64,000 nucleotides of DNA, taken from Paludibacteraceae bacterium. Lineage in GTDB: Bacteria; Bacteroidota; Bacteroidia; Bacteroidales; Paludibacteraceae. Positions 1 to 64,000 of this stretch are shown piece by piece. The DNA lies in contig JAFTIM010000015.1 of assembly GCA_017456885.1 (NCBI GenBank), forward strand, positions 1 through 64,000. The letters are read 5' to 3'. Position 1 is the stretch's first letter. The number at the start of each line of letters is the position of its first letter. The translations under genes were made by a program, and so were the position numbers. The notes beneath the pieces were generated by a model that saw nothing but the letters and a program-made list of their open reading frames with translations, made no database searches and was not told the DNA's origin.

Positions 1-339
1 GAAGACAAAACGCGTGTAGGTGTTTGCATTGATACGTGTCATACCTATTCGGCGGGTTACGACATTGCCACGCCTGAAGCATTTAACGAAACATTCATGC
101 AGTTCGATAATATTATTGGATTCAATTATTTGCGCGGAATACATCTCAACGATACCAAAAAACCGCTTGCCTCGCGTGTGGATAGGCACGAGAGCATAGG
201 TTTGGGATTGCTTGCAGGCAATTTGTTTTCGCTCTTGATGCGTGATGAACGTTTTGATGAGTTACCTATTATTCTCGAAACGCCTGACGACACCAAGTGG
301 GCAGAAGAGATAGCTTATTTGAAGTCGTTAGCAGAATAA
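1..339 (+). CDS. nfo: Endonuclease IV (AP endonuclease), C-terminal part
   Basis: This is the last 112 residues of deoxyribonuclease IV, which cleaves DNA 5' of abasic sites in base excision repair; the start lies before the window. The frame is open from base 1. Metal-ligand motifs of the family are visible: IDTCHTYSAGYD (Asp and His), HLNDTKKPLASRVDRHESIG (His, Asp, His) and the final LETPD Glu. The end is normal length. A strong hairpin terminator follows directly at 341-372. Family assignment is secure; only the N-terminal half is unseen. Confidence 0.95.
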   Translation, partial: EDKTRVGVCIDTCHTYSAGYDIATPEAFNETFMQFDNIIGFNYLRGIHLNDTKKPLASRVDRHESIGLGLLAGNLFSLLMRDERFDELPIILETPDDTKWAEEIAYLKSLAE

Positions 340-340
340 A

Positions 341-372
341 AAAATCCCGAATCTTATGATTCGGGATTTTTT
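341..372. terminator. Bidirectional intrinsic terminator between nfo and the lipoprotein gene
   Basis: The stem TCCCGAATC / GATTCGGGA with a 4 nt TTAT loop is flanked by A-run and T-run, so it works on both strands. It serves nfo (+) and the convergent lipoprotein gene ending at 388 (-). Confidence 0.9.
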
Positions 373-387
373 AGTTTAAGTATTATT

Positions 388-2328
388 TTATTCAGCAAGA
401 GTTACTTCAATTTTCTTAATACGAGCTTGAATATTGTTGCTTGAATCTCCATTATTTGTTATTGTAACAGATTTAGCAGAACCAGTCCAAGTCCCTTTTA
501 GTGTGCTAGAATCTGATGTATATGTTCCTGTATTAGCAGAAATTTCATATCCCATACGCTCTGCAGAAGAGAATGTAATTACAATTTTTTCAATATTTTT
601 TGCTGCAGAAATAGTCATGCTATTGTAACGATAAAGTCTTAATTCTTGAGAGTTTGAATTATATGCAGTAGCATTTCCTCCATTTGCTGCACATTCAATA
701 GTAACACCACTAACAGTTGTATTTGTTTCTGTTACTGAAGTATAGTCAATTACGACAGTTCCAGATGCTACTTCTCCACCTTCAGATCCAGAGCCTTCTC
801 CTTCTCCTTCACCTTCGCCTTCACCTGAACCACCTTCTCCGCCACCTACAGCTTCAATTAGTACGTAAGTAGCACCTTGATTCATTTGAGGAGATGTGCC
901 TTTGTAGTTTGTTAAGTTACCAGTAACTTTGATTTTGTCTCCTACTTTCAATGCACTACCGCCTTTCATACGATAAACATAGAAAGTTTCTTGTGTGTCT
1001 AGGTTGTCCGACATGTAAATAGTGATGTTGTCGTGTTGTGAACTATAAGCAGTTGCAATTTTAGAAACATAACCGGTTACACCAGCCATGTTGCTTGAAA
1101 CAGCACCTGCTTGCAATTGAGTAGCAGCAGCATTAGCTTCCGATGGAGTCATATTGTCGTTCACTTCTACGTCAGTAGCACCCGGAAGTTCTACTTCTAT
1201 GCCATCGATGTAAACTTTTTCAAGATTTACAACACCCGATACGCCGCAGTATTTTTCAACAACACCATAAACTTTGATTTTTTTCTTCAAGTTAGCAGGA
1301 ACATTCAAAAGACTAACAAATGTAGAGTAGTTTCCTAATTTCAAAGCAGAAACAGCGTAGGTGTCAGTGCTGTTTGCATCGTCTGCAATCAAAACGTTAT
1401 TTGCATCAGCAGGATCTGTACCAATAACGTATTTAGGGTCGTTGTCGAATACGTAGCTACCTACAATGTAACCTTCTACCCAAGCTTTTTCTGTACCTGC
1501 ATATTTTTCTGCTAATTCGCCGCTTTCTTTTAAACGCAAAAGATAAGCTACATTGTAAGGATCAGCTTCAGTGCCTGTGCCTGTAACTTTAGCATTAAAA
1601 TCAAAAATAGCAGTATAGGTTGTGTCCTTATTTACTTTAATAGTACGAGGGTTATCAGTATTACCATCGCTCCACTTTACAAACTTAAAACCAGGTTTCG
1701 GCGTAGCAGTAATGGTTACTTCTGCCAAGTGGTCGTAAGTGCCAGAGCCCGTTACTGTTCCATAAGAACTATTGTTACTATTTACAGTAAGCTTTACATC
1801 CAAATGCACAGAATCTACCTCGCCATAGATGTACTTCATATCAACCATTGCATAGGCACTATAGTAAATAGTAACACCTCCTGTCAATTCAGCACATTCT
1901 ATGCTGAACTCATCGGCATTTTCGCCTTGTAGTTCTGTAGTACATTTCACTTTTGTAGTCTCTGAATGCTTATGCGATTCTACAGACTCACGATTGTAGG
2001 CATACTCTATACCCCAACCCGTTACATTTCCTACCATCGGCAAACTATCGGTATTTAATCTCCCCCAAAGCGTTACACGGCTATACTCCACATCAGTTGC
2101 CGCTCCCGTAGCTACCAGCGTAGATGATATGTCAGGGATAGGACGTTCAGATTCATCGCCATTATTACTATTATCTCCTTGGTTAGGATTGTTGGTTGTA
2201 GAATCGTTGTCGGTAATACTACTGTCATCACCATTGTTCAAAAGATCGCCCGGGTTTTCGCACCCTACAAAGCCAAATGCCAAAGCAGCAAAAAAGAGTG
2301 CTGCGAAAAATAAATGTTTCTTGTTCAT
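388..2328 (-). CDS. Large multidomain surface lipoprotein (InlB-type repeat, OB-fold domains)
   Basis: 646 aa. An N-terminal signal peptide ends in lipobox FVGC (Cys23), so the protein is predicted to be lipid-anchored. A Asn/Asp/Ser-rich linker (about 28-65) is followed by a bacterial InlB B-repeat-like domain (about 176-240, with GFKFVKWSDG and TTYTAIF) and an OB-fold module resembling DUF6359 (about 245-370). A second OB-like module (about 385-490) comes next, then a Gly/Glu linker of repeated GEG (about 495-518) and a beta-rich C-terminal domain. The start codon overlaps the stop of the upstream 131 aa gene by 4 nt (ATGA), so translation is probably coupled. It is the last gene of the RNA-led cassette. 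Function is unknown; adhesion or glycan binding is only a guess from the architecture. Confidence 0.8.
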   Translation of the reverse strand: MNKKHLFFAALFFAALAFGFVGCENPGDLLNNGDDSSITDNDSTTNNPNQGDNSNNGDESERPIPDISSTLVATGAATDVEYSRVTLWGRLNTDSLPMVGNVTGWGIEYAYNRESVESHKHSETTKVKCTTELQGENADEFSIECAELTGGVTIYYSAYAMVDMKYIYGEVDSVHLDVKLTVNSNNSSYGTVTGSGTYDHLAEVTITATPKPGFKFVKWSDGNTDNPRTIKVNKDTTYTAIFDFNAKVTGTGTEADPYNVAYLLRLKESGELAEKYAGTEKAWVEGYIVGSYVFDNDPKYVIGTDPADANNVLIADDANSTDTYAVSALKLGNYSTFVSLLNVPANLKKKIKVYGVVEKYCGVSGVVNLEKVYIDGIEVELPGATDVEVNDNMTPSEANAAATQLQAGAVSSNMAGVTGYVSKIATAYSSQHDNITIYMSDNLDTQETFYVYRMKGGSALKVGDKIKVTGNLTNYKGTSPQMNQGATYVLIEAVGGGEGGSGEGEGEGEGEGSGSEGGEVASGTVVIDYTSVTETNTTVSGVTIECAANGGNATAYNSNSQELRLYRYNSMTISAAKNIEKIVITFSSAERMGYEISANTGTYTSDSSTLKGTWTGSAKSVTITNNGDSSNNIQARIKKIEVTLAE

Positions 2329-2720
2329 TGTTTTTTAGATTTAGATTGTTTTTTTGATTTATAATTTTCTATACAATTTGTAATTACTTTTAAAGTAGCA
2401 TCGCCGATATACTCTTTTGCAATATTTTTTACCATATTAACAGCTCCATCAACAAAAATATCGCCATAACCTGTTGGCAACTTATCAACTTCTTTTTTAT
2501 TTGCTTGATTGATAATTTCATCTATCTTGTCTTGAGCAAACAAAACTGTAAGTAAATAGCAAAAATCAGATATATGCATCGATACTATACTCGAATTGAA
2601 AGAGGTATCGAAAAAACGATTGTCTTGAGCTAACTTATCAGCAATATATTGTCTTAAAAGTTTGTCTGTTACAAGAAATTGAATTTTACTTGATTCTTCC
2701 TTGTACTGAAGTTTACTCAA
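2325..2720 (-). CDS. Unrecognised 131 aa protein of the RNA-led cassette
   Basis: I do not recognise the family. It has no signal peptide or membrane segment and looks cytoplasmic and helical, with a very basic, Lys/Ser-rich C-terminal tail (KSKKQSKSKKQ). It overlaps the upstream 88 aa gene by 8 nt and the downstream lipoprotein gene by 4 nt, so all three are translated as one unit. A soluble, small, basic-tailed protein between a helix-turn-helix-like protein and a lipoprotein could be regulatory or an immunity/chaperone partner, but nothing in the sequence settles this. Confidence 0.7.
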   Translation of the reverse strand: MSKLQYKEESSKIQFLVTDKLLRQYIADKLAQDNRFFDTSFNSSIVSMHISDFCYLLTVLFAQDKIDEIINQANKKEVDKLPTGYGDIFVDGAVNMVKNIAKEYIGDATLKVITNCIENYKSKKQSKSKKQ

Positions 2721-2979
2721 TAAAGCACCTAATTCTTTTTTTTATATCATCGTCACTTTTTGAGTTACACATCAGCGAAGCATTATACCTCAATTGTTTA
2801 ACCTTCGATTCTGGAATTTTTAGTTTTACAGCAATTCGATAATCCGAGAGCCCCTTAATGCTTGCTTTTTCTTTTTCAGGTTCTACTTTTAATAAATAAT
2901 TGAAAATCCACACTTCGATTTCGGATTTATTCATCGAACCAAATCCTCGCTTAAGGTATTCTTTAAAAAATTCTTCCAT
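2713..2979 (-). CDS. Small helix-turn-helix-like protein (88 aa)
   Basis: I do not recognise a named family. The middle (about residues 44-70: LSDYRIAVKLKIPESKVKQL) reads as a helix-turn-helix: a helix, a turn at KIPES and a Lys/Arg-bearing recognition-like helix. This suggests DNA or RNA binding. It is the first gene after the structured RNA element at 3037-3295; its ATG lies 58 nt past the last conserved helix. It overlaps the next gene by 8 nt. The protein may bind the leader RNA or the operon promoter, but this is inference from position only. Confidence 0.65.
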   Translation of the reverse strand: MEEFFKEYLKRGFGSMNKSEIEVWIFNYLLKVEPEKEKASIKGLSDYRIAVKLKIPESKVKQLRYNASLMCNSKSDDDIKKRIRCFIE

Positions 2980-3036
2980 ATAAATAACTACATTTTTTCC
3001 TCCACTTCTATTATTCGGCTATCGGCATTGCTCCGC

Positions 3037-3295
3037 AGCACCATCAGTTTGAGTTCGTGTACGCACATAAAAACAACGTGGTGCTAAACTCTTCTTTAGG
3101 TCTTTCGAGGTCTTAGGATACCCACCACCAAATATTGAAGTAAAGCCCACGTTTTACACGTGAGCATTAACTTTACTTCTCTGGTGGTTTTTACAAAAAG
3201 TTCCTAAGTTTCTGAAAGACCAGAATATCAAGTTAACGCTTGTTTTCTATTATTTTTCAAGATGTGCGTAAAAATTACGCTTTTATTTCATAGGC
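3037..3295 (-). ncRNA. Structured RNA element, copy 1 (unrecognised family)
   Basis: Read on the minus strand, the element starts with TTTTGCCTATGAAA (3299-3286). Next comes hairpin HP1 (3275-3280 with 3266-3271). A long rod follows: 3214-3221 with 3099-3106; 3202-3208 with 3112-3118; 3182-3187 with 3122-3127 (or 3125-3130); 3171-3179 with 3137-3145; apical 3158-3162 with 3148-3152. Then come AGCACCACG and TTTTTATGTGC. A perfect 9 bp long-range helix (3262-3270 with 3060-3068) competes with HP1. A 7 bp helix (3079-3085 with 3037-3043) encloses the 3' strand of that helix, giving a possible pseudoknot. The order and the unpaired blocks match copy 2 at 60566-60836, while the helices differ by compensatory changes. 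It fills the otherwise gene-free 2980-3384. It lies in the 5' leader of the 88 aa gene or is processed from it. Confidence 0.8.
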
Positions 3296-3324
3296 AAAAT
3301 GTTTTTATTTGTTATAAATCCGTA

Positions 3325-3332
3325 CAAATATA
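3325..3332 (-). promoter_or_regulatory. TAnnTTTG promoter of RNA element copy 1
   Basis: On the minus strand TATATTTG matches the Bacteroidetes -7 element exactly. A TTTTG lies about 17 nt upstream and may be the -33 element. The predicted start is near 3318, about 20 nt before the conserved GCCTATGAAA block, as in copy 2. Confidence 0.7.
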
Positions 3333-3384
3333 GTAAAAACGTGTTTACACAAAACCGTCATTGGATAGATAAAAAAGAATATCC

Positions 3385-4770
3385 CTATTGTTTTGGTCCG
3401 TTGTTCAACATTTTGAACATCAAGCGAGGAATATCGACATTGTCTTTGACCTGTTCGAACATATCAGCCTTGCACCCAATTGCATACACAGGCACTACGC
3501 CCGCCGAATGTCCGTAACTCGTCCAACCGATTTTTGCTTTTCGGTTCAGAATGTCGATGGCCGTTTGTGCTATAAGTTCATTATCGAAATAGAGATTATG
3601 TACTTTCATCATCTCCATTGTTTTTAAGGTTTGCTCGTACAAGGACACAAGGCGATACTCTTCCTCCTCGGACAGAGGGAGTTCTTTCCAAAATCCCAAA
3701 TTGTCCTGCAACAAGCGTTTCAAGTTGTCCCAATCGAACACACCGCCCTCTCGTAAAGCCGAGATTTTGTTTGTCAGTTCATTCACCGAGCATTTCTGAT
3801 ATTGCAATACGTTCAAATCAAGACAATAATCGCCCGTACCGAGAGCGATTCCACCTGTTTCGTGGTCGGCAGTTACCACAATCAGTGTTTCGTCGGCATG
3901 TTTCTTATAAAAATCCAGCGCCTTGGCAATTGCATCGGAGAACTCCTCTACTTCGGCAAGAACGGCCGCCGCATCGTTGTTATGACAAGCCCAATCGATC
4001 AACCCTCCTTCTATCATCAAAAAGAATCCATCGCTGTTTTTATCAAGGTATTCAATCGCTGCTTCGGTCATTTGCGGCAACGACAAATCTGCCGGTGTTC
4101 TATCGATCACATAAGGCAAATTCGACATCGAATCGCATTGCAAAAGCACTATTTTGTCGGCAATGTTTTTTTGTTGGAAGTATTGTTCGATACCTCGTGC
4201 AACAAAATACCCCGAATCGCTCAACAACGAGATGATATTCGGCTCGTTCTCTTTCTTACATTGAGAAAATCCCGAGCCTGCAAAAAAATCGAAATTCGAA
4301 GCGGCGGCATCTTTTGCTATTTCGAACCCCATCGAACGATTCGGCTGATGAGCATAAAACGCAGCAGGAGTTGCATGGTCGATGCTCACAGTTGTAACAA
4401 TACCGACCGATTTACCCGCTTTTTTGGCATTATAAGCCACGCTGTAAAGCGGAGTTTGCAACAAACTATCCATACCGATAGCGCCTTTCTTGGTTTTATA
4501 ACCCGACGCCAACGCCGTACCGGCAGCAGCAGAACACGTTACTGCATTGTATTTGGAATAGGTGGAGATAAAATTTCTGACGGGGAAATTGGTAAACGAC
4601 AAACTATCCACACCTATATATCCTTTTTGAGCCGCCAAATACATCTCTGTTGCCAACACCTGATTAGCCCCCATGCCATCGCCTATAAAATAGAATATAT
4701 ACTTAGGCTGTTTGGGTTGACAAGCTGTAAAAACAAATACAATAATCAAAAAACAGATTTTTTTCATCAT
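3385..4770 (-). CDS. Alkaline phosphatase, lipoprotein form
   Basis: 461 aa, PhoA-type phosphomonoesterase probably anchored in the cell envelope (signal peptide with lipobox FTAC, Cys17). The metal site motif FIGDGMG (Asp31), the nucleophile region TCSAAAGTA (Ser80), the metal ligands in DWACHNNDAAA and TADHETGG, and the late His in SYGHSAGVVP are all present. The residue before the nucleophile Ser is Cys where E. coli PhoA has Asp101. It would release phosphate from organic esters outside the cytoplasm. It stands alone between gapA (with its own terminator) and the RNA-led cassette. The second Met (4767) is an equal start candidate. Confidence 0.9.
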   Translation of the reverse strand: MMKKICFLIIVFVFTACQPKQPKYIFYFIGDGMGANQVLATEMYLAAQKGYIGVDSLSFTNFPVRNFISTYSKYNAVTCSAAAGTALASGYKTKKGAIGMDSLLQTPLYSVAYNAKKAGKSVGIVTTVSIDHATPAAFYAHQPNRSMGFEIAKDAAASNFDFFAGSGFSQCKKENEPNIISLLSDSGYFVARGIEQYFQQKNIADKIVLLQCDSMSNLPYVIDRTPADLSLPQMTEAAIEYLDKNSDGFFLMIEGGLIDWACHNNDAAAVLAEVEEFSDAIAKALDFYKKHADETLIVVTADHETGGIALGTGDYCLDLNVLQYQKCSVNELTNKISALREGGVFDWDNLKRLLQDNLGFWKELPLSEEEEYRLVSLYEQTLKTMEMMKVHNLYFDNELIAQTAIDILNRKAKIGWTSYGHSAGVVPVYAIGCKADMFEQVKDNVDIPRLMFKMLNNGPKQ

Positions 4771-4791
4771 AAAAAATTTTGTTTAGAATGC

Positions 4792-4820
4792 AAAAAAGGG
4801 TTGCATAATACAACCCTTTT
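4792..4820 (-). terminator. gapA terminator
   Basis: On the minus strand the stem AAAAGGGTTG / CAACCCTTTT runs into T-rich sequence, 25 nt after the gapA stop. It separates gapA from alkaline phosphatase. Confidence 0.8.
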
Positions 4821-4845
4821 CTTAGGAAATAAAACAAAATTATGC

Positions 4846-5856
<1,011 letters not shown>

Positions 5857-5883
5857 TTAAAGTTATCAATCTAATTTTTTGTG

Positions 5884-5891
5884 CAAAATTA
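5884..5891 (-). promoter_or_regulatory. gapA -7 promoter element
   Basis: Minus-strand TAATTTTG matches TAnnTTTG. The predicted start is about 33 nt upstream of the gapA ATG. No clear -33 TTTG is seen. Confidence 0.6.
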
Positions 5892-5908
5892 CAATATTTT
5901 TTTGAACA

Positions 5909-7993
5909 TTAATAAGCAATATACCTTTTATCCTTTATGTTCGATTTTTCTTTCAAAACCTCCATTGCCAAATAAGGAACCGGATATGCAAAACGGCTCT
6001 CCAACATCTGTTTTTCCTTCGTTTCAGACAAAGGATCTTCCACATTTGTTCGTTGGAGTTTTTTAAATATATATACCCCGTTTTCTCCTTTGACAGGATT
6101 TGCATCAGCTCCCAATGCCGCTAATGCAAACAATTTAGGTTCGTTGCCTACTCGTGACATTTGTTGTGTTTCAAACATCACGTTTTTAAGCGTATCAATA
6201 CGCAACCCTTCTCCCACCAACGAAGCCAAAGTTTTCCCTTTGACTGCCTCGGCAAGATAATCGGCTTTTTTCTCTTTTAACAATTGGTATTTTATTTCGT
6301 CAGCAACAGAAGACAATGTCCTATATTCATCTTCATTCATATCGGAAACTGCTGCAACGACAAACTTATCATCACACTCAAACACATCGGAAACCGCACC
6401 GTCTTTTTGCGTGAATGCCCAGCGAACTACTTGTCTCGAGTTTTTAATATTTCCAATTCTATAATCATTGATAGTTGCATATACAGGAGTTATATCCACA
6501 CCCTGTTCTTGAGCTTTCTGATCGAAAGCCTGCTTATTTTTACAACCTGCAACAAATTGTTTTGCTTCACTATAAATAATGTTTTGAGATTTTGAACTTG
6601 GAATCAATTCTCTTTCTATTACAGCTAATTTTACTTTTGGCACCTTCGGGCTTACTTCATCAACCCTAAAGATTTGAATACCCGAAGCGTTTTCTATCGT
6701 AAATACTTTTCCAGCAAGTGTATGAAATGCTTTCTCTGCAATTTCAGAATCAACTACAACCTCTCGTACCCAGCCTATTTCACCACCACGTTCAGCCGTC
6801 TGCGAAACACGAGAATATTCTTTTGCCAAATTTGCGAAATTACCACCTTCGTTTATTACTTTCAGCAAACTATCTGCCAAGGCTTTCGTATGTTCTTTTG
6901 TATCTTCCACCACATATATGTGTGATAACTTGACAGAGTCGGGCGATTGGATTCCCGTTTCTACCAAACGAGCAACCTTATAAACATTATTTATGAATAT
7001 AGGTCCAAAAATATCGCCTTTTGTCCCAGCAAAAGCAGAATCTCTAAACTCAACATCTACATCAGTTTTTGCCAATGCCACATCTACATAACGATTGTCA
7101 GAGTTAGCATTTACAATACCGGCAATATCTGTTGTTGTTGCAAATTCAGGAATCAGATTTTTTATCCATGCCTCCAACTCGTCATAATCAGCAGCCAAAG
7201 GTTTTATATCAAATGCGGCATAACTGATTGTACAAGTCGATATATTTTTCTTATACTGTTCTTTCGTTGCTTTATAGCGATCCTCGATTTCTTTATCGGA
7301 AACAGAAACTACCGAATCAGGAACTGCATAATAAGGCTGTACGGCATATAAGATATCAACTTTTCCCGCATTCAAATCAGCAGCCAATTTCACATCCAAA
7401 TCGTTAGCAACTAACATTTTAGACAAAAGAGTATTATACTTATCTTCCAAAAGGAAATTTTTAACGGCATGTTCCCAATAACGCCAATATGTTTTATAAT
7501 CTTCAGGAATATTTGCATTCGGATCGTCTATATATGAAATAAATTGGGCCAATACGTTTTTATCAAACATCCCTGTTTGAGGATTAAAAAATAGTTGTCG
7601 TTGCAATATGACAGGATGAATGTTCTCGCCTAAAATGTGGTCAAACAATTCATCTTTTGTAATGACCATACCGACTTCGGCAGCCTCTTCTTTCAGTACT
7701 TTCTCACGCACCATCGTTTCCCAAACAGACTGATGAACCTGCTCCGTCATCTCTTCATTCAAACTCGGAGTATTCATCTCTATTTCATAAACCTTTGTGG
7801 TTTGTTCAACAGCCGATAGAAAATCTTCCAATTTTATATCCTCACCATCAACCTCTGCCACCACCATTTTTTTCTGATTAAAGAACGATGACCCCGAATT
7901 GACAAAGTCTCCAATAATAAAAGCCAATAAAGCAAGCCCTACGATAATCAATAATAAAACGCTTTTGCTTCTAATCTTCTCTAATGTTGCCAT
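5909..7993 (-). CDS. PpiD/SurA-like periplasmic peptidyl-prolyl isomerase
   Basis: 694 aa. One N-terminal membrane anchor (about 12-30, LLLIIVGLALLAFIIGDF) is followed by a long SurA_N-like chaperone region. A parvulin rotamase domain lies at about 340-435 (KLSHIYVVED, GGEIGWV, AEKAF). It should face the periplasm and help fold outer membrane proteins. It is the last gene of the coaX operon, 91 nt after the CNNM gene. That gap shows no convincing promoter. The neighbours (LptC, outer membrane barrel) fit an envelope biogenesis role. Confidence 0.88.
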   Translation of the reverse strand: MATLEKIRSKSVLLLIIVGLALLAFIIGDFVNSGSSFFNQKKMVVAEVDGEDIKLEDFLSAVEQTTKVYEIEMNTPSLNEEMTEQVHQSVWETMVREKVLKEEAAEVGMVITKDELFDHILGENIHPVILQRQLFFNPQTGMFDKNVLAQFISYIDDPNANIPEDYKTYWRYWEHAVKNFLLEDKYNTLLSKMLVANDLDVKLAADLNAGKVDILYAVQPYYAVPDSVVSVSDKEIEDRYKATKEQYKKNISTCTISYAAFDIKPLAADYDELEAWIKNLIPEFATTTDIAGIVNANSDNRYVDVALAKTDVDVEFRDSAFAGTKGDIFGPIFINNVYKVARLVETGIQSPDSVKLSHIYVVEDTKEHTKALADSLLKVINEGGNFANLAKEYSRVSQTAERGGEIGWVREVVVDSEIAEKAFHTLAGKVFTIENASGIQIFRVDEVSPKVPKVKLAVIERELIPSSKSQNIIYSEAKQFVAGCKNKQAFDQKAQEQGVDITPVYATINDYRIGNIKNSRQVVRWAFTQKDGAVSDVFECDDKFVVAAVSDMNEDEYRTLSSVADEIKYQLLKEKKADYLAEAVKGKTLASLVGEGLRIDTLKNVMFETQQMSRVGNEPKLFALAALGADANPVKGENGVYIFKKLQRTNVEDPLSETKEKQMLESRFAYPVPYLAMEVLKEKSNIKDKRYIAY

Positions 7994-8084
7994 TTCCTAT
8001 TGTTTTACTTAAAATAAATGTCCTAAAATTTGGGCACGAATGTACAAAAAAAACGCCATACAACAATCCCCATCGTCTCTTTTT

Positions 8085-9347
8085 TTATTTTTTATCTAAC
8101 ATTACCCGCACCAATTCTATAAGATTCCGACTCGCTTTCATGATAATGAATGTTTTATCTCCGATAACAATGACATCATTAACTCTCGGAAAATTTTTGT
8201 ACTCAAAAAGAATATATCCCGCAAGTGTTTGATAATCATCTGATTCCGGAATATTAAGATTAAATTTTTCGTTTATATCTGCTACGTTCAATCGACCGGA
8301 AAAAAGAAATTCTTTTTCAGACAATTGTTTAGCTACATATTCCCTATTGTCATGCTCGTCTTCTATCTCGCCAAAAATTTCTTCCAATATATCTTCCAAG
8401 GTTACAATACCTGCTGTTCCACCAAATTCATCGACAACCACGGCTATATTTTTTTTCTTTTTCATGAATATTTTCAACAATTTATTTGCTGGCATCGTTT
8501 CCGGAACGATTGGCAATGGTCGGATGTATTGTGGCAGGTTCTCCGGATTTTTAAAAATCACTTGTGTATGAATATAACCGATAATATTATCTATAGATTC
8601 TTTGTAAACCAGCACTTTAGAATATCCTGTTTCGGAAAAAACGCCTTTCAAATAGTCCAACGTAAGATTCTGCAACTCACATGCCACAATTTCCGTTCGC
8701 GGTACTTCACAATCACGTAATTTTACCGATGAAAAGTCCAACGCGTTCTGCAAAATTTTGACATCTTGTTCCATCCTTCTGTCATTTTCCAATTGTTCCA
8801 TATTCTTTTTCAGCAGATGCTCCAAATCAACCTTGTTTAAATACCCCGTTTCATCATCAACTTTTTTATAAACCTTAAACAAACGCAATATGACAATAGA
8901 CATTATATGGCAAAATCTTGCTATCGGCCATAATAAAATGTAGAAAAACAACAATGGGAAAGCAAAAAATGTCAACCATAAATTAGGCGACGACTTAAAA
9001 ATAGTCTTCGGCAAAAATTCACCTGTAAAAAGAACCAAGATAGTTGCTATTATCGTCTGCAAAAGGGTTACAACGTAGTCCGATGCTATAAAATGCTTAA
9101 AATAAGGTTCTAATAATTCCGCCATTTTCAAACTATACACCACCAATACGATATTGTTGCCCACCAACATTGTTGTGATATATTGTTCACTGTGTTTATA
9201 AAATATGGCAAGAACTTTTGACGTAAGAGACTTTTTTTTCCGTTCTATTTCGAACAACAATTTATTGGAAGATACAAATGCTATCTCCATTCCCGAAAAA
9301 AAAGCGGAAAGTAATAATGAAATCGTTATGGTAACGATTGTATTCAT
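8085..9347 (-). CDS. CNNM/CBS/CorC-HlyC domain membrane protein
   Basis: 420 aa. An N-terminal DUF21 (CNNM) domain with several membrane helices (about 1-185) is followed by a CBS pair (about 205-325) and a C-terminal CorC/HlyC domain (about 340-415). The CBS/CorC link VDEFGGTAGIVTLEDILEEI is characteristic. Family members are linked to Mg2+/Co2+ efflux or, in Bacteroidota, to gliding-type functions (GldE); which applies here is not visible. The start follows the lptC stop by 2 nt, so it is in the same operon. Confidence 0.88.
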   Translation of the reverse strand: MNTIVTITISLLLSAFFSGMEIAFVSSNKLLFEIERKKKSLTSKVLAIFYKHSEQYITTMLVGNNIVLVVYSLKMAELLEPYFKHFIASDYVVTLLQTIIATILVLFTGEFLPKTIFKSSPNLWLTFFAFPLLFFYILLWPIARFCHIMSIVILRLFKVYKKVDDETGYLNKVDLEHLLKKNMEQLENDRRMEQDVKILQNALDFSSVKLRDCEVPRTEIVACELQNLTLDYLKGVFSETGYSKVLVYKESIDNIIGYIHTQVIFKNPENLPQYIRPLPIVPETMPANKLLKIFMKKKKNIAVVVDEFGGTAGIVTLEDILEEIFGEIEDEHDNREYVAKQLSEKEFLFSGRLNVADINEKFNLNIPESDDYQTLAGYILFEYKNFPRVNDVIVIGDKTFIIMKASRNLIELVRVMLDKK

Positions 9348-9349
9348 AA

Positions 9350-9970
9350 CTATATGCTATCCTTATCTATTGGGAATATTCCCTGTGGTTTCTTTATAAA
9401 ATAACGAGAGAAACTTTGATTGGATTCGAACCCTAATCCTATGATGATTTTATCTTTTTGCGTTATTTTTATCAACGAATCGGAATAGATTTTTTCGTGT
9501 TTCTGGTCCCAAAACATTTGTTGCGTTTCAAACATCTCATCATTAAGGTTTCGAGCAACAACATCACCATCCAATTTCCATAATTGCGGATGCTCGAAAT
9601 ATTTGGCTTTATTGCTTTCGAGGTAAGCATCTACCACATATTCTTCGTTAAACCGTTCAAAATAAATGCCTTTCGGAAAATCCCAATAAGGTTGTGTATC
9701 ACGATCGAAAACCAACCACTGTTGTGCCGATATACGATAACGAGTTATTCCTGAATCTGAAATCAGTGTTGTTATTATATCGGCTTTTAGTTTTGGAGTC
9801 AGCATACGGTTTTCTACCGACGAAGTGATTTCCACCTTGCTTTTTGAACACGACACGATAAAAAACAACAGCATAACAACTGCAAAAGATGCAATTGTTA
9901 TGCGTATTGTTGAGCAATATGAGTTATTTTTTCGCAACTTATCGAAATCAACGACAAACGGTATTCTCAC
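9350..9970 (-). CDS. lptC: LPS export protein LptC
   Basis: 206 aa, single N-terminal membrane segment (about 24-40) then the beta-rich LptC fold. LptC hands lipopolysaccharide from LptB2FG to the LptA bridge in the periplasm. Bacteroidales-type features include the repeated short motifs FERFNEEYVVDAYLESNKA, WKLDGDVVARN and DEMFETQQMFWDQ. It overlaps the upstream TPR gene by 23 nt, so a slightly later non-ATG start is possible. Confidence 0.85.
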   Translation of the reverse strand: MRIPFVVDFDKLRKNNSYCSTIRITIASFAVVMLLFFIVSCSKSKVEITSSVENRMLTPKLKADIITTLISDSGITRYRISAQQWLVFDRDTQPYWDFPKGIYFERFNEEYVVDAYLESNKAKYFEHPQLWKLDGDVVARNLNDEMFETQQMFWDQKHEKIYSDSLIKITQKDKIIIGLGFESNQSFSRYFIKKPQGIFPIDKDSI

Positions 9971-11345
9971 CGATCCACCCTTCTACTCGGAAGGTTTGTC
10001 CATGTTGTAAATCAGGATGCATAAACACCTCTTCTTTTGAAGGGAAATACTTACGATAGGTGTTTATCATTCTATTTGCATCTTCTGCACAGTTTTCAGG
10101 ATCTACGCGTTTTGCTTGTTCAAACTTATCAACAGCAACCCAATACACGGTTTTCTGCAAAGTTGCATCATCGTAAATTTTTGATTGTGCGTAAAGATTG
10201 CCTATCAATAAATACGGACGACCATCATTCGGATTGTTTGCCAATGCCTGACGTGCATATTCTCTTGCTTTTGCATAGCGATTCATTTTGCTGCATATTT
10301 GAGCCATTTTAAACTGATAATCAGCCTTTTGCAACGCATCAGACGATAAGTTTACGGCTTCCTCATAATATGCAATAGCGTCATCATATTGCCCGTTCTT
10401 ATACGACATTTCTGCACACCCATTGGCTGACTCGGCCGTTGGTGAAATTTTGTGAGCGAACTCCGATGCTTTAAAAAATATAGGCGATTCGTTACAACGC
10501 AAGCGACGGTAGCAGGTCAATATTGAATTCAAATAATCTACATTCGTTGCATTTTCATCAACTTTCTGACCGAAAATAGTATCTAATGTAGCACAATCAG
10601 CTACTCCCGAGGCCAAGAATAAGGCATCGGAATTGTTTTTCACTTGTGCATAAGCAGCCTTATTTTTCTCTTCCGGATTTTTTGACCTTGTATCGGTTAT
10701 TTCCGATACGACCAAATAATCATTGATAAATTGCTCTGCAAACGATTTGTCTGATTTATACTTCTCATACGAAACAATTACAAATTGTTGCAATGCATTC
10801 AATTCCGAATTAACACCCTGTAAATCAATCGATTCTTTTAACCAATCGTAAGCATTCACTTTAGAATCCTCATTATAAGCGATATAAGTACAAGCCTTAC
10901 GACCTAAAATTCGTCCTTTTGGATATACATTATCAGCTTTATATTTTATCCACTTATCATATAACTCAACGGACATTGCCTTCAATGCTTCCTTTTTTAC
11001 AGGATCTTGTTCATTGGATATTTTCCACTCCAATATTTTTTCTCCGTAAGTATAAATGGCTCTGTTTGCGTTAGGACAATTTTCATAAACCAGCAACCAA
11101 GGATCATAAGCTCCGGCAAAATCTTTTTGTTTATAAGATGTAGCGAACAGACTTGCATTTGCCAAGCATTCTTCTGTAACGACCGGTTCGGGTTCTTCTA
11201 CGACAACTTTCTCTGCTTTTGCTTCCAAAAGTTCCTTTTCCACGCCTTTTTTATCACCTTTCTTTAACTCTCTTTTCGGCTTTTCTGCCACTGCTTGTCC
11301 TCCTACAATAAGGATTGACATAACCAACAATAATAATTTTTTCAT
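9948..11345 (-). CDS. Exported tetratricopeptide-repeat protein
   Basis: 465 aa with a signal peptide (about 1-20) followed by a charged Lys/Glu-rich stretch (about 22-52). TPR-type helix pairs fill much of the rest, clearest at about 305-400 (NGCAEMSYKNGQYDDAIAYY and KMNRYAKAREYARQALANNP). It probably sits in the periplasm as a protein-interaction scaffold. Its place between the outer membrane barrel gene and lptC is conserved in Bacteroidales and suggests an envelope assembly role. No catalytic motif is seen. Confidence 0.82.
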   Translation of the reverse strand: MKKLLLLVMSILIVGGQAVAEKPKRELKKGDKKGVEKELLEAKAEKVVVEEPEPVVTEECLANASLFATSYKQKDFAGAYDPWLLVYENCPNANRAIYTYGEKILEWKISNEQDPVKKEALKAMSVELYDKWIKYKADNVYPKGRILGRKACTYIAYNEDSKVNAYDWLKESIDLQGVNSELNALQQFVIVSYEKYKSDKSFAEQFINDYLVVSEITDTRSKNPEEKNKAAYAQVKNNSDALFLASGVADCATLDTIFGQKVDENATNVDYLNSILTCYRRLRCNESPIFFKASEFAHKISPTAESANGCAEMSYKNGQYDDAIAYYEEAVNLSSDALQKADYQFKMAQICSKMNRYAKAREYARQALANNPNDGRPYLLIGNLYAQSKIYDDATLQKTVYWVAVDKFEQAKRVDPENCAEDANRMINTYRKYFPSKEEVFMHPDLQHGQTFRVEGWIGENTVCR

Positions 11346-11367
11346 TTTCTCTTGATTTATTTTTGTT

Positions 11368-12600
11368 TTACTTTATTTTAGACTTAAAAAACCATGTTTC
11401 GTTTATTGTTGCACTAAAAGACAATTTAAAACAATCTTCTCGAATGCCACCTTTTGCCGAACTACCTATTTTATCGTACTTAAAAGCCACATTCAATATC
11501 GTTTTTGCTGTTTTTAAAGGGAACCCGACCCCAACTGTCAAACCATAATTAAGTACGTCTGAAACATACGGCGTTGTCAATTCGGCACCAATACGCCAAC
11601 GCACTCTATCCACATAACGCATTCCGTTAGGATTATGTATGTATTCCGCACCAAGTACACATTTATGACGATTATTTAAAGAATCTATTTCATTGACATT
11701 AAAAGTTTTAGCCTTCGAAAATTCATACAACGAGTAATCCACTCCAATTGTCAGGCGGTCATCGTAAGTATAAGAAATTCCTGCTCCATAAAAAGACGGA
11801 AACTGCAACGGAACGCTCGTTGATAGCATTGTCGTATCTACATCTATCAATGTTTCTTCGTAGGTTCCATGCAATCGGGAGCGATTCTCGTATGCAAAAC
11901 CCAATGTCAACAGATGTTTTTTGGCTATGCGCTCTGTATATTGCAACCCGTAACGAAAGTTAAAACTATATACATGCAAATTCGAAGTAAAATTTGAAGA
12001 ATAAAGGCTTGACGACTCAAAAGACAATGTTTTATTGTGCATCATTTCTCCCCACAAAAAATAGGCATTTGCCCCTATCGACAAACGTTTCCACAAATTA
12101 AACGACAACCCCAAATACACTTGTGAAATTCCACCCGTACCCTTATAACTCCGATTATATCGGTAATAATCGGAGTTCATTGCGACAGAGTCGGTGGAAC
12201 CAAAATCATAACCGACCGATGAATACGGCATCAATCCCAAACTTATTCCCATCCATTTTGTGGCAGAAAATTGTATTGCCAAGTAGTCAAGATTACCCGT
12301 TCCCGTTGTTCGTTGCGAAGCTCCGTCTTTAAAATGAGAAAGCGACCCCGAAACACCCATATCAAAAATAAACGTCATACTATCAACAGCACTATACGAA
12401 GCGGGATTGGCAGGATTCACATTTGTATTCCCTCTCATGCCTATCGACAATCCCCCCATACCAAAACAACGTCCGAAAGCGGGGTCTTCCAAACGACCGA
12501 AGCCATAACGCGTATAAGGAGAGTTCGTGTTATTCTGTGCCACAAGCATCTCTCCCGCAACACACATCAGCAAGATACATATAAGCAAAAGTTTACGCAT
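11368..12600 (-). CDS. Outer membrane beta-barrel protein
   Basis: 410 aa, signal peptide (about 1-21, ending LVAQ) followed by alternating beta-strand sequence typical of a barrel; the N-terminal SPYTRYGFGRLEDPAFGR and GGLSIGMRG resemble the FadL/PorV-like proteins of Bacteroidota. The end has the aromatic strand pattern of barrels. It overlaps coaX by 8 nt and precedes the TPR gene by 22 nt, so it is in the coaX operon. Cargo or substrate is unknown. Confidence 0.8.
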   Translation of the reverse strand: MRKLLLICILLMCVAGEMLVAQNNTNSPYTRYGFGRLEDPAFGRCFGMGGLSIGMRGNTNVNPANPASYSAVDSMTFIFDMGVSGSLSHFKDGASQRTTGTGNLDYLAIQFSATKWMGISLGLMPYSSVGYDFGSTDSVAMNSDYYRYNRSYKGTGGISQVYLGLSFNLWKRLSIGANAYFLWGEMMHNKTLSFESSSLYSSNFTSNLHVYSFNFRYGLQYTERIAKKHLLTLGFAYENRSRLHGTYEETLIDVDTTMLSTSVPLQFPSFYGAGISYTYDDRLTIGVDYSLYEFSKAKTFNVNEIDSLNNRHKCVLGAEYIHNPNGMRYVDRVRWRIGAELTTPYVSDVLNYGLTVGVGFPLKTAKTILNVAFKYDKIGSSAKGGIREDCFKLSFSATINETWFFKSKIK

Positions 12601-13309
12601 TATATTCTATCAGTTCGTTAAGTCCTATCAATGTTAAATTTTCGACTGCAAAGATACGATTTTTTAAGCATTTTTCGAAGAAATGACAATCTCCTCCCGT
12701 CAAAAAAACATTTAATTTTCCAAATCGCTCTTGTATTGCTGTTATAAATCCTTCCATTTCATAAACGATACCATTTTGTACTCCTGCTCGAATAGCGGAT
12801 ATCGTATCTTTTCCAAACAACAAATCACCCTCTTGCGGATTCACCATCGGCAACCCTGCCGTGCCGCTACTTAATGCTTTAAAACGCATCTGCATACCGG
12901 GAAGAATATTTCCTCCTAAATAACAATTATCAACAAAAACCTCATAAGTAATACAAGTACCGCAATCAATTACCACAAAATTTTCTTGCGGATTCAGAAA
13001 ATATGCCCCCAAAACAGCTGCCAACCGGTCACTTCCTAACGTTTCGGGTGTAACATACGCCAGTTTGATGGGCATTGGCGTCTTGACCGTAAAGAGAGTA
13101 AAATTACACTGCGAGGACAAAAAATATAGAATAGAGCCATCTATCCCCGACACGGTCGACAATATGGCATTAGAGATTTGAAACTGCCGAAACATTGATT
13201 CCAAATAAGGAATCGAAAGTATCTCCTCCCGCTGACAAAAAATCATCTTTTTCCCATCAAAAACAGCGATTTTCGAGCAAGTATTTCCTTTGTCTATAAC
13301 CAGATTCAC
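12593..13309 (-). CDS. coaX: Type III pantothenate kinase
   Basis: 238 aa, usual length. It phosphorylates pantothenate, the first step of CoA synthesis. The ASKHA-type phosphate motif NLVIDKGNT is at the N-terminus; VIDCGTCITYEVF and LGGNILPGMQMRFKAL are family motifs. First gene of the operon that continues to the PPIase at 5909; promoter TAATTTTG at 13329-13336. panC and panD on this window (27002-28199) make its substrate. Confidence 0.93.
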   Translation of the reverse strand: MNLVIDKGNTCSKIAVFDGKKMIFCQREEILSIPYLESMFRQFQISNAILSTVSGIDGSILYFLSSQCNFTLFTVKTPMPIKLAYVTPETLGSDRLAAVLGAYFLNPQENFVVIDCGTCITYEVFVDNCYLGGNILPGMQMRFKALSSGTAGLPMVNPQEGDLLFGKDTISAIRAGVQNGIVYEMEGFITAIQERFGKLNVFLTGGDCHFFEKCLKNRIFAVENLTLIGLNELIEYNA

Positions 13310-13328
13310 AACAAAAACAATTTATGAA

Positions 13329-13336
13329 CAAAATTA
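13329..13336 (-). promoter_or_regulatory. coaX operon -7 promoter element
   Basis: Minus-strand TAATTTTG, predicted start about 13 nt upstream of the coaX ATG. It probably drives the whole six-gene operon. Confidence 0.6.
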
Positions 13337-13399
13337 CGGTATTCCTTTCAACAAATCAAAGTTATTTGTTTGAGAAAGACATAATTACTTTTTTTTAAC

Positions 13400-13434
13400 A
13401 AAAAAAGAATCCTATACCAACCGGCATAGGATTC
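13400..13434 (-). terminator. Terminator of the GH92 / nuclease-OmpA operon
   Basis: Minus-strand stem GAATCCTAT / ATAGGATTC with a loop of about 10 nt, followed by seven T. It lies 22 nt after the stop at 13456. Confidence 0.85.
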
Positions 13435-13455
13435 GCTTGCTCGTAAAAAACAACC

Positions 13456-14946
13456 CTATTTGAATATTATATCCACACGGCGATTTTTGCTTCTATTTTC
13501 TTCTGTGTCGTTTGGATAAAGAGCATTTGCTTCACCCGTCCCTAATACGGTTATTCTCTCTGTATTTATACCCTTCTTAACCAACAACTCTTTAACTGCT
13601 TCAGCACGATATTTTGATAACAAAAGGTTATATGAAACATTACCTAAATCGCAAGTATGTCCTATCAGTTCAATCTGTAAATCAGAGTTTTGCTGCATTA
13701 TTGCTGCCACCTCGTCAATAACCGGATCATCAGTAATATTCGACTGATTCAAGCGGAAATAAATACTTTTTTGTTCAGGAATTTCGGCAACGACTTCAAC
13801 AGCTTCCGGTTCTTCTTGTGCAACCAACGGTTCTGCTTCTTCGATAGGAGATTCTTCTATGCGAATTACCGTATCTGCTTCAGCAACCTCTTCAAGAGCT
13901 TCTTTCATATTCTTAATTGCATAAATTAGTGTTGGAAAATGGTCGCTATAACCATTTTTCCAAACTCCTCCCGAATGTGTTCGAAGCGGATAGCCCTTGC
14001 GTTTGCCTGTCTGTTCGGTCAAAAACGGTTTATTAAAAACCTCCGGCTTTACAAATTTGAGCGACGAATAATCGTTGCCAAGCCAATCGTAAGAGATAAT
14101 GATTTGATCGTACAAACACCATGTATCTTGATAGCCAAGCGAACCATTCCCTTTGGCAAAAATCGACCACATTGCGTTATACAAACCACCCTTTTCCACC
14201 TCCGAAATGTGTTGTTTTGCATTTAATACCTCCGCACAACTAACATTAGTTGGGTCATCATTCAAGTCTCCCATTATGACAATTTTTGCATCGGGATTTA
14301 TTGCCAACAATGAGTCTGCAATGGATTTTGAGAGTTCGGCAGCAGCCACCCGTAACGGTCGTGAAGCAACCTCTCCTCCATAACGCGAAGGCCAATGATT
14401 GACAAGTATATGTATTTCCTCTCCTGCCAAAATACCGGTTACCAACAATTGGTCGCGCGAACGGAAAGTCGGTCGGTCTGCTATTGTAAAAGGAATCGAC
14501 TTCCAGCTCGTCAATGTAAAGTATTTAGGATTGTACAGAAGTGCGCAATCGACACCACGTCTATCGGGACCATCGTGATGTACAATCTGAAAATTACGGT
14601 CTGCTATTGCCGGCTGTTTCACCAAATCCTCCAAAACAGACCTGTTTTCAATTTCAGAAACACCCAATACGGCAACACCATCTGGAGTATATTGCGTAAC
14701 ACCTATTTTCGAAATAGCATACGACATGTTTTTCAATTTCGCATTATATTTCATTGTGCCCCACTTATTGGTACCTGTCGGTGTAAATTCATCATTATTT
14801 CTCAACGAAGGATCATTTATCGTATCAAACAAATTCTCCAAATTATAAAATCCTATTGCAAAAGTTTCCAACTTGTCGGCTTTGGCAACACCGCAAAGCA
14901 GAGAACTAACAAGCAATACAACTAAAAAAGAAATTCTACTTTTCAT
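13456..14946 (-). CDS. Exported endonuclease/exonuclease/phosphatase domain fused to OmpA C-terminal domain
   Basis: 496 aa. A signal peptide (about 1-23) leads into an EEP domain (about 27-350). The EEP motifs include FYNLENLFD, VSEIENR (catalytic Glu), NHWPSRYGG, MGDLNDDP and the terminal SDHFP. An acidic, Glu/Val-rich linker (about 352-385) follows. The C-terminal OmpA-like peptidoglycan-binding domain (about 388-496) has IELIGHTCDLG, LSKYRAEAVKELL and NRRVDIIF. The predicted enzyme is held at the cell wall or outer membrane. It could cleave nucleic acids or phosphoesters in the periplasm. Third gene after two GH92 genes, 19 nt downstream of the second, followed by a terminator. Confidence 0.88.
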   Translation of the reverse strand: MKSRISFLVVLLVSSLLCGVAKADKLETFAIGFYNLENLFDTINDPSLRNNDEFTPTGTNKWGTMKYNAKLKNMSYAISKIGVTQYTPDGVAVLGVSEIENRSVLEDLVKQPAIADRNFQIVHHDGPDRRGVDCALLYNPKYFTLTSWKSIPFTIADRPTFRSRDQLLVTGILAGEEIHILVNHWPSRYGGEVASRPLRVAAAELSKSIADSLLAINPDAKIVIMGDLNDDPTNVSCAEVLNAKQHISEVEKGGLYNAMWSIFAKGNGSLGYQDTWCLYDQIIISYDWLGNDYSSLKFVKPEVFNKPFLTEQTGKRKGYPLRTHSGGVWKNGYSDHFPTLIYAIKNMKEALEEVAEADTVIRIEESPIEEAEPLVAQEEPEAVEVVAEIPEQKSIYFRLNQSNITDDPVIDEVAAIMQQNSDLQIELIGHTCDLGNVSYNLLLSKYRAEAVKELLVKKGINTERITVLGTGEANALYPNDTEENRSKNRRVDIIFK

Positions 14947-14965
14947 AAATCTATAATGTTAAATT

Positions 14966-17239
14966 TTAATTTACACCCCATTGTGATGGCTCACTGCCCA
15001 TATCGAGTTCGAGAACAGCTCCATTCATTATATTCTGATGAGATAAGAACGGTTCATTTAACGGGCAACCATTCAATTTTGCCGATTGAATATATTTATT
15101 CTGTTTAGAAACATTTTTTGCCACAACCACAAATTGTTTTCCATTAGTAAGATGTATCGCCATACGATCAAATATTGGTCGTCCGATGGAATAAACCGGA
15201 TTTCCGGGAGCAACCTGATAGATGCCCATCGCATTAAGCAAATACCATGCAGACATTTGTCCGCAATCTTCATTGCCCGACAAGCCATTGACATCGTCGA
15301 AATATAGATTATACAAAATACTGTCTACCAAGTTTTGGGTTTTCCATGGTTGCCCCACATAGTTATATAAATGTGTGATATGATGACTCGGCTCGTTACC
15401 ATGCGCATACAATCCGATAAGACCGGATATATCGCTTGATATTAGTTCTCCTTCCAATCTTGACTCCATTGTAAACAAAGAATCCAATTTCAAAATGAAG
15501 TTTTCTTTTCCACCCATTAAATCGACCAATCCCGGCACATCGTGAGGGACAAACCACGTCCATTGCCATGCGACTCCTTCACAATAATCGTCGGCACGAT
15601 GATTCGAAGCTATAGGATTGAAAGGCGTCCGCCATTCTCCTTTTGAATCCAATCCACGCATAAATCCCGTAGAAGCATCATAATAATAGCGATAAGCCTT
15701 GCCCAAATCGTCGAATCGTTCATAGCGGACATCATCACCCAAAGATTTTGCCAACAAAGATATACACCAATCATCGTAGGCATATTCCAAACCTTTGGCA
15801 ACCGTTTCGTGCTCCAAATCGCAAGGTGCGTATCCCAGTTTGTTCTTATAATATTTCGATTTCAAGACAAGTGCATTTTTTACCTTTTGCGGAGTAACGA
15901 TATTCGTCGTATCGTAATCCGAACTTTTCAGACACGCTTCATAAGCCATATTTACATCAAAATCGCGACAACCCTTCATATAGGCATCAACGATAACAGG
16001 CACCGCATGATAGCCCGTCATTGTCGCCGTGTAATTTCCCGCCAATTCCCACATTGGCAACAAACCTCCTTCTTCGTATTTAGTCAAAAGAGAACGCACA
16101 AAATCGGCATTTTTCTCAGGATCAAATATCGTCATCAATGGATGAAATGCTCTAAAAGTATCCCACAATGAGAAAATCGTATAAATAGGTTTATCTTCTG
16201 TCGTATAACGAATTGTATGATCCATTCCCAAGTACCTTCCGTCGGCATCCGAAAATATATTCGGATGTATTGCCGTATGATACAAAGCCGTATAAAAAAT
16301 CCGTTTTTGCACATCGTCGATTGTTTCCACCTCAATTCGCGATAGCAAATCGTTCCACTCTTTTTTCGCATTTTTGCGAACGGAATCAAAATCCCAGTCG
16401 GGGACTTCGCTCAAAACATTATTCCGAGCTCCATCTACATCAACTGCCGAAACACCAACCTTTGCAAAAATCTGTTTACCTTGGGTTGTTTTCTCAAACT
16501 GCACCAACACTTTCGATTGAGGCTGCAAACCATTTTCTGTCATCACAGAATCCGTAATGATCTGATACGAAGAAAATGGCTCCGAAAATTTTGCATAAAA
16601 ATATATTTTTTGCTCAAAAGCCCAATATACAGTCATTTTGCTTCCAGCTATTTCAGTGTCACTGATTACCTCTATCGACATATTTTCATTTTTTTGTCGC
16701 TGAAGTGAATAATCCAAATCCACAATCATACCTGCTTGGTTTGTTTCAGGGAACGTATATCTATGCAAAGCAACACGCTTGGTAGCTGTCAATTCGGCTT
16801 TTACACCATAAGTATCCAGAAAAACCGAATAATAACCGGGTTCTGCCACCTCATTTTCATGAGAAAAAACAGACGCATAAGCCATTTGTTGAGACGATTT
16901 CCCCAAATAAGTAATTTTTTGTTCACCTACGGTAGGCATCATCAATACATCGCCGTAATCGCAACAGCCCGTTCCGCTAAGATGTGTATGAGAAAATCCG
17001 TTGATAGTTGAGTCCGAATAATGGTACCCCGAACACGCATCCCAACCATCAATACGAGTATCGGGACTTGGTTGTATGCCTCCATTAGGCACTACTGCTC
17101 CGGGGAATGTGTGTCCATGCCCACCTGTTCCAATAAATGGATTCACAAACTGGGTATAATCTTTTTCTTCATTTTTATTACCACATGCAACAAAAAATAT
17201 TGTCGCACACACTATCACAACGATTTGTTTTAGTTTCAT
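14966..17239 (-). CDS. GH92 alpha-mannosidase, lipoprotein
   Basis: 757 aa from ATG 17239, chosen because it gives a clean signal peptide with lipobox FVAC (Cys19) and starts 4 nt after the preceding GH92 gene stops; a longer frame reaching 17305 would overlap that gene. GH92 enzymes are Ca2+-dependent exo-alpha-mannosidases of N-glycans. Family hallmarks: VNPFIGTGGHGHTFPGA at the start, SLWDTFRAFHPL, CEGVAWQWTWFVPHD and the acidic motif SGNEDCGQMSAW. Linkage specificity cannot be read from sequence. Confidence 0.93.
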   Translation of the reverse strand: MKLKQIVVIVCATIFFVACGNKNEEKDYTQFVNPFIGTGGHGHTFPGAVVPNGGIQPSPDTRIDGWDACSGYHYSDSTINGFSHTHLSGTGCCDYGDVLMMPTVGEQKITYLGKSSQQMAYASVFSHENEVAEPGYYSVFLDTYGVKAELTATKRVALHRYTFPETNQAGMIVDLDYSLQRQKNENMSIEVISDTEIAGSKMTVYWAFEQKIYFYAKFSEPFSSYQIITDSVMTENGLQPQSKVLVQFEKTTQGKQIFAKVGVSAVDVDGARNNVLSEVPDWDFDSVRKNAKKEWNDLLSRIEVETIDDVQKRIFYTALYHTAIHPNIFSDADGRYLGMDHTIRYTTEDKPIYTIFSLWDTFRAFHPLMTIFDPEKNADFVRSLLTKYEEGGLLPMWELAGNYTATMTGYHAVPVIVDAYMKGCRDFDVNMAYEACLKSSDYDTTNIVTPQKVKNALVLKSKYYKNKLGYAPCDLEHETVAKGLEYAYDDWCISLLAKSLGDDVRYERFDDLGKAYRYYYDASTGFMRGLDSKGEWRTPFNPIASNHRADDYCEGVAWQWTWFVPHDVPGLVDLMGGKENFILKLDSLFTMESRLEGELISSDISGLIGLYAHGNEPSHHITHLYNYVGQPWKTQNLVDSILYNLYFDDVNGLSGNEDCGQMSAWYLLNAMGIYQVAPGNPVYSIGRPIFDRMAIHLTNGKQFVVVAKNVSKQNKYIQSAKLNGCPLNEPFLSHQNIMNGAVLELDMGSEPSQWGVN

Positions 17240-17243
17240 ATTT

Positions 17244-19490
17244 TTATTTCTTAGTTTTATACAATAGCGTTCCACAAGTTGTAAGTTCCTCATGCGTAAT
17301 TGCATATCCTTTCAATAGTTTTTCACCAGCCTTGACATATTGAATATAAGGTAATTTATCTGTTTTTTCAATCACTAATTTACCTTTAGGATAATATTTT
17401 TCATTTAAATTTAACACCACCTTGTCAAAAGTTGGAGTAGTTAGCATGTAGCTCGGTTTTCCCGGACAATCGGGATAAAATCCCATCATAGAAAACACAG
17501 CCCATGCCGACATTGTTCCCGTATCATCATTTCCGGGAATACCATCGGGAGCATTTCGGAAATAAGTTTCAAGCAGTCGCGTTACCTCTTTTTGCGTTCG
17601 CCATGCTTCATCATTAAAATTACTAAATAAATACGGATAAGCGATATCCGGCTCATTCGCCGGATCATAATAATTTTTATCAAACACCATTTGCAGTTTT
17701 TGGACAAAATGTTTTTTCCCTCCCATCAATTTTGTAAGACCTTTTATATCGTGAGGCACATAAAACGTATAATTCCACGCATTCCCCTCGTGAAATCCGG
17801 CAACAGGTTCAAAATTAGCACCTTGTAGAGGATTAAACGGTTCCAAAAATTTCCCATCGGCACAAAGCGGACGTAACGTACCGAATTTAGGGCAGTAGTA
17901 GTGTTTGTAACCCATCGAACGCTTGTAGAACATTTTAGCATCTGCTTTTTTACCTAACTTATCAGCCATCTGACTCAATGCCCAATCTGCAATATAATAC
18001 TCTAATGCGTGCGACACCGAGTTATCGCCTGAAGCATCTGCCGAAAAGAACCCCAGAGGAACATAGCCCTTTTCTATATAAGGGTCAATATCCGGACGCA
18101 TTAGATTGTCTTTACCCTGCGTGGTTGCACCTTTACACATTGCCTCATAGGCTAAGTCCACATCAAAATCGCGAAGCCCTTTCATCCATGTATCCACAAT
18201 AACAGGAATGGAAGGGTCACCCTCCATCGTCAGCGTTTCCCTACCATAAAGTTCCCACTTCGGGAGCCATCCATGTTCTTTATACATAGCCAGCATTGTA
18301 CGAATCATATCCAATTGACGTTCCGGATACAGAAGCGTAAGTAACTGATGTACATTCCTATAAGTATCCCATAATGAGAACACGGTATATCGATTTCCTT
18401 TCGTAGTTAGGACTTTATCGCCCTCCATCTGTGGATACTCGCCATTGACATCCTGCAACACATTCGGGTGAATCAAAGCATGATAAAGCGCAGTGTAGAA
18501 CACCGTTTTTTGGTCAGCCGTACCACCTTCAATCTGCACAACGCCCAAATCTCTTTCCCATTTGGTGCGAGCAAGTTGGTGAGTTTTTTCAAAATCGAAT
18601 GTTGGCTGTTCGGCATCAAGGTTTTTTCGTGCATTTTCCATACTCACGAACGAGACACCGATTTGAACTTCAATCTGTTCGTTTTCCTTCGCATCGTAAC
18701 AGAAATAAACGCCAATATCATCACCCGAAATCTCTCGGGAATAGTTTGTATAGAATTTGTATTTACCCGAATAAATATCCCATTCCGCCTCTACGCCTTG
18801 CATCGGACGTTGTTTTTTCCAATAACCAAAATTTTTGGGCGATTTACTCACTCGCATCACAAAATAAATAGGGAAAACCGCCTGCGGATTGTAGCAAAAC
18901 GTACCCAAAAGTTTTACGCCTTCCACTTCTGTCTCAGAAACTTTGCGCACCATAGCTCCGCTTTCGTTGGTCAAACCCTCGCCAAGATTCAACAAAATGT
19001 TGGCCTCGCCTTTGGGAAAAGTAAATCGTGCAATGCTCGAACGTTCCGTGGCCGACACTTCCGTTGTAATGCCATATTTCTCCAGAAAATTGGAATAATA
19101 GCCCGGCGTAGCATATTCGTTTTTGTAATTCGAACCGTATTTCTTGTAATCGACTTCCAAAACACCGGTTGTCGGCATCAAAAGCAACGACCCCAAATCG
19201 GGGCAACCGACACCACTCAAATTGACGTGCGAATAACCTGTAAAAAAGCAATTTTTATACTCATAAGGGGTTGAAAACCAACGAGCATCTTTATCGTAAA
19301 CATTCAAATCGGAACCCATCACATTGAACGGCACCACCGACATCATACCATTCGGGCAAACAGCTCCAGGGTTACAAGTCCCGAAATTTGTAGTTCCAAT
19401 AAACGGATTCACATAATCGGTAACAGACTCCGCAAAAATTTCAACTCCAACAACAAGAAATAACGACAATAAAACTTTTCGCATAGGCAC
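17244..19490 (-). CDS. GH92 alpha-mannosidase, exported
   Basis: 748 aa with a signal peptide (ending about residue 21, IFAES); Met3 (19484) is an alternative start. GH92 motifs: VNPFIGTTNFGTCNPGA, SLWDTYRNVHQL, HEGNAWNYTFYVPHD and PGNDDTGTMSAW. First gene of a three-gene operon (GH92, GH92, nuclease-OmpA). It diverges from mutS2 across a 95 bp region that carries a TAnnTTTG promoter for each side. It shares the family with 14966 and 23986 but is clearly divergent, so the three probably differ in linkage preference. Confidence 0.93.
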   Translation of the reverse strand: MPMRKVLLSLFLVVGVEIFAESVTDYVNPFIGTTNFGTCNPGAVCPNGMMSVVPFNVMGSDLNVYDKDARWFSTPYEYKNCFFTGYSHVNLSGVGCPDLGSLLLMPTTGVLEVDYKKYGSNYKNEYATPGYYSNFLEKYGITTEVSATERSSIARFTFPKGEANILLNLGEGLTNESGAMVRKVSETEVEGVKLLGTFCYNPQAVFPIYFVMRVSKSPKNFGYWKKQRPMQGVEAEWDIYSGKYKFYTNYSREISGDDIGVYFCYDAKENEQIEVQIGVSFVSMENARKNLDAEQPTFDFEKTHQLARTKWERDLGVVQIEGGTADQKTVFYTALYHALIHPNVLQDVNGEYPQMEGDKVLTTKGNRYTVFSLWDTYRNVHQLLTLLYPERQLDMIRTMLAMYKEHGWLPKWELYGRETLTMEGDPSIPVIVDTWMKGLRDFDVDLAYEAMCKGATTQGKDNLMRPDIDPYIEKGYVPLGFFSADASGDNSVSHALEYYIADWALSQMADKLGKKADAKMFYKRSMGYKHYYCPKFGTLRPLCADGKFLEPFNPLQGANFEPVAGFHEGNAWNYTFYVPHDIKGLTKLMGGKKHFVQKLQMVFDKNYYDPANEPDIAYPYLFSNFNDEAWRTQKEVTRLLETYFRNAPDGIPGNDDTGTMSAWAVFSMMGFYPDCPGKPSYMLTTPTFDKVVLNLNEKYYPKGKLVIEKTDKLPYIQYVKAGEKLLKGYAITHEELTTCGTLLYKTKK

Positions 19491-19514
19491 TATTTACAAA
19501 TATTTTTGGCAACG

Positions 19515-19522
19515 CAAATATA
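19515..19522 (-). promoter_or_regulatory. GH92 operon -7 promoter element
   Basis: Minus-strand TATATTTG matches TAnnTTTG; the predicted start is about 18 nt before the ATG at 19490. Confidence 0.6.
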
Positions 19523-19556
19523 ACTTTTATTGCATAAAAAAACACAACAATAATTG

Positions 19557-19564
19557 TATTTTTG
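19557..19564 (+). promoter_or_regulatory. mutS2 -7 promoter element
   Basis: TATTTTTG on the plus strand. Predicted start near 19571, which rules out the TTG at 19562 as a start codon and supports ATG 19577 or 19586. Confidence 0.6.
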
Positions 19565-19585
19565 CACTCGAAAGAAATGTTTCTT

Positions 19586-22018
19586 ATGATTTACCCTGAA
19601 AACTTTGAGCAAAAAATAGGATTCCATCTTATTCGCAAAATTTTAAGCGAAAATTGTGTAAGCGAACTCGGGCAAAAGCATGTCGAAAAAATTGCTTTTC
19701 TGACTGATTTTGAGTCTATTTTATGCGAGCTTTCAAAATGCGATGAATATTGCAGAATATTGTCCAACGAAGAAGAAAAAATACCTGTTGCTATTGTTCA
19801 AAACTTGGAACCGACGTTACTCCGACTTCGTATCGAGGGGGCTTACATCAACGAAAAAGAGTGCTTTGAACTAAAAAATTTGCTTGATACAGCACACCAC
19901 ATATCTCGCTATATACAACTACGCAAAGAAAAGTACTTTTATCTGAATGGTATTTCCGAACACATTCAACCTATTCGTGAAATAACCCAACGAATTGAGC
20001 AACTTTTCAACAAATTCTGGGAGGTACGGGATTCCGCTTCGGAGAAACTTTTCGCCATCCGCAAGAACTTGAAAACAGCTCAAGCATCGGCCACCTCCAC
20101 TTTAAACGCAATTCTGAATCATGCAAAGGCAAGCGGATACATCGAAAAAGATACAAATCCAACGCTACGAGAAGGACGATTGGTAATCCCTCTGTCGCCC
20201 ATGTATAAGAACAAGATAAAAGGCATCATTCACGATGAATCCGCTTCGGGGAAAACCATTTTTGTAGAGCCGACGGCCGTTGTCGAAATAAATAATCACA
20301 TACGTGAATTGGAGGGGGAGGAACGCCGTGAAATCATACGAATTCTAACCGTTTTAAGCGATTTTATACGTCCCTTTATACCGCAAATCTTACACACTCA
20401 AGATTATTTAGGAGCAATTGATGCCATTCAGGCGAAAACTCTTTTTGCACAACAAATAAACGCCATAAAACCCTATTTATCAGACAAAAGTGTAATCGAA
20501 TGGGAAAATGCCTTTCACCCGTTACTTTATTTGTCGTTGAGTTCACAAGGAAAGAAAATTGTTCCTTTAAACATCAAAATTAATGAGCATCAACGCATTT
20601 TAATCATCTCGGGAGCAAATGCAGGCGGTAAATCGGTTTGCTTGAAAACGGTTGCTTTACTCCAATACATGTTGCAATGCGGCATACCGATACCCATACA
20701 CGAAAGCAGCAAAGCAGGAATTTTCAATCATATCTTTCTTGATATAGGCGATGAGCAAAGCATTGAAAATGATTTATCTACTTATAGTTCGCACCTGCTT
20801 AACATGAAATTTTTTATGCAAAATGCCACACCGAAATCGCTATTGCTAATTGACGAATTCGGGTCAGGTACAGAACCGCAAGTTGGAGGTGCCATAGCCG
20901 AAGCCATCTTGAACAATCTCAATCAAAAAAAAGCATTTGGCGTTATCACGACACATTACACCAATCTAAAACAATTTGCAAAAACCAACGAAGGTGTTGT
21001 TAATGGAGCCATGTTATACGACCGACAAGGAATGCGTCCGCTTTTTCAGCTGCAAATCGGAAATCCCGGCAGCTCTTTTGCCATTGAAATTGCTCATAAA
21101 ATAGGACTCCCCGAATCGGTAATTGCAGAAGCTACACAAAAAGCGGGAAATGATTTTGTCAATTTTGATAAATATTTGCAAGATATTGTTCGGGACAAAC
21201 GCTATTGGGAAAACAAACGGCAACAAATCAGACTGAAAGAGAAACAAACAGAAGAACTACTTGCTCGCTACGAACAAGAACTTACAACTTTGCATAAAAA
21301 CGAAAAAAATATCATTCGTGAAGCAAAAAACAAAGCCGAACAACTGATTTCAAATGCCAATGCTGAAATCGAAAAAACGATTCGGCAAATAAAAGAATCG
21401 GCAGCCAACCGCGAAGTTACACAAGCGGCTCGCAATGAACTTTCGCGTTTCAAAAACGAACAAAAAAAGGAGAGTATAACTCCTACCGAACAAAAAATAA
21501 AAGCAATGCAGAGGAGAAAGCATTTCTCCGAGAACAATACGGCAAAAACAGACAACTCTTTTTCCATAAACGATTATGTTGCGATTAAAGAAAGCCCAAA
21601 TGCGATAGGTAAAGTTTTAGATATAAAAAACAACATTGCAACCGTTGCTTTTGGCAATATAAAATCAAAAATAGAGATAGAGAAGTTAGAAAAAGCACGG
21701 CATCAGCAACGAAAAAATTTTCTACAAAATCAGCCTTCCTTTACAATAAACGAATCCGGCGTCAAAGAACGAAAAGACCACTTCAAACCGGAAATTGATA
21801 TTCGAGGAATGCGTGCCGAGGAAGCCTTGCAAGCCCTGATTTATTTTATCGACGATGCTTTGATGATGAACATCGGAAGAGTGCGTATCCTGCATGGCAC
21901 AGGCAACGGAATTTTGCGACAACTAACCCGCAACTACTTAAGCGGCATTGGCGAAATTCGTTTTCACGACGAGCACGTTCAGTTTGGCGGAGCCGGCATC
22001 ACGGTTGTCGAATTTTAA
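19586..22018 (+). CDS. mutS2: MutS2 family ATPase/Smr protein
   Basis: 810 aa from ATG 19586; the family in Bacteroidales begins MIYPENFEQKIGF, and the promoter at 19557-19564 excludes earlier starts. Core clamp and ATPase domains are present, with Walker A SGANAGGKS and signature LSTYSSHLLNM followed by LIDEFGSGTEP. A basic coiled region (about 515-650) and a C-terminal Smr domain (about 735-805, DIRGMRAEEAL and LHGTGNGILR) follow. MutS2 resolves recombination intermediates or rescues collided ribosomes, depending on species. Its stop overlaps the convergent histidine kinase gene by 4 nt. Confidence 0.95.
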   Translation: MIYPENFEQKIGFHLIRKILSENCVSELGQKHVEKIAFLTDFESILCELSKCDEYCRILSNEEEKIPVAIVQNLEPTLLRLRIEGAYINEKECFELKNLLDTAHHISRYIQLRKEKYFYLNGISEHIQPIREITQRIEQLFNKFWEVRDSASEKLFAIRKNLKTAQASATSTLNAILNHAKASGYIEKDTNPTLREGRLVIPLSPMYKNKIKGIIHDESASGKTIFVEPTAVVEINNHIRELEGEERREIIRILTVLSDFIRPFIPQILHTQDYLGAIDAIQAKTLFAQQINAIKPYLSDKSVIEWENAFHPLLYLSLSSQGKKIVPLNIKINEHQRILIISGANAGGKSVCLKTVALLQYMLQCGIPIPIHESSKAGIFNHIFLDIGDEQSIENDLSTYSSHLLNMKFFMQNATPKSLLLIDEFGSGTEPQVGGAIAEAILNNLNQKKAFGVITTHYTNLKQFAKTNEGVVNGAMLYDRQGMRPLFQLQIGNPGSSFAIEIAHKIGLPESVIAEATQKAGNDFVNFDKYLQDIVRDKRYWENKRQQIRLKEKQTEELLARYEQELTTLHKNEKNIIREAKNKAEQLISNANAEIEKTIRQIKESAANREVTQAARNELSRFKNEQKKESITPTEQKIKAMQRRKHFSENNTAKTDNSFSINDYVAIKESPNAIGKVLDIKNNIATVAFGNIKSKIEIEKLEKARHQQRKNFLQNQPSFTINESGVKERKDHFKPEIDIRGMRAEEALQALIYFIDDALMMNIGRVRILHGTGNGILRQLTRNYLSGIGEIRFHDEHVQFGGAGITVVEF

Positions 22019-23238
22019 TACTTCTTCAACGAAAAATCAAAACACAACCCTCCGCCGGCAACATTCTTGGCAACAATATTGCCATGATGAAAAATAACGG
22101 CATTTTTCACTATCGAAAGCCCCAATCCTGTACCTCCCGATTTTCGATTTCTGCCTTTCTCGACACGATAAAACCGGTCGAACAAATGCGGCAAATGTTC
22201 TTCGGCAACACCCTTGCCCGTATCCGAAAACGAAAAATTGTAATAACGTTTGGCATTCTCCGTCAGCCGAATAGACACAGCTGAATTCTCACCGGCATAC
22301 TTCAAGGCATTGTCCAATAAATTACGAAAGATGGAATACAACAAAGCATAATTTCCAAAAATAGGCAAGTCGTCAGGTATCGACAACTCCAACGTGCATT
22401 GCTTTTGTTCTATCAGGAATTCCAAATCATGCACAACTTCCTGTATAATTGAAGCCAAATTACAATGTGTTTTCTCATACAAATCTCTTGCATCATCAAG
22501 TTTATTCAACATTGTAATATCTTCCAGCAAAGACTGCAAACGTTTTGCCTGCACATAAGAACGCTCTACAAACACATTCTGCTGTTCTTGCGACATCGTT
22601 TTATTTGCAAGTATGGTTTCGGTATATCCCAAAATAGTGCTGACAGGTGTTTTCAACTCATGAGAAATGTTCTGTGTCAATTGACGCTTCAAATTTACCT
22701 CATCGCGATCCACTATCGTATAAAAACGTTTAAGCAAGAAATAAACGAGCAATAAAACCGCCACCGAAAGCGACCCTACAAAAGTGAACAAGATGGCATT
22801 TTTCTTGTGTAAACCGTCAAAACTTTTGGCGTACGGCAATGCCGTACAAACCGATAAGTCATTCATTTTGAATGAGGAATAATAATAAATCTCGTCATCG
22901 GATTTAGAAACGAACACACCCTGTTGTTTGCCTTGGGGTTGAAAAGGAATCCCTGCCGAAGCAAAATTTTCAAAAAAGACATTGCCTTGAGAATCCGTAA
23001 CTGCAATTCGCAATAAACTATCGGGGAACGCCAATAAACGCTTACCGACCTCATCTGTAAAATCGGATTCTTCAAAATAACCGGCTAAAATTTTATTATA
23101 ACCATTCAGTGTCTTAAACAGATATTGCTCTCGCGCGGATTTCTCCTGACCACGTTGAAAAAACAGAACAGCAAGAATACTGCAAATAAATATTGCAGAC
23201 AAAAGAAAGAACAGACTCCTATTCGGCTTCATAATCAA
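22015..23238 (-). CDS. Sensor histidine kinase
   Basis: 407 aa, two membrane segments (about 8-27 and 143-166) around a periplasmic sensor domain. HisKA follows with the phospho-acceptor His in NISHELKTPVS, then HATPase_c with NALKYAG, FSDTGKGV and GGTGLGLSIVKNA. PhoR/RprX-like layout. Its start overlaps the response regulator stop by 4 nt (ATGA), so they form a coupled pair. The signal is unknown; the location between two GH92 loci makes glycan or envelope sensing possible but unproven. Confidence 0.92.
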   Translation of the reverse strand: MIMKPNRSLFFLLSAIFICSILAVLFFQRGQEKSAREQYLFKTLNGYNKILAGYFEESDFTDEVGKRLLAFPDSLLRIAVTDSQGNVFFENFASAGIPFQPQGKQQGVFVSKSDDEIYYYSSFKMNDLSVCTALPYAKSFDGLHKKNAILFTFVGSLSVAVLLLVYFLLKRFYTIVDRDEVNLKRQLTQNISHELKTPVSTILGYTETILANKTMSQEQQNVFVERSYVQAKRLQSLLEDITMLNKLDDARDLYEKTHCNLASIIQEVVHDLEFLIEQKQCTLELSIPDDLPIFGNYALLYSIFRNLLDNALKYAGENSAVSIRLTENAKRYYNFSFSDTGKGVAEEHLPHLFDRFYRVEKGRNRKSGGTGLGLSIVKNAVIFHHGNIVAKNVAGGGLCFDFSLKKY

Positions 23239-23912
23239 CTGTTAAACGAGTAACCAAATCCCGAGCGAGAGATGATGTTTTTGCCATAACGTCCTATCTT
23301 TTTACGAATGCGAGCAATGTTTACATCAACCGTACGGTCCAATACACAAACCTCGTCGGTCCAAACCAAAGATAGGATTTCCTCGCGTGAGAACATCCGA
23401 TTTTGATGCTCCAACAGCAATTTCAAGATACCGAATTCCTTTTTCGTAAAAGGTATTTTAAGGCCATCAAGCGTTACGTTTTTCGAGTCGATATTTATCG
23501 ACAATTCGCCATACGAAATAGTTGTCGGTTGCTCTTGTGCGACATTGCTGCGAGCTAAAACTGATTTTACACGTGCCAATAATTCCTTTACCGAAAACGG
23601 CTTTTTTATATAATCGTCGGCACCTATGCCAAAGCCTTCCAGCATATCGTCTTCGGAGGTGCGTGCCGTAAGAAAGACAATAGGTATTCTCTTTGTTTTC
23701 GGATTATTACGCAGATGTTTTGCCACATCAAATCCCGACAAACTATCCATCATTACGTCAAGCAAGATAAGCGAGCAACCCGACAAATCGCGTTCCAAAG
23801 CCTCTTCGCCCGAAAAAGCCACATCAACATCATAACCTTCCGCTTCTAAATTGAAACGCAGAATTTCACATAAATCAAATTCGTCATCTACTACCAGAAT
23901 ACGCTTTTTCAT
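23235..23912 (-). CDS. OmpR/PhoB-family response regulator
   Basis: 225 aa. Receiver domain (1-120) with the acidic pair DDE, phospho-acceptor Asp in LILLDVMM, the Thr in FLTART and Lys in IKKPF. A winged-helix DNA-binding domain fills 130-225 (FTKKEFGILKLLLEHQNRMFSREEIL, R-rich VDVNIARIRKKIG). It is cotranscribed with the kinase gene; promoter TAATTTTG at 23934-23941. Targets are not visible. Confidence 0.95.
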   Translation of the reverse strand: MKKRILVVDDEFDLCEILRFNLEAEGYDVDVAFSGEEALERDLSGCSLILLDVMMDSLSGFDVAKHLRNNPKTKRIPIVFLTARTSEDDMLEGFGIGADDYIKKPFSVKELLARVKSVLARSNVAQEQPTTISYGELSINIDSKNVTLDGLKIPFTKKEFGILKLLLEHQNRMFSREEILSLVWTDEVCVLDRTVDVNIARIRKKIGRYGKNIISRSGFGYSFNS

Positions 23913-23933
23913 CGTTTTTTTTGTTCAAAATAA

Positions 23934-23941
23934 CAAAATTA
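23934..23941 (-). promoter_or_regulatory. Two-component operon -7 promoter element
   Basis: Minus-strand TAATTTTG; predicted start about 15 nt before the response regulator ATG. Confidence 0.55.
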
Positions 23942-23985
23942 TACCTGACACAAGGCTCTAAAAATCATTACAATTTTGTTAATTT

Positions 23986-26268
23986 TCACTCTTTCTTGTT
24001 TGACGTATAAGAGTAAGGCAATTGCCGAATACTTACACCACGTTTCTTATTCGGTTGATTTGACATATATAAATCAAAGCGTCCTCCCGACAAAATTTGT
24101 GTGTGTGTCAAATAATTATTCTCAAAAACTTTACCATTCAACAACGCTTTACGAATGTAAAAATTCTCCGGTGTATTTTTCGGAGCATTTATTTCAAAAA
24201 GCCTTCCTTCCGGTAATAATAAAGTCGCTTTTTTGAAAAGAGGCGAGCCTAACACATATTCTGCCGAGCCGGGGCAAACCGGATAAAAACCTAATGCACT
24301 AAACACATACCAAGCCGAGGTTTGACCATTATCTTCATCTCCACAATAGCCATCAGGTGTAGCTGCGTATAGTTTTACAAGCACATCGCGCACCCGTTGT
24401 TGAGTTTTCCAAGGTTGTTGCAAATAGTTGTATAAATAGATGGCATGCTGAATAGGCTGATTGCCATGCGCGTATTGTCCCATATTGAGTGCAACCATTT
24501 CGGTAATTTCGTGAATAGGGAAACCATAAGTTCCATAATTGTATGTATTAGGTGCAGTAAATACCGAATCAAGGCGTTGTGCCATAGCCGAATGTCCACC
24601 CATCAGTTGCGCCAAACCCTCGACATCATGAAAAACGCTCCATGTATAATGCCACGAACAACCTTCGGTAAAAGGTCCTCCCCATTCGGTAGCATCGAAA
24701 GGCTCTATCCACGCACCTCGACGATTTTTGGCACGCATAAAACCAAGTTTGGAGTCAAACAAATTGCGATAATTTTGCGATTTAAGAAAATAATCGTTAG
24801 CCACTTCGTCTGCATCTATACTTTTTGCAAATGTTGCCAAACACCAATCGGCATAAGCATATTCAAGTGTTTTTGCCGTGGCTTCGGGATAATCAGGATA
24901 AGGCACATAGCCGAGTTTGTGATAATCGTTGTGTCCGTTGCGTCCCACAGAAGATTCTCTGCCTTGTGCCAATGCTTGATTTAGCATCGCTTTTAGAGCT
25001 TTTTGCTCATCTATATTTTTAAAACCTTTCTGCCAAGCGTCCGTAATCAAAGAAATAGAGTTGTTTCCAATCATACAATTTCGATGTCCCGGGCTTGCCC
25101 ACTCCGGCAAAAAACCGCTCTCGTCGTAAGCATTCAGCAACGACTGCAAAACTCCTTCCGTTATTTCCGGATAAAGCAAAGTAAACAAAGGATGTACCGC
25201 ACGAAACGTATCCCAAAAACCATTGTCGGTAAACATCACTCCCGAATGAATTTTTCCATCATAAGGACTATAATAGATGGGATTGTTTTCCGTATTGTAT
25301 TCAAAAAACATACGGGGAAACAACAATGCTCTGTAAAGGCAAGAATAAAACGTGCTAATGCTATTAGGAATAACTTCTCCCTCGACACGAATCCGACCAA
25401 GTTTTTCGTTCCACTCTTTTTTCGTTGCCGAGGCGACATCAGCAAAAGAGCGGTTCGCTACTTCACGTTCAAAATTGAGCAACGCTTGTTCTTCTCCGAT
25501 AAAAGAAGATGCCACACGAATCACCAACGAATCTGCTGTATCTATGTTAAACTCCGCAAATGCTTGAACAGCAAAATGTTCTGCCTTCAAAGAATGCTGC
25601 ATCACCGAATCGTTTGTTCTTGTTCCGAAACTAACAATATCATGGTCAAAATCCACAACAAAATAGTTCGCAAAATTGGTTGGGACACCACCGCAATTAC
25701 TTTTTGTATAACCGGTAATGCGATTGTTTAAAGTATCAATGCTTACGGAACTTCCATTGTTGTAAGCATCAACAACCACGTATTGTCGGGACTTTTCAGC
25801 AAATTTTATCACAAAAACGGCACCCCGTTCCGTTGCCGTCATTTTCACCTTTGTACCATCATCGAACAACACCTGATAAAAATAGGGTTTTGCGACTTCA
25901 TTGGCATGCGAAAAAGAACGTCCTCGTAATCGGTTATTTATCTGCAATTCGCCCGAAAGCGGCATCACCGAGAAAGTTCCATAATCGTTTATCCAAGGAC
26001 TTGGCTGATGGGTTTGTCTAAATCCCCGTATCGTATTTTCGGCATAGGTATACATCCAACCACTTCCATTCTCTCCCGTTTGCGGCGACCAAAAATTCAT
26101 TCCCCACGGTCTTGCCACCGCAGGATAGGTGTTCCCATGCGAAAAATCGAACGTCGAAGCCGTACCCATCAGTGTATTGACACTATCGACAGGCGAAAAC
26201 GCAAAACTCTCAAGTATAGAAACCACACAAACGATTAAACATAAAATCTTTTTCATTCTATTTTTCAT
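23986..26268 (-). CDS. GH92 alpha-mannosidase, exported
   Basis: 760 aa from 26268, where the ATG overlaps the HAD gene stop by 4 nt; Met5 (26256) also gives a good signal peptide (ending about SFA). GH92 hallmarks are present but more divergent: VNTLMGTASTFDFSHGNTYPA, GFWDTFRAVHPL, TEGCSWHYTWSVFHD and CGDEDNGQTSAW. It is cotranscribed with the HAD phosphatase, not with the other two GH92 genes. The divergence from them suggests a different mannose linkage or a side substrate. Confidence 0.92.
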   Translation of the reverse strand: MKNRMKKILCLIVCVVSILESFAFSPVDSVNTLMGTASTFDFSHGNTYPAVARPWGMNFWSPQTGENGSGWMYTYAENTIRGFRQTHQPSPWINDYGTFSVMPLSGELQINNRLRGRSFSHANEVAKPYFYQVLFDDGTKVKMTATERGAVFVIKFAEKSRQYVVVDAYNNGSSVSIDTLNNRITGYTKSNCGGVPTNFANYFVVDFDHDIVSFGTRTNDSVMQHSLKAEHFAVQAFAEFNIDTADSLVIRVASSFIGEEQALLNFEREVANRSFADVASATKKEWNEKLGRIRVEGEVIPNSISTFYSCLYRALLFPRMFFEYNTENNPIYYSPYDGKIHSGVMFTDNGFWDTFRAVHPLFTLLYPEITEGVLQSLLNAYDESGFLPEWASPGHRNCMIGNNSISLITDAWQKGFKNIDEQKALKAMLNQALAQGRESSVGRNGHNDYHKLGYVPYPDYPEATAKTLEYAYADWCLATFAKSIDADEVANDYFLKSQNYRNLFDSKLGFMRAKNRRGAWIEPFDATEWGGPFTEGCSWHYTWSVFHDVEGLAQLMGGHSAMAQRLDSVFTAPNTYNYGTYGFPIHEITEMVALNMGQYAHGNQPIQHAIYLYNYLQQPWKTQQRVRDVLVKLYAATPDGYCGDEDNGQTSAWYVFSALGFYPVCPGSAEYVLGSPLFKKATLLLPEGRLFEINAPKNTPENFYIRKALLNGKVFENNYLTHTQILSGGRFDLYMSNQPNKKRGVSIRQLPYSYTSNKKE

Positions 26269-26882
26269 AATAATAATTGGTATTTTAACTTTTCAAAAGA
26301 ATCAAATGGTTTTGCCCAATAGGTTTGAAATCCCAAAGAGTCTGCCGTTTCGATATTTGCCCGACCATCATCAATAAACAAAGTTTCCTCTGCCATAATA
26401 TTTTCAGACTCCAACAAGTAACGAAATATCTCGGCATGAGGTTTTGACATTTTCAATTGATACGACAAAAAACATCTGTCAAAAAAGTCGGACAACGCAT
26501 TGCCGTTTTTGCAAAATTGCGTTTCCACAATATACGGAAAATGTATCGGATTGGTATTACTCAACAGAAATACTCGATAGCGTTGCTTTAACTGTAAAAT
26601 AAATTGCAACTTCTCATCGGGTATTGACAACAAAAATTGCAGCCACGCACGGCGTATTACTTCGTCTGAAACATCGGCATCGACAAGTACTCTCACTGCA
26701 TCATAAAACTCTTTTTCGGAAATTCGCCCCTCTTCCAACTTTAAAAAGATGTCCGATTGTACAAACTCGCCCACATAATCATCTATATCGGTAAACCCTA
26801 ATTGACGAAATGCCTCCACACATGCCTTTCTGTCTAAATCAATCAGCACTCCGCCCATATCAAACACTATATTTTTCAGCAT
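26265..26882 (-). CDS. HAD-family phosphatase (HAD-IA, YihX-like)
   Basis: 205 aa. All four HAD motifs are seen: FDMGGVLIDLD near the start (with Asp and Gly in place of the common DxD, as in many family members), LLSNTN, the Lys in KMSKPHAEIF and FIDDGRANIETA. Cap domain lies at about 17-90. Likely a sugar-phosphate or nucleotide-related phosphatase in the cytoplasm. Translationally coupled to the downstream GH92 gene. Confidence 0.88.
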   Translation of the reverse strand: MLKNIVFDMGGVLIDLDRKACVEAFRQLGFTDIDDYVGEFVQSDIFLKLEEGRISEKEFYDAVRVLVDADVSDEVIRRAWLQFLLSIPDEKLQFILQLKQRYRVFLLSNTNPIHFPYIVETQFCKNGNALSDFFDRCFLSYQLKMSKPHAEIFRYLLESENIMAEETLFIDDGRANIETADSLGFQTYWAKPFDSFEKLKYQLLL

Positions 26883-26948
26883 CTTCTATTAAAGAAAAAT
26901 CAATGATAAATGTAAAATCTTTTACCTATTTTATATAATAAAAATGGT

Positions 26949-26956
26949 TACTTTTG
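26949..26956 (+). promoter_or_regulatory. panC operon -7 promoter element
   Basis: TACTTTTG matches TAnnTTTG; predicted start about 39 nt upstream of panC. It probably drives panC-panD-rmlA-rmlC-rmlD. Confidence 0.6.
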
Positions 26957-27001
26957 CATTCGTTTTGCAAAGATAAAAATTAATAATACGAAAAGAAAAG
27001 A

Positions 27002-27847
27002 ATGAAAATAATCAAAACAAAAAGCGAACTTCAAACACTTGTCAATCAGCTCAAAAACAGCGGGAAAACGATAGGTTTGGTGCCGACAATGGGAGCATTG
27101 CACAATGGTCATTTGCAACTTATAAAACGCTGTGCAAACGAAAACGATGTTTGCATTGTCAGCATATTCGTCAATCCGACACAATTTAACGACAAAAACG
27201 ATTTGGAAAAATATCCCCGCACGCTTGAAGCCGATGCAAAATTACTTGAGCAGAACCATTGTTTTGCTGTTTTTGCTCCCGAAGTTGATGAAATTTACGA
27301 CAAAGAGGAGTTAACTTCCGTTTTTGAATTTGACTTTGGCGGATTAGATAAAGTAATGGAGGGAAAATACCGTCCCGGTCATTTCAATGGTGTTGTTCAA
27401 ATTGTGGGAAAATTGTTTGAGCTTTCAACTCCCGACAGAGCCTATTTCGGGGAGAAAGATTTTCAACAATTGGCCATTATCCGCCATTTGGTTGCAACGA
27501 AAAAATACCCGCTTGAGATTATCGGCTGCCCCATTGTCCGCGAAGAAAGCGGATTGGCACTCAGCAGTCGCAATGCACTTTTAAATGCAGATGAAAAACT
27601 TACAGCCACAAACATTTACAAAACGTTGAAAGAAAGTGTCAAACTGCAAAAATCGGTAAAAGAGACTATCAATTGGGTTGTAACAAAACTCAACAATATT
27701 GATGGACTTCGAGTAGAATATTTCGAGATTGTAAACGGTAAAACGCTTCAATCAATTGACAATTGGGACGATGCAGACTACATAGTTGGCTGTATCACAG
27801 TATTTTGCGGAACAGTTCGTTTAATTGACAACATTCAATACAAATAA
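27002..27847 (+). CDS. panC: Pantothenate synthetase
   Basis: 281 aa. It joins pantoate and beta-alanine with ATP. Motifs [11 protein letters not shown] (HxGH), [18 protein letters not shown] and the KMSKS-like SSRNALL are intact. panD follows after 1 nt; coaX on this window acts on the product. No panB is seen here. Confidence 0.97.
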
Positions 27848-27848
27848 G

Positions 27849-28199
27849 ATGTACGTAGAGATTTTAAAATCGAAAATCCATCGGGTAACAGTTACCGATG
27901 CCAATTTGAATTACATTGGGAGTATTACTATTGACGAGGATTTGATAAATGCCGCCAACATTCTACCAAATGAGAAAGTTTTCATTGTTAATAACAACAA
28001 TGGCGCACGTTTTGAAACTTACGTCATAAAAGGCAAAAAAGGCTCCGGCGAGATTTGCCTCAATGGTGCTGCTGCACGTTTGGTGCAACCCGGCGACATC
28101 GTCATTATTTTGGCTTATGCTTGGATGGATGCCGATGAGGCCAAAACATTTAAGCCAACAATAGTATTTCCTGACACAAAAACCAATAAACTGATTTAA
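27849..28199 (+). CDS. panD: Aspartate 1-decarboxylase precursor
   Basis: 116 aa from ATG 27849 (MYVEIL, the usual N-terminus; an upstream TTG would overlap panC). It makes beta-alanine for pantothenate and is a pyruvoyl enzyme: the self-cleavage Gly-Ser is in NYIGSITID (Gly24-Ser25). Tight operon with panC before and rmlA 2 nt after. Confidence 0.96.
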
Positions 28200-28201
28200 T
28201 T

Positions 28202-29065
28202 ATGAAAGGAATTATTCTTGCAGGTGGAAGTGCAACAAGACTTTATCCTCTTTCGAAAGCTATTTCGAAGCAAATTATGCCGGTTTACGACAAACCAATG
28301 ATTTACTATCCGCTTTCTACATTGATGCTGGCAGGAATAAACGAAGTACTCATCATCTCCACACCTCGCGATTTACCTATGTTTCGCGAATTGCTTGGCA
28401 CGGGCGAGCACCTTGGAATGCGTTTCGAATATAAAATACAGGACGTACCAAACGGCTTGGCACAAGCCTTTGTTCTTGGAGCCGATTTTCTTGCCGGCGA
28501 AAAAGGATGTCTTATTTTAGGAGACAATTTGTTTTATGGACAAGGATTCTCGGCAATGCTGAAACGTGCCGCAGCCATTGAGAAAGGAGCTTGCGTATTT
28601 GGTTATTATGTAAAAGACCCTCGTGCTTATGGCGTTGTAGAGTTCGACAATGAGGGGAAAGTACTCTCCCTTGAAGAGAAACCTGCCGTACCCAAAAGCC
28701 ATTACGCCGTACCCGGACTCTATTTTTATGACGAAACCGTCACTGAAAAGGCAGCCAACCTGAAACCTTCGGCACGTGGCGAATACGAAATTACCGACTT
28801 AAACAACCTCTATTTAAAAGAGGGAACATTACATGTAGAACTATTCGGAAGAGGGTTTGCGTGGCTTGATACGGGAAATTGCGATAGTCTGCTCGAAGCT
28901 GCCAACTTCGTAGAAACAATACAAAACCGACAAGGTTTTTATGTAAGTTGCATCGAAGAAATTGCGTGGAGAAACGGCTGGATTGATAACCATCAACTAC
29001 AAAAACTCGGAATGGAAATGGGAAAAACTGAATACGGGAAATATCTTTTAGAGTTGGTAAAATAA
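28202..29065 (+). CDS. rfbA: Glucose-1-phosphate thymidylyltransferase
   Basis: 287 aa, full length RmlA. It makes dTDP-glucose for dTDP-rhamnose. The nucleotide-binding [11 protein letters not shown] and [16 protein letters not shown] motifs are intact, and [12 protein letters not shown] near the C-terminus is typical. Its stop overlaps the rfbC start by 1 nt (TAATG). Confidence 0.97.
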
Positions 29066-29613
29066 TGGAAATCATAGAAACACCCATTAAAGATTTACTT
29101 ATCATAAAACCTGCCGTTTTTGCTGATGCAAGAGGTTTTTTCATGGAAACTTTCAATGAAAAACGTTATCAAGAAGCGGGTATTACACAACGTTTCATAC
29201 AAGACAACCAGTCGAAATCGTCGTATGGCGTTGTCAGAGGATTGCATTTCCAACATCCGCCATATAGTCAAGCAAAACTTGTTTCGGTAACGGTAGGAAA
29301 AGTATGGGACGTAGCGGTCGATTTAAGGGCAAAATCTGCGACCTACGGTCAATGGTATGGAGTGGAACTAACCGATGAGAATCATTACCAATTTCTTATT
29401 CCACGCGGGTTTGCCCACGGATTTTCGGTGTTGAGTTCAACTGCAATTTTTAGTTACAAATGCGATAACTTTTACAATCCTGCAGCCGACGGAGGAATTA
29501 TGTTTAACGACCCCGATTTAAACATCGATTGGAAAGTTCCTGCCGAAAAAATGATTTTATCCGAAAAAGACAAGAAACATCCTCTATTGAAAGATGTTCT
29601 TCTAAATTTTTAA
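29065..29613 (+). CDS. rfbC: dTDP-4-dehydrorhamnose 3,5-epimerase
   Basis: 182 aa RmlC cupin. Motifs: FMETFNE, QDNQSKSSYGVVRGLHFQ (catalytic His region), KVWDVAVDLR and PRGFAHGFSVLS. It follows rfbA with a 1 nt overlap and precedes rfbD by 4 nt. Confidence 0.96.
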   Translation: MEIIETPIKDLLIIKPAVFADARGFFMETFNEKRYQEAGITQRFIQDNQSKSSYGVVRGLHFQHPPYSQAKLVSVTVGKVWDVAVDLRAKSATYGQWYGVELTDENHYQFLIPRGFAHGFSVLSSTAIFSYKCDNFYNPAADGGIMFNDPDLNIDWKVPAEKMILSEKDKKHPLLKDVLLNF

Positions 29614-29617
29614 AACG

Positions 29618-30478
29618 ATGAAAGTTCTTATAACAGGTGCAAACGGACAACTTGGCAACGAAATGCGTATTGTTGCAAAGCAACATACTGAAGTAGATTT
29701 TGTTTTTACCGACGTTGAAGAACTCAATATTTGCAATGCCGACGAAGTTGACTCTTTCGTTAAAAATCTTCGTCCCGATTACATTGTAAATTGTGCGGCC
29801 TACACGGCTGTCGATAAAGCTGAAATCGACATCGAATTATGCCAAGCCATCAACTGCGATGCGGTTCGAAATCTTGGCATTGCTGCCGAGCAATATCAAG
29901 CTAAAATCATTCACGTTTCTACCGACTATGTTTTTGATGGGACGAGCAACATTCCTTATACAGAAACAATGCCCACAAATCCGCAAACCATTTACGGAAA
30001 AACGAAATTGGAGGGCGAAAAAGCCTTGTTATCAGTATGTAATGCAAGTTTCATTATTCGAACATCTTGGCTTTACTCATCGTTTGGAAACAACTTTGTA
30101 AAAACAATGCTGCGTTTAGGCAATGAGAGAGACAGCCTTAATGTTGTTTTCGACCAAGTAGGAACCCCGACTTATGCTGCCGATTTGGCAAATGTTATTT
30201 GGAAAATTATCATCAGCGGGGAAACCGATTTTGGTGTTTATCATTTCTCAAACGAAGGTGTTTGCAGTTGGTATGATTTTGCAACAGCCATTTTTGAGCT
30301 TTCCGGTGTTGATTGCAAGGTTTCTCCTATAGAATCGAGTGAATATCCGACAAAAACGCCGCGTCCGTTTTACAGCGTACTCAACAAACGCAAAATAAAA
30401 AGCTCTTTTGCAATCTCTATTCCTCACTGGGAAGTAAGCTTACAAAAGTGCCTACAAATACTGAAAGAAGATAATTAA
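29618..30478 (+). CDS. rfbD: dTDP-4-dehydrorhamnose reductase
   Basis: 286 aa RmlD short-chain reductase. NAD(P) motif [20 protein letters not shown], catalytic Tyr-Lys in [10 protein letters not shown], and [10 protein letters not shown]. Last step of dTDP-L-rhamnose synthesis. Its end overlaps the convergent trmD end by 4 nt. The dehydratase gene rmlB is not in this operon. Confidence 0.96.
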
Positions 30479-31152
30479 TCAAGTAAATCGGGGCGAAGAA
30501 GTTTTGTACGCTCCAAGGCTTGTTCCAAACGCCACTCCTCGATTTTCGCTTCGTGTCCCGAAAGCAATACATCGGGTACCCGCCAGCCGTTAAATTCCGC
30601 AGGGCGAGTATATTCTGGTGGAGCCAAAAGATTGTCTTGAAACGAATCGGAAAGTGCCGATTGCTCATCACCGATAGCTCCCGGCAACAATCGCACGATA
30701 GCATCAGTCATTATTGCAGCAGGCATTTCGCCTCCCGTAAGTACATAATCGCCTATCGAATATTCTTTGGTAATCAGATAATCGCGTACTCGTTGGTCAA
30801 CACCTTTATAATGTCCGCAAAGAATTATCAAATTTTCCGACAAAGAAAGTTTGTTGGCAGTTTGTTGAGAAAAACGCTCTCCATCCGGCGAGGTATAAAT
30901 AATCTCATCGTAAGTTCGCTCGCTTTTCAATTGCTCTACCAACTTAAAAATCGGCTCAATTTGCATAACCATACCCGCTCCTCCGCCAAACGGATAATCA
31001 TCGACACGACGATGCCGTTTGTCCGACGAATAATCCCGTAAATCGTGGACAAATATCTCAACCAATTTCTTATCTTGAGCACGCTTTACAATAGAACAAT
31101 TAAGCGGGCTTTGCAATAATTCCGGCAATAATGTGATAATATCTATTCGCAT
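30475..31152 (-). CDS. trmD: tRNA (guanine-N1)-methyltransferase
   Basis: 225 aa from ATG 31152 ([11 protein letters not shown], the family start); a GTG at 31158 would lie in the promoter. TrmD methylates G37 of tRNAs and prevents frameshifting. SAM-binding trefoil-knot motifs [13 protein letters not shown] and [10 protein letters not shown] are present. The promoter TAATTTTG (31160-31167) puts the transcript start within a base or two of the ATG, so the mRNA may be leaderless. Convergent with rfbD. In many bacteria trmD is next to rpsP/rimM/rplS; here it is alone. Confidence 0.96.
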
Positions 31153-31159
31153 ATCCACG

Positions 31160-31167
31160 CAAAATTA
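31160..31167 (-). promoter_or_regulatory. trmD -7 promoter element
   Basis: Minus-strand TAATTTTG, only 7 nt from the ATG at 31152, just downstream of the hemD terminator. Confidence 0.55.
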
Positions 31168-31186
31168 AACAAAAACTATATAAGGC

Positions 31187-31219
31187 AAAAAAAATAAATC
31201 CTCTTCGAAAAGAGGATTT
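31187..31219 (-). terminator. hemD terminator
   Basis: Minus-strand perfect stem AAATCCTCTT / AAGAGGATTT with a 4 nt loop, followed by A and eight T. It lies 25 nt after the hemD stop. Confidence 0.9.
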
Positions 31220-31244
31220 AGCAATTTTATTTACGAGAAAGAAG

Positions 31245-32003
31245 CTACTTTCTCTGTGCTTTATGATTTTCTTTTACAAACTGCAATAATGCAGCAGCCA
31301 TTGATGGGCATTGCGGAGTCGGAACCTCTAAATCTAATCGCAATTTTGCTTCTCTTACTGCTTGTGCCGTGGTCATTCCAAAACAAGCGATTTTTATTTC
31401 ACCTTGTTCAAAATTCGGGAAGTTTTTAAGTAAAGAATAAACTCCTTGCGGCGAAAAAAATACCAACATATCGTAATCAAAGGGTTCTCCCTCTTTAAAG
31501 TCGTTACTTACCGTACGATACATCAAACCGATATGATAATTTAAATTTAATTCATCTAATACCTTAACTATTTCGTCGTTATATTGCTCGGACAAAACAA
31601 CCAAAAATTTTTCATCGGCATGCTTTTTTATCAACTCAACCAAAGCCGGTAATTTACCCGTTTCGCTCAAGAATATTTTTCTTTTTCTGAACTGTATGTA
31701 TTTCTGTAAATACAAGGCTATCGACTCCGACAAACAAAAATATTTCATTGTTTCAGGCACCGTAATACGCATCTCCGTACACAATCTGAAAAAATGATCT
31801 ATTCCCGTTTTCGCCGTAAAAATAACCGCAGAATGCTCAAGAATATTTACTTTCTGAGTTCTAAACTCCTTTGCCGAAATAGGGTCAACTTTAATAAAGG
31901 GTCGAAAATCAATCTTAACACCATATTTTTCCGAAATATCAAAATATGGAGATTTTTCGGTAGTTGGTCGCGGTTGAGAAACCAGTATCTTCTTAATTTT
32001 CAA
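31245..32003 (-). CDS. hemD: Uroporphyrinogen-III synthase-like protein
   Basis: 252 aa from a TTG at 32003 (LKIKKILVSQPRP follows; family members begin just before ILVSQP). An ATG at 32090 is in frame but would overlap the upstream gene by 76 nt. HemD closes hydroxymethylbilane to uroporphyrinogen III for heme or cobamides. Motifs are weak, as usual for HemD, but AVIFTAKTGIDHFF, FFSPQGVYSLL and ACFGMTTAQAV fit. DUF4271 immediately upstream is the usual Bacteroidota neighbour. Confidence 0.8.
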   Translation of the reverse strand: MKIKKILVSQPRPTTEKSPYFDISEKYGVKIDFRPFIKVDPISAKEFRTQKVNILEHSAVIFTAKTGIDHFFRLCTEMRITVPETMKYFCLSESIALYLQKYIQFRKRKIFLSETGKLPALVELIKKHADEKFLVVLSEQYNDEIVKVLDELNLNYHIGLMYRTVSNDFKEGEPFDYDMLVFFSPQGVYSLLKNFPNFEQGEIKIACFGMTTAQAVREAKLRLDLEVPTPQCPSMAAALLQFVKENHKAQRK

Positions 32004-32014
32004 TGATTTAAAAT

Positions 32015-32773
32015 CTAAAATCCTACAATCAAATCTGTTTCGCCAAGCATTTTTACAAATGCAATAAAAGGTAAAATTTTCCAAATGCAAAGATACAACA
32101 ATAAATAAAAAAGAGCGACAAATTTTTCAAAAAAGATTTGTAATAATTTATAAATGAGCACTATTACAAATATTGCTATCAGAAGAATGGACAACCACGG
32201 AAAAATAGCCCCGATTTCCGTTGGTGTATAAATAGAAAGTATCTCCAATGGGAACAACAATACACCGGAAAAAGCAATTATAAAAAACTGTTTTTTAAGA
32301 TATTGTGTTGCATGTTTTTCACGAAAAAAAACACATCCAATCAAAAACAATAAAAGATCGCTCAAAAGCAGAAACACCAACAATGCTACCGAAAAGACAA
32401 GAATCAGAGTCGTACTTTTGCTTTCGACAAATAAATGAACGAATCTAAAAACAAAATAGCCGATGCTCAATACTGCAAGAATGGAAAAATACAGTTTTGC
32501 ATAAGTATATTGAGGTGGGAACGACATTGAGAAAGAAGCTCGCTCTTTTTCCGAGAAAAAAGTTCCCATCTCCACACTCAAGTAGTTCAACGAAGCGGAT
32601 AAGGATAAACAATAAAGGCAAAATAATACCAAAAAACAAAGAACAAACCATGGCGACGAAAAAATATCATTTTGTAATGGTATCATTGAAAGGGCGGTTT
32701 CCGCTTCTACCTTTGGCATCTTCACTACATTTTGTAATGTGTCTATACAGAATATGGGAATTGTATCAAGCAT
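32015..32773 (-). CDS. DUF4271 membrane protein
   Basis: 252 aa with about six hydrophobic membrane segments between residue 40 and 245. It resembles the DUF4271 family, which in Bacteroidota often precedes hemD. Function unknown. It lies between the LOG gene (6 nt gap) and hemD (11 nt gap), so the three form one operon. Confidence 0.8.
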   Translation of the reverse strand: MLDTIPIFCIDTLQNVVKMPKVEAETALSMIPLQNDIFSSPWFVLCFLVLFCLYCLSLSASLNYLSVEMGTFFSEKERASFSMSFPPQYTYAKLYFSILAVLSIGYFVFRFVHLFVESKSTTLILVFSVALLVFLLLSDLLLFLIGCVFFREKHATQYLKKQFFIIAFSGVLLFPLEILSIYTPTEIGAIFPWLSILLIAIFVIVLIYKLLQIFFEKFVALFYLLLYLCIWKILPFIAFVKMLGETDLIVGF

Positions 32774-32779
32774 AAGTTT

Positions 32780-33361
32780 TTATATGGCAGCATTTTTTCT
32801 AACACCTGCATCCCAAGGTTTTGCATCTTTAAAAGCCTGCATAATATCTTCAGGTGAATCTATTACAGTCCAAATATCACGATGAATCGGGCGCATAAAT
32901 TGTCCATCAATAAGTTGTTCAAGATAATTCAACAACGGAGTATAAAAATTCTCAACATTTACAATCACAATCGGTTTCAGATACAAACCGAGTTGCTTCC
33001 ATGTAATAACCTCAAACAACTCTTCAAGCGTTCCGCATCCGCCAGGCAAAGCAACAGCAGCATCAGAGAGTTGCATCATCCGGAGTTTCCGCTCGTGCAT
33101 AGTGTCCACAATTTCCAAATCGGTAAGCCCCTTATGCTGCCATCCTTGTTCACACATAAAACGCGGAATCACTCCCGTAACTTTACCTCCATTTGCTAAA
33201 ACCGCATTGGAAACAGCCGCCATCAAACCCATATTACCGGCACCATTGCAACAACGGATATGGTTCATTGCAAAAATCTCACCCAAACGTTCTGCCGCTT
33301 TGAAATAACAAGATTTTATTTTTGTACTCGAAGCACAATACACTGCAACTGTGTTTATCAT
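32780..33361 (-). CDS. LOG family protein (TIGR00730)
   Basis: 193 aa from ATG 33361 (MINTVAVYCASS); a longer in-frame start at 33442 would pass through the promoter. The family motif PGGCGTLEE and the upstream MHERK are intact, typical of 5'-ribonucleotide phosphohydrolases related to plant LONELY GUY. Promoter TATTTTTG at 33379-33386 gives a leader of about 11 nt. Substrate is unproven. Confidence 0.9.
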   Translation of the reverse strand: MINTVAVYCASSTKIKSCYFKAAERLGEIFAMNHIRCCNGAGNMGLMAAVSNAVLANGGKVTGVIPRFMCEQGWQHKGLTDLEIVDTMHERKLRMMQLSDAAVALPGGCGTLEELFEVITWKQLGLYLKPIVIVNVENFYTPLLNYLEQLIDGQFMRPIHRDIWTVIDSPEDIMQAFKDAKPWDAGVRKNAAI

Positions 33362-33378
33362 TTTATCCGATTTTTCAA

Positions 33379-33386
33379 CAAAAATA
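33379..33386 (-). promoter_or_regulatory. LOG operon -7 promoter element
   Basis: Minus-strand TATTTTTG, with a predicted 5' leader of only about 11 nt before the ATG at 33361. Confidence 0.6.
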
Positions 33387-33400
33387 CAACAATTATATTG

Positions 33401-33408
33401 TAATTTTG
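33401..33408 (+). promoter_or_regulatory. Dipeptide epimerase -7 promoter element
   Basis: Plus-strand TAATTTTG; predicted start near 33414, about 27 nt before ATG 33441. Divergent with the LOG promoter. Confidence 0.55.
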
Positions 33409-33440
33409 AACTCACGAAAATAGTTTTAGAAGTATTTAGC

Positions 33441-34454
33441 ATGAAACTGACATTTCAACCTTACAATCTAAACTTAAAACACACTTTTTCCATAGCCAAT
33501 TTTTCAAGAACATCAACTCCGATAGTTTTGACACAAATAGAGCATAACGGCATCGTCGGTTACGGGGAAGCCTCTCTGCCTCAATACTTAGGAGAAACGC
33601 AGGAGTCGGTATGTGCTTTCCTTCAAAAAGTAAATTTATCGGAGTTTGACATTCAAGACGATATGGATAAAATTATGCAATCAATAGATGCCATCGACAA
33701 AAACAACACAGCCGCAAAGGCCTCTATTGACATTGCTTTATACGATTTAAAAGGGAAGTTCTTCAATCGGTCGGTTCGAGAAATGCTAAATATTACTGCA
33801 AAAAATACTCCTTTTACTTCTTATACAATTGGGATTGATAGTGAACAGATTATCCGACAAAAAGTAAAAGAGGCTACTCCTTATACAATACTGAAAATAA
33901 AAGTCAATCGAGAAAATTGGAAAAAGATTGTTGATATTATCCGCACAGAGACTCAAAAACCTTTATTTATTGACGCAAACCAGAGTTGGATATGCAAAGA
34001 AGAGGCTTTGGAAAATATCCATTATTTATCCACAAAAAACGTACTGCTTATTGAGCAACCACTTGAAAAGCACAACATTTCCGACCACAGATGGCTATCG
34101 CAACGAAGTCCGCTGCCCATTATAGCCGATGAGTCTGTTCAACGTTTAAGCGATTTAGAATTGATAAAAGATGCTTTTAATGGTATCAACATTAAACTTA
34201 TGAAATGCACCGGTATCAACGAAGCCTACAAAATGATTCTATCTGCCCGAAAATACGGTTTAAAAGTAATGCTTGGATGTATGACCGAAACATCTTGTGC
34301 CATATCTGCAGCAGCACAACTCTCACCATTGGTCGATTTTGCCGATTTAGATGGCAATCTTCTTATTACAAACGATTGTTTCCGAGGTGTAGAAATAGCG
34401 GAAGGCAGAATACTTCTCAATAATAAAAACGGAATCGGGGTTGACAAAATTTAA
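33441..34454 (+). CDS. Enolase-superfamily dipeptide epimerase
   Basis: 337 aa from ATG 33441 (MKLTFQPYNLNLKHTFSIA). L-Ala-D/L-Glu-type epimerase, probably used in murein peptide recycling. Enolase-superfamily residues are visible: the KIKV catalytic Lys region, FIDANQSW (metal Asp), IEQPL (metal Glu), ADES (metal Asp) and NIKLMKCTG (second catalytic Lys). The CMTE at about 277-280 suits dipeptide epimerases. Monocistronic, with a perfect-palindrome terminator after it. Confidence 0.9.
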   Translation: MKLTFQPYNLNLKHTFSIANFSRTSTPIVLTQIEHNGIVGYGEASLPQYLGETQESVCAFLQKVNLSEFDIQDDMDKIMQSIDAIDKNNTAAKASIDIALYDLKGKFFNRSVREMLNITAKNTPFTSYTIGIDSEQIIRQKVKEATPYTILKIKVNRENWKKIVDIIRTETQKPLFIDANQSWICKEEALENIHYLSTKNVLLIEQPLEKHNISDHRWLSQRSPLPIIADESVQRLSDLELIKDAFNGINIKLMKCTGINEAYKMILSARKYGLKVMLGCMTETSCAISAAAQLSPLVDFADLDGNLLITNDCFRGVEIAEGRILLNNKNGIGVDKI

Positions 34455-34482
34455 TCGGCAGCTGCTGATATCCATAAAAAAT

Positions 34483-34512
34483 AAACGGTAGAATAATTAT
34501 TCTACCGTTTTA
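34483..34512. terminator. Bidirectional terminator (perfect palindrome)
   Basis: AAACGGTAGAAT / ATTCTACCGTTT is a near-loopless perfect inverted repeat between the convergent epimerase and endonuclease I genes. It is flanked by A and T runs, weaker than the other terminators here. Confidence 0.7.
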
Positions 34513-34535
34513 CTTTCAAAACAAGATTTTGTTAA

Positions 34536-36971
34536 TCAATATGCAATTTTTAATACACGATTTACACCGTTTCTTTCTATATGAAGTATATAAACACCCT
34601 GCATTGGCAAAGAAAATTGTTCTAATGACGATGCCACTGTTCGTTCCAATATGACACCGGAAACATTCATCAACGTCAACACACTACCTTTTTCTATACC
34701 CTCTATTATCCAAACATTTCCATTAAGATAGCTCAGAAAGGCATTTTGCTCCACTACGTCCATACCCGATTCCGTTTCTTCTTGCATTTCTACAAGAATT
34801 TCGTTCGATACAGAATGTCCCAATGGAGTAACGGTATAATAATAATCTGCAGTTGTGTAATTGACTCCTTCCACCAGATAATATTGTACATTGCCTACAT
34901 TTTTAGGATAGCCAGAAATTGATACATTGTCGATTACAGTTCCTCCTATTATCACTTTCACATTATTCACATTTACTCGTTTGCGGGTTGCCAAGTTTTC
35001 AATTTTCAGACTTACTGAAGTATTAGCACTATTTGCCGGAACAATCAACTCATAATCGGCGAAATCAGCTGTTAAATCAAATGTTTCCGACACGTCCCCT
35101 ACCGTCACTTTCATTTGAGTCCCTGTATCATTGCTATAATATTTTGCATTAACAACCACTTTACAACCATCTGAAACATCTAATCCTGAATATGTAATAG
35201 AGCCGGTTTTACTTCCCGATCCCAAACGAACACATTCTGATACATCGTAATTGACACTACCTGAAGTCGTTGCTTCTGTAGATTGGTTACATGGATCTTC
35301 CATTAAAACAGCCTCTTCCGTACCCACAATCTCTTTAGTATATACATTTAACGAATAACTTTCAGTACCCGCATTCGTCCAATTCGCCACAAAACTATTT
35401 TGTGTCAATTCAGTGGCAGGAAGAGCCTCAAAAGTACAAGCTCCGACAAGAATTGTTGTAGTTGAAATAGAACCGGACGTAGCAACAAGTTTGGCCGTAT
35501 CACTACCAACCTCTTCAGGAGTATAAGTTATCGTCACATTTGTTCCATTTTTAATTTCGTTGGCGGTAAACGAGGTTTGCGATAATGAGAATTTTGTACT
35601 CTCTTTCAGAGTTAACGTCAATCCCGATACCAAATTAGTACCCTTTACCAAAACTTCTTCTTGAACAACCGATGTTGCATCCTCTGTTTCAAAATAGATT
35701 GTCCCTATCGGACTTACAATAGACTCCTTACAAGCACCATTTAATGTTGCTGTAATCGTTGTCGCACCTTGAGAAGCGATGGTCAACGTTGCTGTATGGT
35801 TGCCTATTGTTGTCGGTCTATATGACAAAGTTATATAAGTACCATTATTTACAGCAGAAGCGGTAAGCGTTGCCTGAGAGACTGAAAAACAAGACGCATT
35901 CGATCCTGAAATCGAAAGAGTAACATTCCCCACAAGGTTTCGTCCACTCACCAATATGGAGGTTGTTCTCGTTTCATTTAAATTTGCATCTCCTACAAAT
36001 ACGGTTGTTCCTTGTTTAGGAGTTACAATGATTGGGTCATTATTCTCACATAAGCATCCCGATTTATCACTACTTGAGGAATATTCTGTCGAATAGGCAG
36101 AAATCAATTTTGAAAAATCAACCACTTCACCTTTATGTTCTCCCCAAATATACTCTGCCAAGCACGGATAATCAATGAAGGGATTACGGTTACCTTGCTT
36201 ATATCCCGTTGAATTGTATGTAGGATTCCCATAAATTGCCTCATTTCTAATAAGTTCTTTTTCTGAAACAGGATCTTCTCGATGCCACTTCAAAAACAAT
36301 GCAACCGAATAATTTGTAAGGCCGGAATTCGCACTGCCAAAATGGTTCCCCCAACTTGAACATTTGCTTGCGTAACGTGTTGCCATATAAAAATAAGTAC
36401 GTGCAAAATCTCCCTTATATTCATCATCAGGCTCAAAAACCTTTCCTGAATAAGATACTTCTGTAAATGTAGAACTCCCTAAACGTCCTAATGCGTCACT
36501 ATTAAGAGATACTCCTCCAGAGCACTCCCCAAACATATAATTACTTCGTTGATTATTGACCTTGCCATCGGTAGGATAAACATGGAATGCATCACTTTTC
36601 ATTGGAGAACCTTCATTAAACCAACTTTGAGGAACAGAATGTTCTCGATTATAACAATCACACACTTTTGAATAATTACCGCATTTTTTACTTCCATGTT
36701 GCCAAGAACAAGTAGAATACATATCCCAAAGCGAGCCATCAGGACGAGAATCGCTTGCTACATATAGCAAGTATAAATTATCATAGGAAACAACCGTATG
36801 ACCATCAATAATTCCCTCCAATGCAGTACGAATCGCATCACCCGACTTATTGTTTGCGGCTGAATAATATTGAAGTAAATTTGTTGACGAAGAAACCTCT
36901 GCTGCTGAAAATCCAATCAACAAAAACAACATGATTGATGTTGTAAATCCTCTTAAAATTCTATTCATCAT
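34536..36971 (-). CDS. Secreted endonuclease I with T9SS sorting domain
   Basis: 811 aa. Signal peptide (about 1-24, SAA/E), then an EndA/NucM-type endonuclease I domain (about 30-290) with EHSVPQSWF (His111), AFHVYPTDGKVNNQRSNY and WHREDPVSEKE. Two similar beta-sandwich repeats follow (about 310-415 and 417-505, each with an FSxSQxxFT-like strand and a TITA or TTIL strand). A fibronectin-III-like domain (about 510-550), a jelly-roll-like module (about 555-660) and a C-terminal type IX sorting domain (about 738-811, GVYILHIERNG and a final K-rich strand) complete it. It should be secreted by T9SS and degrade extracellular nucleic acid. Monocistronic with promoter TAACTTTG at 36994-37001. Confidence 0.9.
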   Translation of the reverse strand: MMNRILRGFTTSIMLFLLIGFSAAEVSSSTNLLQYYSAANNKSGDAIRTALEGIIDGHTVVSYDNLYLLYVASDSRPDGSLWDMYSTCSWQHGSKKCGNYSKVCDCYNREHSVPQSWFNEGSPMKSDAFHVYPTDGKVNNQRSNYMFGECSGGVSLNSDALGRLGSSTFTEVSYSGKVFEPDDEYKGDFARTYFYMATRYASKCSSWGNHFGSANSGLTNYSVALFLKWHREDPVSEKELIRNEAIYGNPTYNSTGYKQGNRNPFIDYPCLAEYIWGEHKGEVVDFSKLISAYSTEYSSSSDKSGCLCENNDPIIVTPKQGTTVFVGDANLNETRTTSILVSGRNLVGNVTLSISGSNASCFSVSQATLTASAVNNGTYITLSYRPTTIGNHTATLTIASQGATTITATLNGACKESIVSPIGTIYFETEDATSVVQEEVLVKGTNLVSGLTLTLKESTKFSLSQTSFTANEIKNGTNVTITYTPEEVGSDTAKLVATSGSISTTTILVGACTFEALPATELTQNSFVANWTNAGTESYSLNVYTKEIVGTEEAVLMEDPCNQSTEATTSGSVNYDVSECVRLGSGSKTGSITYSGLDVSDGCKVVVNAKYYSNDTGTQMKVTVGDVSETFDLTADFADYELIVPANSANTSVSLKIENLATRKRVNVNNVKVIIGGTVIDNVSISGYPKNVGNVQYYLVEGVNYTTADYYYTVTPLGHSVSNEILVEMQEETESGMDVVEQNAFLSYLNGNVWIIEGIEKGSVLTLMNVSGVILERTVASSLEQFSLPMQGVYILHIERNGVNRVLKIAY

Positions 36972-36993
36972 ATTTTTTTATTTTATACAAAAC

Positions 36994-37001
36994 CAAAGTT
37001 A
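36994..37001 (-). promoter_or_regulatory. Endonuclease I gene -7 promoter element
   Basis: Minus-strand TAACTTTG, predicted start about 17 nt before the ATG at 36971, downstream of the rplQ terminator. Confidence 0.6.
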
Positions 37002-37013
37002 TAGTTTTTAGGT

Positions 37014-37045
37014 AAAAAAAAGACACCGAATGGTGTCTTTTTTTT
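37014..37045 (-). terminator. Terminator of the ribosomal protein cluster
   Basis: Minus-strand stem AAAAAGACACC / GGTGTCTTTTT, 4 nt loop, followed by a T-run. It ends the str-S10-spc-alpha unit after rplQ. Confidence 0.92.
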
Positions 37046-37065
37046 ATTGAATTGCTAAATAGATT

Positions 37066-37563
37066 TTATTCAGCTGTTTTTTCTTCCGGCAATTCGTTTT
37101 TTTCTTCTTCTACAACAGTTGCATTTTCTGCAACTACAGCAGCAGATTTTTTACTACGACGCGTACGAGTTGCTTTCTTAGCCACCTTTTCTTTCAACAT
37201 GTTTTCATTGTAATCAACCAATTCTATGATACACATTTCGGCAGCATCACCCAAGCGGAAACCTGTACGTAAAATGCGAGTGTATCCTCCTTGACGATTC
37301 GCAATTTTCTCTGAAATATTCTGAAATAATTCTGTGACAGCATCTTTACTCTGCAAATAAGAGAACACAACACGTCTGTTAGCAGTTGAATCTTCTTTTG
37401 CTTTTGTCAAAAGAGGTTCAATATATTTCTTCAAAGCTTTAGCTTTTGCTGTTGTCGTTGATATTCTTTTATGTTGTATTAAAGAACATGCCATATTTGA
37501 AAGCATTGCACTGCGATGAGATGCCGTTCTTCCCAAATGATTATTTTTTTTATTATGTCTCAT
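37066..37563 (-). CDS. rplQ: Ribosomal protein L17
   Basis: 165 aa, last gene of the cluster, 6 nt after rpoA. The conserved L17 body ([19 protein letters not shown] at the N-terminus) ends near residue 125; a Lys/Arg then Glu-rich tail of about 40 aa follows, as is common in Bacteroidota. A terminator follows. Confidence 0.97.
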
Positions 37564-37569
37564 ATCTTT

Positions 37570-38559
37570 TTATTCTTTATCTATTTTATATTTAGAAATA
37601 TCCATACCAAATTGGAGATTCAAACTCAACAATTTAGCATCTAATTCTGTCAACGATTTTTTACCAAAGTTTCTAAATTTAAGTAAATCGTTTCTACTAA
37701 ATTGACATAATTGACCTAAAGTCTCAACCTCGGCCGACTTCAAACAATTCAATGCTCTAACCGAAAGATCCAAATCTGTCAATCTTGTTTTTAATAACTG
37801 ACGCATATGTAAAACTTCCTCATTAAACTCGTCAGAATTAGCTTTCGAAATTTCAAATGCCATTTTTTCATCAGAGAATAACATAAAATGACAGATTAAA
37901 ATATTGGCTGCTTCTTTAAGTGCGTCTTTAGGATGAATCGAACCATCTGTTTTTATCTCAAATAGCAATTTTTCGTAGTCAGTTTTTTGTTCCACACGAT
38001 AGTTCTCAACTGAATATTTCACATTACGTATTGGAGTAAAAATCGCATCAATAGCAATTTGTCCTATCTCATCATTCGGATTACGACTCTCTTCAGCAGG
38101 AAGATATCCACGTCCCTTATTGATTGTTACCTCCATTTTAAATTTAGCTTTCGCATCCATATTGCAAATCACTAAATCAGGATTTAAAACTTCAAACTGA
38201 GAAAGAGAGCTTCCTAAATCACCAGCAGTAAAAACTGTTTTCCCTGCTATATTTATTGTAACTTTTTCTCCTTCCGTATCTTCTACGACTTTTTTCAACC
38301 GTACCTGTTTAAGATTCAATATAATTGAAGTTACATCATCAATCACATTCGGTATAGTCGCAAATTCGTGATCTACTCCATCTATTTTGATAGAAGTAAT
38401 TGCATATCCCTCCAACGAAGACAAAAGAACACGACGCAAAGCATTTCCTATTGTAATACCATAACCTGGTTCCAATGGACGAAACTCAAACTTACCCTCG
38501 AAATCTGTCGATTCGAGCATAATCACCTTTTCAGGTTTCTGAAATGTTAATATTGCCAT
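37570..38559 (-). CDS. rpoA: RNA polymerase subunit alpha
   Basis: 329 aa. The N-terminal dimerisation domain ([25 protein letters not shown]) and a C-terminal domain (about 240-329, with [16 protein letters not shown] and [11 protein letters not shown]) are both intact. Between rpsD and rplQ. Confidence 0.99.
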
Positions 38560-38567
38560 GTCAATTA

Positions 38568-39173
38568 TTATTTAGAATACAACTCAACAATTAATTGTTC
38601 CTTAATATTTTCAGGAATATCTGCACGTTCTGGCATGTGCAAAAATTTACCACTCTTCGTATTTTCATCCCATTCCAACCAAGGATATTTGCTATGGTTA
38701 AATCCACTCAAAGCATTGGCTATCACCTCCATTGACAAATCCTTTGTTCGTACTCCCACGATTTGACCTTGCTTAACCAAATAAGAAGGAATATTCACAA
38801 CTTGTCCATCAACGACAATATGTTTATGAGAAACTAACTGACGTGCAGCTGCACGAGTAGGAGCAATTCCTAAACGATACACAACATTGTCTAAACGAGA
38901 TTCTAACAACTGAAGCAGAATTTCACCCGTAATACCTTTCTTGATTTGCGCTTTTTCAAATAATATACGGAATTGTTTCTCTAAAACTCCATAAGTATAT
39001 TTTGCTTTCTGTTTCTCTCGAAGCTGAACACCATACTCAGAAGTTTTTCTCTTACGAAGAATACCATGTTGTCCCGGAGGGTAGTTTTTCTTAGATAAAA
39101 CTTTATCTGTACCAAAAATAGGTTCTCCGAATTTACGTGCAATTTTTGACTTTGGTCCTATATATCTTGCCAT
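38568..39173 (-). CDS. rpsD: Ribosomal protein S4
   Basis: 201 aa from ATG 39173 ([10 protein letters not shown]). S4 nucleates the 30S body and in many bacteria represses the alpha operon. The N-terminal Cys zinc ligands of some S4 proteins are missing, so this is the zinc-free form. The S4 RNA-binding domain ([20 protein letters not shown]) is intact. Confidence 0.98.
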
Positions 39174-39193
39174 TTTTAATTTCTTTTTTAAGG

Positions 39194-39583
39194 TTAAACT
39201 CTTCTTCTTTTTGCAGGACGACAACCATTGTGTGGCAATGGTGTAACATCAACAATTTCCAACACTTCTATACCTGCTCCGTGAACAGTTCTTATTGCGG
39301 ATTCACGTCCATTTCCAGGACCCTTTACATAAGCTTTTACTTTTCTTAAGCCCAAATCGAAAGCTACTTTAGCACAATCTTGTGCTGCCATTTGAGCAGC
39401 ATAAGGTGTATTTTTTTTAGACCCTCTGAATCCCATCTTTCCAGCTGAAGACCAAGAGATTACTTGTCCTTCGCTATTTGCTATACTAACAATTATATTA
39501 TTAAACGATGAATGAACATGCAATTGCCCTACTCCATCTACTTTAACAACACGTTTTTTCGCTGCTACTGCTTTTTTTGCCAT
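39194..39583 (-). CDS. rpsK: Ribosomal protein S11
   Basis: 129 aa, 25 nt after rpsM. The S11 motifs [12 protein letters not shown] and the C-terminal [15 protein letters not shown] are intact. Platform protein of the 30S subunit. Confidence 0.98.
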
Positions 39584-39608
39584 ATCAACTATTTTTATTC
39601 AGGTTATT

Positions 39609-39989
39609 TTACTTTGTCGCTTTTTTCTTATTTGCAACAGTTTTCTTCTTACCTTTACGAGTACGAGCGTTATTCTTTGTACTCTGACCTCTCACCGGTA
39701 ATCCAATACGATGACGAATACCACGATAACAACCGATATCCATCAAACGTTTGATGTTTAACTGAACTTCTGAGCGGAGATCACCTTCCACTTTATAACC
39801 TGCACCGATAATCTCACGAATTTTAGCAGCTTGTTCATCTGTCCAATCTTTAACTGCGATATTAACATCAATACCAGCTTCTGCTAAAATCTTTCTAGCA
39901 CTACTGCGACCTATTCCGTAGATATAAGTCAAACCAACTTCCCCTCTCTTATTTTGGGGCAAATCTACTCCTACTATTCTTATTGCCAT
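39609..39989 (-). CDS. rpsM: Ribosomal protein S13
   Basis: 126 aa, starting the alpha block after rpmJ. The S13 helix-hairpin-helix ([11 protein letters not shown]) and the basic tail ([17 protein letters not shown]) are normal. Contacts the A- and P-site tRNA region. Confidence 0.98.
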
Positions 39990-40017
39990 AAATAAATTTT
40001 TTGCAAAAATAATTAAA

Positions 40018-40134
40018 TTATCCTTGACGTTGTTTAAATTTTGGATTTTTCTTGTTAATTACATACAAACGACCTTTTCTTCTCACTATTTTACAATCGT
40101 CTGTTCTCTTTTTAATTGAAGCTCTAACTTTCAT
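40018..40134 (-). CDS. rpmJ: Ribosomal protein L36, zinc-free form
   Basis: 38 aa, easily overlooked because of its size; starts [10 protein letters not shown] and ends KFKQRQG. It lies between infA (15 nt) and rpsM (28 nt). The zinc ribbon is lost: of the usual ligands Cys11, Cys14, Cys27 and His33, only Cys14 remains (Thr11, Asn27, Phe33). Confidence 0.95.
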
Positions 40135-40149
40135 TGTGTTTTAATTTTT

Positions 40150-40365
40150 TTATTTATATCTAAAAGAAATTCTTCCCTTTGTTAAATCGTACGGAGATAT
40201 TTCCACTTTTACTTTATCTCCTGGTAATATTCGAATATAATGCATACGCATCTTACCTGAAATATGAGCCGTTATTTCATGCCCATTTTCTAATTCTACA
40301 CGAAACATCGCATTGGAAAGGGCTTCCAATATAATACCATCTTGCTCTATTGCAGCTTGTTTCAT
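40150..40365 (-). CDS. infA: Translation initiation factor IF-1
   Basis: 71 aa OB-fold protein ([29 protein letters not shown] at the end). Three nt after map; the order secY-map-infA-rpmJ is kept, and adk, found here in many other bacteria, is missing. Confidence 0.98.
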
Positions 40366-40368
40366 TAT

Positions 40369-41160
40369 TTAATTATTATTTTGTTGTTTTAGAACTTGTT
40401 CTATTATATCAAAATCTGACAAAACATCAGCGTACCCTTTTCTTATAGCTACTGCATGTTCAAAATGCGCAGAACATTTACGATCTTTTGTGCGTGTAGT
40501 CCATCCGTCCGATTCAAAAACCAACTCTTTTCTACCCATATTTATCATAGGTTCAATGCAGATTGTCATTCCTTCCCTCAACATTTTACCCATACCACGT
40601 CGTCCATAATTAGGCACCTCCGGACTTTCATGCATTGTGCGTCCGACACCATGTCCCACCATCTCGCGAACAACAGAATATCCTGCCTTTTCACAGTAAC
40701 TTTGTACAGCATATCCAATATCACCAATGCGATTACCTTCCACCGCATATTTAATCCCCTCAAACAGAGATTCTTTTGTCGTTTCTAAAAGACACTTTAC
40801 TTCATCAGATACATTCCCTACACAAAAAGTATAAGCGGAATCTCCAACAAAACCGTTCTTATAAGTGCCACAATCTATCGAAATGATATCTCCATCTTTT
40901 AAAAACACTTTATCAGAAGGAATTCCATGAACCACTTGCTCATTTATAGATGTACAGATTGAAGCAGGAAACCCATTATACCCTTTAAATGCAGGAGATG
41001 CCCCATTATCACGTATAAACTCTTCAGCAATTTTATCCAAATACAATGTAGAAATTCCCGGTTTTATAACTTTAGCCAATTCTGCTAATGTTTTACTTAC
41101 CAACAAACTACTTTCTCTAAGTAGTTCTATTTCTTCATTTGTTTTAAGATAAATCTCCAT
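40369..41160 (-). CDS. map: Methionine aminopeptidase
   Basis: 263 aa, type I. It removes the N-terminal Met from new proteins. Metal ligands are in SIDCGTYKNGFVGDSA (two Asp), GHGVGRTMHE (His), ICIEPMI (Glu) and a late Glu in HFEHAVAI. Six nt after secY. Confidence 0.98.
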   Translation of the reverse strand: MEIYLKTNEEIELLRESSLLVSKTLAELAKVIKPGISTLYLDKIAEEFIRDNGASPAFKGYNGFPASICTSINEQVVHGIPSDKVFLKDGDIISIDCGTYKNGFVGDSAYTFCVGNVSDEVKCLLETTKESLFEGIKYAVEGNRIGDIGYAVQSYCEKAGYSVVREMVGHGVGRTMHESPEVPNYGRRGMGKMLREGMTICIEPMINMGRKELVFESDGWTTRTKDRKCSAHFEHAVAIRKGYADVLSDFDIIEQVLKQQNNN

Positions 41161-41166
41161 CGTTTA

Positions 41167-42507
41167 TCAATAAGCTGCCATAGAGCCTGTACGACCTTTT
41201 ATACGATGACCTGATTCCATTAATCCGTCATAGTGTCTCATAAGCAATTCGCTTTCTATCTGCTGTAACGTATCAAGCACAACTCCAACTAAAATCAATA
41301 ATGAAGTTCCTCCATAGAATTGTGCAAAGCCATTCGTTACTCCTGCAATAGAAGCAAGCGAGGGCATTATAGCCACCAATGCTAAAAAGAATGATCCTGG
41401 TAAAGTTATTCTTGACATAATTACGTCAATATATTCAGCTGTTTTTTTGCCGGGTTTTATACCGGGAATAAATCCGTTATTCAACTTCATCTGCTCGGCC
41501 ATTTGCGTCGGATTTATAGTAATGGCAGTGTAAAAATATGTAAAAGCAATAATCATTATTGCAAATACAAGATTATACCAAAAACCATTATTATCGGCAA
41601 AAGCCCTCATAAAAGCATTAGCACCTTCCGAATTAAATCCCATTAACATAATAGGAATCATCATGATTGCTTGCGCAAAAATGATTGGCATTACACCTGC
41701 GGCATTAACTTTTAAAGGAATATACTGACGTACACCTCCATATTGTTTATTTCCGACAATTCTTTTTGCATACTGCACAGGGATTTTTCTTGTTGCTTGA
41801 ACCAATGCGATTGTCGCACCAATAACAACCAACAACAATGTAATTTCAGCCAAGAACATTACCAAACCTCCACTTGCATCTTCGGTTCTTGATATAAATT
41901 CTTGAATAATGGCGCTTGGAAAGCGTGCAATGATACCTATCATAATTATCATCGAGATACCATTACCAATGCCTTTATCAGTCATACGCTCCCCTAACCA
42001 CATTACAAACATCGAACCTGCACAAAGAAGTATTGTTGAAGAAACGGTAAACCAAATACCTTCAGGCAATGCCGCCCCTACACTTCTTAACTGAACAGAT
42101 AAATTAACTAAATAAGCAGGACCTTGCAAAAGTAGAATAAATACCGTAAGATAACGAGTCAATTGATTCATTTTTCTTCTTCCACTTTCACCTTCTCGTT
42201 GCATTTTTTGGAAATAAGGAATAGCAATTGTCAAAAGTTGAATGACAATTGATGCCGAAATGTACGGCATAATTCCCAATGCAAATATTGAAGCATTAGA
42301 AAATGCACCACCAGAAAACATATCCAACAAAGACATTAATCCTCCGCTCGTTTGATTTTGCAACGCAGTCAACGATTCGGGATTGATTCCCGGCAATACT
42401 ATAAAAGATCCAAAACGATAAATTAAAATAAACAATGTCGTTATCAAAATTTTCGTTCGCAGACTCTCTATTCTCCAAATATTTTTTAAGGTCTCTATAA
42501 ATTTCAT
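41167..42507 (-). CDS. secY: Protein translocase subunit SecY
   Basis: 446 aa with ten membrane helices and the usual SecY signature near helix 2 (GGAFSNASIFALGIMPYISASI). Channel of the Sec pathway for exported and membrane proteins. Starts 4 nt after rplO. Confidence 0.99.
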   Translation of the reverse strand: MKFIETLKNIWRIESLRTKILITTLFILIYRFGSFIVLPGINPESLTALQNQTSGGLMSLLDMFSGGAFSNASIFALGIMPYISASIVIQLLTIAIPYFQKMQREGESGRRKMNQLTRYLTVFILLLQGPAYLVNLSVQLRSVGAALPEGIWFTVSSTILLCAGSMFVMWLGERMTDKGIGNGISMIIMIGIIARFPSAIIQEFISRTEDASGGLVMFLAEITLLLVVIGATIALVQATRKIPVQYAKRIVGNKQYGGVRQYIPLKVNAAGVMPIIFAQAIMMIPIMLMGFNSEGANAFMRAFADNNGFWYNLVFAIMIIAFTYFYTAITINPTQMAEQMKLNNGFIPGIKPGKKTAEYIDVIMSRITLPGSFFLALVAIMPSLASIAGVTNGFAQFYGGTSLLILVGVVLDTLQQIESELLMRHYDGLMESGHRIKGRTGSMAAY

Positions 42508-42511
42508 GATA

Positions 42512-42958
42512 TTATAATTTTACCACAGTTCCTCCTGCTGCTACAATAGCGTCCTCTGCTGCTTTCGAAAATGCATGTGCTACAACTTCCAATTTAGAGG
42601 TAATAGTTCCATTAGCCAAAATCTTCACTAAATGTTTTTTTGCAATTACACCAGCAGCTACCATTTCATCTATTCCTATCTTTGACAATTTTTTTTCTTC
42701 TGCCAATGCTTGAATTGTTGACAAGTTGATAGCTTTATATTCTACTCTATTTTTATTCTTAAATCCGAATTTAGGCAAGCGACGTTGCAAAGGCATCTGA
42801 CCGCCTTCAAAACCGATTTTACGAGAATAACCCGAACGCGATTTTGCACCCTTATGACCACGAGTCGAAGTTCCTCCTTTTCCTGATGCTACACCTCGAC
42901 CTAATCTTTTATTGGTTTTAACTGAACCTTCTGCAGGTTTTAAATTACTTAAATCCAT
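42512..42958 (-). CDS. rplO: Ribosomal protein L15
   Basis: 148 aa. N-terminal [30 protein letters not shown] and [17 protein letters not shown] are the L15 signature. Late assembly protein of the 50S subunit; between rpmD and secY. Confidence 0.98.
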
Positions 42959-42979
42959 CTTTTATCTAAAACGATTAAA

Positions 42980-43156
42980 TTATTCAACTACTTTAACCAA
43001 ATGTTTTACTTTATTTACCATCCCTAAAATTTGGGGAGTGGCTTCATGTTCAACTATGGCATTCATTTTTTTCAGTCCAAGAGCAAGTAATGTTAACTTC
43101 TGGTCTTTTGGACAACGAATTTGACTTTTAACTTGTTGTATTTTTATTTTTGCCAT
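42980..43156 (-). CDS. rpmD: Ribosomal protein L30
   Basis: 58 aa, starts MAKIKIQQVKSQIRCPK and ends LVKVVE. The frame is open for exactly the L30 length between rpsE (4 nt) and rplO (21 nt). The normal place for rpmD in the spc operon. Confidence 0.95.
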   Translation of the reverse strand: MAKIKIQQVKSQIRCPKDQKLTLLALGLKKMNAIVEHEATPQILGMVNKVKHLVKVVE

Positions 43157-43160
43157 ACCT

Positions 43161-43679
43161 CTATCCTTTAAAAACTTTTTCTACTGAAATATTTCTATTT
43201 TGAGCAACGGTATAAGCATCGCGAAGTTCATTCAAAGCTTCAAATGTAGCTTTTACTAAATTGTGAGGATTCGAAGAACCTTTCGATTTTGCTAACACGT
43301 CAGTAATTCCAACACTTTCCAACACGGCACGCATAGCACCTCCGGCCTTTACTCCTGTACCATGTGATGCCGGTTGCAAATACACATTTGCACCACCGAA
43401 ACGAGCCGATTGTTCATGGGGGATTGTTCCCTTAAACACGGGAACACGTATTAAGTTTTTCTTTGCTGATTCAGTTCCTTTTGCAATCGCAGCAGTTACT
43501 TCGCCTGCCTTACCTAATCCCCATCCGACAATACCATTCTCATTTCCAACAACAACAATTGCAGAAAAACTAAAAGCACGTCCTCCTTTGGTTACCTTTG
43601 TTACTCTGTTTATCGCAACAAGTCTCTCCTTCAACTCTATATCATTAGTTGTTTTTACTCTATTATTTACTCCTGCCAT
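43161..43679 (-). CDS. rpsE: Ribosomal protein S5
   Basis: 172 aa. The double-stranded RNA-binding N-terminal part ([21 protein letters not shown]) and the conserved [12 protein letters not shown] are intact. S5 takes part in decoding fidelity. Confidence 0.98.
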
Positions 43680-43684
43680 AACTA

Positions 43685-44029
43685 TTAAAATTTAAGTCCT
43701 CCGTTGCGAGCAGCATCTGCCAATTCTTTTACTCTACCATGATACAAGAATCCATTGCGATCAAAAACCACTGTTGAGATTCCAACTTCTTGCGCTTTCT
43801 GTGCAATCATTTCACCAACTTTAGCAGCTTGCTCTTTTTTTGTAACTTTTTCTTTTATACTCAAAGAAGAAGCTGCAGCTAAAGTTTTTCCTTGTTTATC
43901 ATCAATTATTTGCGCATAAATCTGTGCATTACTTCTGAATACAGTCAAACGAGGTCTTTCTGCTGTCCCTGATACTGTATTGCGAATATGAGCTTTTATT
44001 TTAAGTCTCCTTTTTAATTTATCAGTCAT
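43685..44029 (-). CDS. rplR: Ribosomal protein L18
   Basis: 114 aa 5S rRNA-binding protein, with [20 protein letters not shown] and [20 protein letters not shown] as usual. Sits 5 nt upstream of rpsE. Confidence 0.98.
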
Positions 44030-44049
44030 AACTTTTATTGCTTTACAAA

Positions 44050-44604
44050 TTATTTAGAACTTGCAGACTTACCTGCTTTTCTTCGAATGATTTCACCCTC
44101 AAATTTAACACCCTTGCCTTTGTAAGGTTCCGGTTTGCGGAACGAACGAATTTTGGCACAAACTTGTCCCAACAATTGTTTATCGTAAGATTCCAAGATA
44201 ACTAAAGGATTTTGGTTTCTTTCACTTTTTGTTTCAACTTTCACTTCCTTTGGTAGTTGCAAGAATATATTGTGAGTGTATCCTAATGCGAACTCAATAA
44301 CTTGACCATTATTAGATACACGATAACCAACACCTACAAGTTCTAAAGTCTTTTTATAACCTTCGGAAACACCTACTACCATGTTATGAACCAATGCACG
44401 ATACAAACCGTGTAAAGAACGTGTTTGTTTCTCATCGTTTGGACGTGTCAACACACACATTCCATTTTCCACTTTCAAAGAAATGATAGGGTCTATTTTT
44501 TGTGTTAATTCACCTTTAGGACCTTTCACTGTTACAATATTCTCATTCATTGTAATAGTTACTCCCGCCGGAATTGAAATGGGTAATTTTCCTATTCTAG
44601 ACAT
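44050..44604 (-). CDS. rplF: Ribosomal protein L6
   Basis: 184 aa from ATG 44604 (MSRIGKLPI), 14 nt after the rpsH stop; an in-frame ATG at 44634 would overlap rpsH. Two L6 repeats and the C-terminal [13 protein letters not shown] motif are present. Confidence 0.97.
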
Positions 44605-44618
44605 TGCACTTCCTCCTA

Positions 44619-45014
44619 TCAATAAACATAACACAATACTTCACCACCAACTTTCAACTCTTTGGCTTCTTTATCTGTCATTACACCTTTTGAAGTCGAA
44701 AGTATAGCGATTCCTAATCCATTCAATACTCGTGGCATATCTTTATAGCCAACATATTTTCGCAAACCAGGTGTAGATACGCGAATCAATTTTTTGATTG
44801 CATTTACCTTGTTTACCAAATCATATTTTAAGGCAATTTTAATTGTGCCTTTAACACCATCTTCCTCGAACTTATAATTAAGAATATAACCTTTCTCGAA
44901 AAGGACTTTAGTTATCTCCTTTTTTAAGTTAGAGGCAGGTATTTCTACTACACGATGCCCCGCAGCAATTGCATTACGAAGACGTGTTAAATAATCTGCT
45001 ATTGGATCTGTCAT
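44619..45014 (-). CDS. rpsH: Ribosomal protein S8
   Basis: 131 aa with the C-terminal STSKGVMTDKEAKELKVGGE. S8 is the usual spc-operon regulator, but no matching leader was identified. The 64 nt gap before it (45015-45078) shows no gene. Confidence 0.98.
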   Translation of the reverse strand: MTDPIADYLTRLRNAIAAGHRVVEIPASNLKKEITKVLFEKGYILNYKFEEDGVKGTIKIALKYDLVNKVNAIKKLIRVSTPGLRKYVGYKDMPRVLNGLGIAILSTSKGVMTDKEAKELKVGGEVLCYVY

Positions 45015-45078
45015 ATAATTATTTGATTTTAAATTAATCCTGCTATCAGGACAATATTAATAAAATTCTTTTTTTTGT

Positions 45079-45348
45079 TTACCAACTTGCTTTTTTAACT
45101 CCTGGAATTAAACCTGCTGACGCCATCTCACGAAATTGAATACGAGAAATACCGAATTGTCTCATATAACCTTTCGGACGTCCCGTCATTTTGCAACGAT
45201 TGTGTAAACGAACCGGAGATGCATTTTTAGGAATTAATTGTAAAGCTTCATAATTGCCTTCTTCGATCAACTTTGCTCTTTTAGCCGCATACTTTGCAAC
45301 TAATTTAGCACGCTTAACCTCTCTGGCTTTCATTGATTCTTTTGCCAT
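45079..45348 (-). CDS. rpsN: Ribosomal protein S14, zinc-independent form
   Basis: 89 aa, the longer C-minus type with only a single Cys ([21 protein letters not shown]), so no zinc site. Twelve nt downstream of rplE. Confidence 0.98.
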
Positions 45349-45360
45349 ATTCTTATAATA

Positions 45361-45912
45361 TTAATTTTTCTTAAATGGTAAACCAAACTCTTTCAACAAT
45401 CTATATCCCTCTTCATCAGTATTTGCCGATGTAACAAAAGTAATATTCATACCTTGCAAACGAGAAATAGAATCAATATTTATTTCAGGAAAGATAATTT
45501 GCTCTTGAATGCCTAAAGTATAATTACCTCGACCATCTAACTTCCCTTCAATCCCCTTAAAGTCACGAATACGAGGTAATGCCACATGTATCAAACGCTC
45601 TAAAAATTCATACATATTTTTATGACGTAATGTTACACGAACACCTATAGGCATTTTTTTACGTAACTTAAAGTTTGAAATATCTTTTTTTGATAGAGTA
45701 GCAACTGCTTTCTGACCTGCTATCGCTGTCATTTCTGCAATAGCAGTATCTATAACTTTTTTATCAGCTACAGCCGCAGACCCTAAACCTTGATTTAAAA
45801 CGATTTTTTCCAAACAAGGAACTTGCATAATTGATTTATAATTAAATTCCTTCATCAACAATGGAATAATACGTTCTTGATAATCATTTTTTAATGCCGT
45901 CGTATTTGTCAT
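45361..45912 (-). CDS. rplE: Ribosomal protein L5
   Basis: 183 aa 5S rRNA-binding protein. Its start overlaps the rplX end by 4 nt. Motifs [23 protein letters not shown] and [19 protein letters not shown] are intact. Confidence 0.98.
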
Positions 45913-46229
45913 TTTATTTCCTCCCCTGATTTTTTTGCATAACGAACTAATTTCCCTTCTGCATTTAGTTTCCGACCTATACGAGTAGGTTTACCTGTTT
46001 TCGGATCTAAAACATTCAGATTTGAAATGTGTAAAGATGCCTCTTTCTTCACAATTCCTCCTTGAGGATTCTTCGCATTGGGTTTGGTACTTTTTGATAC
46101 CATATTGATACCTTCTACGATAGCTCTGTTTTTATTAACAAGGACTTCTAATACCTTTCCGGTTTTACCCTTGTCTTCTCCAGAGTTTACATAAACTATA
46201 TCACCCTTTTTTATATGTAATTTACTCAT
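45909..46229 (-). CDS. rplX: Ribosomal protein L24
   Basis: 106 aa KOW-domain protein ([20 protein letters not shown]), first assembly factor of the 50S subunit; nineteen nt after rplN. Confidence 0.98.
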
Positions 46230-46248
46230 TTTTTTTAAAATTTCAAAG

Positions 46249-46614
46249 TTAAAGTACTTCTGGAGCCAAAGAAATAATTTTCATATTTGTTGCGCGAAGT
46301 TCTCTTGCAACTGGTCCAAATATACGACTACCGCGAATCTCACCTGCGTTGTTTAATAGTACACAAGCATTATCATCAAAACGGATATAAGAGCCATCTA
46401 CTCGACGTACTTCTTTTGTTGTACGAACAACAACAGCTTTAGAAACCGCGCCTTTTTTAATATCACTCGAAGGTATCACACCTTGAACTGCTACCACAAT
46501 AATGTCGCCCAATGATGCATAACGTTTTCTTGTCCCTCCAAGAACACGAATACATTTAGCCTCTTTTGCGCCACTATTATCTGCAACCTTTAGTATAGTT
46601 TCCTGTTGTATCAT
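46249..46614 (-). CDS. rplN: Ribosomal protein L14
   Basis: 121 aa. Starts [33 protein letters not shown] near the end is the family signature. One nt after rpsQ. Confidence 0.98.
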
Positions 46615-46615
46615 A

Positions 46616-46873
46616 TTACTTAGCTTTTTCTATGATTTCTACCAATCTCCACCGTTTTGTTTTGCTCAGCGGACGTGTTTCTACGATACGTACCGTATCA
46701 CCAATATTACACTCATTTTTTTCGTCATGAACATGGTATTTTTTCGTTTTATTAACGAATTTACCATAAATCGGGTGCTTCTCTTTCCATTTTACAGCAA
46801 CAGTAATGGATTTATCCATCTTATTGCTAAAAACAACACCAACTCTTTCTTTTCTTAAATTTCTTATTTCCAT
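46616..46873 (-). CDS. rpsQ: Ribosomal protein S17
   Basis: 85 aa OB-fold protein ([18 protein letters not shown] and the basic [11 protein letters not shown] end). Four nt after rpmC. Confidence 0.98.
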
Positions 46874-46877
46874 CGTT

Positions 46878-47075
46878 TTATTGTTGGTTTAGTTCTCGTT
46901 GACACAATTCGGTATTAAGACGAGCAATTGTCTTACGGACTTCTCTTATTTGAGAAGGATTGTCAAGAGGAGATATTGTATGATTAAGTTTTAAACGAAG
47001 TAAATTCTCTTTCTCTGCTTCCAAACGTTCTTGGAGTTCCTTTGTCGTTAATTCTTTAATTTCTCTTGCTTTCAT
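46878..47075 (-). CDS. rpmC: Ribosomal protein L29
   Basis: 65 aa two-helix protein ([33 protein letters not shown]). Lies at the polypeptide exit. Five nt after rplP. Confidence 0.97.
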
Positions 47076-47080
47076 ATCTT

Positions 47081-47512
47081 TTATGCATTAAGAGTTGAAT
47101 CATAGTCGCGTCGTACGACAAATTTTGTAGTTATAGGAAGTTTCTGTGCTGCCAATCTCAATGCTTCTTTTGCCACATCAAAAGGAACACCTTCTACTTC
47201 TAAAATCATACGTCCTGGAGTTACTGGAGCTACAAATCCTTCTGGAGAACCTTTTCCCTTACCCATACGTACATCGGCAGGTTTTTTGGTTATAACCTTA
47301 TCAGGAAAAATACGTATCCATATTTGTCCTTGACGTTGCATATAACGCGTAACAGCAACACGAGCTGCTTCGATTTGGCGTCCTGTAATCCATTTTGTTT
47401 GCAACGACTTAATACCAAAAGAACCGAAAGCCAGCTGGTTTCCTCGTTGGGCAACGCCCTTCATACGACCTTTCTGTTGTCTTCTAAATTTTGTTTTTTT
47501 CGGTTGTAACAT
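47081..47512 (-). CDS. rplP: Ribosomal protein L16
   Basis: 143 aa. [17 protein letters not shown] at the N-terminus, [24 protein letters not shown] and [13 protein letters not shown] are typical. Eleven nt after rpsC. Confidence 0.98.
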
Positions 47513-47523
47513 GATTTATCGTC

Positions 47524-48243
47524 TTATTGATTATTTTTTCTTTTTCTATAACCTCTATTATTGGACATTTGATGTCCGTTTTCTTTTGTAGTTGTAAATG
47601 CTGGAGCCAAATCTTTTTTACCATAAATTTCGCCACGGCAAATCCATACTTTGATGCCTATCAAACCTACCTTTGTAAGAGCCTCTGTTGCACAATAGTC
47701 AATATCAGCACGAAAAGTATGTAAAGGAGTACGACCTTCCTTGTACATCTCCGATCGTGCCATTTCAGCACCATTCAAACGACCAGAAACCAAAACCTTT
47801 ATACCTTCAGCTCCCATTCGCATTGTATTAGCAATCGCTAATTTTACTGCACGACGATAAGCAATCTTACCCTCAACCTGATGAGCAATATTATTTGCAA
47901 CGATAACTGCATCTAAATCAGGTTTTTTGATTTCAAATATATTGATTTGAATATCCTTATCTGTAAGTTTTTTAAGTTCTTCTTTCAACTTATCAACCTC
48001 TTGTCCACCTTTACCTATAATAACACCCGGACGAGCTGTACAAATAGTTATTGTGATAAGTTTTAAGGTTCGTTCTATTACTATTTTTGAAACACTCGCT
48101 TTAGCAAAACGGGCATTCAAGTATTTACGAATTTTGCTATCTTCCAATAAAGTATTTCCAAAATCCTTTCCTCCATACCAATTTGAATCCCATCCGTGAA
48201 TGATTCCTAAACGATTGCTTACTGGATTAACTTTCTGTCCCAT
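47524..48243 (-). CDS. rpsC: Ribosomal protein S3
   Basis: 239 aa with KH domain ([18 protein letters not shown]) and C-terminal S3 domain ([19 protein letters not shown]). Contacts mRNA at the entry channel. Five nt after rplV. Confidence 0.98.
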
Positions 48244-48248
48244 CTGCT

Positions 48249-48653
48249 TTAATTTTGATTATTATTTATTTTATCAATATACAACGTTACATGATTCGAA
48301 CGTTTACGAACTCGGTATCCTCTACCTTGAGGAGCCGGTCGAAGTCTTTTAAGCATTCTTGCAGAATCTACATGTACCGCAGTAATATACAATTCTCCCG
48401 CATCTGCCTTTTGCTCTGTTTTCTGTTCCCAATTAGAAATAGCAGAACGGAGAAGTTTTTCCATTCGATTCGAAGCTTCTTTTGTAGAAAATCTCAATAC
48501 ACCTAAAGCTTTATTAACCTCCATACCACGAATCATATCCGCAACGAGTCTCATTTTTCGAGGCGATGTCGGAACATTGTTTAATTTCGCAAAGTATAAA
48601 GTTTTATTAGCTTCTTTTCTTGCTTCTGCAGATATTCTTTTTCTTGCACCCAT
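48249..48653 (-). CDS. rplV: Ribosomal protein L22
   Basis: 134 aa. [16 protein letters not shown] and the beta-hairpin lining the exit tunnel ([19 protein letters not shown]) are intact. Confidence 0.98.
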
Positions 48654-48691
48654 TACTATATTATTTTTTATTTATCAATTTAACAAATGGG

Positions 48692-48958
48692 TTATTTATT
48701 TTTACCACCATGTCCACGGAATATGCGTGTTGGAGCAAACTCTCCAAGTTTGTGTCCTACCATATTCTCTGTTATATAAACAGGGATAAATTTATTCCCA
48801 TTATGTACTGCAATTGTATGACCCACGAAATCAGGAGAAATCATTGATGCACGTGCCCAAGTCTTTACTACTGATTTTTTACCTGACTCTTGCATAGCAA
48901 GAATCTTTTTTTCAAGTTTAAGATTTATGTAAGGCCCTTTCTTTAATGAACGACTCAT
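48692..48958 (-). CDS. rpsS: Ribosomal protein S19
   Basis: 88 aa. [20 protein letters not shown] and [19 protein letters not shown] are typical. Twenty-one nt after rplB. Confidence 0.98.
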
Positions 48959-48979
48959 ATTATTAAATTATTATAGCTG

Positions 48980-49804
48980 TTATTTTTTCTTTCTTTCAAT
49001 AATATACTGATTGGATAAATTCTTCGGAGCACGAGTCTTCTTTCCTTTAGCCAACAATCCTTTACGTGAACGAGGATGACCTCCTGATGCACGACCTTCA
49101 CCACCACCCATCGGGTGATCTACAGGGTTCATTGCAACACCACGAACACGAGGACGGCGCCCAAACCATCTTGTACGACCGGCCTTACCCGATTCCTCCA
49201 ATGCATGATCAGCATTACCCACAGTACCAATAGTAGCCTTACATGCTGCCAAAATCTTACGGGTCTCTCCTGAAGGTAACTTTATAATTGCATACTTATC
49301 TTCTCTTGAAGTTAATTGAGCAAATGTACCTGCAGAGCGAACCAATGCAGCACCCTGACCCGGACGAAGTTCTATATTGTGAATAATAGTTCCTAATGGA
49401 ATCTCTTGCATAGCCAAAGCATTACCTACTTCAGGAGCAACACCTTTTCCCGAAATAACAGTTTGACCTACTTGAAGACCATTTGGTGCAAGAATATAGC
49501 GTTTCTCACCATCAGCATAAAACAACAAGGCAATACGTGCCGAACGATTCGGATCGTATTCTATTGTTTTTACAATTGCAGGAACTCCATCCTTATCTCT
49601 TTTAAAATCAATTACCCTAAATTTTCTCTTATGTCCTCCACCGATATAACGCATTGTCATTTTACCGGTATTATTACGACCTCCACTTTTGCGGAAACCA
49701 AACACAAGAGATTTCTCTGGTGCATTTGCCGTAATTGTGTCAAACACACCAATAATTTTATGTCTTTGCCCCGGTGTTACGGGATTTAATTTACGTACAG
49801 CCAT
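48980..49804 (-). CDS. rplB: Ribosomal protein L2
   Basis: 274 aa. Peptidyl-transferase-centre motif [17 protein letters not shown] is intact (His in NPVDHP). Five nt after rplW. Confidence 0.99.
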
Positions 49805-49809
49805 CTTTC

Positions 49810-50103
49810 TTAAATATTGCTATAAAAATCTATTGCATCACCATCTTTTAAAGTTACAATTGCCTTTTTCATCGATGGCTTTGCTCCATTAATTACACCA
49901 CTTTTTGTATAACGGCTCTTTTTCTTAACGCTGGTATTCAATGTATTAACATCAACTACCGTTACATTATACAAAGCCTCTACTTCCGATTTAATCTCTA
50001 ATTTATTTGCTGTTTTATCTACATAAAAAGCAAAACGGCTATTTTTATCGCCTGCCATTTTTGTCATCTTTTCCGTGACAATCGGTTTGATAATTACTCC
50101 CAT
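49810..50103 (-). CDS. rplW: Ribosomal protein L23
   Basis: 97 aa, [13 protein letters not shown] at the N-terminus. Exit-tunnel protein where trigger factor and SRP dock. Nine nt after rplD. Confidence 0.97.
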
Positions 50104-50112
50104 TTTTCCTCC

Positions 50113-50742
50113 TTATGCATTAAAATGTTTCTCAATTACGTCTATTGCACCTTCAGCAACCAGCAAAGTTGAAGCATTCAAAACCGAATAAGTATTTAAT
50201 TCTGAGACAGTTACAACTTCAACATTCTTAATATTTCGAGCTGACAAATATACGTTTTTATTTTGTTCTGGTAAAATAATAAGCAACTTTTTATCTGCTA
50301 CATTCAAACTTTTTACCATATCAACAAAATCTTTTGTTTTTGGAGTTTCAAAATCAATAGTATCAAGCACTACAATATTACCATCTTTTGCCTTGTAAGT
50401 CAAAGCCGATTTACGAGCTAATTGTTTTACTTTTTTATTCAATTTGAAACTATAATCGCGTGGCACCGGACCAAAAACCCTTGCACCACCAACAAGTACT
50501 GGCGAATTAATGTCACCTCGACGAGCACCGCCGCCGCCTTTTTGGCGACCTAATTTTCGAGTAGAGCCAGACAACTCACTACGTTGTTTAGATTTGTGAG
50601 TTCCTTGACGTTGATTTGCCAAATATTGTTTCACGTCCAAATAAATAACGTGATCATTTGGTTCTATACAATAAATAGAGTCGTTTAAAACAACTTTTTT
50701 CCCTGTATCCTCTCCTTTTTTGTTATATACATTCAGTTCCAT
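50113..50742 (-). CDS. rplD: Ribosomal protein L4
   Basis: 209 aa. The extended loop ([30 protein letters not shown]) lines the exit tunnel and often sets macrolide sensitivity. Its start overlaps rplC by 1 nt. L4 is the S10-operon repressor in proteobacteria. Confidence 0.98.
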
Positions 50743-51359
50743 TATTTCTCAATTATTACGATTGAACCTTTAGCTCCAGGAACCGAACCCTTTATCATTA
50801 AAAGATTATGTTCCGGAATTACCTTTATAACCTGAAGATTTTGAACAGTAACGGTATCACCACCTGTACGTCCTGCCATCCTCATACCTTTAATAACTTT
50901 CGAAGGATACGAAGAAGCTCCTAATGAACCCGGCGCTCTCAAACGGTTATGCTGACCATGAGTTGTTTGTCCGACACCACCAAATCCATGACGTTTTACT
51001 ACTCCTTGGAAACCTTTTCCTTTTGAAGTTCCAATAACATCAACAAACATATTTTCTTTAAATAAATCTGCTGAAATTACATCACCCAACTTTACGTCGT
51101 TTCCAAATCCTTTGAACTCAACCAAGTGTCTCTTGGGTGTTACTCCGCTCTTTGCAAAATGCCCCAATTCTGCTTTAGAGGTATTTTTTTCTTTTTTATC
51201 CTCAAAGCCCAATTGAATAGCCTCATAGCCATCATTTTCCAAAGTCTTGATTTGCGTAACAACACAAGGACCAGCTTCAATAACAGTGCATGGTAAATTT
51301 TTCCCATCAGCACTGAAAACGGAAGTCATTCCGATTTTTTTCCCTATTAATCCTGGCAG
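50742..51359 (-). CDS. rplC: Ribosomal protein L3, probable CTG start
   Basis: 205 aa if begun at CTG 51359. The ATG at 51329 would give only 195 aa and lose PGLIGKKIG, which is conserved in L3 and present in frame upstream. No ATG, GTG or TTG exists in frame between that point and the stop upstream; CTG 51359 is where relatives have their initiator Met, and ATT 51365 is the other candidate. L3 motifs [19 protein letters not shown] and [16 protein letters not shown] are intact. Confidence 0.93.
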
Positions 51360-51394
51360 TTCAATAAAATTTATTACGTTTATAACTAAAAATT

Positions 51395-51700
51395 CTATAC
51401 TTTAATCTCAACTTCAACACCACTTGGCAACTCCAATTTCATTAAAGCATCTACAGTTTTTGCAGTTGAACTATAAATATCAATCAAACGCTTGTATGAT
51501 GATAATTCAAATTGCTCACGTGATTTTTTATTCACAAATGTTGAACGATTCACAGTAAATATACGTTTATGCGTAGGCAATGGTATCGGACCACTTACGA
51601 CTGCACCTGTAGCTTTTACTGTTTTTACGATTTTATCGGCTGATTTATCAACCAAATTATGATCGTAAGATTTCAATTTAATTCTAATTTTTTGACTCAT
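51395..51700 (-). CDS. rpsJ: Ribosomal protein S10
   Basis: 101 aa, [22 protein letters not shown] and [17 protein letters not shown] typical. S10 (NusE) also serves in antitermination. It lies 81 nt after fusA; that gap has the 17 bp hairpin. Confidence 0.98.
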
Positions 51701-51729
51701 AAATAAATGTTTTTTAATAATGTTATTTT

Positions 51730-51777
51730 AAATAATTTGTCGGAATAAGAGTCATTCGCTATCCCAACAAATTATTT
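51730..51777 (-). promoter_or_regulatory. Long hairpin between fusA and rpsJ
   Basis: On the minus strand 51777-51761 pairs with 51746-51730 over 17 bp including two G-U pairs, with a 14 nt loop. It starts 4 nt after the fusA stop. No T-run follows, so it is not a standard terminator. It could be an mRNA-processing, stability or attenuation element between the str and S10 parts. Confidence 0.65.
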
Positions 51778-51781
51778 TATT

Positions 51782-53899
51782 TTACAACAAATCTACACGT
51801 CCTTTAGCTTCTTCTACAACTGTTTTTGCAATCGAAGTAGAAACTTCGGAATAATGCGAGAATTCCATCGACGAGGTTGCTCTTCCTGATGTAATAGTAC
51901 GCAAAGCGGTTACATATCCGAACAATTCAGACAATGGAACTTTTGCTTTTACGATACGTGCACCTGTACGACTTGATTCCATACCCTCTACCTGACCACG
52001 ACGTTTATTGAGGTCACCAATCACATCTCCCATTGACTCTTCCGGTGTTACAACTTCCAACTTCATAATTGGCTCCAACAATACAGGACGAGCCTTTGCA
52101 CACGCACTCTTGAATGCTAATTGAGCACAAATTTCAAAAGATAATTGGTCAGAATCCACAGGATGATAAGAACCATCAACAACTACAACTTTTAATTGAT
52201 CGACCGGAAATCCTGCCAATACACCATTTCGCATTGCCGATTGGAAACCTTTTTGAATAGACGGAATATACTCTTTAGGAATATTTCCACCCTTAACCTC
52301 GTCAACAAATTGTAAAGAACCTACAAAATCGTCATCTACAGGACCTACTTTCAGTACCATATCGGCATATTTACCACGACCACCAGTCTGTTTCTTATAA
52401 GTTTCACGATGATCAACAGTTTGAGTAATTGCTTCTTTGTAAGAAACTTGCGGACGTCCTTGATTACACTCTACCTTAAATTCACGTTTCAAACGATCAA
52501 TAATGATTTCAAGATGTAACTCGCCCATACCCGAAATAACTGTCTGACCTGATTGCTCGTCTGTTTTAACCGTAAAGGTTGGGTCCTCCTCAGCCAATTT
52601 AGCCAAGCCTATTCCCAATTTATCAATATCAGCTTGCGATTTAGGTTCAACTGCAATACCGATTACAGGATCGGGGAAATCCATTGATTCCAATACAATC
52701 GGTGCATCTTCAGCACACAAGGTATCTCCTGTTCGAATATCTTTAAACCCTACACCTGCACCAATATCTCCTGCTGCAATCAAATCAACAGGATTTTGTT
52801 TGTTGGAATGCATCTGGAATATACGCGAGATGCGTTCTTTCTTATCAGAACGAGGATTGTAAACATAAGAACCTGCATTCAATACACCCGAATATACACG
52901 GAAATAACACAAACGACCGACATAAGGATCAGTTGCAATTTTAAACGCCAAAGCACACAAAGGATCCTCTTCTGCCGGTTTACGCACGACAACTTTATCT
53001 TCGAAACGAGGATCATGACCTTCTATTTCAGGGGTATCAAGAGGACTTGGCAAATAAGCACAAACTGCATCAAGCATTGTTTGCACGCCCTTGTTCTTAA
53101 ACGAAGAGCCACAAAGCATCGGATTGATTTTCATTGAAAGCGTTCCCTTGCGAATTGCATTTTTTATTTCATCGACTGTTATTGTTGACGGATCTTCAAA
53201 ATATTTTTCCATCAAAACATCGTCAAATTCAGCTATAGTTTCAAGCATTTTATCTCTCCACTCTTGAGCCTCTGCTTTCAAATCATCGGGAATTTCTTCT
53301 ACCGAATATGCAGCACCCATCGTTTCATCATGCCAAAGAATCGCTTTCATTTGAATCAAATCAACAACTCCTTTAAAAGTTTCTTCAGCACCAATAGGAA
53401 TCTGTATAGCACATGGTGTTGCTCCCAAAACCTCTTTTACTTGGCGAACTACCTCATAGAAGTCCGCTCCCGAACGGTCCATCTTGTTTACATAACCAAT
53501 ACGAGGCACCTTGTATTTATCAGCCTGACGCCATACTGTTTCCGATTGAGGTTCCACACCGCCAACGGCACAGAATGTAGCAACCGCCCCATCAAGAATA
53601 CGCAACGAACGCTCTACCTCAACCGTAAAATCCACGTGTCCCGGAGTGTCAATCAAATTGATTTTATACTTATCTCCGTTGTAATTCCACCATGTGGTAG
53701 TTGCAGCAGAAGTAATTGTAATACCACGCTCTTGCTCTTGCGCCATCCAGTCCATCGTTGCCGTACCGTCATGGGTTTCTCCAATTTTATGAGTCAACCC
53801 CGTATAAAAAAGAATACGCTCCGAAGTTGTTGTTTTACCGGCATCAATATGAGCCATGATACCAATATTTCTCGTAAAATGTAAGTCTTTCTTTGCCAT
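51782..53899 (-). CDS. fusA: Elongation factor G
   Basis: 705 aa. Translocase GTPase of elongation. GTPase motifs [17 protein letters not shown] and NKMDRSG are intact, as are domains II to V through the C-terminal [10 protein letters not shown]. Twelve nt after rpsG. No tuf gene follows, unlike the E. coli str operon. Confidence 0.99.
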
Positions 53900-53911
53900 T
53901 GTTTGTACAGA

Positions 53912-54388
53912 TTAAAATCTAAAATGTGCAAATGCACGGTTCGCCTCAGCCATTTTGTGCATATCTTCTTTACGTTTAAATGCACCGCCTTGGTTGTTAT
54001 AGGCATCAACAATTTCCGCAGCCAATTTGTCGGCCATAGAACGTCCGCCTCTTTTTCTTGAATATGAAATCAAATTTTTCATAGAAATAGATTCCTTGCG
54101 ATCAGGACGAATTTCTGTAGGGACTTGGAATGTAGCACCACCGATACGGCGAGATTTTACTTCAACTTGAGGAGTGATATTCTCAAGTGCTTTTTTCCAA
54201 ATTTCGAGAGGTTGTTTTTCCTCGTTAGGGAGTTTACTTTTTACTATTTCCAAAGAATCGTAGAAAATATCAAAAGCAATACTTTTTTTGCCATCATACA
54301 TCAAGTGATTCACAAATTTCGTAACCATCACTTCATTAAAAATAGGATCTGGCAATACAATCCTTTTCTTAGGTTTAGCCTTTCTCAT
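53912..54388 (-). CDS. rpsG: Ribosomal protein S7
   Basis: 158 aa. [23 protein letters not shown] and [17 protein letters not shown] are typical. In E. coli S7 represses this operon by binding the rpsL-rpsG gap; a small hairpin lies in that gap here. Confidence 0.98.
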
Positions 54389-54428
54389 TTTGTTTTAACT
54401 TTTTTAGTTTTTGGTTGTGTGTGTCTTC

Positions 54429-54448
54429 AATATTTCCTCCGAAATATT
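54429..54448 (-). promoter_or_regulatory. Small hairpin in the rpsL-rpsG gap
   Basis: Stem AATATTTC / GAAATATT (8 bp) with loop GGAG on the minus strand, in the 99 nt between rpsL and rpsG. It is at the position of the E. coli S7 autoregulatory site, but no sequence similarity to that site is seen. Confidence 0.35.
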
Positions 54449-54487
54449 TACTCAACCCTCATCAAGCCCAATAAACTCAATTATTAC

Positions 54488-54880
54488 TTACTTTATTTTT
54501 TTTGCACCTGCTTTTGGTCTTTTTGCTCCATATTTTGAGCGACGTTGCAAACGACCGTTTACACCTGCCGTATCAAGCGTTCCTCGAACGATATGATAAC
54601 GAACACCCGGCAAGTCTTTTACACGACCTCCGCGCACCAAAACGATTGAGTGCTCTTGCAAATTATGACCTTCACCCATGATATACGCATTCACTTCCTT
54701 TTGATTAGTCAAGCGCACACGAGCTACTTTTCGCATTGCGGAATTAGGTTTTTTAGGAGTTGTTGTATAAACTCTCACACAAACGCCACGGCGTTGAGGA
54801 CAAGAGTCCAATGCAGGAGCTTTACTTTTATCTTCCAAAACAACCCTTCCTTTTCTAACTAATTGTTGAATCGTAGGCAT
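54488..54880 (-). CDS. rpsL: Ribosomal protein S12
   Basis: 130 aa, first gene of the 17.8 kb ribosomal cluster. Streptomycin-site regions [18 protein letters not shown] and [15 protein letters not shown] are intact, with Lys at the residues usually mutated in resistance. Promoter TATCTTTG at 54930-54937. Confidence 0.99.
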
Positions 54881-54929
54881 TACTTAATAAATTATAATTT
54901 CTTAAAATATTTTATATCAAATTGGGTTG

Positions 54930-54937
54930 CAAAGATA
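54930..54937 (-). promoter_or_regulatory. Main promoter of the ribosomal cluster (-7)
   Basis: Minus-strand TATCTTTG; preceded by T- and A-tracts (54941-54960) that may hold the -33 region. The predicted start gives a leader of about 43 nt before rpsL. Confidence 0.65.
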
Positions 54938-54979
54938 CTACTTTTTTTCATAAAAAAGCATTTAGTTCAGAAAAATAAC

Positions 54980-55015
54980 AAAAAAAATCACCTACTGCTT
55001 TTACAATAGGTGATT
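54980..55015 (-). terminator. Terminator of the GH20-MFS-GH130 operon
   Basis: Minus-strand stem AATCACCTA / TAGGTGATT with an 11 nt loop followed by an eight-T run, 22 nt after the GH130 stop. Confidence 0.85.
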
Positions 55016-55037
55016 GAGTCATTGTATTATATGCTAA

Positions 55038-56018
55038 TTACTTTGCTACATTACGTTTTTTTGCAAACGCGATAATATCTTTCACATAGCCGAACGCCAT
55101 ACCTACTACAGTATCGGCAGCCCCGTAATAAACAGCGACACGTTCGCCATCGCAGAGTGCTGCACAAGGGAACACTACGTTAGGGACATCGCCTGCCAAT
55201 TCGTAAGGAGCAGCAGGTGCCAACAAATAATCCTGCGTACGATAAAGCACTTTTTCCGGATTGTTTTTATCCAACACCACAGCACCCATCGAGTAACGAA
55301 ACCCGTTGCAAGTATTTATGACACCATGGTAGAACATCAGCCACCCCTCCTCTGTTTTAATGGGCACACTGCCTGCTCCAATTTTAGTACATTGCCAAGC
55401 ACTTTGTTCAAATGGAGTCACTTTCATTAAACAACGATGCTCACCCCAATACTTCATATCAGGAGAATAGCTCAAATAAATATCGCCAAAAGGCGTATGT
55501 CCGTTGTCGCTTGGACGGCTCAACATAGCATACTTTCCATTGATTTTTTCGGGGAAAAGCACGCCATTTCTATTGAAAGGCAAAAAGGCATTTTCACATT
55601 GAAAAAACTCTTTAAAATCGAACGTATAAGCTATTCCGATGGTCGGTCCGTGATAACCATTGCACCATGTAATCCAATAACGATCCTCAATCCAAGTTAC
55701 ACGCGGGTCATATTTATAGTCCGACTCAATCATTTCTGTATTTCCGGCTTTAAACTCAATAGGTTCATGATTGATATCCCAATTGATACCGTCTTTGCTA
55801 AAGCCAGCAAAAATATTCATCTGTACCGACTTATTATCACAGCGGAAAACTCCTGCAAATCCATCACCAAAAGGTACTACTGCACTATTAAAAATACTAT
55901 TCGACGATGGAATTTGATAACGTCCGACAACCGGATTTTTCGAATAACGCCACATCGGGTCGCTACAGCCTGCTGGGCGATCTTCCCAAGGCATCTGTGT
56001 TTTTAAATTGATAGCCAT
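55038..56018 (-). CDS. GH130 beta-1,4-mannoside phosphorylase
   Basis: 326 aa five-bladed propeller enzyme, no signal peptide, so cytoplasmic. Motifs [27 protein letters not shown] and FYHGV fit GH130, as does RTQDYLLAP near the C-terminus. Context (MFS transporter and GH20 upstream) is that of Bacteroides enzymes that phosphorolyse Man-beta-1,4-GlcNAc from the N-glycan core, giving mannose 1-phosphate. Substrate is inferred from context, not proven. Forty-five nt after the MFS gene. Confidence 0.9.
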
Positions 56019-56063
56019 AACTTTAATATCTTTTTATGTGATTAATTATTTTAAAAAAAATAT

Positions 56064-57368
56064 TTACTCTTTATCTGTGTATGTAAAAGGTACTGTCCAA
56101 GTTAAAATAAACGACGGAATCGAAACGATCAAAGCCACCAAGAAAAACCACTCATAGTTAGCTTTGAGTAAATCCTCAAATACCCAACCGCAAATCATTC
56201 CGGGGAGCATTACTCCCAAATTCATCACTGCCGAAGCAATGGCATAATGTGCCATAGAGTGTTTGCCGGGAGCTATTTGCTGCATCATAAACAATGTCAA
56301 TCCTACAAATCCGAATCCATAACAGAAATACTCCAACACAAGCCCGCTACTTATTATATAAATATTGCCAGGCTGATAAATTGCAAATAAATAATAAATA
56401 ACGAATGGTATGTTAAAAATGCAAATCAGCGAGAACAACACCTTTTTCAATCCAAAATGGGCTATATAATATCCGCCCAGAATCGACCCAACGATGAATG
56501 CTATTGTGCCAAGCGTCCCATAAATCAAGCCGATGGTTTCATTCGAAAGTGCCAAACCGCCGTCAGCAACAGATGCTTTCAGAAACAAAGGCACCATTTT
56601 AATGGCAAACCCCTCGGTCAACCGATAGCAAACAATGAAAAACAGGTAAAAAACAATGTATTTTTTTGTAAAAAATGCCCTTATCACCTCCCACAAATCA
56701 GCCATACTATCGGTAAACGAACCTGCTGAAGTATTTTTCTGCGTTGTAGGCAAGGCAAAAAAGTGATACACAGACAATCCTATGAGCAGAACCCCAAGAA
56801 TGCCCATAATAATCATCCATGCATACATCGTGGCAGCTTTATCGCCATAGGCAGCTTTCATATTGGTCATCAACCAACCTGCCAACCACACCAAGCCACC
56901 ATTGGCAAGCACTTTTGCCAAGTTGTAAAATGCTCCCTGCCAACCGATATAACGAGCCTGCGTGTCTTTGTCAAGCGCTTCGAGGTAAATGCCGTCGGTA
57001 GCAATATCGTGCGTAGCTCCACTGAAACCGATTACCGCCATGATGGCAATAGCAAAAGCAAAATAATTGGGCAAGGGCAAACTAAATGCTACCAATCCGA
57101 AGCAAATACCCGAAAGCATCTGCGTAGTTACCACAAAGAGTTTTTTTGTACCATAGATTTCGAGCAAAGGGCTCCAAAGGAATTTCAACGTATAAGGCAA
57201 GGTAAGCAACGAAGTCCAAAACGTGATTTTTGCCTCGTTCACACCTAAATCCTTAAACATAATGACCGATACCAAATTAAGCGCTATAAAGGGCAATCCC
57301 ATTGCAAAATAGACACTCGGTACCCAACTTATGGGATTTCTTTTTTTACTTTTTTGCATTTTATCCAT
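56064..57368 (-). CDS. MFS transporter (AmpG-like)
   Basis: 434 aa with 12 predicted membrane segments. N-terminal PSVYFAMGLPFIALNLVSVIMFKDLGV and SPLLEIYGTKK fit the AmpG/SLC33-like MFS group. Met4 (57359) is a possible start. It begins 2 nt after the GH20 stop and precedes GH130. The most likely cargo is the Man-GlcNAc disaccharide that GH130 uses; this is inferred from position. Confidence 0.9.
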   Translation of the reverse strand: MDKMQKSKKRNPISWVPSVYFAMGLPFIALNLVSVIMFKDLGVNEAKITFWTSLLTLPYTLKFLWSPLLEIYGTKKLFVVTTQMLSGICFGLVAFSLPLPNYFAFAIAIMAVIGFSGATHDIATDGIYLEALDKDTQARYIGWQGAFYNLAKVLANGGLVWLAGWLMTNMKAAYGDKAATMYAWMIIMGILGVLLIGLSVYHFFALPTTQKNTSAGSFTDSMADLWEVIRAFFTKKYIVFYLFFIVCYRLTEGFAIKMVPLFLKASVADGGLALSNETIGLIYGTLGTIAFIVGSILGGYYIAHFGLKKVLFSLICIFNIPFVIYYLFAIYQPGNIYIISSGLVLEYFCYGFGFVGLTLFMMQQIAPGKHSMAHYAIASAVMNLGVMLPGMICGWVFEDLLKANYEWFFLVALIVSIPSFILTWTVPFTYTDKE

Positions 57369-57370
57369 TT

Positions 57371-59590
57371 TTACATTATCACAATTTCATCAATAAACAT
57401 CCACCCATGCTCTATACCGCAAGTTTTTGCTTTGTAGCGAACAAAACGGGCTGACGTAACTCCCTCGAACCCGATTTTTTTCATTATCAAGCCTTCTTGC
57501 GTGGTCGGAATGTCGTTTTTCCAAAAATACACCGAAGAATAGGTTTCGTTATCGGAGGAAACCAAAATTTCCACTTCGGAAGGCAACCAAATCCAAGGAC
57601 CAGACAACTGCATAAACGTTGCGTTAATTGACGATAGGTGTTGCACCGAATCAAGATCAATGGTTACGTCCATATCGTTCAAAGAAAAACCCTGCCAATG
57701 TCCATCGGTATATGAGAAACTTCCCGTAATGCCATCAACCAAAGCATTGTCGCCTCCTCCCGAATACACCTTGCCGTATCCCTCATTATTATAAGTGATT
57801 TTTTTACCCATTGCCTTATGAAAACCATAGGGCTTTTGCACAACAGGTCCCACACGTTTTTTACCATCGAACAAAGCTGCCGAAAGCACCACTGCATCAG
57901 TTATTTCTATCGGATTGATATAAAGTGGCGACTCGAACGTAGGCTCGCTACCATCGGTTGTATAACGTATCTGTACGGGACAACGCTCCGATGACATCGA
58001 AACCCGCACTTTACGTTCCGCCAAAAACACCTCTTGTTCGATACAAGGCTCGTCCGAAAGTGGGAATGCATTGTAACCTCGTGCATGCAGCACCTTTATT
58101 TGAGTATTGGCTCGCGATTTAAAATCGTCCCAATCTCTCAACTCATTTTGTGTCCATGCAATTTCCGACAATGCCAACAATCGAGGATAAATCATCTGCT
58201 CGGCATGTACTTCCGTAGGAATGTATTCCGTCCAAAGATTAGCCTGCACACCCAAAACATTTTTCTGTTGTTCCGTCGTAAGCGAGTCTTTAGGCAGAGG
58301 ATTGTAATTGTACACTTTTTCCAAATTGATATACCCACCAATGGCCTCGGGCTGCGTAGCCGGATTTGCTTGATACATATCAAAATAACAATACGCACCG
58401 GGAACCATTATTACCCGATTGCCTTGACGAGCGGCTTTAAAGCCCTCCGATTCGCTGGTCCATGCCATTACAATAGCATTTTGCGAAACACCGCCTGCCA
58501 TTATTTCGTTCCATCCGACCAATTCTCGACCATTCGCTTTCAAAAAAACCTCAATGCGATGCACCATATAACTCTGCAACTCATCAACGGTTTGCAACCT
58601 CTCTTCGTGCATACGTTGTTGGCATTTGGGGCAGGTTTTCCAAGCCGACTTGCCGGCCTCATCGCCACCGATATGGATTTGCTTCGAGGGGAAAAGTTCC
58701 ATCACTTCGGTCAGTACGTTTTGCAAAAATTCAAACGTTTCTTCGTTGCCGATGCAAAGGTCAGCATCAGTATAAGGCTTGCCCGAACACGACAACTGCG
58801 GATAGGCAGCAAGCACCTCCTCCGAATGCCCCGGCATTTCTATTTCGGGGATTACCGTAATATGCCTTTCGGCAGCGTAAGCCACCACCTCTTTTATCTC
58901 GTCTTGTGTATAAAAGCCACCATAAGCGCCATCGGTACCCTGTTCACAATAATGTCTGTTGCCTGCCCACCACTCTTTCCATTTACCTTGACGCCAAGCG
59001 GCAAACTCCGTTAGGCGTGGATAACGTTTTATCTCGATACGCCACCCCGCACCATCGGTCAAATGCCAATGAAAGCGGTTCAGCTTGTAATGAGCCATCA
59101 TATCGAGCTGTTTTTTGATGAAATCAACCGAAAAAAAATGTCGCGATACATCAAGGTGCATACCACGATACGGGAAACGAGGTGCATCTTTCACTCTCAT
59201 ACAAGGTATTCTGTTATTGTTTTCGGTTTGCAAGAGTGTTTGCAAGGCATAAAAAAAACCTGCACCCGACGAGGCTCTTACAATCACCTTGCGAGGCGTA
59301 ACCACCAATTCGTAAGCCTCGAATTTCAGCGTATCTTCAAGAAAAAACTGAAACTGATTGCCGCCAAGCTGCTCTTCCGCGAATTGCAGTTGCGGAAAGA
59401 CGGTCGATACCTGTTTTTGCAACGATGCGACATCTGCCACTCGCGCATCTATGCAACAAGTGGTATATTCGTCTATCACAAACACACCGCCACCTGTTTC
59501 CATCTTGGCAGGTCGGGGAGTTATCTCCACCTTGCTATTCGTGCATGAAAAGCAGAGCAACAATATCGGTATCACAAGCAGTTTTCTCAT
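57371..59590 (-). CDS. GH20 beta-N-acetylhexosaminidase, lipoprotein
   Basis: 739 aa. Signal peptide with lipobox CFSC (Cys16). GH20b N-terminal domain, then the catalytic barrel (about 140-490) with HWHLTDGAGWRIEIK and the catalytic Asp-Glu in HIGGDEAGKSAW. A chitobiase/F5/8-type C-terminal domain (about 610-739) follows. It removes terminal GlcNAc or GalNAc from glycans. First gene of the three-gene operon; promoter TATTTTTG at 59608-59615 with a leader of about 11 nt. Confidence 0.95.
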   Translation of the reverse strand: MRKLLVIPILLLCFSCTNSKVEITPRPAKMETGGGVFVIDEYTTCCIDARVADVASLQKQVSTVFPQLQFAEEQLGGNQFQFFLEDTLKFEAYELVVTPRKVIVRASSGAGFFYALQTLLQTENNNRIPCMRVKDAPRFPYRGMHLDVSRHFFSVDFIKKQLDMMAHYKLNRFHWHLTDGAGWRIEIKRYPRLTEFAAWRQGKWKEWWAGNRHYCEQGTDGAYGGFYTQDEIKEVVAYAAERHITVIPEIEMPGHSEEVLAAYPQLSCSGKPYTDADLCIGNEETFEFLQNVLTEVMELFPSKQIHIGGDEAGKSAWKTCPKCQQRMHEERLQTVDELQSYMVHRIEVFLKANGRELVGWNEIMAGGVSQNAIVMAWTSESEGFKAARQGNRVIMVPGAYCYFDMYQANPATQPEAIGGYINLEKVYNYNPLPKDSLTTEQQKNVLGVQANLWTEYIPTEVHAEQMIYPRLLALSEIAWTQNELRDWDDFKSRANTQIKVLHARGYNAFPLSDEPCIEQEVFLAERKVRVSMSSERCPVQIRYTTDGSEPTFESPLYINPIEITDAVVLSAALFDGKKRVGPVVQKPYGFHKAMGKKITYNNEGYGKVYSGGGDNALVDGITGSFSYTDGHWQGFSLNDMDVTIDLDSVQHLSSINATFMQLSGPWIWLPSEVEILVSSDNETYSSVYFWKNDIPTTQEGLIMKKIGFEGVTSARFVRYKAKTCGIEHGWMFIDEIVIM

Positions 59591-59607
59591 TTCTTTTTTG
59601 TTTCGGA

Positions 59608-59615
59608 CAAAAATA
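59608..59615 (-). promoter_or_regulatory. GH20 operon -7 promoter element
   Basis: Minus-strand TATTTTTG, directly after the terminator of the upstream operon; leader about 11 nt. Confidence 0.6.
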
Positions 59616-59616
59616 C

Positions 59617-59644
59617 AAAAAAAAACGCACCTCAGTGCGTTTTT
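59617..59644 (-). terminator. Terminator of the RNA-led operon 2
   Basis: Minus-strand stem AAAACGCAC / GTGCGTTTT with a 4 nt loop, followed by a T-run; 5 nt after the stop of the coiled-coil gene. Confidence 0.9.
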
Positions 59645-59648
59645 CCCT

Positions 59649-60074
59649 TTATTTCCATTCTTTCTGAGACCTCTTTAATTCAGAGATTTCTATTTGTAAT
59701 CCTTTGATTTGCTCCAGTAATTGTTTATTTATTTTTTTCAATTTATCTAAGTTTGAAACTTGTGTTTTTAACTCTTCATTTGATTTTTGTAAGTTATTGA
59801 TTTGTGACTCAAGCGATAGATTTACTTTTTTCAATTTTGATAAATCCTCCTTATAAACTTCTTTTTCTTCACAATCTGAAAGTTTAGCCTCCAATTTTGC
59901 TATTTTTTCCAATAGTTCTTTTTTCTCTTTCTCAAAAGTTTCACTATTTGATGTCGTCTCTTTTTGTGAGGTTGAGAAACTTGACGGATTTTTGTACAAA
60001 CCAAAAGGGTCATTATCTTGTGCGTAGCACAAAGTGCTACACACAAGAAGCGATAATAAAATCAATTTTTTCAT
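59649..60074 (-). CDS. Exported coiled-coil protein
   Basis: 141 aa. A signal peptide (1-18, ends CYA) is followed by a Ser/Thr-rich stretch, then one continuous coiled coil with heptad Leu/Ile from about 48 to 135. I do not recognise a family. It is 9 nt after the 147 aa lipoprotein gene, so the two are cotranscribed and probably act together in the periplasm. A structural or trimeric-anchor role is possible. Confidence 0.75.
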   Translation of the reverse strand: MKKLILLSLLVCSTLCYAQDNDPFGLYKNPSSFSTSQKETTSNSETFEKEKKELLEKIAKLEAKLSDCEEKEVYKEDLSKLKKVNLSLESQINNLQKSNEELKTQVSNLDKLKKINKQLLEQIKGLQIEISELKRSQKEWK

Positions 60075-60083
60075 ATTCTATTT

Positions 60084-60527
60084 TTACTTATTAAACAACG
60101 AAAACGAGTTTTTGAAGGCTGATTTTTTTGAAGGATTGAAAAGCGGAGTTTTCTCCCAAATACTGTCAGGAAGGCTATGGAAGTTTTTATACTTTGCAGG
60201 ATAACCTTTTACATTTATAACTTGAATTTTTCCAAAAAAGTTTTCTTTTGTGGTATATTGCAACCCGACTAAAACATCGTAATCGCCAGCCTTTCTCAAA
60301 GCCTCTGCTACTGCTGTTTTTATTACATTATCTCGACCTCCGTTTACAACAACCTTACTTGGTGTATAAGAAAAAGTAATGGACTGTTCCGACACTTCCA
60401 AATCGGCAATAGTTACAGTGTTGATATAAGAAGTAGGGTCTTCCATTCTTGCCGTTTGTTTTACGGTTGTACACGATGTTGCTAATAAAGCGATAAAAAG
60501 AATTGTTATTAAATTTCTTGTATTCAT
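60084..60527 (-). CDS. Small lipoprotein of RNA-led operon 2
   Basis: 147 aa, signal peptide with lipobox ATSC (Cys19). The mature part is mixed alpha/beta, with VADLEVSEQSITFSY-like strands and a conserved-looking DYDVLVGLQYT. I do not recognise a family. It is the first gene downstream of RNA element copy 2, whose last helix ends 38 nt before its ATG. Confidence 0.75.
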   Translation of the reverse strand: MNTRNLITILFIALLATSCTTVKQTARMEDPTSYINTVTIADLEVSEQSITFSYTPSKVVVNGGRDNVIKTAVAEALRKAGDYDVLVGLQYTTKENFFGKIQVINVKGYPAKYKNFHSLPDSIWEKTPLFNPSKKSAFKNSFSLFNK

Positions 60528-60565
60528 AAAATTTTAATTTTTAATAGTTAATAAATAAAATAATG

Positions 60566-60836
60566 AAGCACCTAAGAATATGGGGTTGTGTGCACATAAA
60601 AATAGCGTGGTGCTTTGCTTTTTATTTGGAACCTTAGGATTTAACTGGACTACCTCTCTCACCAAACTACGAACAAGCCCACGCAATCGCTTACGTGAAC
60701 GCTTTTGGCTTTTTGTTCTTGGTGAGAAACTCTTAAAAGTGTCCAGTTTTTAAGGTTCCAAGTTTATTAGCTAAACGTTATTTTCAATATATTTTCAAGA
60801 TGTACACACTTTTTACAGTGTTATTTTTTCATAGGC
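60566..60836 (-). ncRNA. Structured RNA element, copy 2 (unrecognised family)
   Basis: Read on the minus strand it has the same order as copy 1. It begins TTTTGCCTATGAAA (60840-60827) followed by HP1 (60817-60821 with 60806-60810) and the identical block ACATCTTGAAAA. The rod is: 60751-60761 with 60626-60636; 60741-60748 with 60643-60650; 60719-60726 with 60658-60665; 60713-60718 with 60671-60676; apical CACG/CGTG 60694-60697 with 60680-60683, carrying the shared TCACGT and CGTGGGCTT. Then come AGCACCACG and TTTTTATGTGC. A long-range 10 bp helix (60800-60809 with 60588-60597, one G-U) competes with HP1; a 7 bp helix (60609-60615 with 60566-60572) closes the possible pseudoknot. It fills the gene-free region 60528-60949. 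Confidence 0.8.
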
Positions 60837-60859
60837 AAAAAATTTTATCGTTAATGATG

Positions 60860-60867
60860 CAAACATA
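60860..60867 (-). promoter_or_regulatory. TAnnTTTG promoter of RNA element copy 2
   Basis: Minus-strand TATGTTTG. The predicted start is about 17 nt before the conserved GCCTATGAAA. No good -33 is seen at the usual distance. Confidence 0.6.
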
Positions 60868-60949
60868 GTAAAAAAAGAGTTTAATCTATGTATCAAGTTT
60901 AAACAAGATTCAGCAACGGTAAACGTGTCATCGTTTAAGTTTTTCTTTC

Positions 60950-61915
60950 TCAAAATCCGCTCGGCTTCAAACCTAATCCTGTTTTTTCGTCCAAGCCAAA
61001 CATCAGGTTCATATTTTGTACTGCCTGCCCCGAAGCACCTTTCAGCAAGTTGTCTATCATCGAAATCACAAGCAGTTTGTTGCCGTGTTTTTTCACATAA
61101 ACTATTGCCTTGTTGGTATTCACCACTTGTTTGAGGTCAGGATTTGTGTCCGTTACAAAAGTAAATGCGGCTGTGCTGTAATAATCTTTGTAGAGCTGAA
61201 CAGCCTCGCTTTCGGTAAGGTCGCATTCGGTATAAGCCGTTGCAAAAATACCACGAGCAAAATCGCCACGCACGGGAATAAAATTGACATCGGCATCAAA
61301 ATTCGCCTGCAACCGTTTCAAAGTACGATTTATCTCGAGCAAGTGCTGATGTTCAAACACTTTGTAAACCGAGATATTGTTATTGCGCCAGCTGAAATGC
61401 GAAGTGGCAGAAGGCTTTACACCAGCTCCCGTAGAACCAGTAATTGCATTTACATGAACTTCACCCTCAAGCAATCCGTTGGCAGCCAACGGGAGTAAAG
61501 CCAACTGAATGGCAGTGGCAAAACAACCGGGGTTCGCCAAACGATTGCAAGCGGCAATTCGCTCGCGTTGCAGCTCGGGCAAACCATACACAAAACCATT
61601 GCTTTCGTCGCGGAAGTCCTGTGCCAGATCGATGATTTTCACCTTTTCGGGCACCGAATGTGCCGACAAAAACTTTGCACTATCGCCGTGTGCCGAGCAA
61701 AGAAACAATACATCAATATCGTTCAAAGGCAAATCGGCAGTGAAACACAAATCCGTTTCACCCAACAACCCTTCGTGCACATCGTAAAGCCTATTACCCG
61801 CATTGCTACTGCTATTCACAAACACAATTTCCACCCCGGGGTGATGCACCAACACGCGCAACAATTCGCCTGCCGTATAGCCTGCACCCCCAACAATTCC
61901 AACATGTATAGCCAT
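60950..61915 (-). CDS. argC: N-acetyl-gamma-glutamyl-phosphate reductase
   Basis: 321 aa. NADPH-dependent step of arginine synthesis. NAD motif GIVGGAGYTAGELLR, catalytic Cys in LANPGCFATA and His in RNNNISVYKVFEHQH are present. It stands alone; other arg genes are not next to it. A weak TACTTTTA promoter lies at 61941-61948. Confidence 0.95.
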   Translation of the reverse strand: MAIHVGIVGGAGYTAGELLRVLVHHPGVEIVFVNSSSNAGNRLYDVHEGLLGETDLCFTADLPLNDIDVLFLCSAHGDSAKFLSAHSVPEKVKIIDLAQDFRDESNGFVYGLPELQRERIAACNRLANPGCFATAIQLALLPLAANGLLEGEVHVNAITGSTGAGVKPSATSHFSWRNNNISVYKVFEHQHLLEINRTLKRLQANFDADVNFIPVRGDFARGIFATAYTECDLTESEAVQLYKDYYSTAAFTFVTDTNPDLKQVVNTNKAIVYVKKHGNKLLVISMIDNLLKGASGQAVQNMNLMFGLDEKTGLGLKPSGF

Positions 61916-61940
61916 TTTCTATCCCTTATTTTTTAAGGCG

Positions 61941-61948
61941 TAAAAGTA
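61941..61948 (-). promoter_or_regulatory. Possible argC -7 element
   Basis: Minus-strand TACTTTTA, one mismatch to TAnnTTTG, about 19 nt before the predicted start and 26 nt before the ATG. Confidence 0.3.
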
Positions 61949-62030
61949 ACCATTATTCTCCATTTTCACAATAAATACAAATCGCAAAAACAGAGAATCG
62001 GAAAATGGTATATCAAACCACTATTTTAAT

Positions 62031-62038
62031 TATCTTTG
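62031..62038 (+). promoter_or_regulatory. 5-alpha-reductase-like gene -7 element
   Basis: Plus-strand TATCTTTG. It lies after the possible ATG at 62005, so the real start is the later ATG at 62062. Confidence 0.6.
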
Positions 62039-62061
62039 CAACGTTTTTTTACATATTTAAC

Positions 62062-62844
62062 ATGCAAGGACTTATACTCAATGTCGAGCAATTCGATTTT
62101 CTCTTATTCATAATGGTCATTTGCGCCATAGTGGTTTTCATAACGCTTTATTTTGTAGAAGCCGGCTACGGCAAGATGATTTCACCGAAATGGGGTCCTG
62201 CCATCAGCAACAAAGTGGCATGGATACTGATGGAATGTCCCGTATTTTTCGTATTGCTCTATTTTTGGTTAAAATCGGAACGACAATTTGAAACTGTACC
62301 TTTAATTTTTTTCCTTTTGTTTGAATTACACTATTTTCAACGCTCATTCATATTTCCGTTCCTATTAAAAGGGGAAAGCAAAATGCCCATCACGATCATG
62401 TCTATGGGAATGATTTTCAACACAATAAACGGCTATATGCAAGGCGAATGGATATTTTTCTTGTCGCCAGACAATTTATACACCACTTCTTGGCTCCTCA
62501 CACCGCAATTTATCATCGGTGTAATTCTGTTTTTTACAGGCATGGCCATCAACATCAATAGCGATTATGTGATACGCCACCTGCGCCAACCGGGAGACAC
62601 ACGCCACTATCTTCCGAAAAAAGGGATGTATAAATATGTAACTTCGGCCAACTACTTCGGCGAAATTGTGGAATGGACGGGCTTTGCCATTCTCACTTGG
62701 AGCCTTTCGGGAGCAATGTTTGCCATTTGGACATGTGCAAACCTTATACCTCGTGCCAACTCTATTTACAAAAAATACGAGAAAGAGTTTGGCGACGAGT
62801 TTCACGAACGTCCGCTGAAACGCATTTTCCCATTCATTTACTAA
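62062..62844 (+). CDS. Steroid 5-alpha-reductase-like membrane enzyme
   Basis: 260 aa from ATG 62062 (MQGLILNVEQFDF), because the promoter at 62031-62038 excludes the start at 62005. Six or more membrane segments. The C-terminal part matches the SRD5A family: NSDYVIRHLRQPGDTRHYLPKKG, SANYFGEIVEWTGFAI and NLIPRANSIYKKYEKEF, which bind NADPH. In eukaryotes these enzymes reduce the 4,5-double bond of 3-oxo-steroids; in gut Bacteroidota the substrate could be host steroids or a lipid. Cotranscribed with folK (4 nt gap). Confidence 0.85.
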   Translation: MQGLILNVEQFDFLLFIMVICAIVVFITLYFVEAGYGKMISPKWGPAISNKVAWILMECPVFFVLLYFWLKSERQFETVPLIFFLLFELHYFQRSFIFPFLLKGESKMPITIMSMGMIFNTINGYMQGEWIFFLSPDNLYTTSWLLTPQFIIGVILFFTGMAININSDYVIRHLRQPGDTRHYLPKKGMYKYVTSANYFGEIVEWTGFAILTWSLSGAMFAIWTCANLIPRANSIYKKYEKEFGDEFHERPLKRIFPFIY

Positions 62845-62848
62845 CAGT

Positions 62849-63325
62849 ATGGCTTCCATCGTTTATTTTTCTTTGGGAAGCAATCTCGGAGAGAAAGAAC
62901 GCAACATACAAAACGCTTTGGCTCTGATAGCAAAACGCATAGGGCACATTTTGGCATGCTCGGCCAACTATGAAAACAAAGCGTGGGGATTCGCATCGGA
63001 ACATCTGTTTTTAAATGCCGCAGCAAAGGTTGAAACCGAATTGCCGATACAAGAAGTTTTAACCGAAATTTTGCACATTGAGAGGCTTCTTGGACGTACT
63101 AAAAAAAGCGAAAACGGCATTTACCAAGACCGCATTATCGACATTGACATACTGTTTTTCGACGACAAAATAATTGATAACGAGAAGCTGAAAGTGCCGC
63201 ATCCGTTGCTCGCCAAACGGGATTTTGTACTGAAACCTTTATGCGAAATAGCTCCCGATTTGATTCACCCGATACTAAAAAAAAGCATACGGGAACTTTA
63301 CTCCAATCTATCAAAAGACATATAA
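62849..63325 (+). CDS. folK: HPPK, 2-amino-4-hydroxy-6-hydroxymethyldihydropteridine pyrophosphokinase
   Basis: 158 aa, normal length. It pyrophosphorylates the pterin in folate synthesis. VYFSLGSNLGEKERNI at the start, ERLLGRTKK, YQDRIIDIDILFFDD (metal Asp-x-Asp) and VPHPLLAKRDFVLKPL are family motifs. Its end overlaps the convergent DUF3078 gene by 15 nt. No folP is nearby. Confidence 0.96.
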   Translation: MASIVYFSLGSNLGEKERNIQNALALIAKRIGHILACSANYENKAWGFASEHLFLNAAAKVETELPIQEVLTEILHIERLLGRTKKSENGIYQDRIIDIDILFFDDKIIDNEKLKVPHPLLAKRDFVLKPLCEIAPDLIHPILKKSIRELYSNLSKDI

Positions 63326-64000
63326 AAACCCGAGACTGACAAATTCACGGAATTGAAATCGCGACTTTTGTCCTTCGGCCAACACCAAACTCGAATCGTA
63401 ACGCGGATGCAGCGAAAGTTGAACCGTCAGAAAGCGGTTGGCTATAAAGTTACCGACAACCTCCCAATCGAACTCCACGTTTTTATAATCGGTATAAAGA
63501 TACATTTTGGTTTCCAATTTCAACTCTTTCGAAAAAGCATAAGCGGCATTCACTTGTAACCTACTACCTACGGTATGCAAAGTGCTTTTCCCATCCGGAA
63601 TATTGAATTTGTCCGCCACGCTCTGTGTTACACCCTCTGCCTTTGAACGATTCATAACATAAACAAGCTTATAGGAAAGAGGTGAAATATTCAAAGCTAC
63701 GATATTCTTGTACTTATATTCCATACCCAAACTCAAATAGAAACGTATCGGAGAAAAAGTAGCAGTAGAAAGTTCGCGTGTATTTTCTACATAAGTATTG
63801 AACAACTGTGTATTAAATTCAGCAGAAAGCGAATAAAACCAATTTTTAACAGCTTTCAAGCCCAAATTCGACGAAATACGAAAAACATCTTCATTGGTAT
63901 TCAAAAAGCGTAAACTATCGTTTGTCGTACTATTAAAGCCCGCTTTCCACTCCAATGTGTTATCAAATCGGAGATTTTTTTTGTTATCATAATTAGCACT
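63311..64000 (-). CDS. DUF3078 outer membrane-like protein, C-terminal part
   Basis: At least 229 aa; the frame is open to the window edge, and the true start lies beyond. The region is beta-rich with alternating polar and aromatic residues, ends FREFVSLGFLYVF (Phe-terminated barrel strand), and has the NYDNKKNLRFDNTLEW stretch typical of DUF3078. Probably an outer membrane beta-barrel. Function unknown. Confidence 0.8.
   Translation of the reverse strand, partial: SANYDNKKNLRFDNTLEWKAGFNSTTNDSLRFLNTNEDVFRISSNLGLKAVKNWFYSLSAEFNTQLFNTYVENTRELSTATFSPIRFYLSLGMEYKYKNIVALNISPLSYKLVYVMNRSKAEGVTQSVADKFNIPDGKSTLHTVGSRLQVNAAYAFSKELKLETKMYLYTDYKNVEFDWEVVGNFIANRFLTVQLSLHPRYDSSLVLAEGQKSRFQFREFVSLGFLYVF

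Follow-up and report, generated by a model that had tools for sequence, protein, structure and literature searches.

A multicopy structured leader RNA upstream of probable surface and secreted protein genes in Bacteroidia, a candidate transcription attenuator

Attenuators of the trp and T-box types lie between a promoter and a gene and have mutually exclusive helices, one of which is a G+C-rich stem followed by a U-run, an arrangement that they share with the leader described here. Two-codon minigenes provide a second point of comparison: lambda bar is a start-stop minigene consisting of AUG, one codon and UAA. In the eukaryotic ribosome shunt of the CaMV type, a short ORF ends immediately before the base of a long, structured leader, and the mini-ORF of our leader likewise ends just 5' of the structured leader base. 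The mg2 minigene of axe-txe is also an AUG-one codon-UAA start-stop ORF (PMC8708949). DUF805 RNA (RF03081) is, like our leader, a cis-regulatory RNA, and it adjoins one leader copy (locus L118). Within the Bacteroidetes, Flavo-1 RNA (Rfam) is also multicopy, and some of its matches fall on 5' regions that are transcribed in F. psychrophilum (PMC9723704). The same study reports 64 structured 5' regions, some without an Rfam match, and 3161 candidates are given in another study (PMC8040213). We found no description of the present element in the literature, in a search that did not extend to the candidate tables of these two studies, with which partial overlap is possible.

An earlier note on the 64,000-nt stretch of DNA analyzed here (the window) described two copies of one RNA, in which five sequence blocks were said to be identical and the intervening helices to have changed on both arms while remaining paired, as expected for a selected RNA structure. 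The five blocks are indeed identical and in the same order in copies 1 and 2, each occurring exactly twice in the window when both strands are considered; outside these blocks, BLASTN aligned the two copies only in short pieces. The helices are also present as claimed, with the changed but still paired outer rod formed by GGTCTTTC/GAAAGACC in copy 1 and GGAACCTTA/TAAGGTTCC in copy 2, and HP1 formed by GCGTAA/TTACGC and ACACT/AGTGT, respectively. Two copies alone are insufficient proof of compensation, so more copies were collected. RNAalifold analysis of 36 copies gave 37 pairs, 25 of them with double changes, and a covariance model (R1, 248 positions) was built from 36 aligned copies for homology searches. 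Shuffled controls, named in the note as a possible refutation, were not equally good: none of 200 shuffled sequences was as stable as copy 2 (predicted fold of -77.9 kcal/mol, z = -5.1), and none of 500 shuffles reached the level of pairing observed across 102 copies. With this multicopy alignment and the swap tests and pair counts presented below, the evidence that the RNA structure is under selection, with compensatory change in its helices, extends far beyond two copies. The first reading was right but understated, as it missed the pseudoknot, the mini-ORF, the mutually exclusive helices with their terminator, the class-wide, multicopy nature of the leader and its position before secreted-protein genes.

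A DNA search of the whole source genome (1.92 Mb, 22 contigs) yielded 12 matches, with more obtained from relatives, and a pattern scan of public genomes detected a near-identical organization in Paludibacteraceae and other Bacteroidales MAGs. Model R1 matched 41 places in the source genome, 32 of them with scores of at least 50 bits and one, a weak match, lying antisense to another copy; the number of copies in this genome, as estimated from such sequence searches, is roughly 32-40. Some other genomes of the order contained 27-34 matches each. Overall, 118 of the 295 Bacteroidales genomes sampled contained matches, as did 26 of 296 genomes sampled across the phylum, most of these 26 belonging to other orders within the same class. 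In a batch of 16 genomes, R1 had no match in seven non-Bacteroidota genomes, Sphingobacterium yanglingense or an Aequorivita MAG, suggesting that the model is specific and the family patchily distributed. No Rfam 15 family overlapped the element at gathering score in the window or at 34 distant loci, relaxed thresholds gave only chance matches on near and far copies, and the Flavo-1 covariance model matched none of the copies scanned. The window contains no tRNA or tmRNA.

The coevolution of the helices was evaluated with 102 copies aligned to the covariance model. In this alignment, 94.4% of the modelled pair cells were paired, and there were 746 double-change cells, versus 209 in shuffles; the covariation score was 0.544, versus 0.189 after shuffling (0/500 as high), and slid versions scored far below. 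As the alignment had itself been fitted to the structure, we added a strand-segment swap test, comparing the stability of each copy's own 5' and 3' strands with that of its 5' strand combined with the 3' strands of other copies. The swaps leave some relatedness among copies. Eight unrelated strand pairings used as controls gave z values of -1.9 to +2.4. The criterion for a structured RNA, compensatory retention of pairs above the level of controls, was met, and we consider the existence of a selected, class-wide leader RNA to be close to certain.

The swap tests supported a closing helix, three rod helices, an apical hairpin, a 3' pseudoknot and alternative helices, the strands of which are located below by their coordinates in the window, all on the minus strand. 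P1 (z = -14.4, double changes in 9/10 pairs) pairs a 5' strand at 60799-60809 with ATGTGCACAC (60588-60597, also supported by pair counts) in copy 2, and TACGCACATC (3261-3270) with ATGTGCGTA (3060-3068) in copy 1. The outer rod helix, P3 (z = -38.6), has its strands at 60751-60759 and 60628-60636 in copy 2 and at 3214-3221 and 3099-3106 in copy 1. P4 (z = -18.4, 98.6% of cells paired) joins ACTGGAC (60741-60747) to GTCCAGT (60644-60650) in copy 2 and CTTAGGA (3202-3208) to TCCTAAG (3112-3118) in copy 1, and P5 (z = -33.4) has its two sides at 60713-60728 and 60657-60676 in copy 2. The apical hairpin, P7 (z = -10.9), extends from 60677 to 60700 in copy 2 (GTTCACG...CGTGGGC) and from 3145 to 3165 in copy 1. 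HP1 (z = -9.1), a local hairpin that competes with P1, is found at 60806-60821 in copy 2 and at 3266-3280 (GCGTAATTTTTACGC) in copy 1. In the pseudoknot (PK, z = -10.5), the segment just 5' of the U-run (AGCACC in copy 2) pairs with a downstream GGTGC, the 3' strand being AGGTGCTT (60566-60573) in copy 2 and GGTGCT (3037-3042) in copy 1; other copies have GTACC/GGTAC, GTGCC/GGCAC, GTTCC/GGAAC, GTCTC/GAGAC or GTCCC/GGGAC. Support was weak for P2 and P0 at the base of the rod (z = -6.3 and -4.4), which may be alternative helices. Kissing of two local hairpins, HA and HB, is not claimed, as HB displayed no coevolution (z = +2.0) and HA only weak coevolution (z = -6.8); the pairing of the HA and HB loops, which corresponds to P4, is strongly supported.

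An additional conserved segment is present 3' of the pseudoknot in many copies (window positions 3016-3035 for copy 1; loci L003, L006, L017, L020, L035 and L039). It has the form CGG-AG.AA...GAAAAG-CCG, followed by a purine-rich GTGGAGG/GAGTAGAG stretch, and the CGG and CCG at its flanks seem to covary (TTGG/CCAA in L003). A coding reading of this CGGAG...GTGGAGG segment was rejected: the reading frame varies among copies, and the segment is therefore read as RNA or DNA rather than protein.

A TAnnTTTG box, of the Bacteroidetes -7 type, was found no more than 95 nt upstream from 70 of 99 copies, versus 9% of AT-matched windows; the box is TACTATGTTTGC (60859-60870) in copy 2 and TACTATATTTGT (3324-3335) in copy 1. 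The functional extent of copy 2 is larger than the 60566-60867 described in the earlier note, given the positions of this box, of the mini-ORF (60821-60832) and of the end of the pseudoknot strand, at 60566. Downstream, 93 of 102 copies are followed by a same-strand ORF start within 230 nt of the U-run, with a median distance of 86 nt for genes scored as having a signal peptide. An N-terminus resembling a signal peptide was predicted for 75 of these 93 led genes (38 with a lipobox), versus 79 of 213 other long ORFs, on the basis of a crude home-made heuristic with a deliberately generous rule. The led genes belong to several families, including those of small lipoproteins and large surface proteins, with secretion, not one pathway, in common; in other orders, they include apparent TonB-dependent receptors, as judged by eye from their N-termini. 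Copy 2 leads a gene for a 147-aa putative lipoprotein (MNTRNLITILFIALLATSC..., ORF at 60084-60527, no Pfam family), and a GH20 hexosaminidase is encoded two genes beyond it on the same strand. The genes upstream of leader copies vary in function and occur in both orientations, and loci that are apparently orthologous, according to these upstream genes, retain their copies. The criteria for a cis-acting leader (a nearby same-strand gene, a common function class and an upstream promoter) were met, and the leader is probably an on/off switch for the making of surface or secreted proteins.

Several features of the neighborhoods were recorded separately. Downstream of copy 1, positions 2325-2979 of the minus strand contain short ORFs of 88 and 131 aa with no Pfam family, which precede a gene for a 646-aa surface protein with DUF6359 and InlB-type repeats. 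Copy 2 (window position 60840) and the G003 copy at L019 are 99% identical across the RNA and the downstream gene, but this homology breaks off only a few bases from the 5' end of the RNA, and different genes lie upstream; the break reads as a putative recombination or misassembly at the element. Small helix-turn-helix genes (XRE-like by eye) recur beside copies, either directly after the U-run or divergently upstream (L185, L191, L021 and L152; divergent in L194, L195, L197, L201 and L202). At L118, the DUF805 RNA (positions 1844-1909) lies about 110 nt downstream of a leader copy and just before a membrane-protein gene, such that two leader RNAs appear to be in tandem. Finally, contigs C6, C16 and C12 of genome G000 (L002, L005 and L007) break off a short way into the lipoprotein gene that a copy leads; the 3' sequence is common to L002 and L005, suggesting that the downstream genes are repeated.

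The dispersal of many copies, together with the end of the copy 2/L019 match near the RNA 5' end, beyond which the upstream DNA differs, might also be expected of mobile or repetitive DNA of the MITE-like type, with palindromic arms mimicking RNA helices. We regard this explanation as highly improbable: copies within one genome are only about 69-74% identical to one another and are not, therefore, fresh; internal loops and strands are conserved while the helices covary; a gene follows on the same strand; and the apparently orthologous loci keep their copies. BLASTN of the leader against plasmids and phages gave no match, and thus no sign of carriage by such elements. The copies could, alternatively, encode a stand-alone, trans-acting structured RNA for which the U-run is the normal 3' end and the secreted-protein neighbors are coincidental. 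The many copies per genome, with a promoter box and a terminator-like end of their own, would be compatible with such an RNA, which nevertheless seems improbable to us, because orientation and distance to the signal-peptide genes are constant and the conserved, coevolving P1 and PK strands 3' of the U-run would be pointless if the RNA ended there.

Two strands have two coevolving partners each in the swap test on 102 copies. The first, TACGCACAT, has a local partner in HP1 and a long-range partner in P1. The second, GCGUGGGC(UUU), may pair with the P7 5' arm or with (AAAGC)ACCACGC, the latter pairing being the terminator stem (Pterm, z = -11.8). As GCGUGGG is common to P7 and Pterm, the criterion of a mutually exclusive, coevolving antiterminator helix was met. 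In copy 2, the shared strand is GCGTGGGCTTG (60674-60684), the 3' strand of the stem is CAAAGCACCACGC (60605-60617), the AGCACC of which doubles as the pseudoknot 5' strand, and the U-run, TATTTTTAT (60596-60604), lies directly 3' of the stem; in copy 1, ACGTGGGC (3142-3152) pairs with TAGCACCACGT (3076-3086), followed by TGTTTTTAT (3067-3075). Pterm has 31 double-change cells, versus 8.5 after shuffling (0/500 as high) and more than in any slide, its covariation remaining modest because its core is nearly invariant. It has a median length of 13 bp and ends 1-3 nt 5' of the U-run. When the best partner of the GCGUGGG strand was identified without T anchoring, at least five of the next 9 nt were T in 101 of 102 copies, and the further criterion for an attenuator, a coevolving terminator stem followed by a U-run, was also met. 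A U-G wobble in P7, retained in 87/102 copies, is consistent with the G being kept for its second, terminator partner. A simple terminator scan detected the P7 hairpin alone; it is blind to Pterm because the terminator loop is unusually long (about 60-80 nt).

The reading that we favor, with somewhat more confidence than doubt and in the absence of transcript, termination or expression data, is transcription attenuation by exchange between the rod and the terminator. The leader lies, on sequence evidence, 3' of a Bacteroidetes-type promoter and would act in cis on genes for surface or secreted proteins, in response to an unidentified signal, which might be a protein, a small molecule or the state of the envelope. 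Formation of the P3-P4-P5-P7 rod would hold the GCGUGGG strand in P7, allowing RNA polymerase to read through; if the rod were prevented from forming, or opened, this strand would pair with CCACGC to form an intrinsic terminator, and transcription would end before the gene. The 3' strands of P1 and PK lie 3' of the U-run and cannot, therefore, influence whether termination occurs; once the polymerase had read through, these two pairings would lock the rod. Predicted stabilities favor the rod over the best terminator-stem fold (median difference, 16.7 kcal/mol), and termination would thus depend on kinetics, folding order or a trans-acting factor. This difference in stability, the coevolution of both HP1 and P1 despite their common strand, and the location of the coevolving pseudoknot between the rod and the start codon are the points in favor of the main rival, a post-transcriptional leader in which the choice between P1 and HP1, together with the pseudoknot, governs the initiation of translation or the stability of the mRNA, without termination. 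We consider this rival unlikely, although it cannot be dismissed lightly: it leaves the terminator layout of 101/102 copies unexplained, and the main start codon generally lies some tens of nucleotides past the PK strand, such that direct occlusion is not obvious.

Attenuation may have translation as an input in one subfamily. GCCTATG, or a close variant, is present near the 5' end of 69/102 copies, and a stop codon follows at codon 2-4 in 60 of these 69, versus a mean of 18.9 and a maximum of 33 in 2000 shuffles; relatedness among copies was not removed from this count. The first TAA or TAG was in frame in 60 copies and out of frame in seven. In copy 2, the mini-ORF is ATG AAA AAA TAA, and in copy 1, on the evidence of the same stop count, it is ATG AAA TAA (3283-3291). 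The criterion for a mini-ORF, retention of a start and an in-frame stop despite sequence change, was met, and the variability of the middle codons (AAA, GAA, ATA, GTA, GCA, ACA and others), with a constant stop frame, points to translation. A ribosome ending on the mini-ORF would cover the HP1 5' arm and favor P1. However, the mini-ORF is not universal: 33/102 copies lack it and retain the rod and terminator, and it is therefore an accessory of a subfamily rather than the core function. The same observation weighs against a hand-off, in which ribosomes would load on the mini-ORF, terminate at the leader base and reinitiate, as in a shunt, at a main start brought near by P1. To our knowledge, moreover, no ribosome shunt is known in bacteria. 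We give such a hand-off little credence, despite the position of the in-frame stop just 5' of HP1/P1 in the 60 copies and the predominance of UAA as the stop (53/68), UAA minigenes having been reported to favor peptidyl-tRNA drop-off (PMC8708949).

An RNA of about 250 nt that recurs about 32-40 times in a small genome, and occurs in many families, would rank among the most repeated bacterial cis-regulatory RNAs described. Most of the genes led look as if they encode surface or secreted proteins, the proteins deciding the interactions of gut and environmental bacteria with hosts and polysaccharides. It is conceivable, but no more than a tentative proposal, that this class-wide bistable leader, with its tens of copies per genome and its coupled mini-ORF and rod/terminator switch, provides global control of the surface proteome in Bacteroidia, the output of many unrelated envelope and secreted proteins answering a single common signal (secretion capacity or the state of translation, for example); if true, this would constitute an unrecognized layer of control. 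The alternative pairings point to mutations that can be tested directly, and the start-stop mini-ORF opens to experiment a possible link between gene control and the termination of translation.

A structured attenuating leader is a known kind of element, but neither Rfam nor the literature found describes this family, the number of its copies, their association with secreted proteins or the start-stop mini-ORF. The leader differs from Flavo-1 in the absence of any match to that RNA on the copies scanned, and from DUF805 RNA in having a model of 248 rather than 68 positions, with no overlap between the two elements. It differs from the CaMV-type shunt in being bacterial and in lacking the short ORF in a third of copies. 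Unlike those of lambda bar and axe-txe mg2, its mini-ORF lies within a structured leader and is kept across many families. Finally, unlike trp-type and T-box attenuators, with no Rfam relation to them, it has an antiterminator in the form of a rod of more than 100 nt and a long terminator loop, and it is present in about 32-40 copies per genome, before unrelated genes for secreted proteins.
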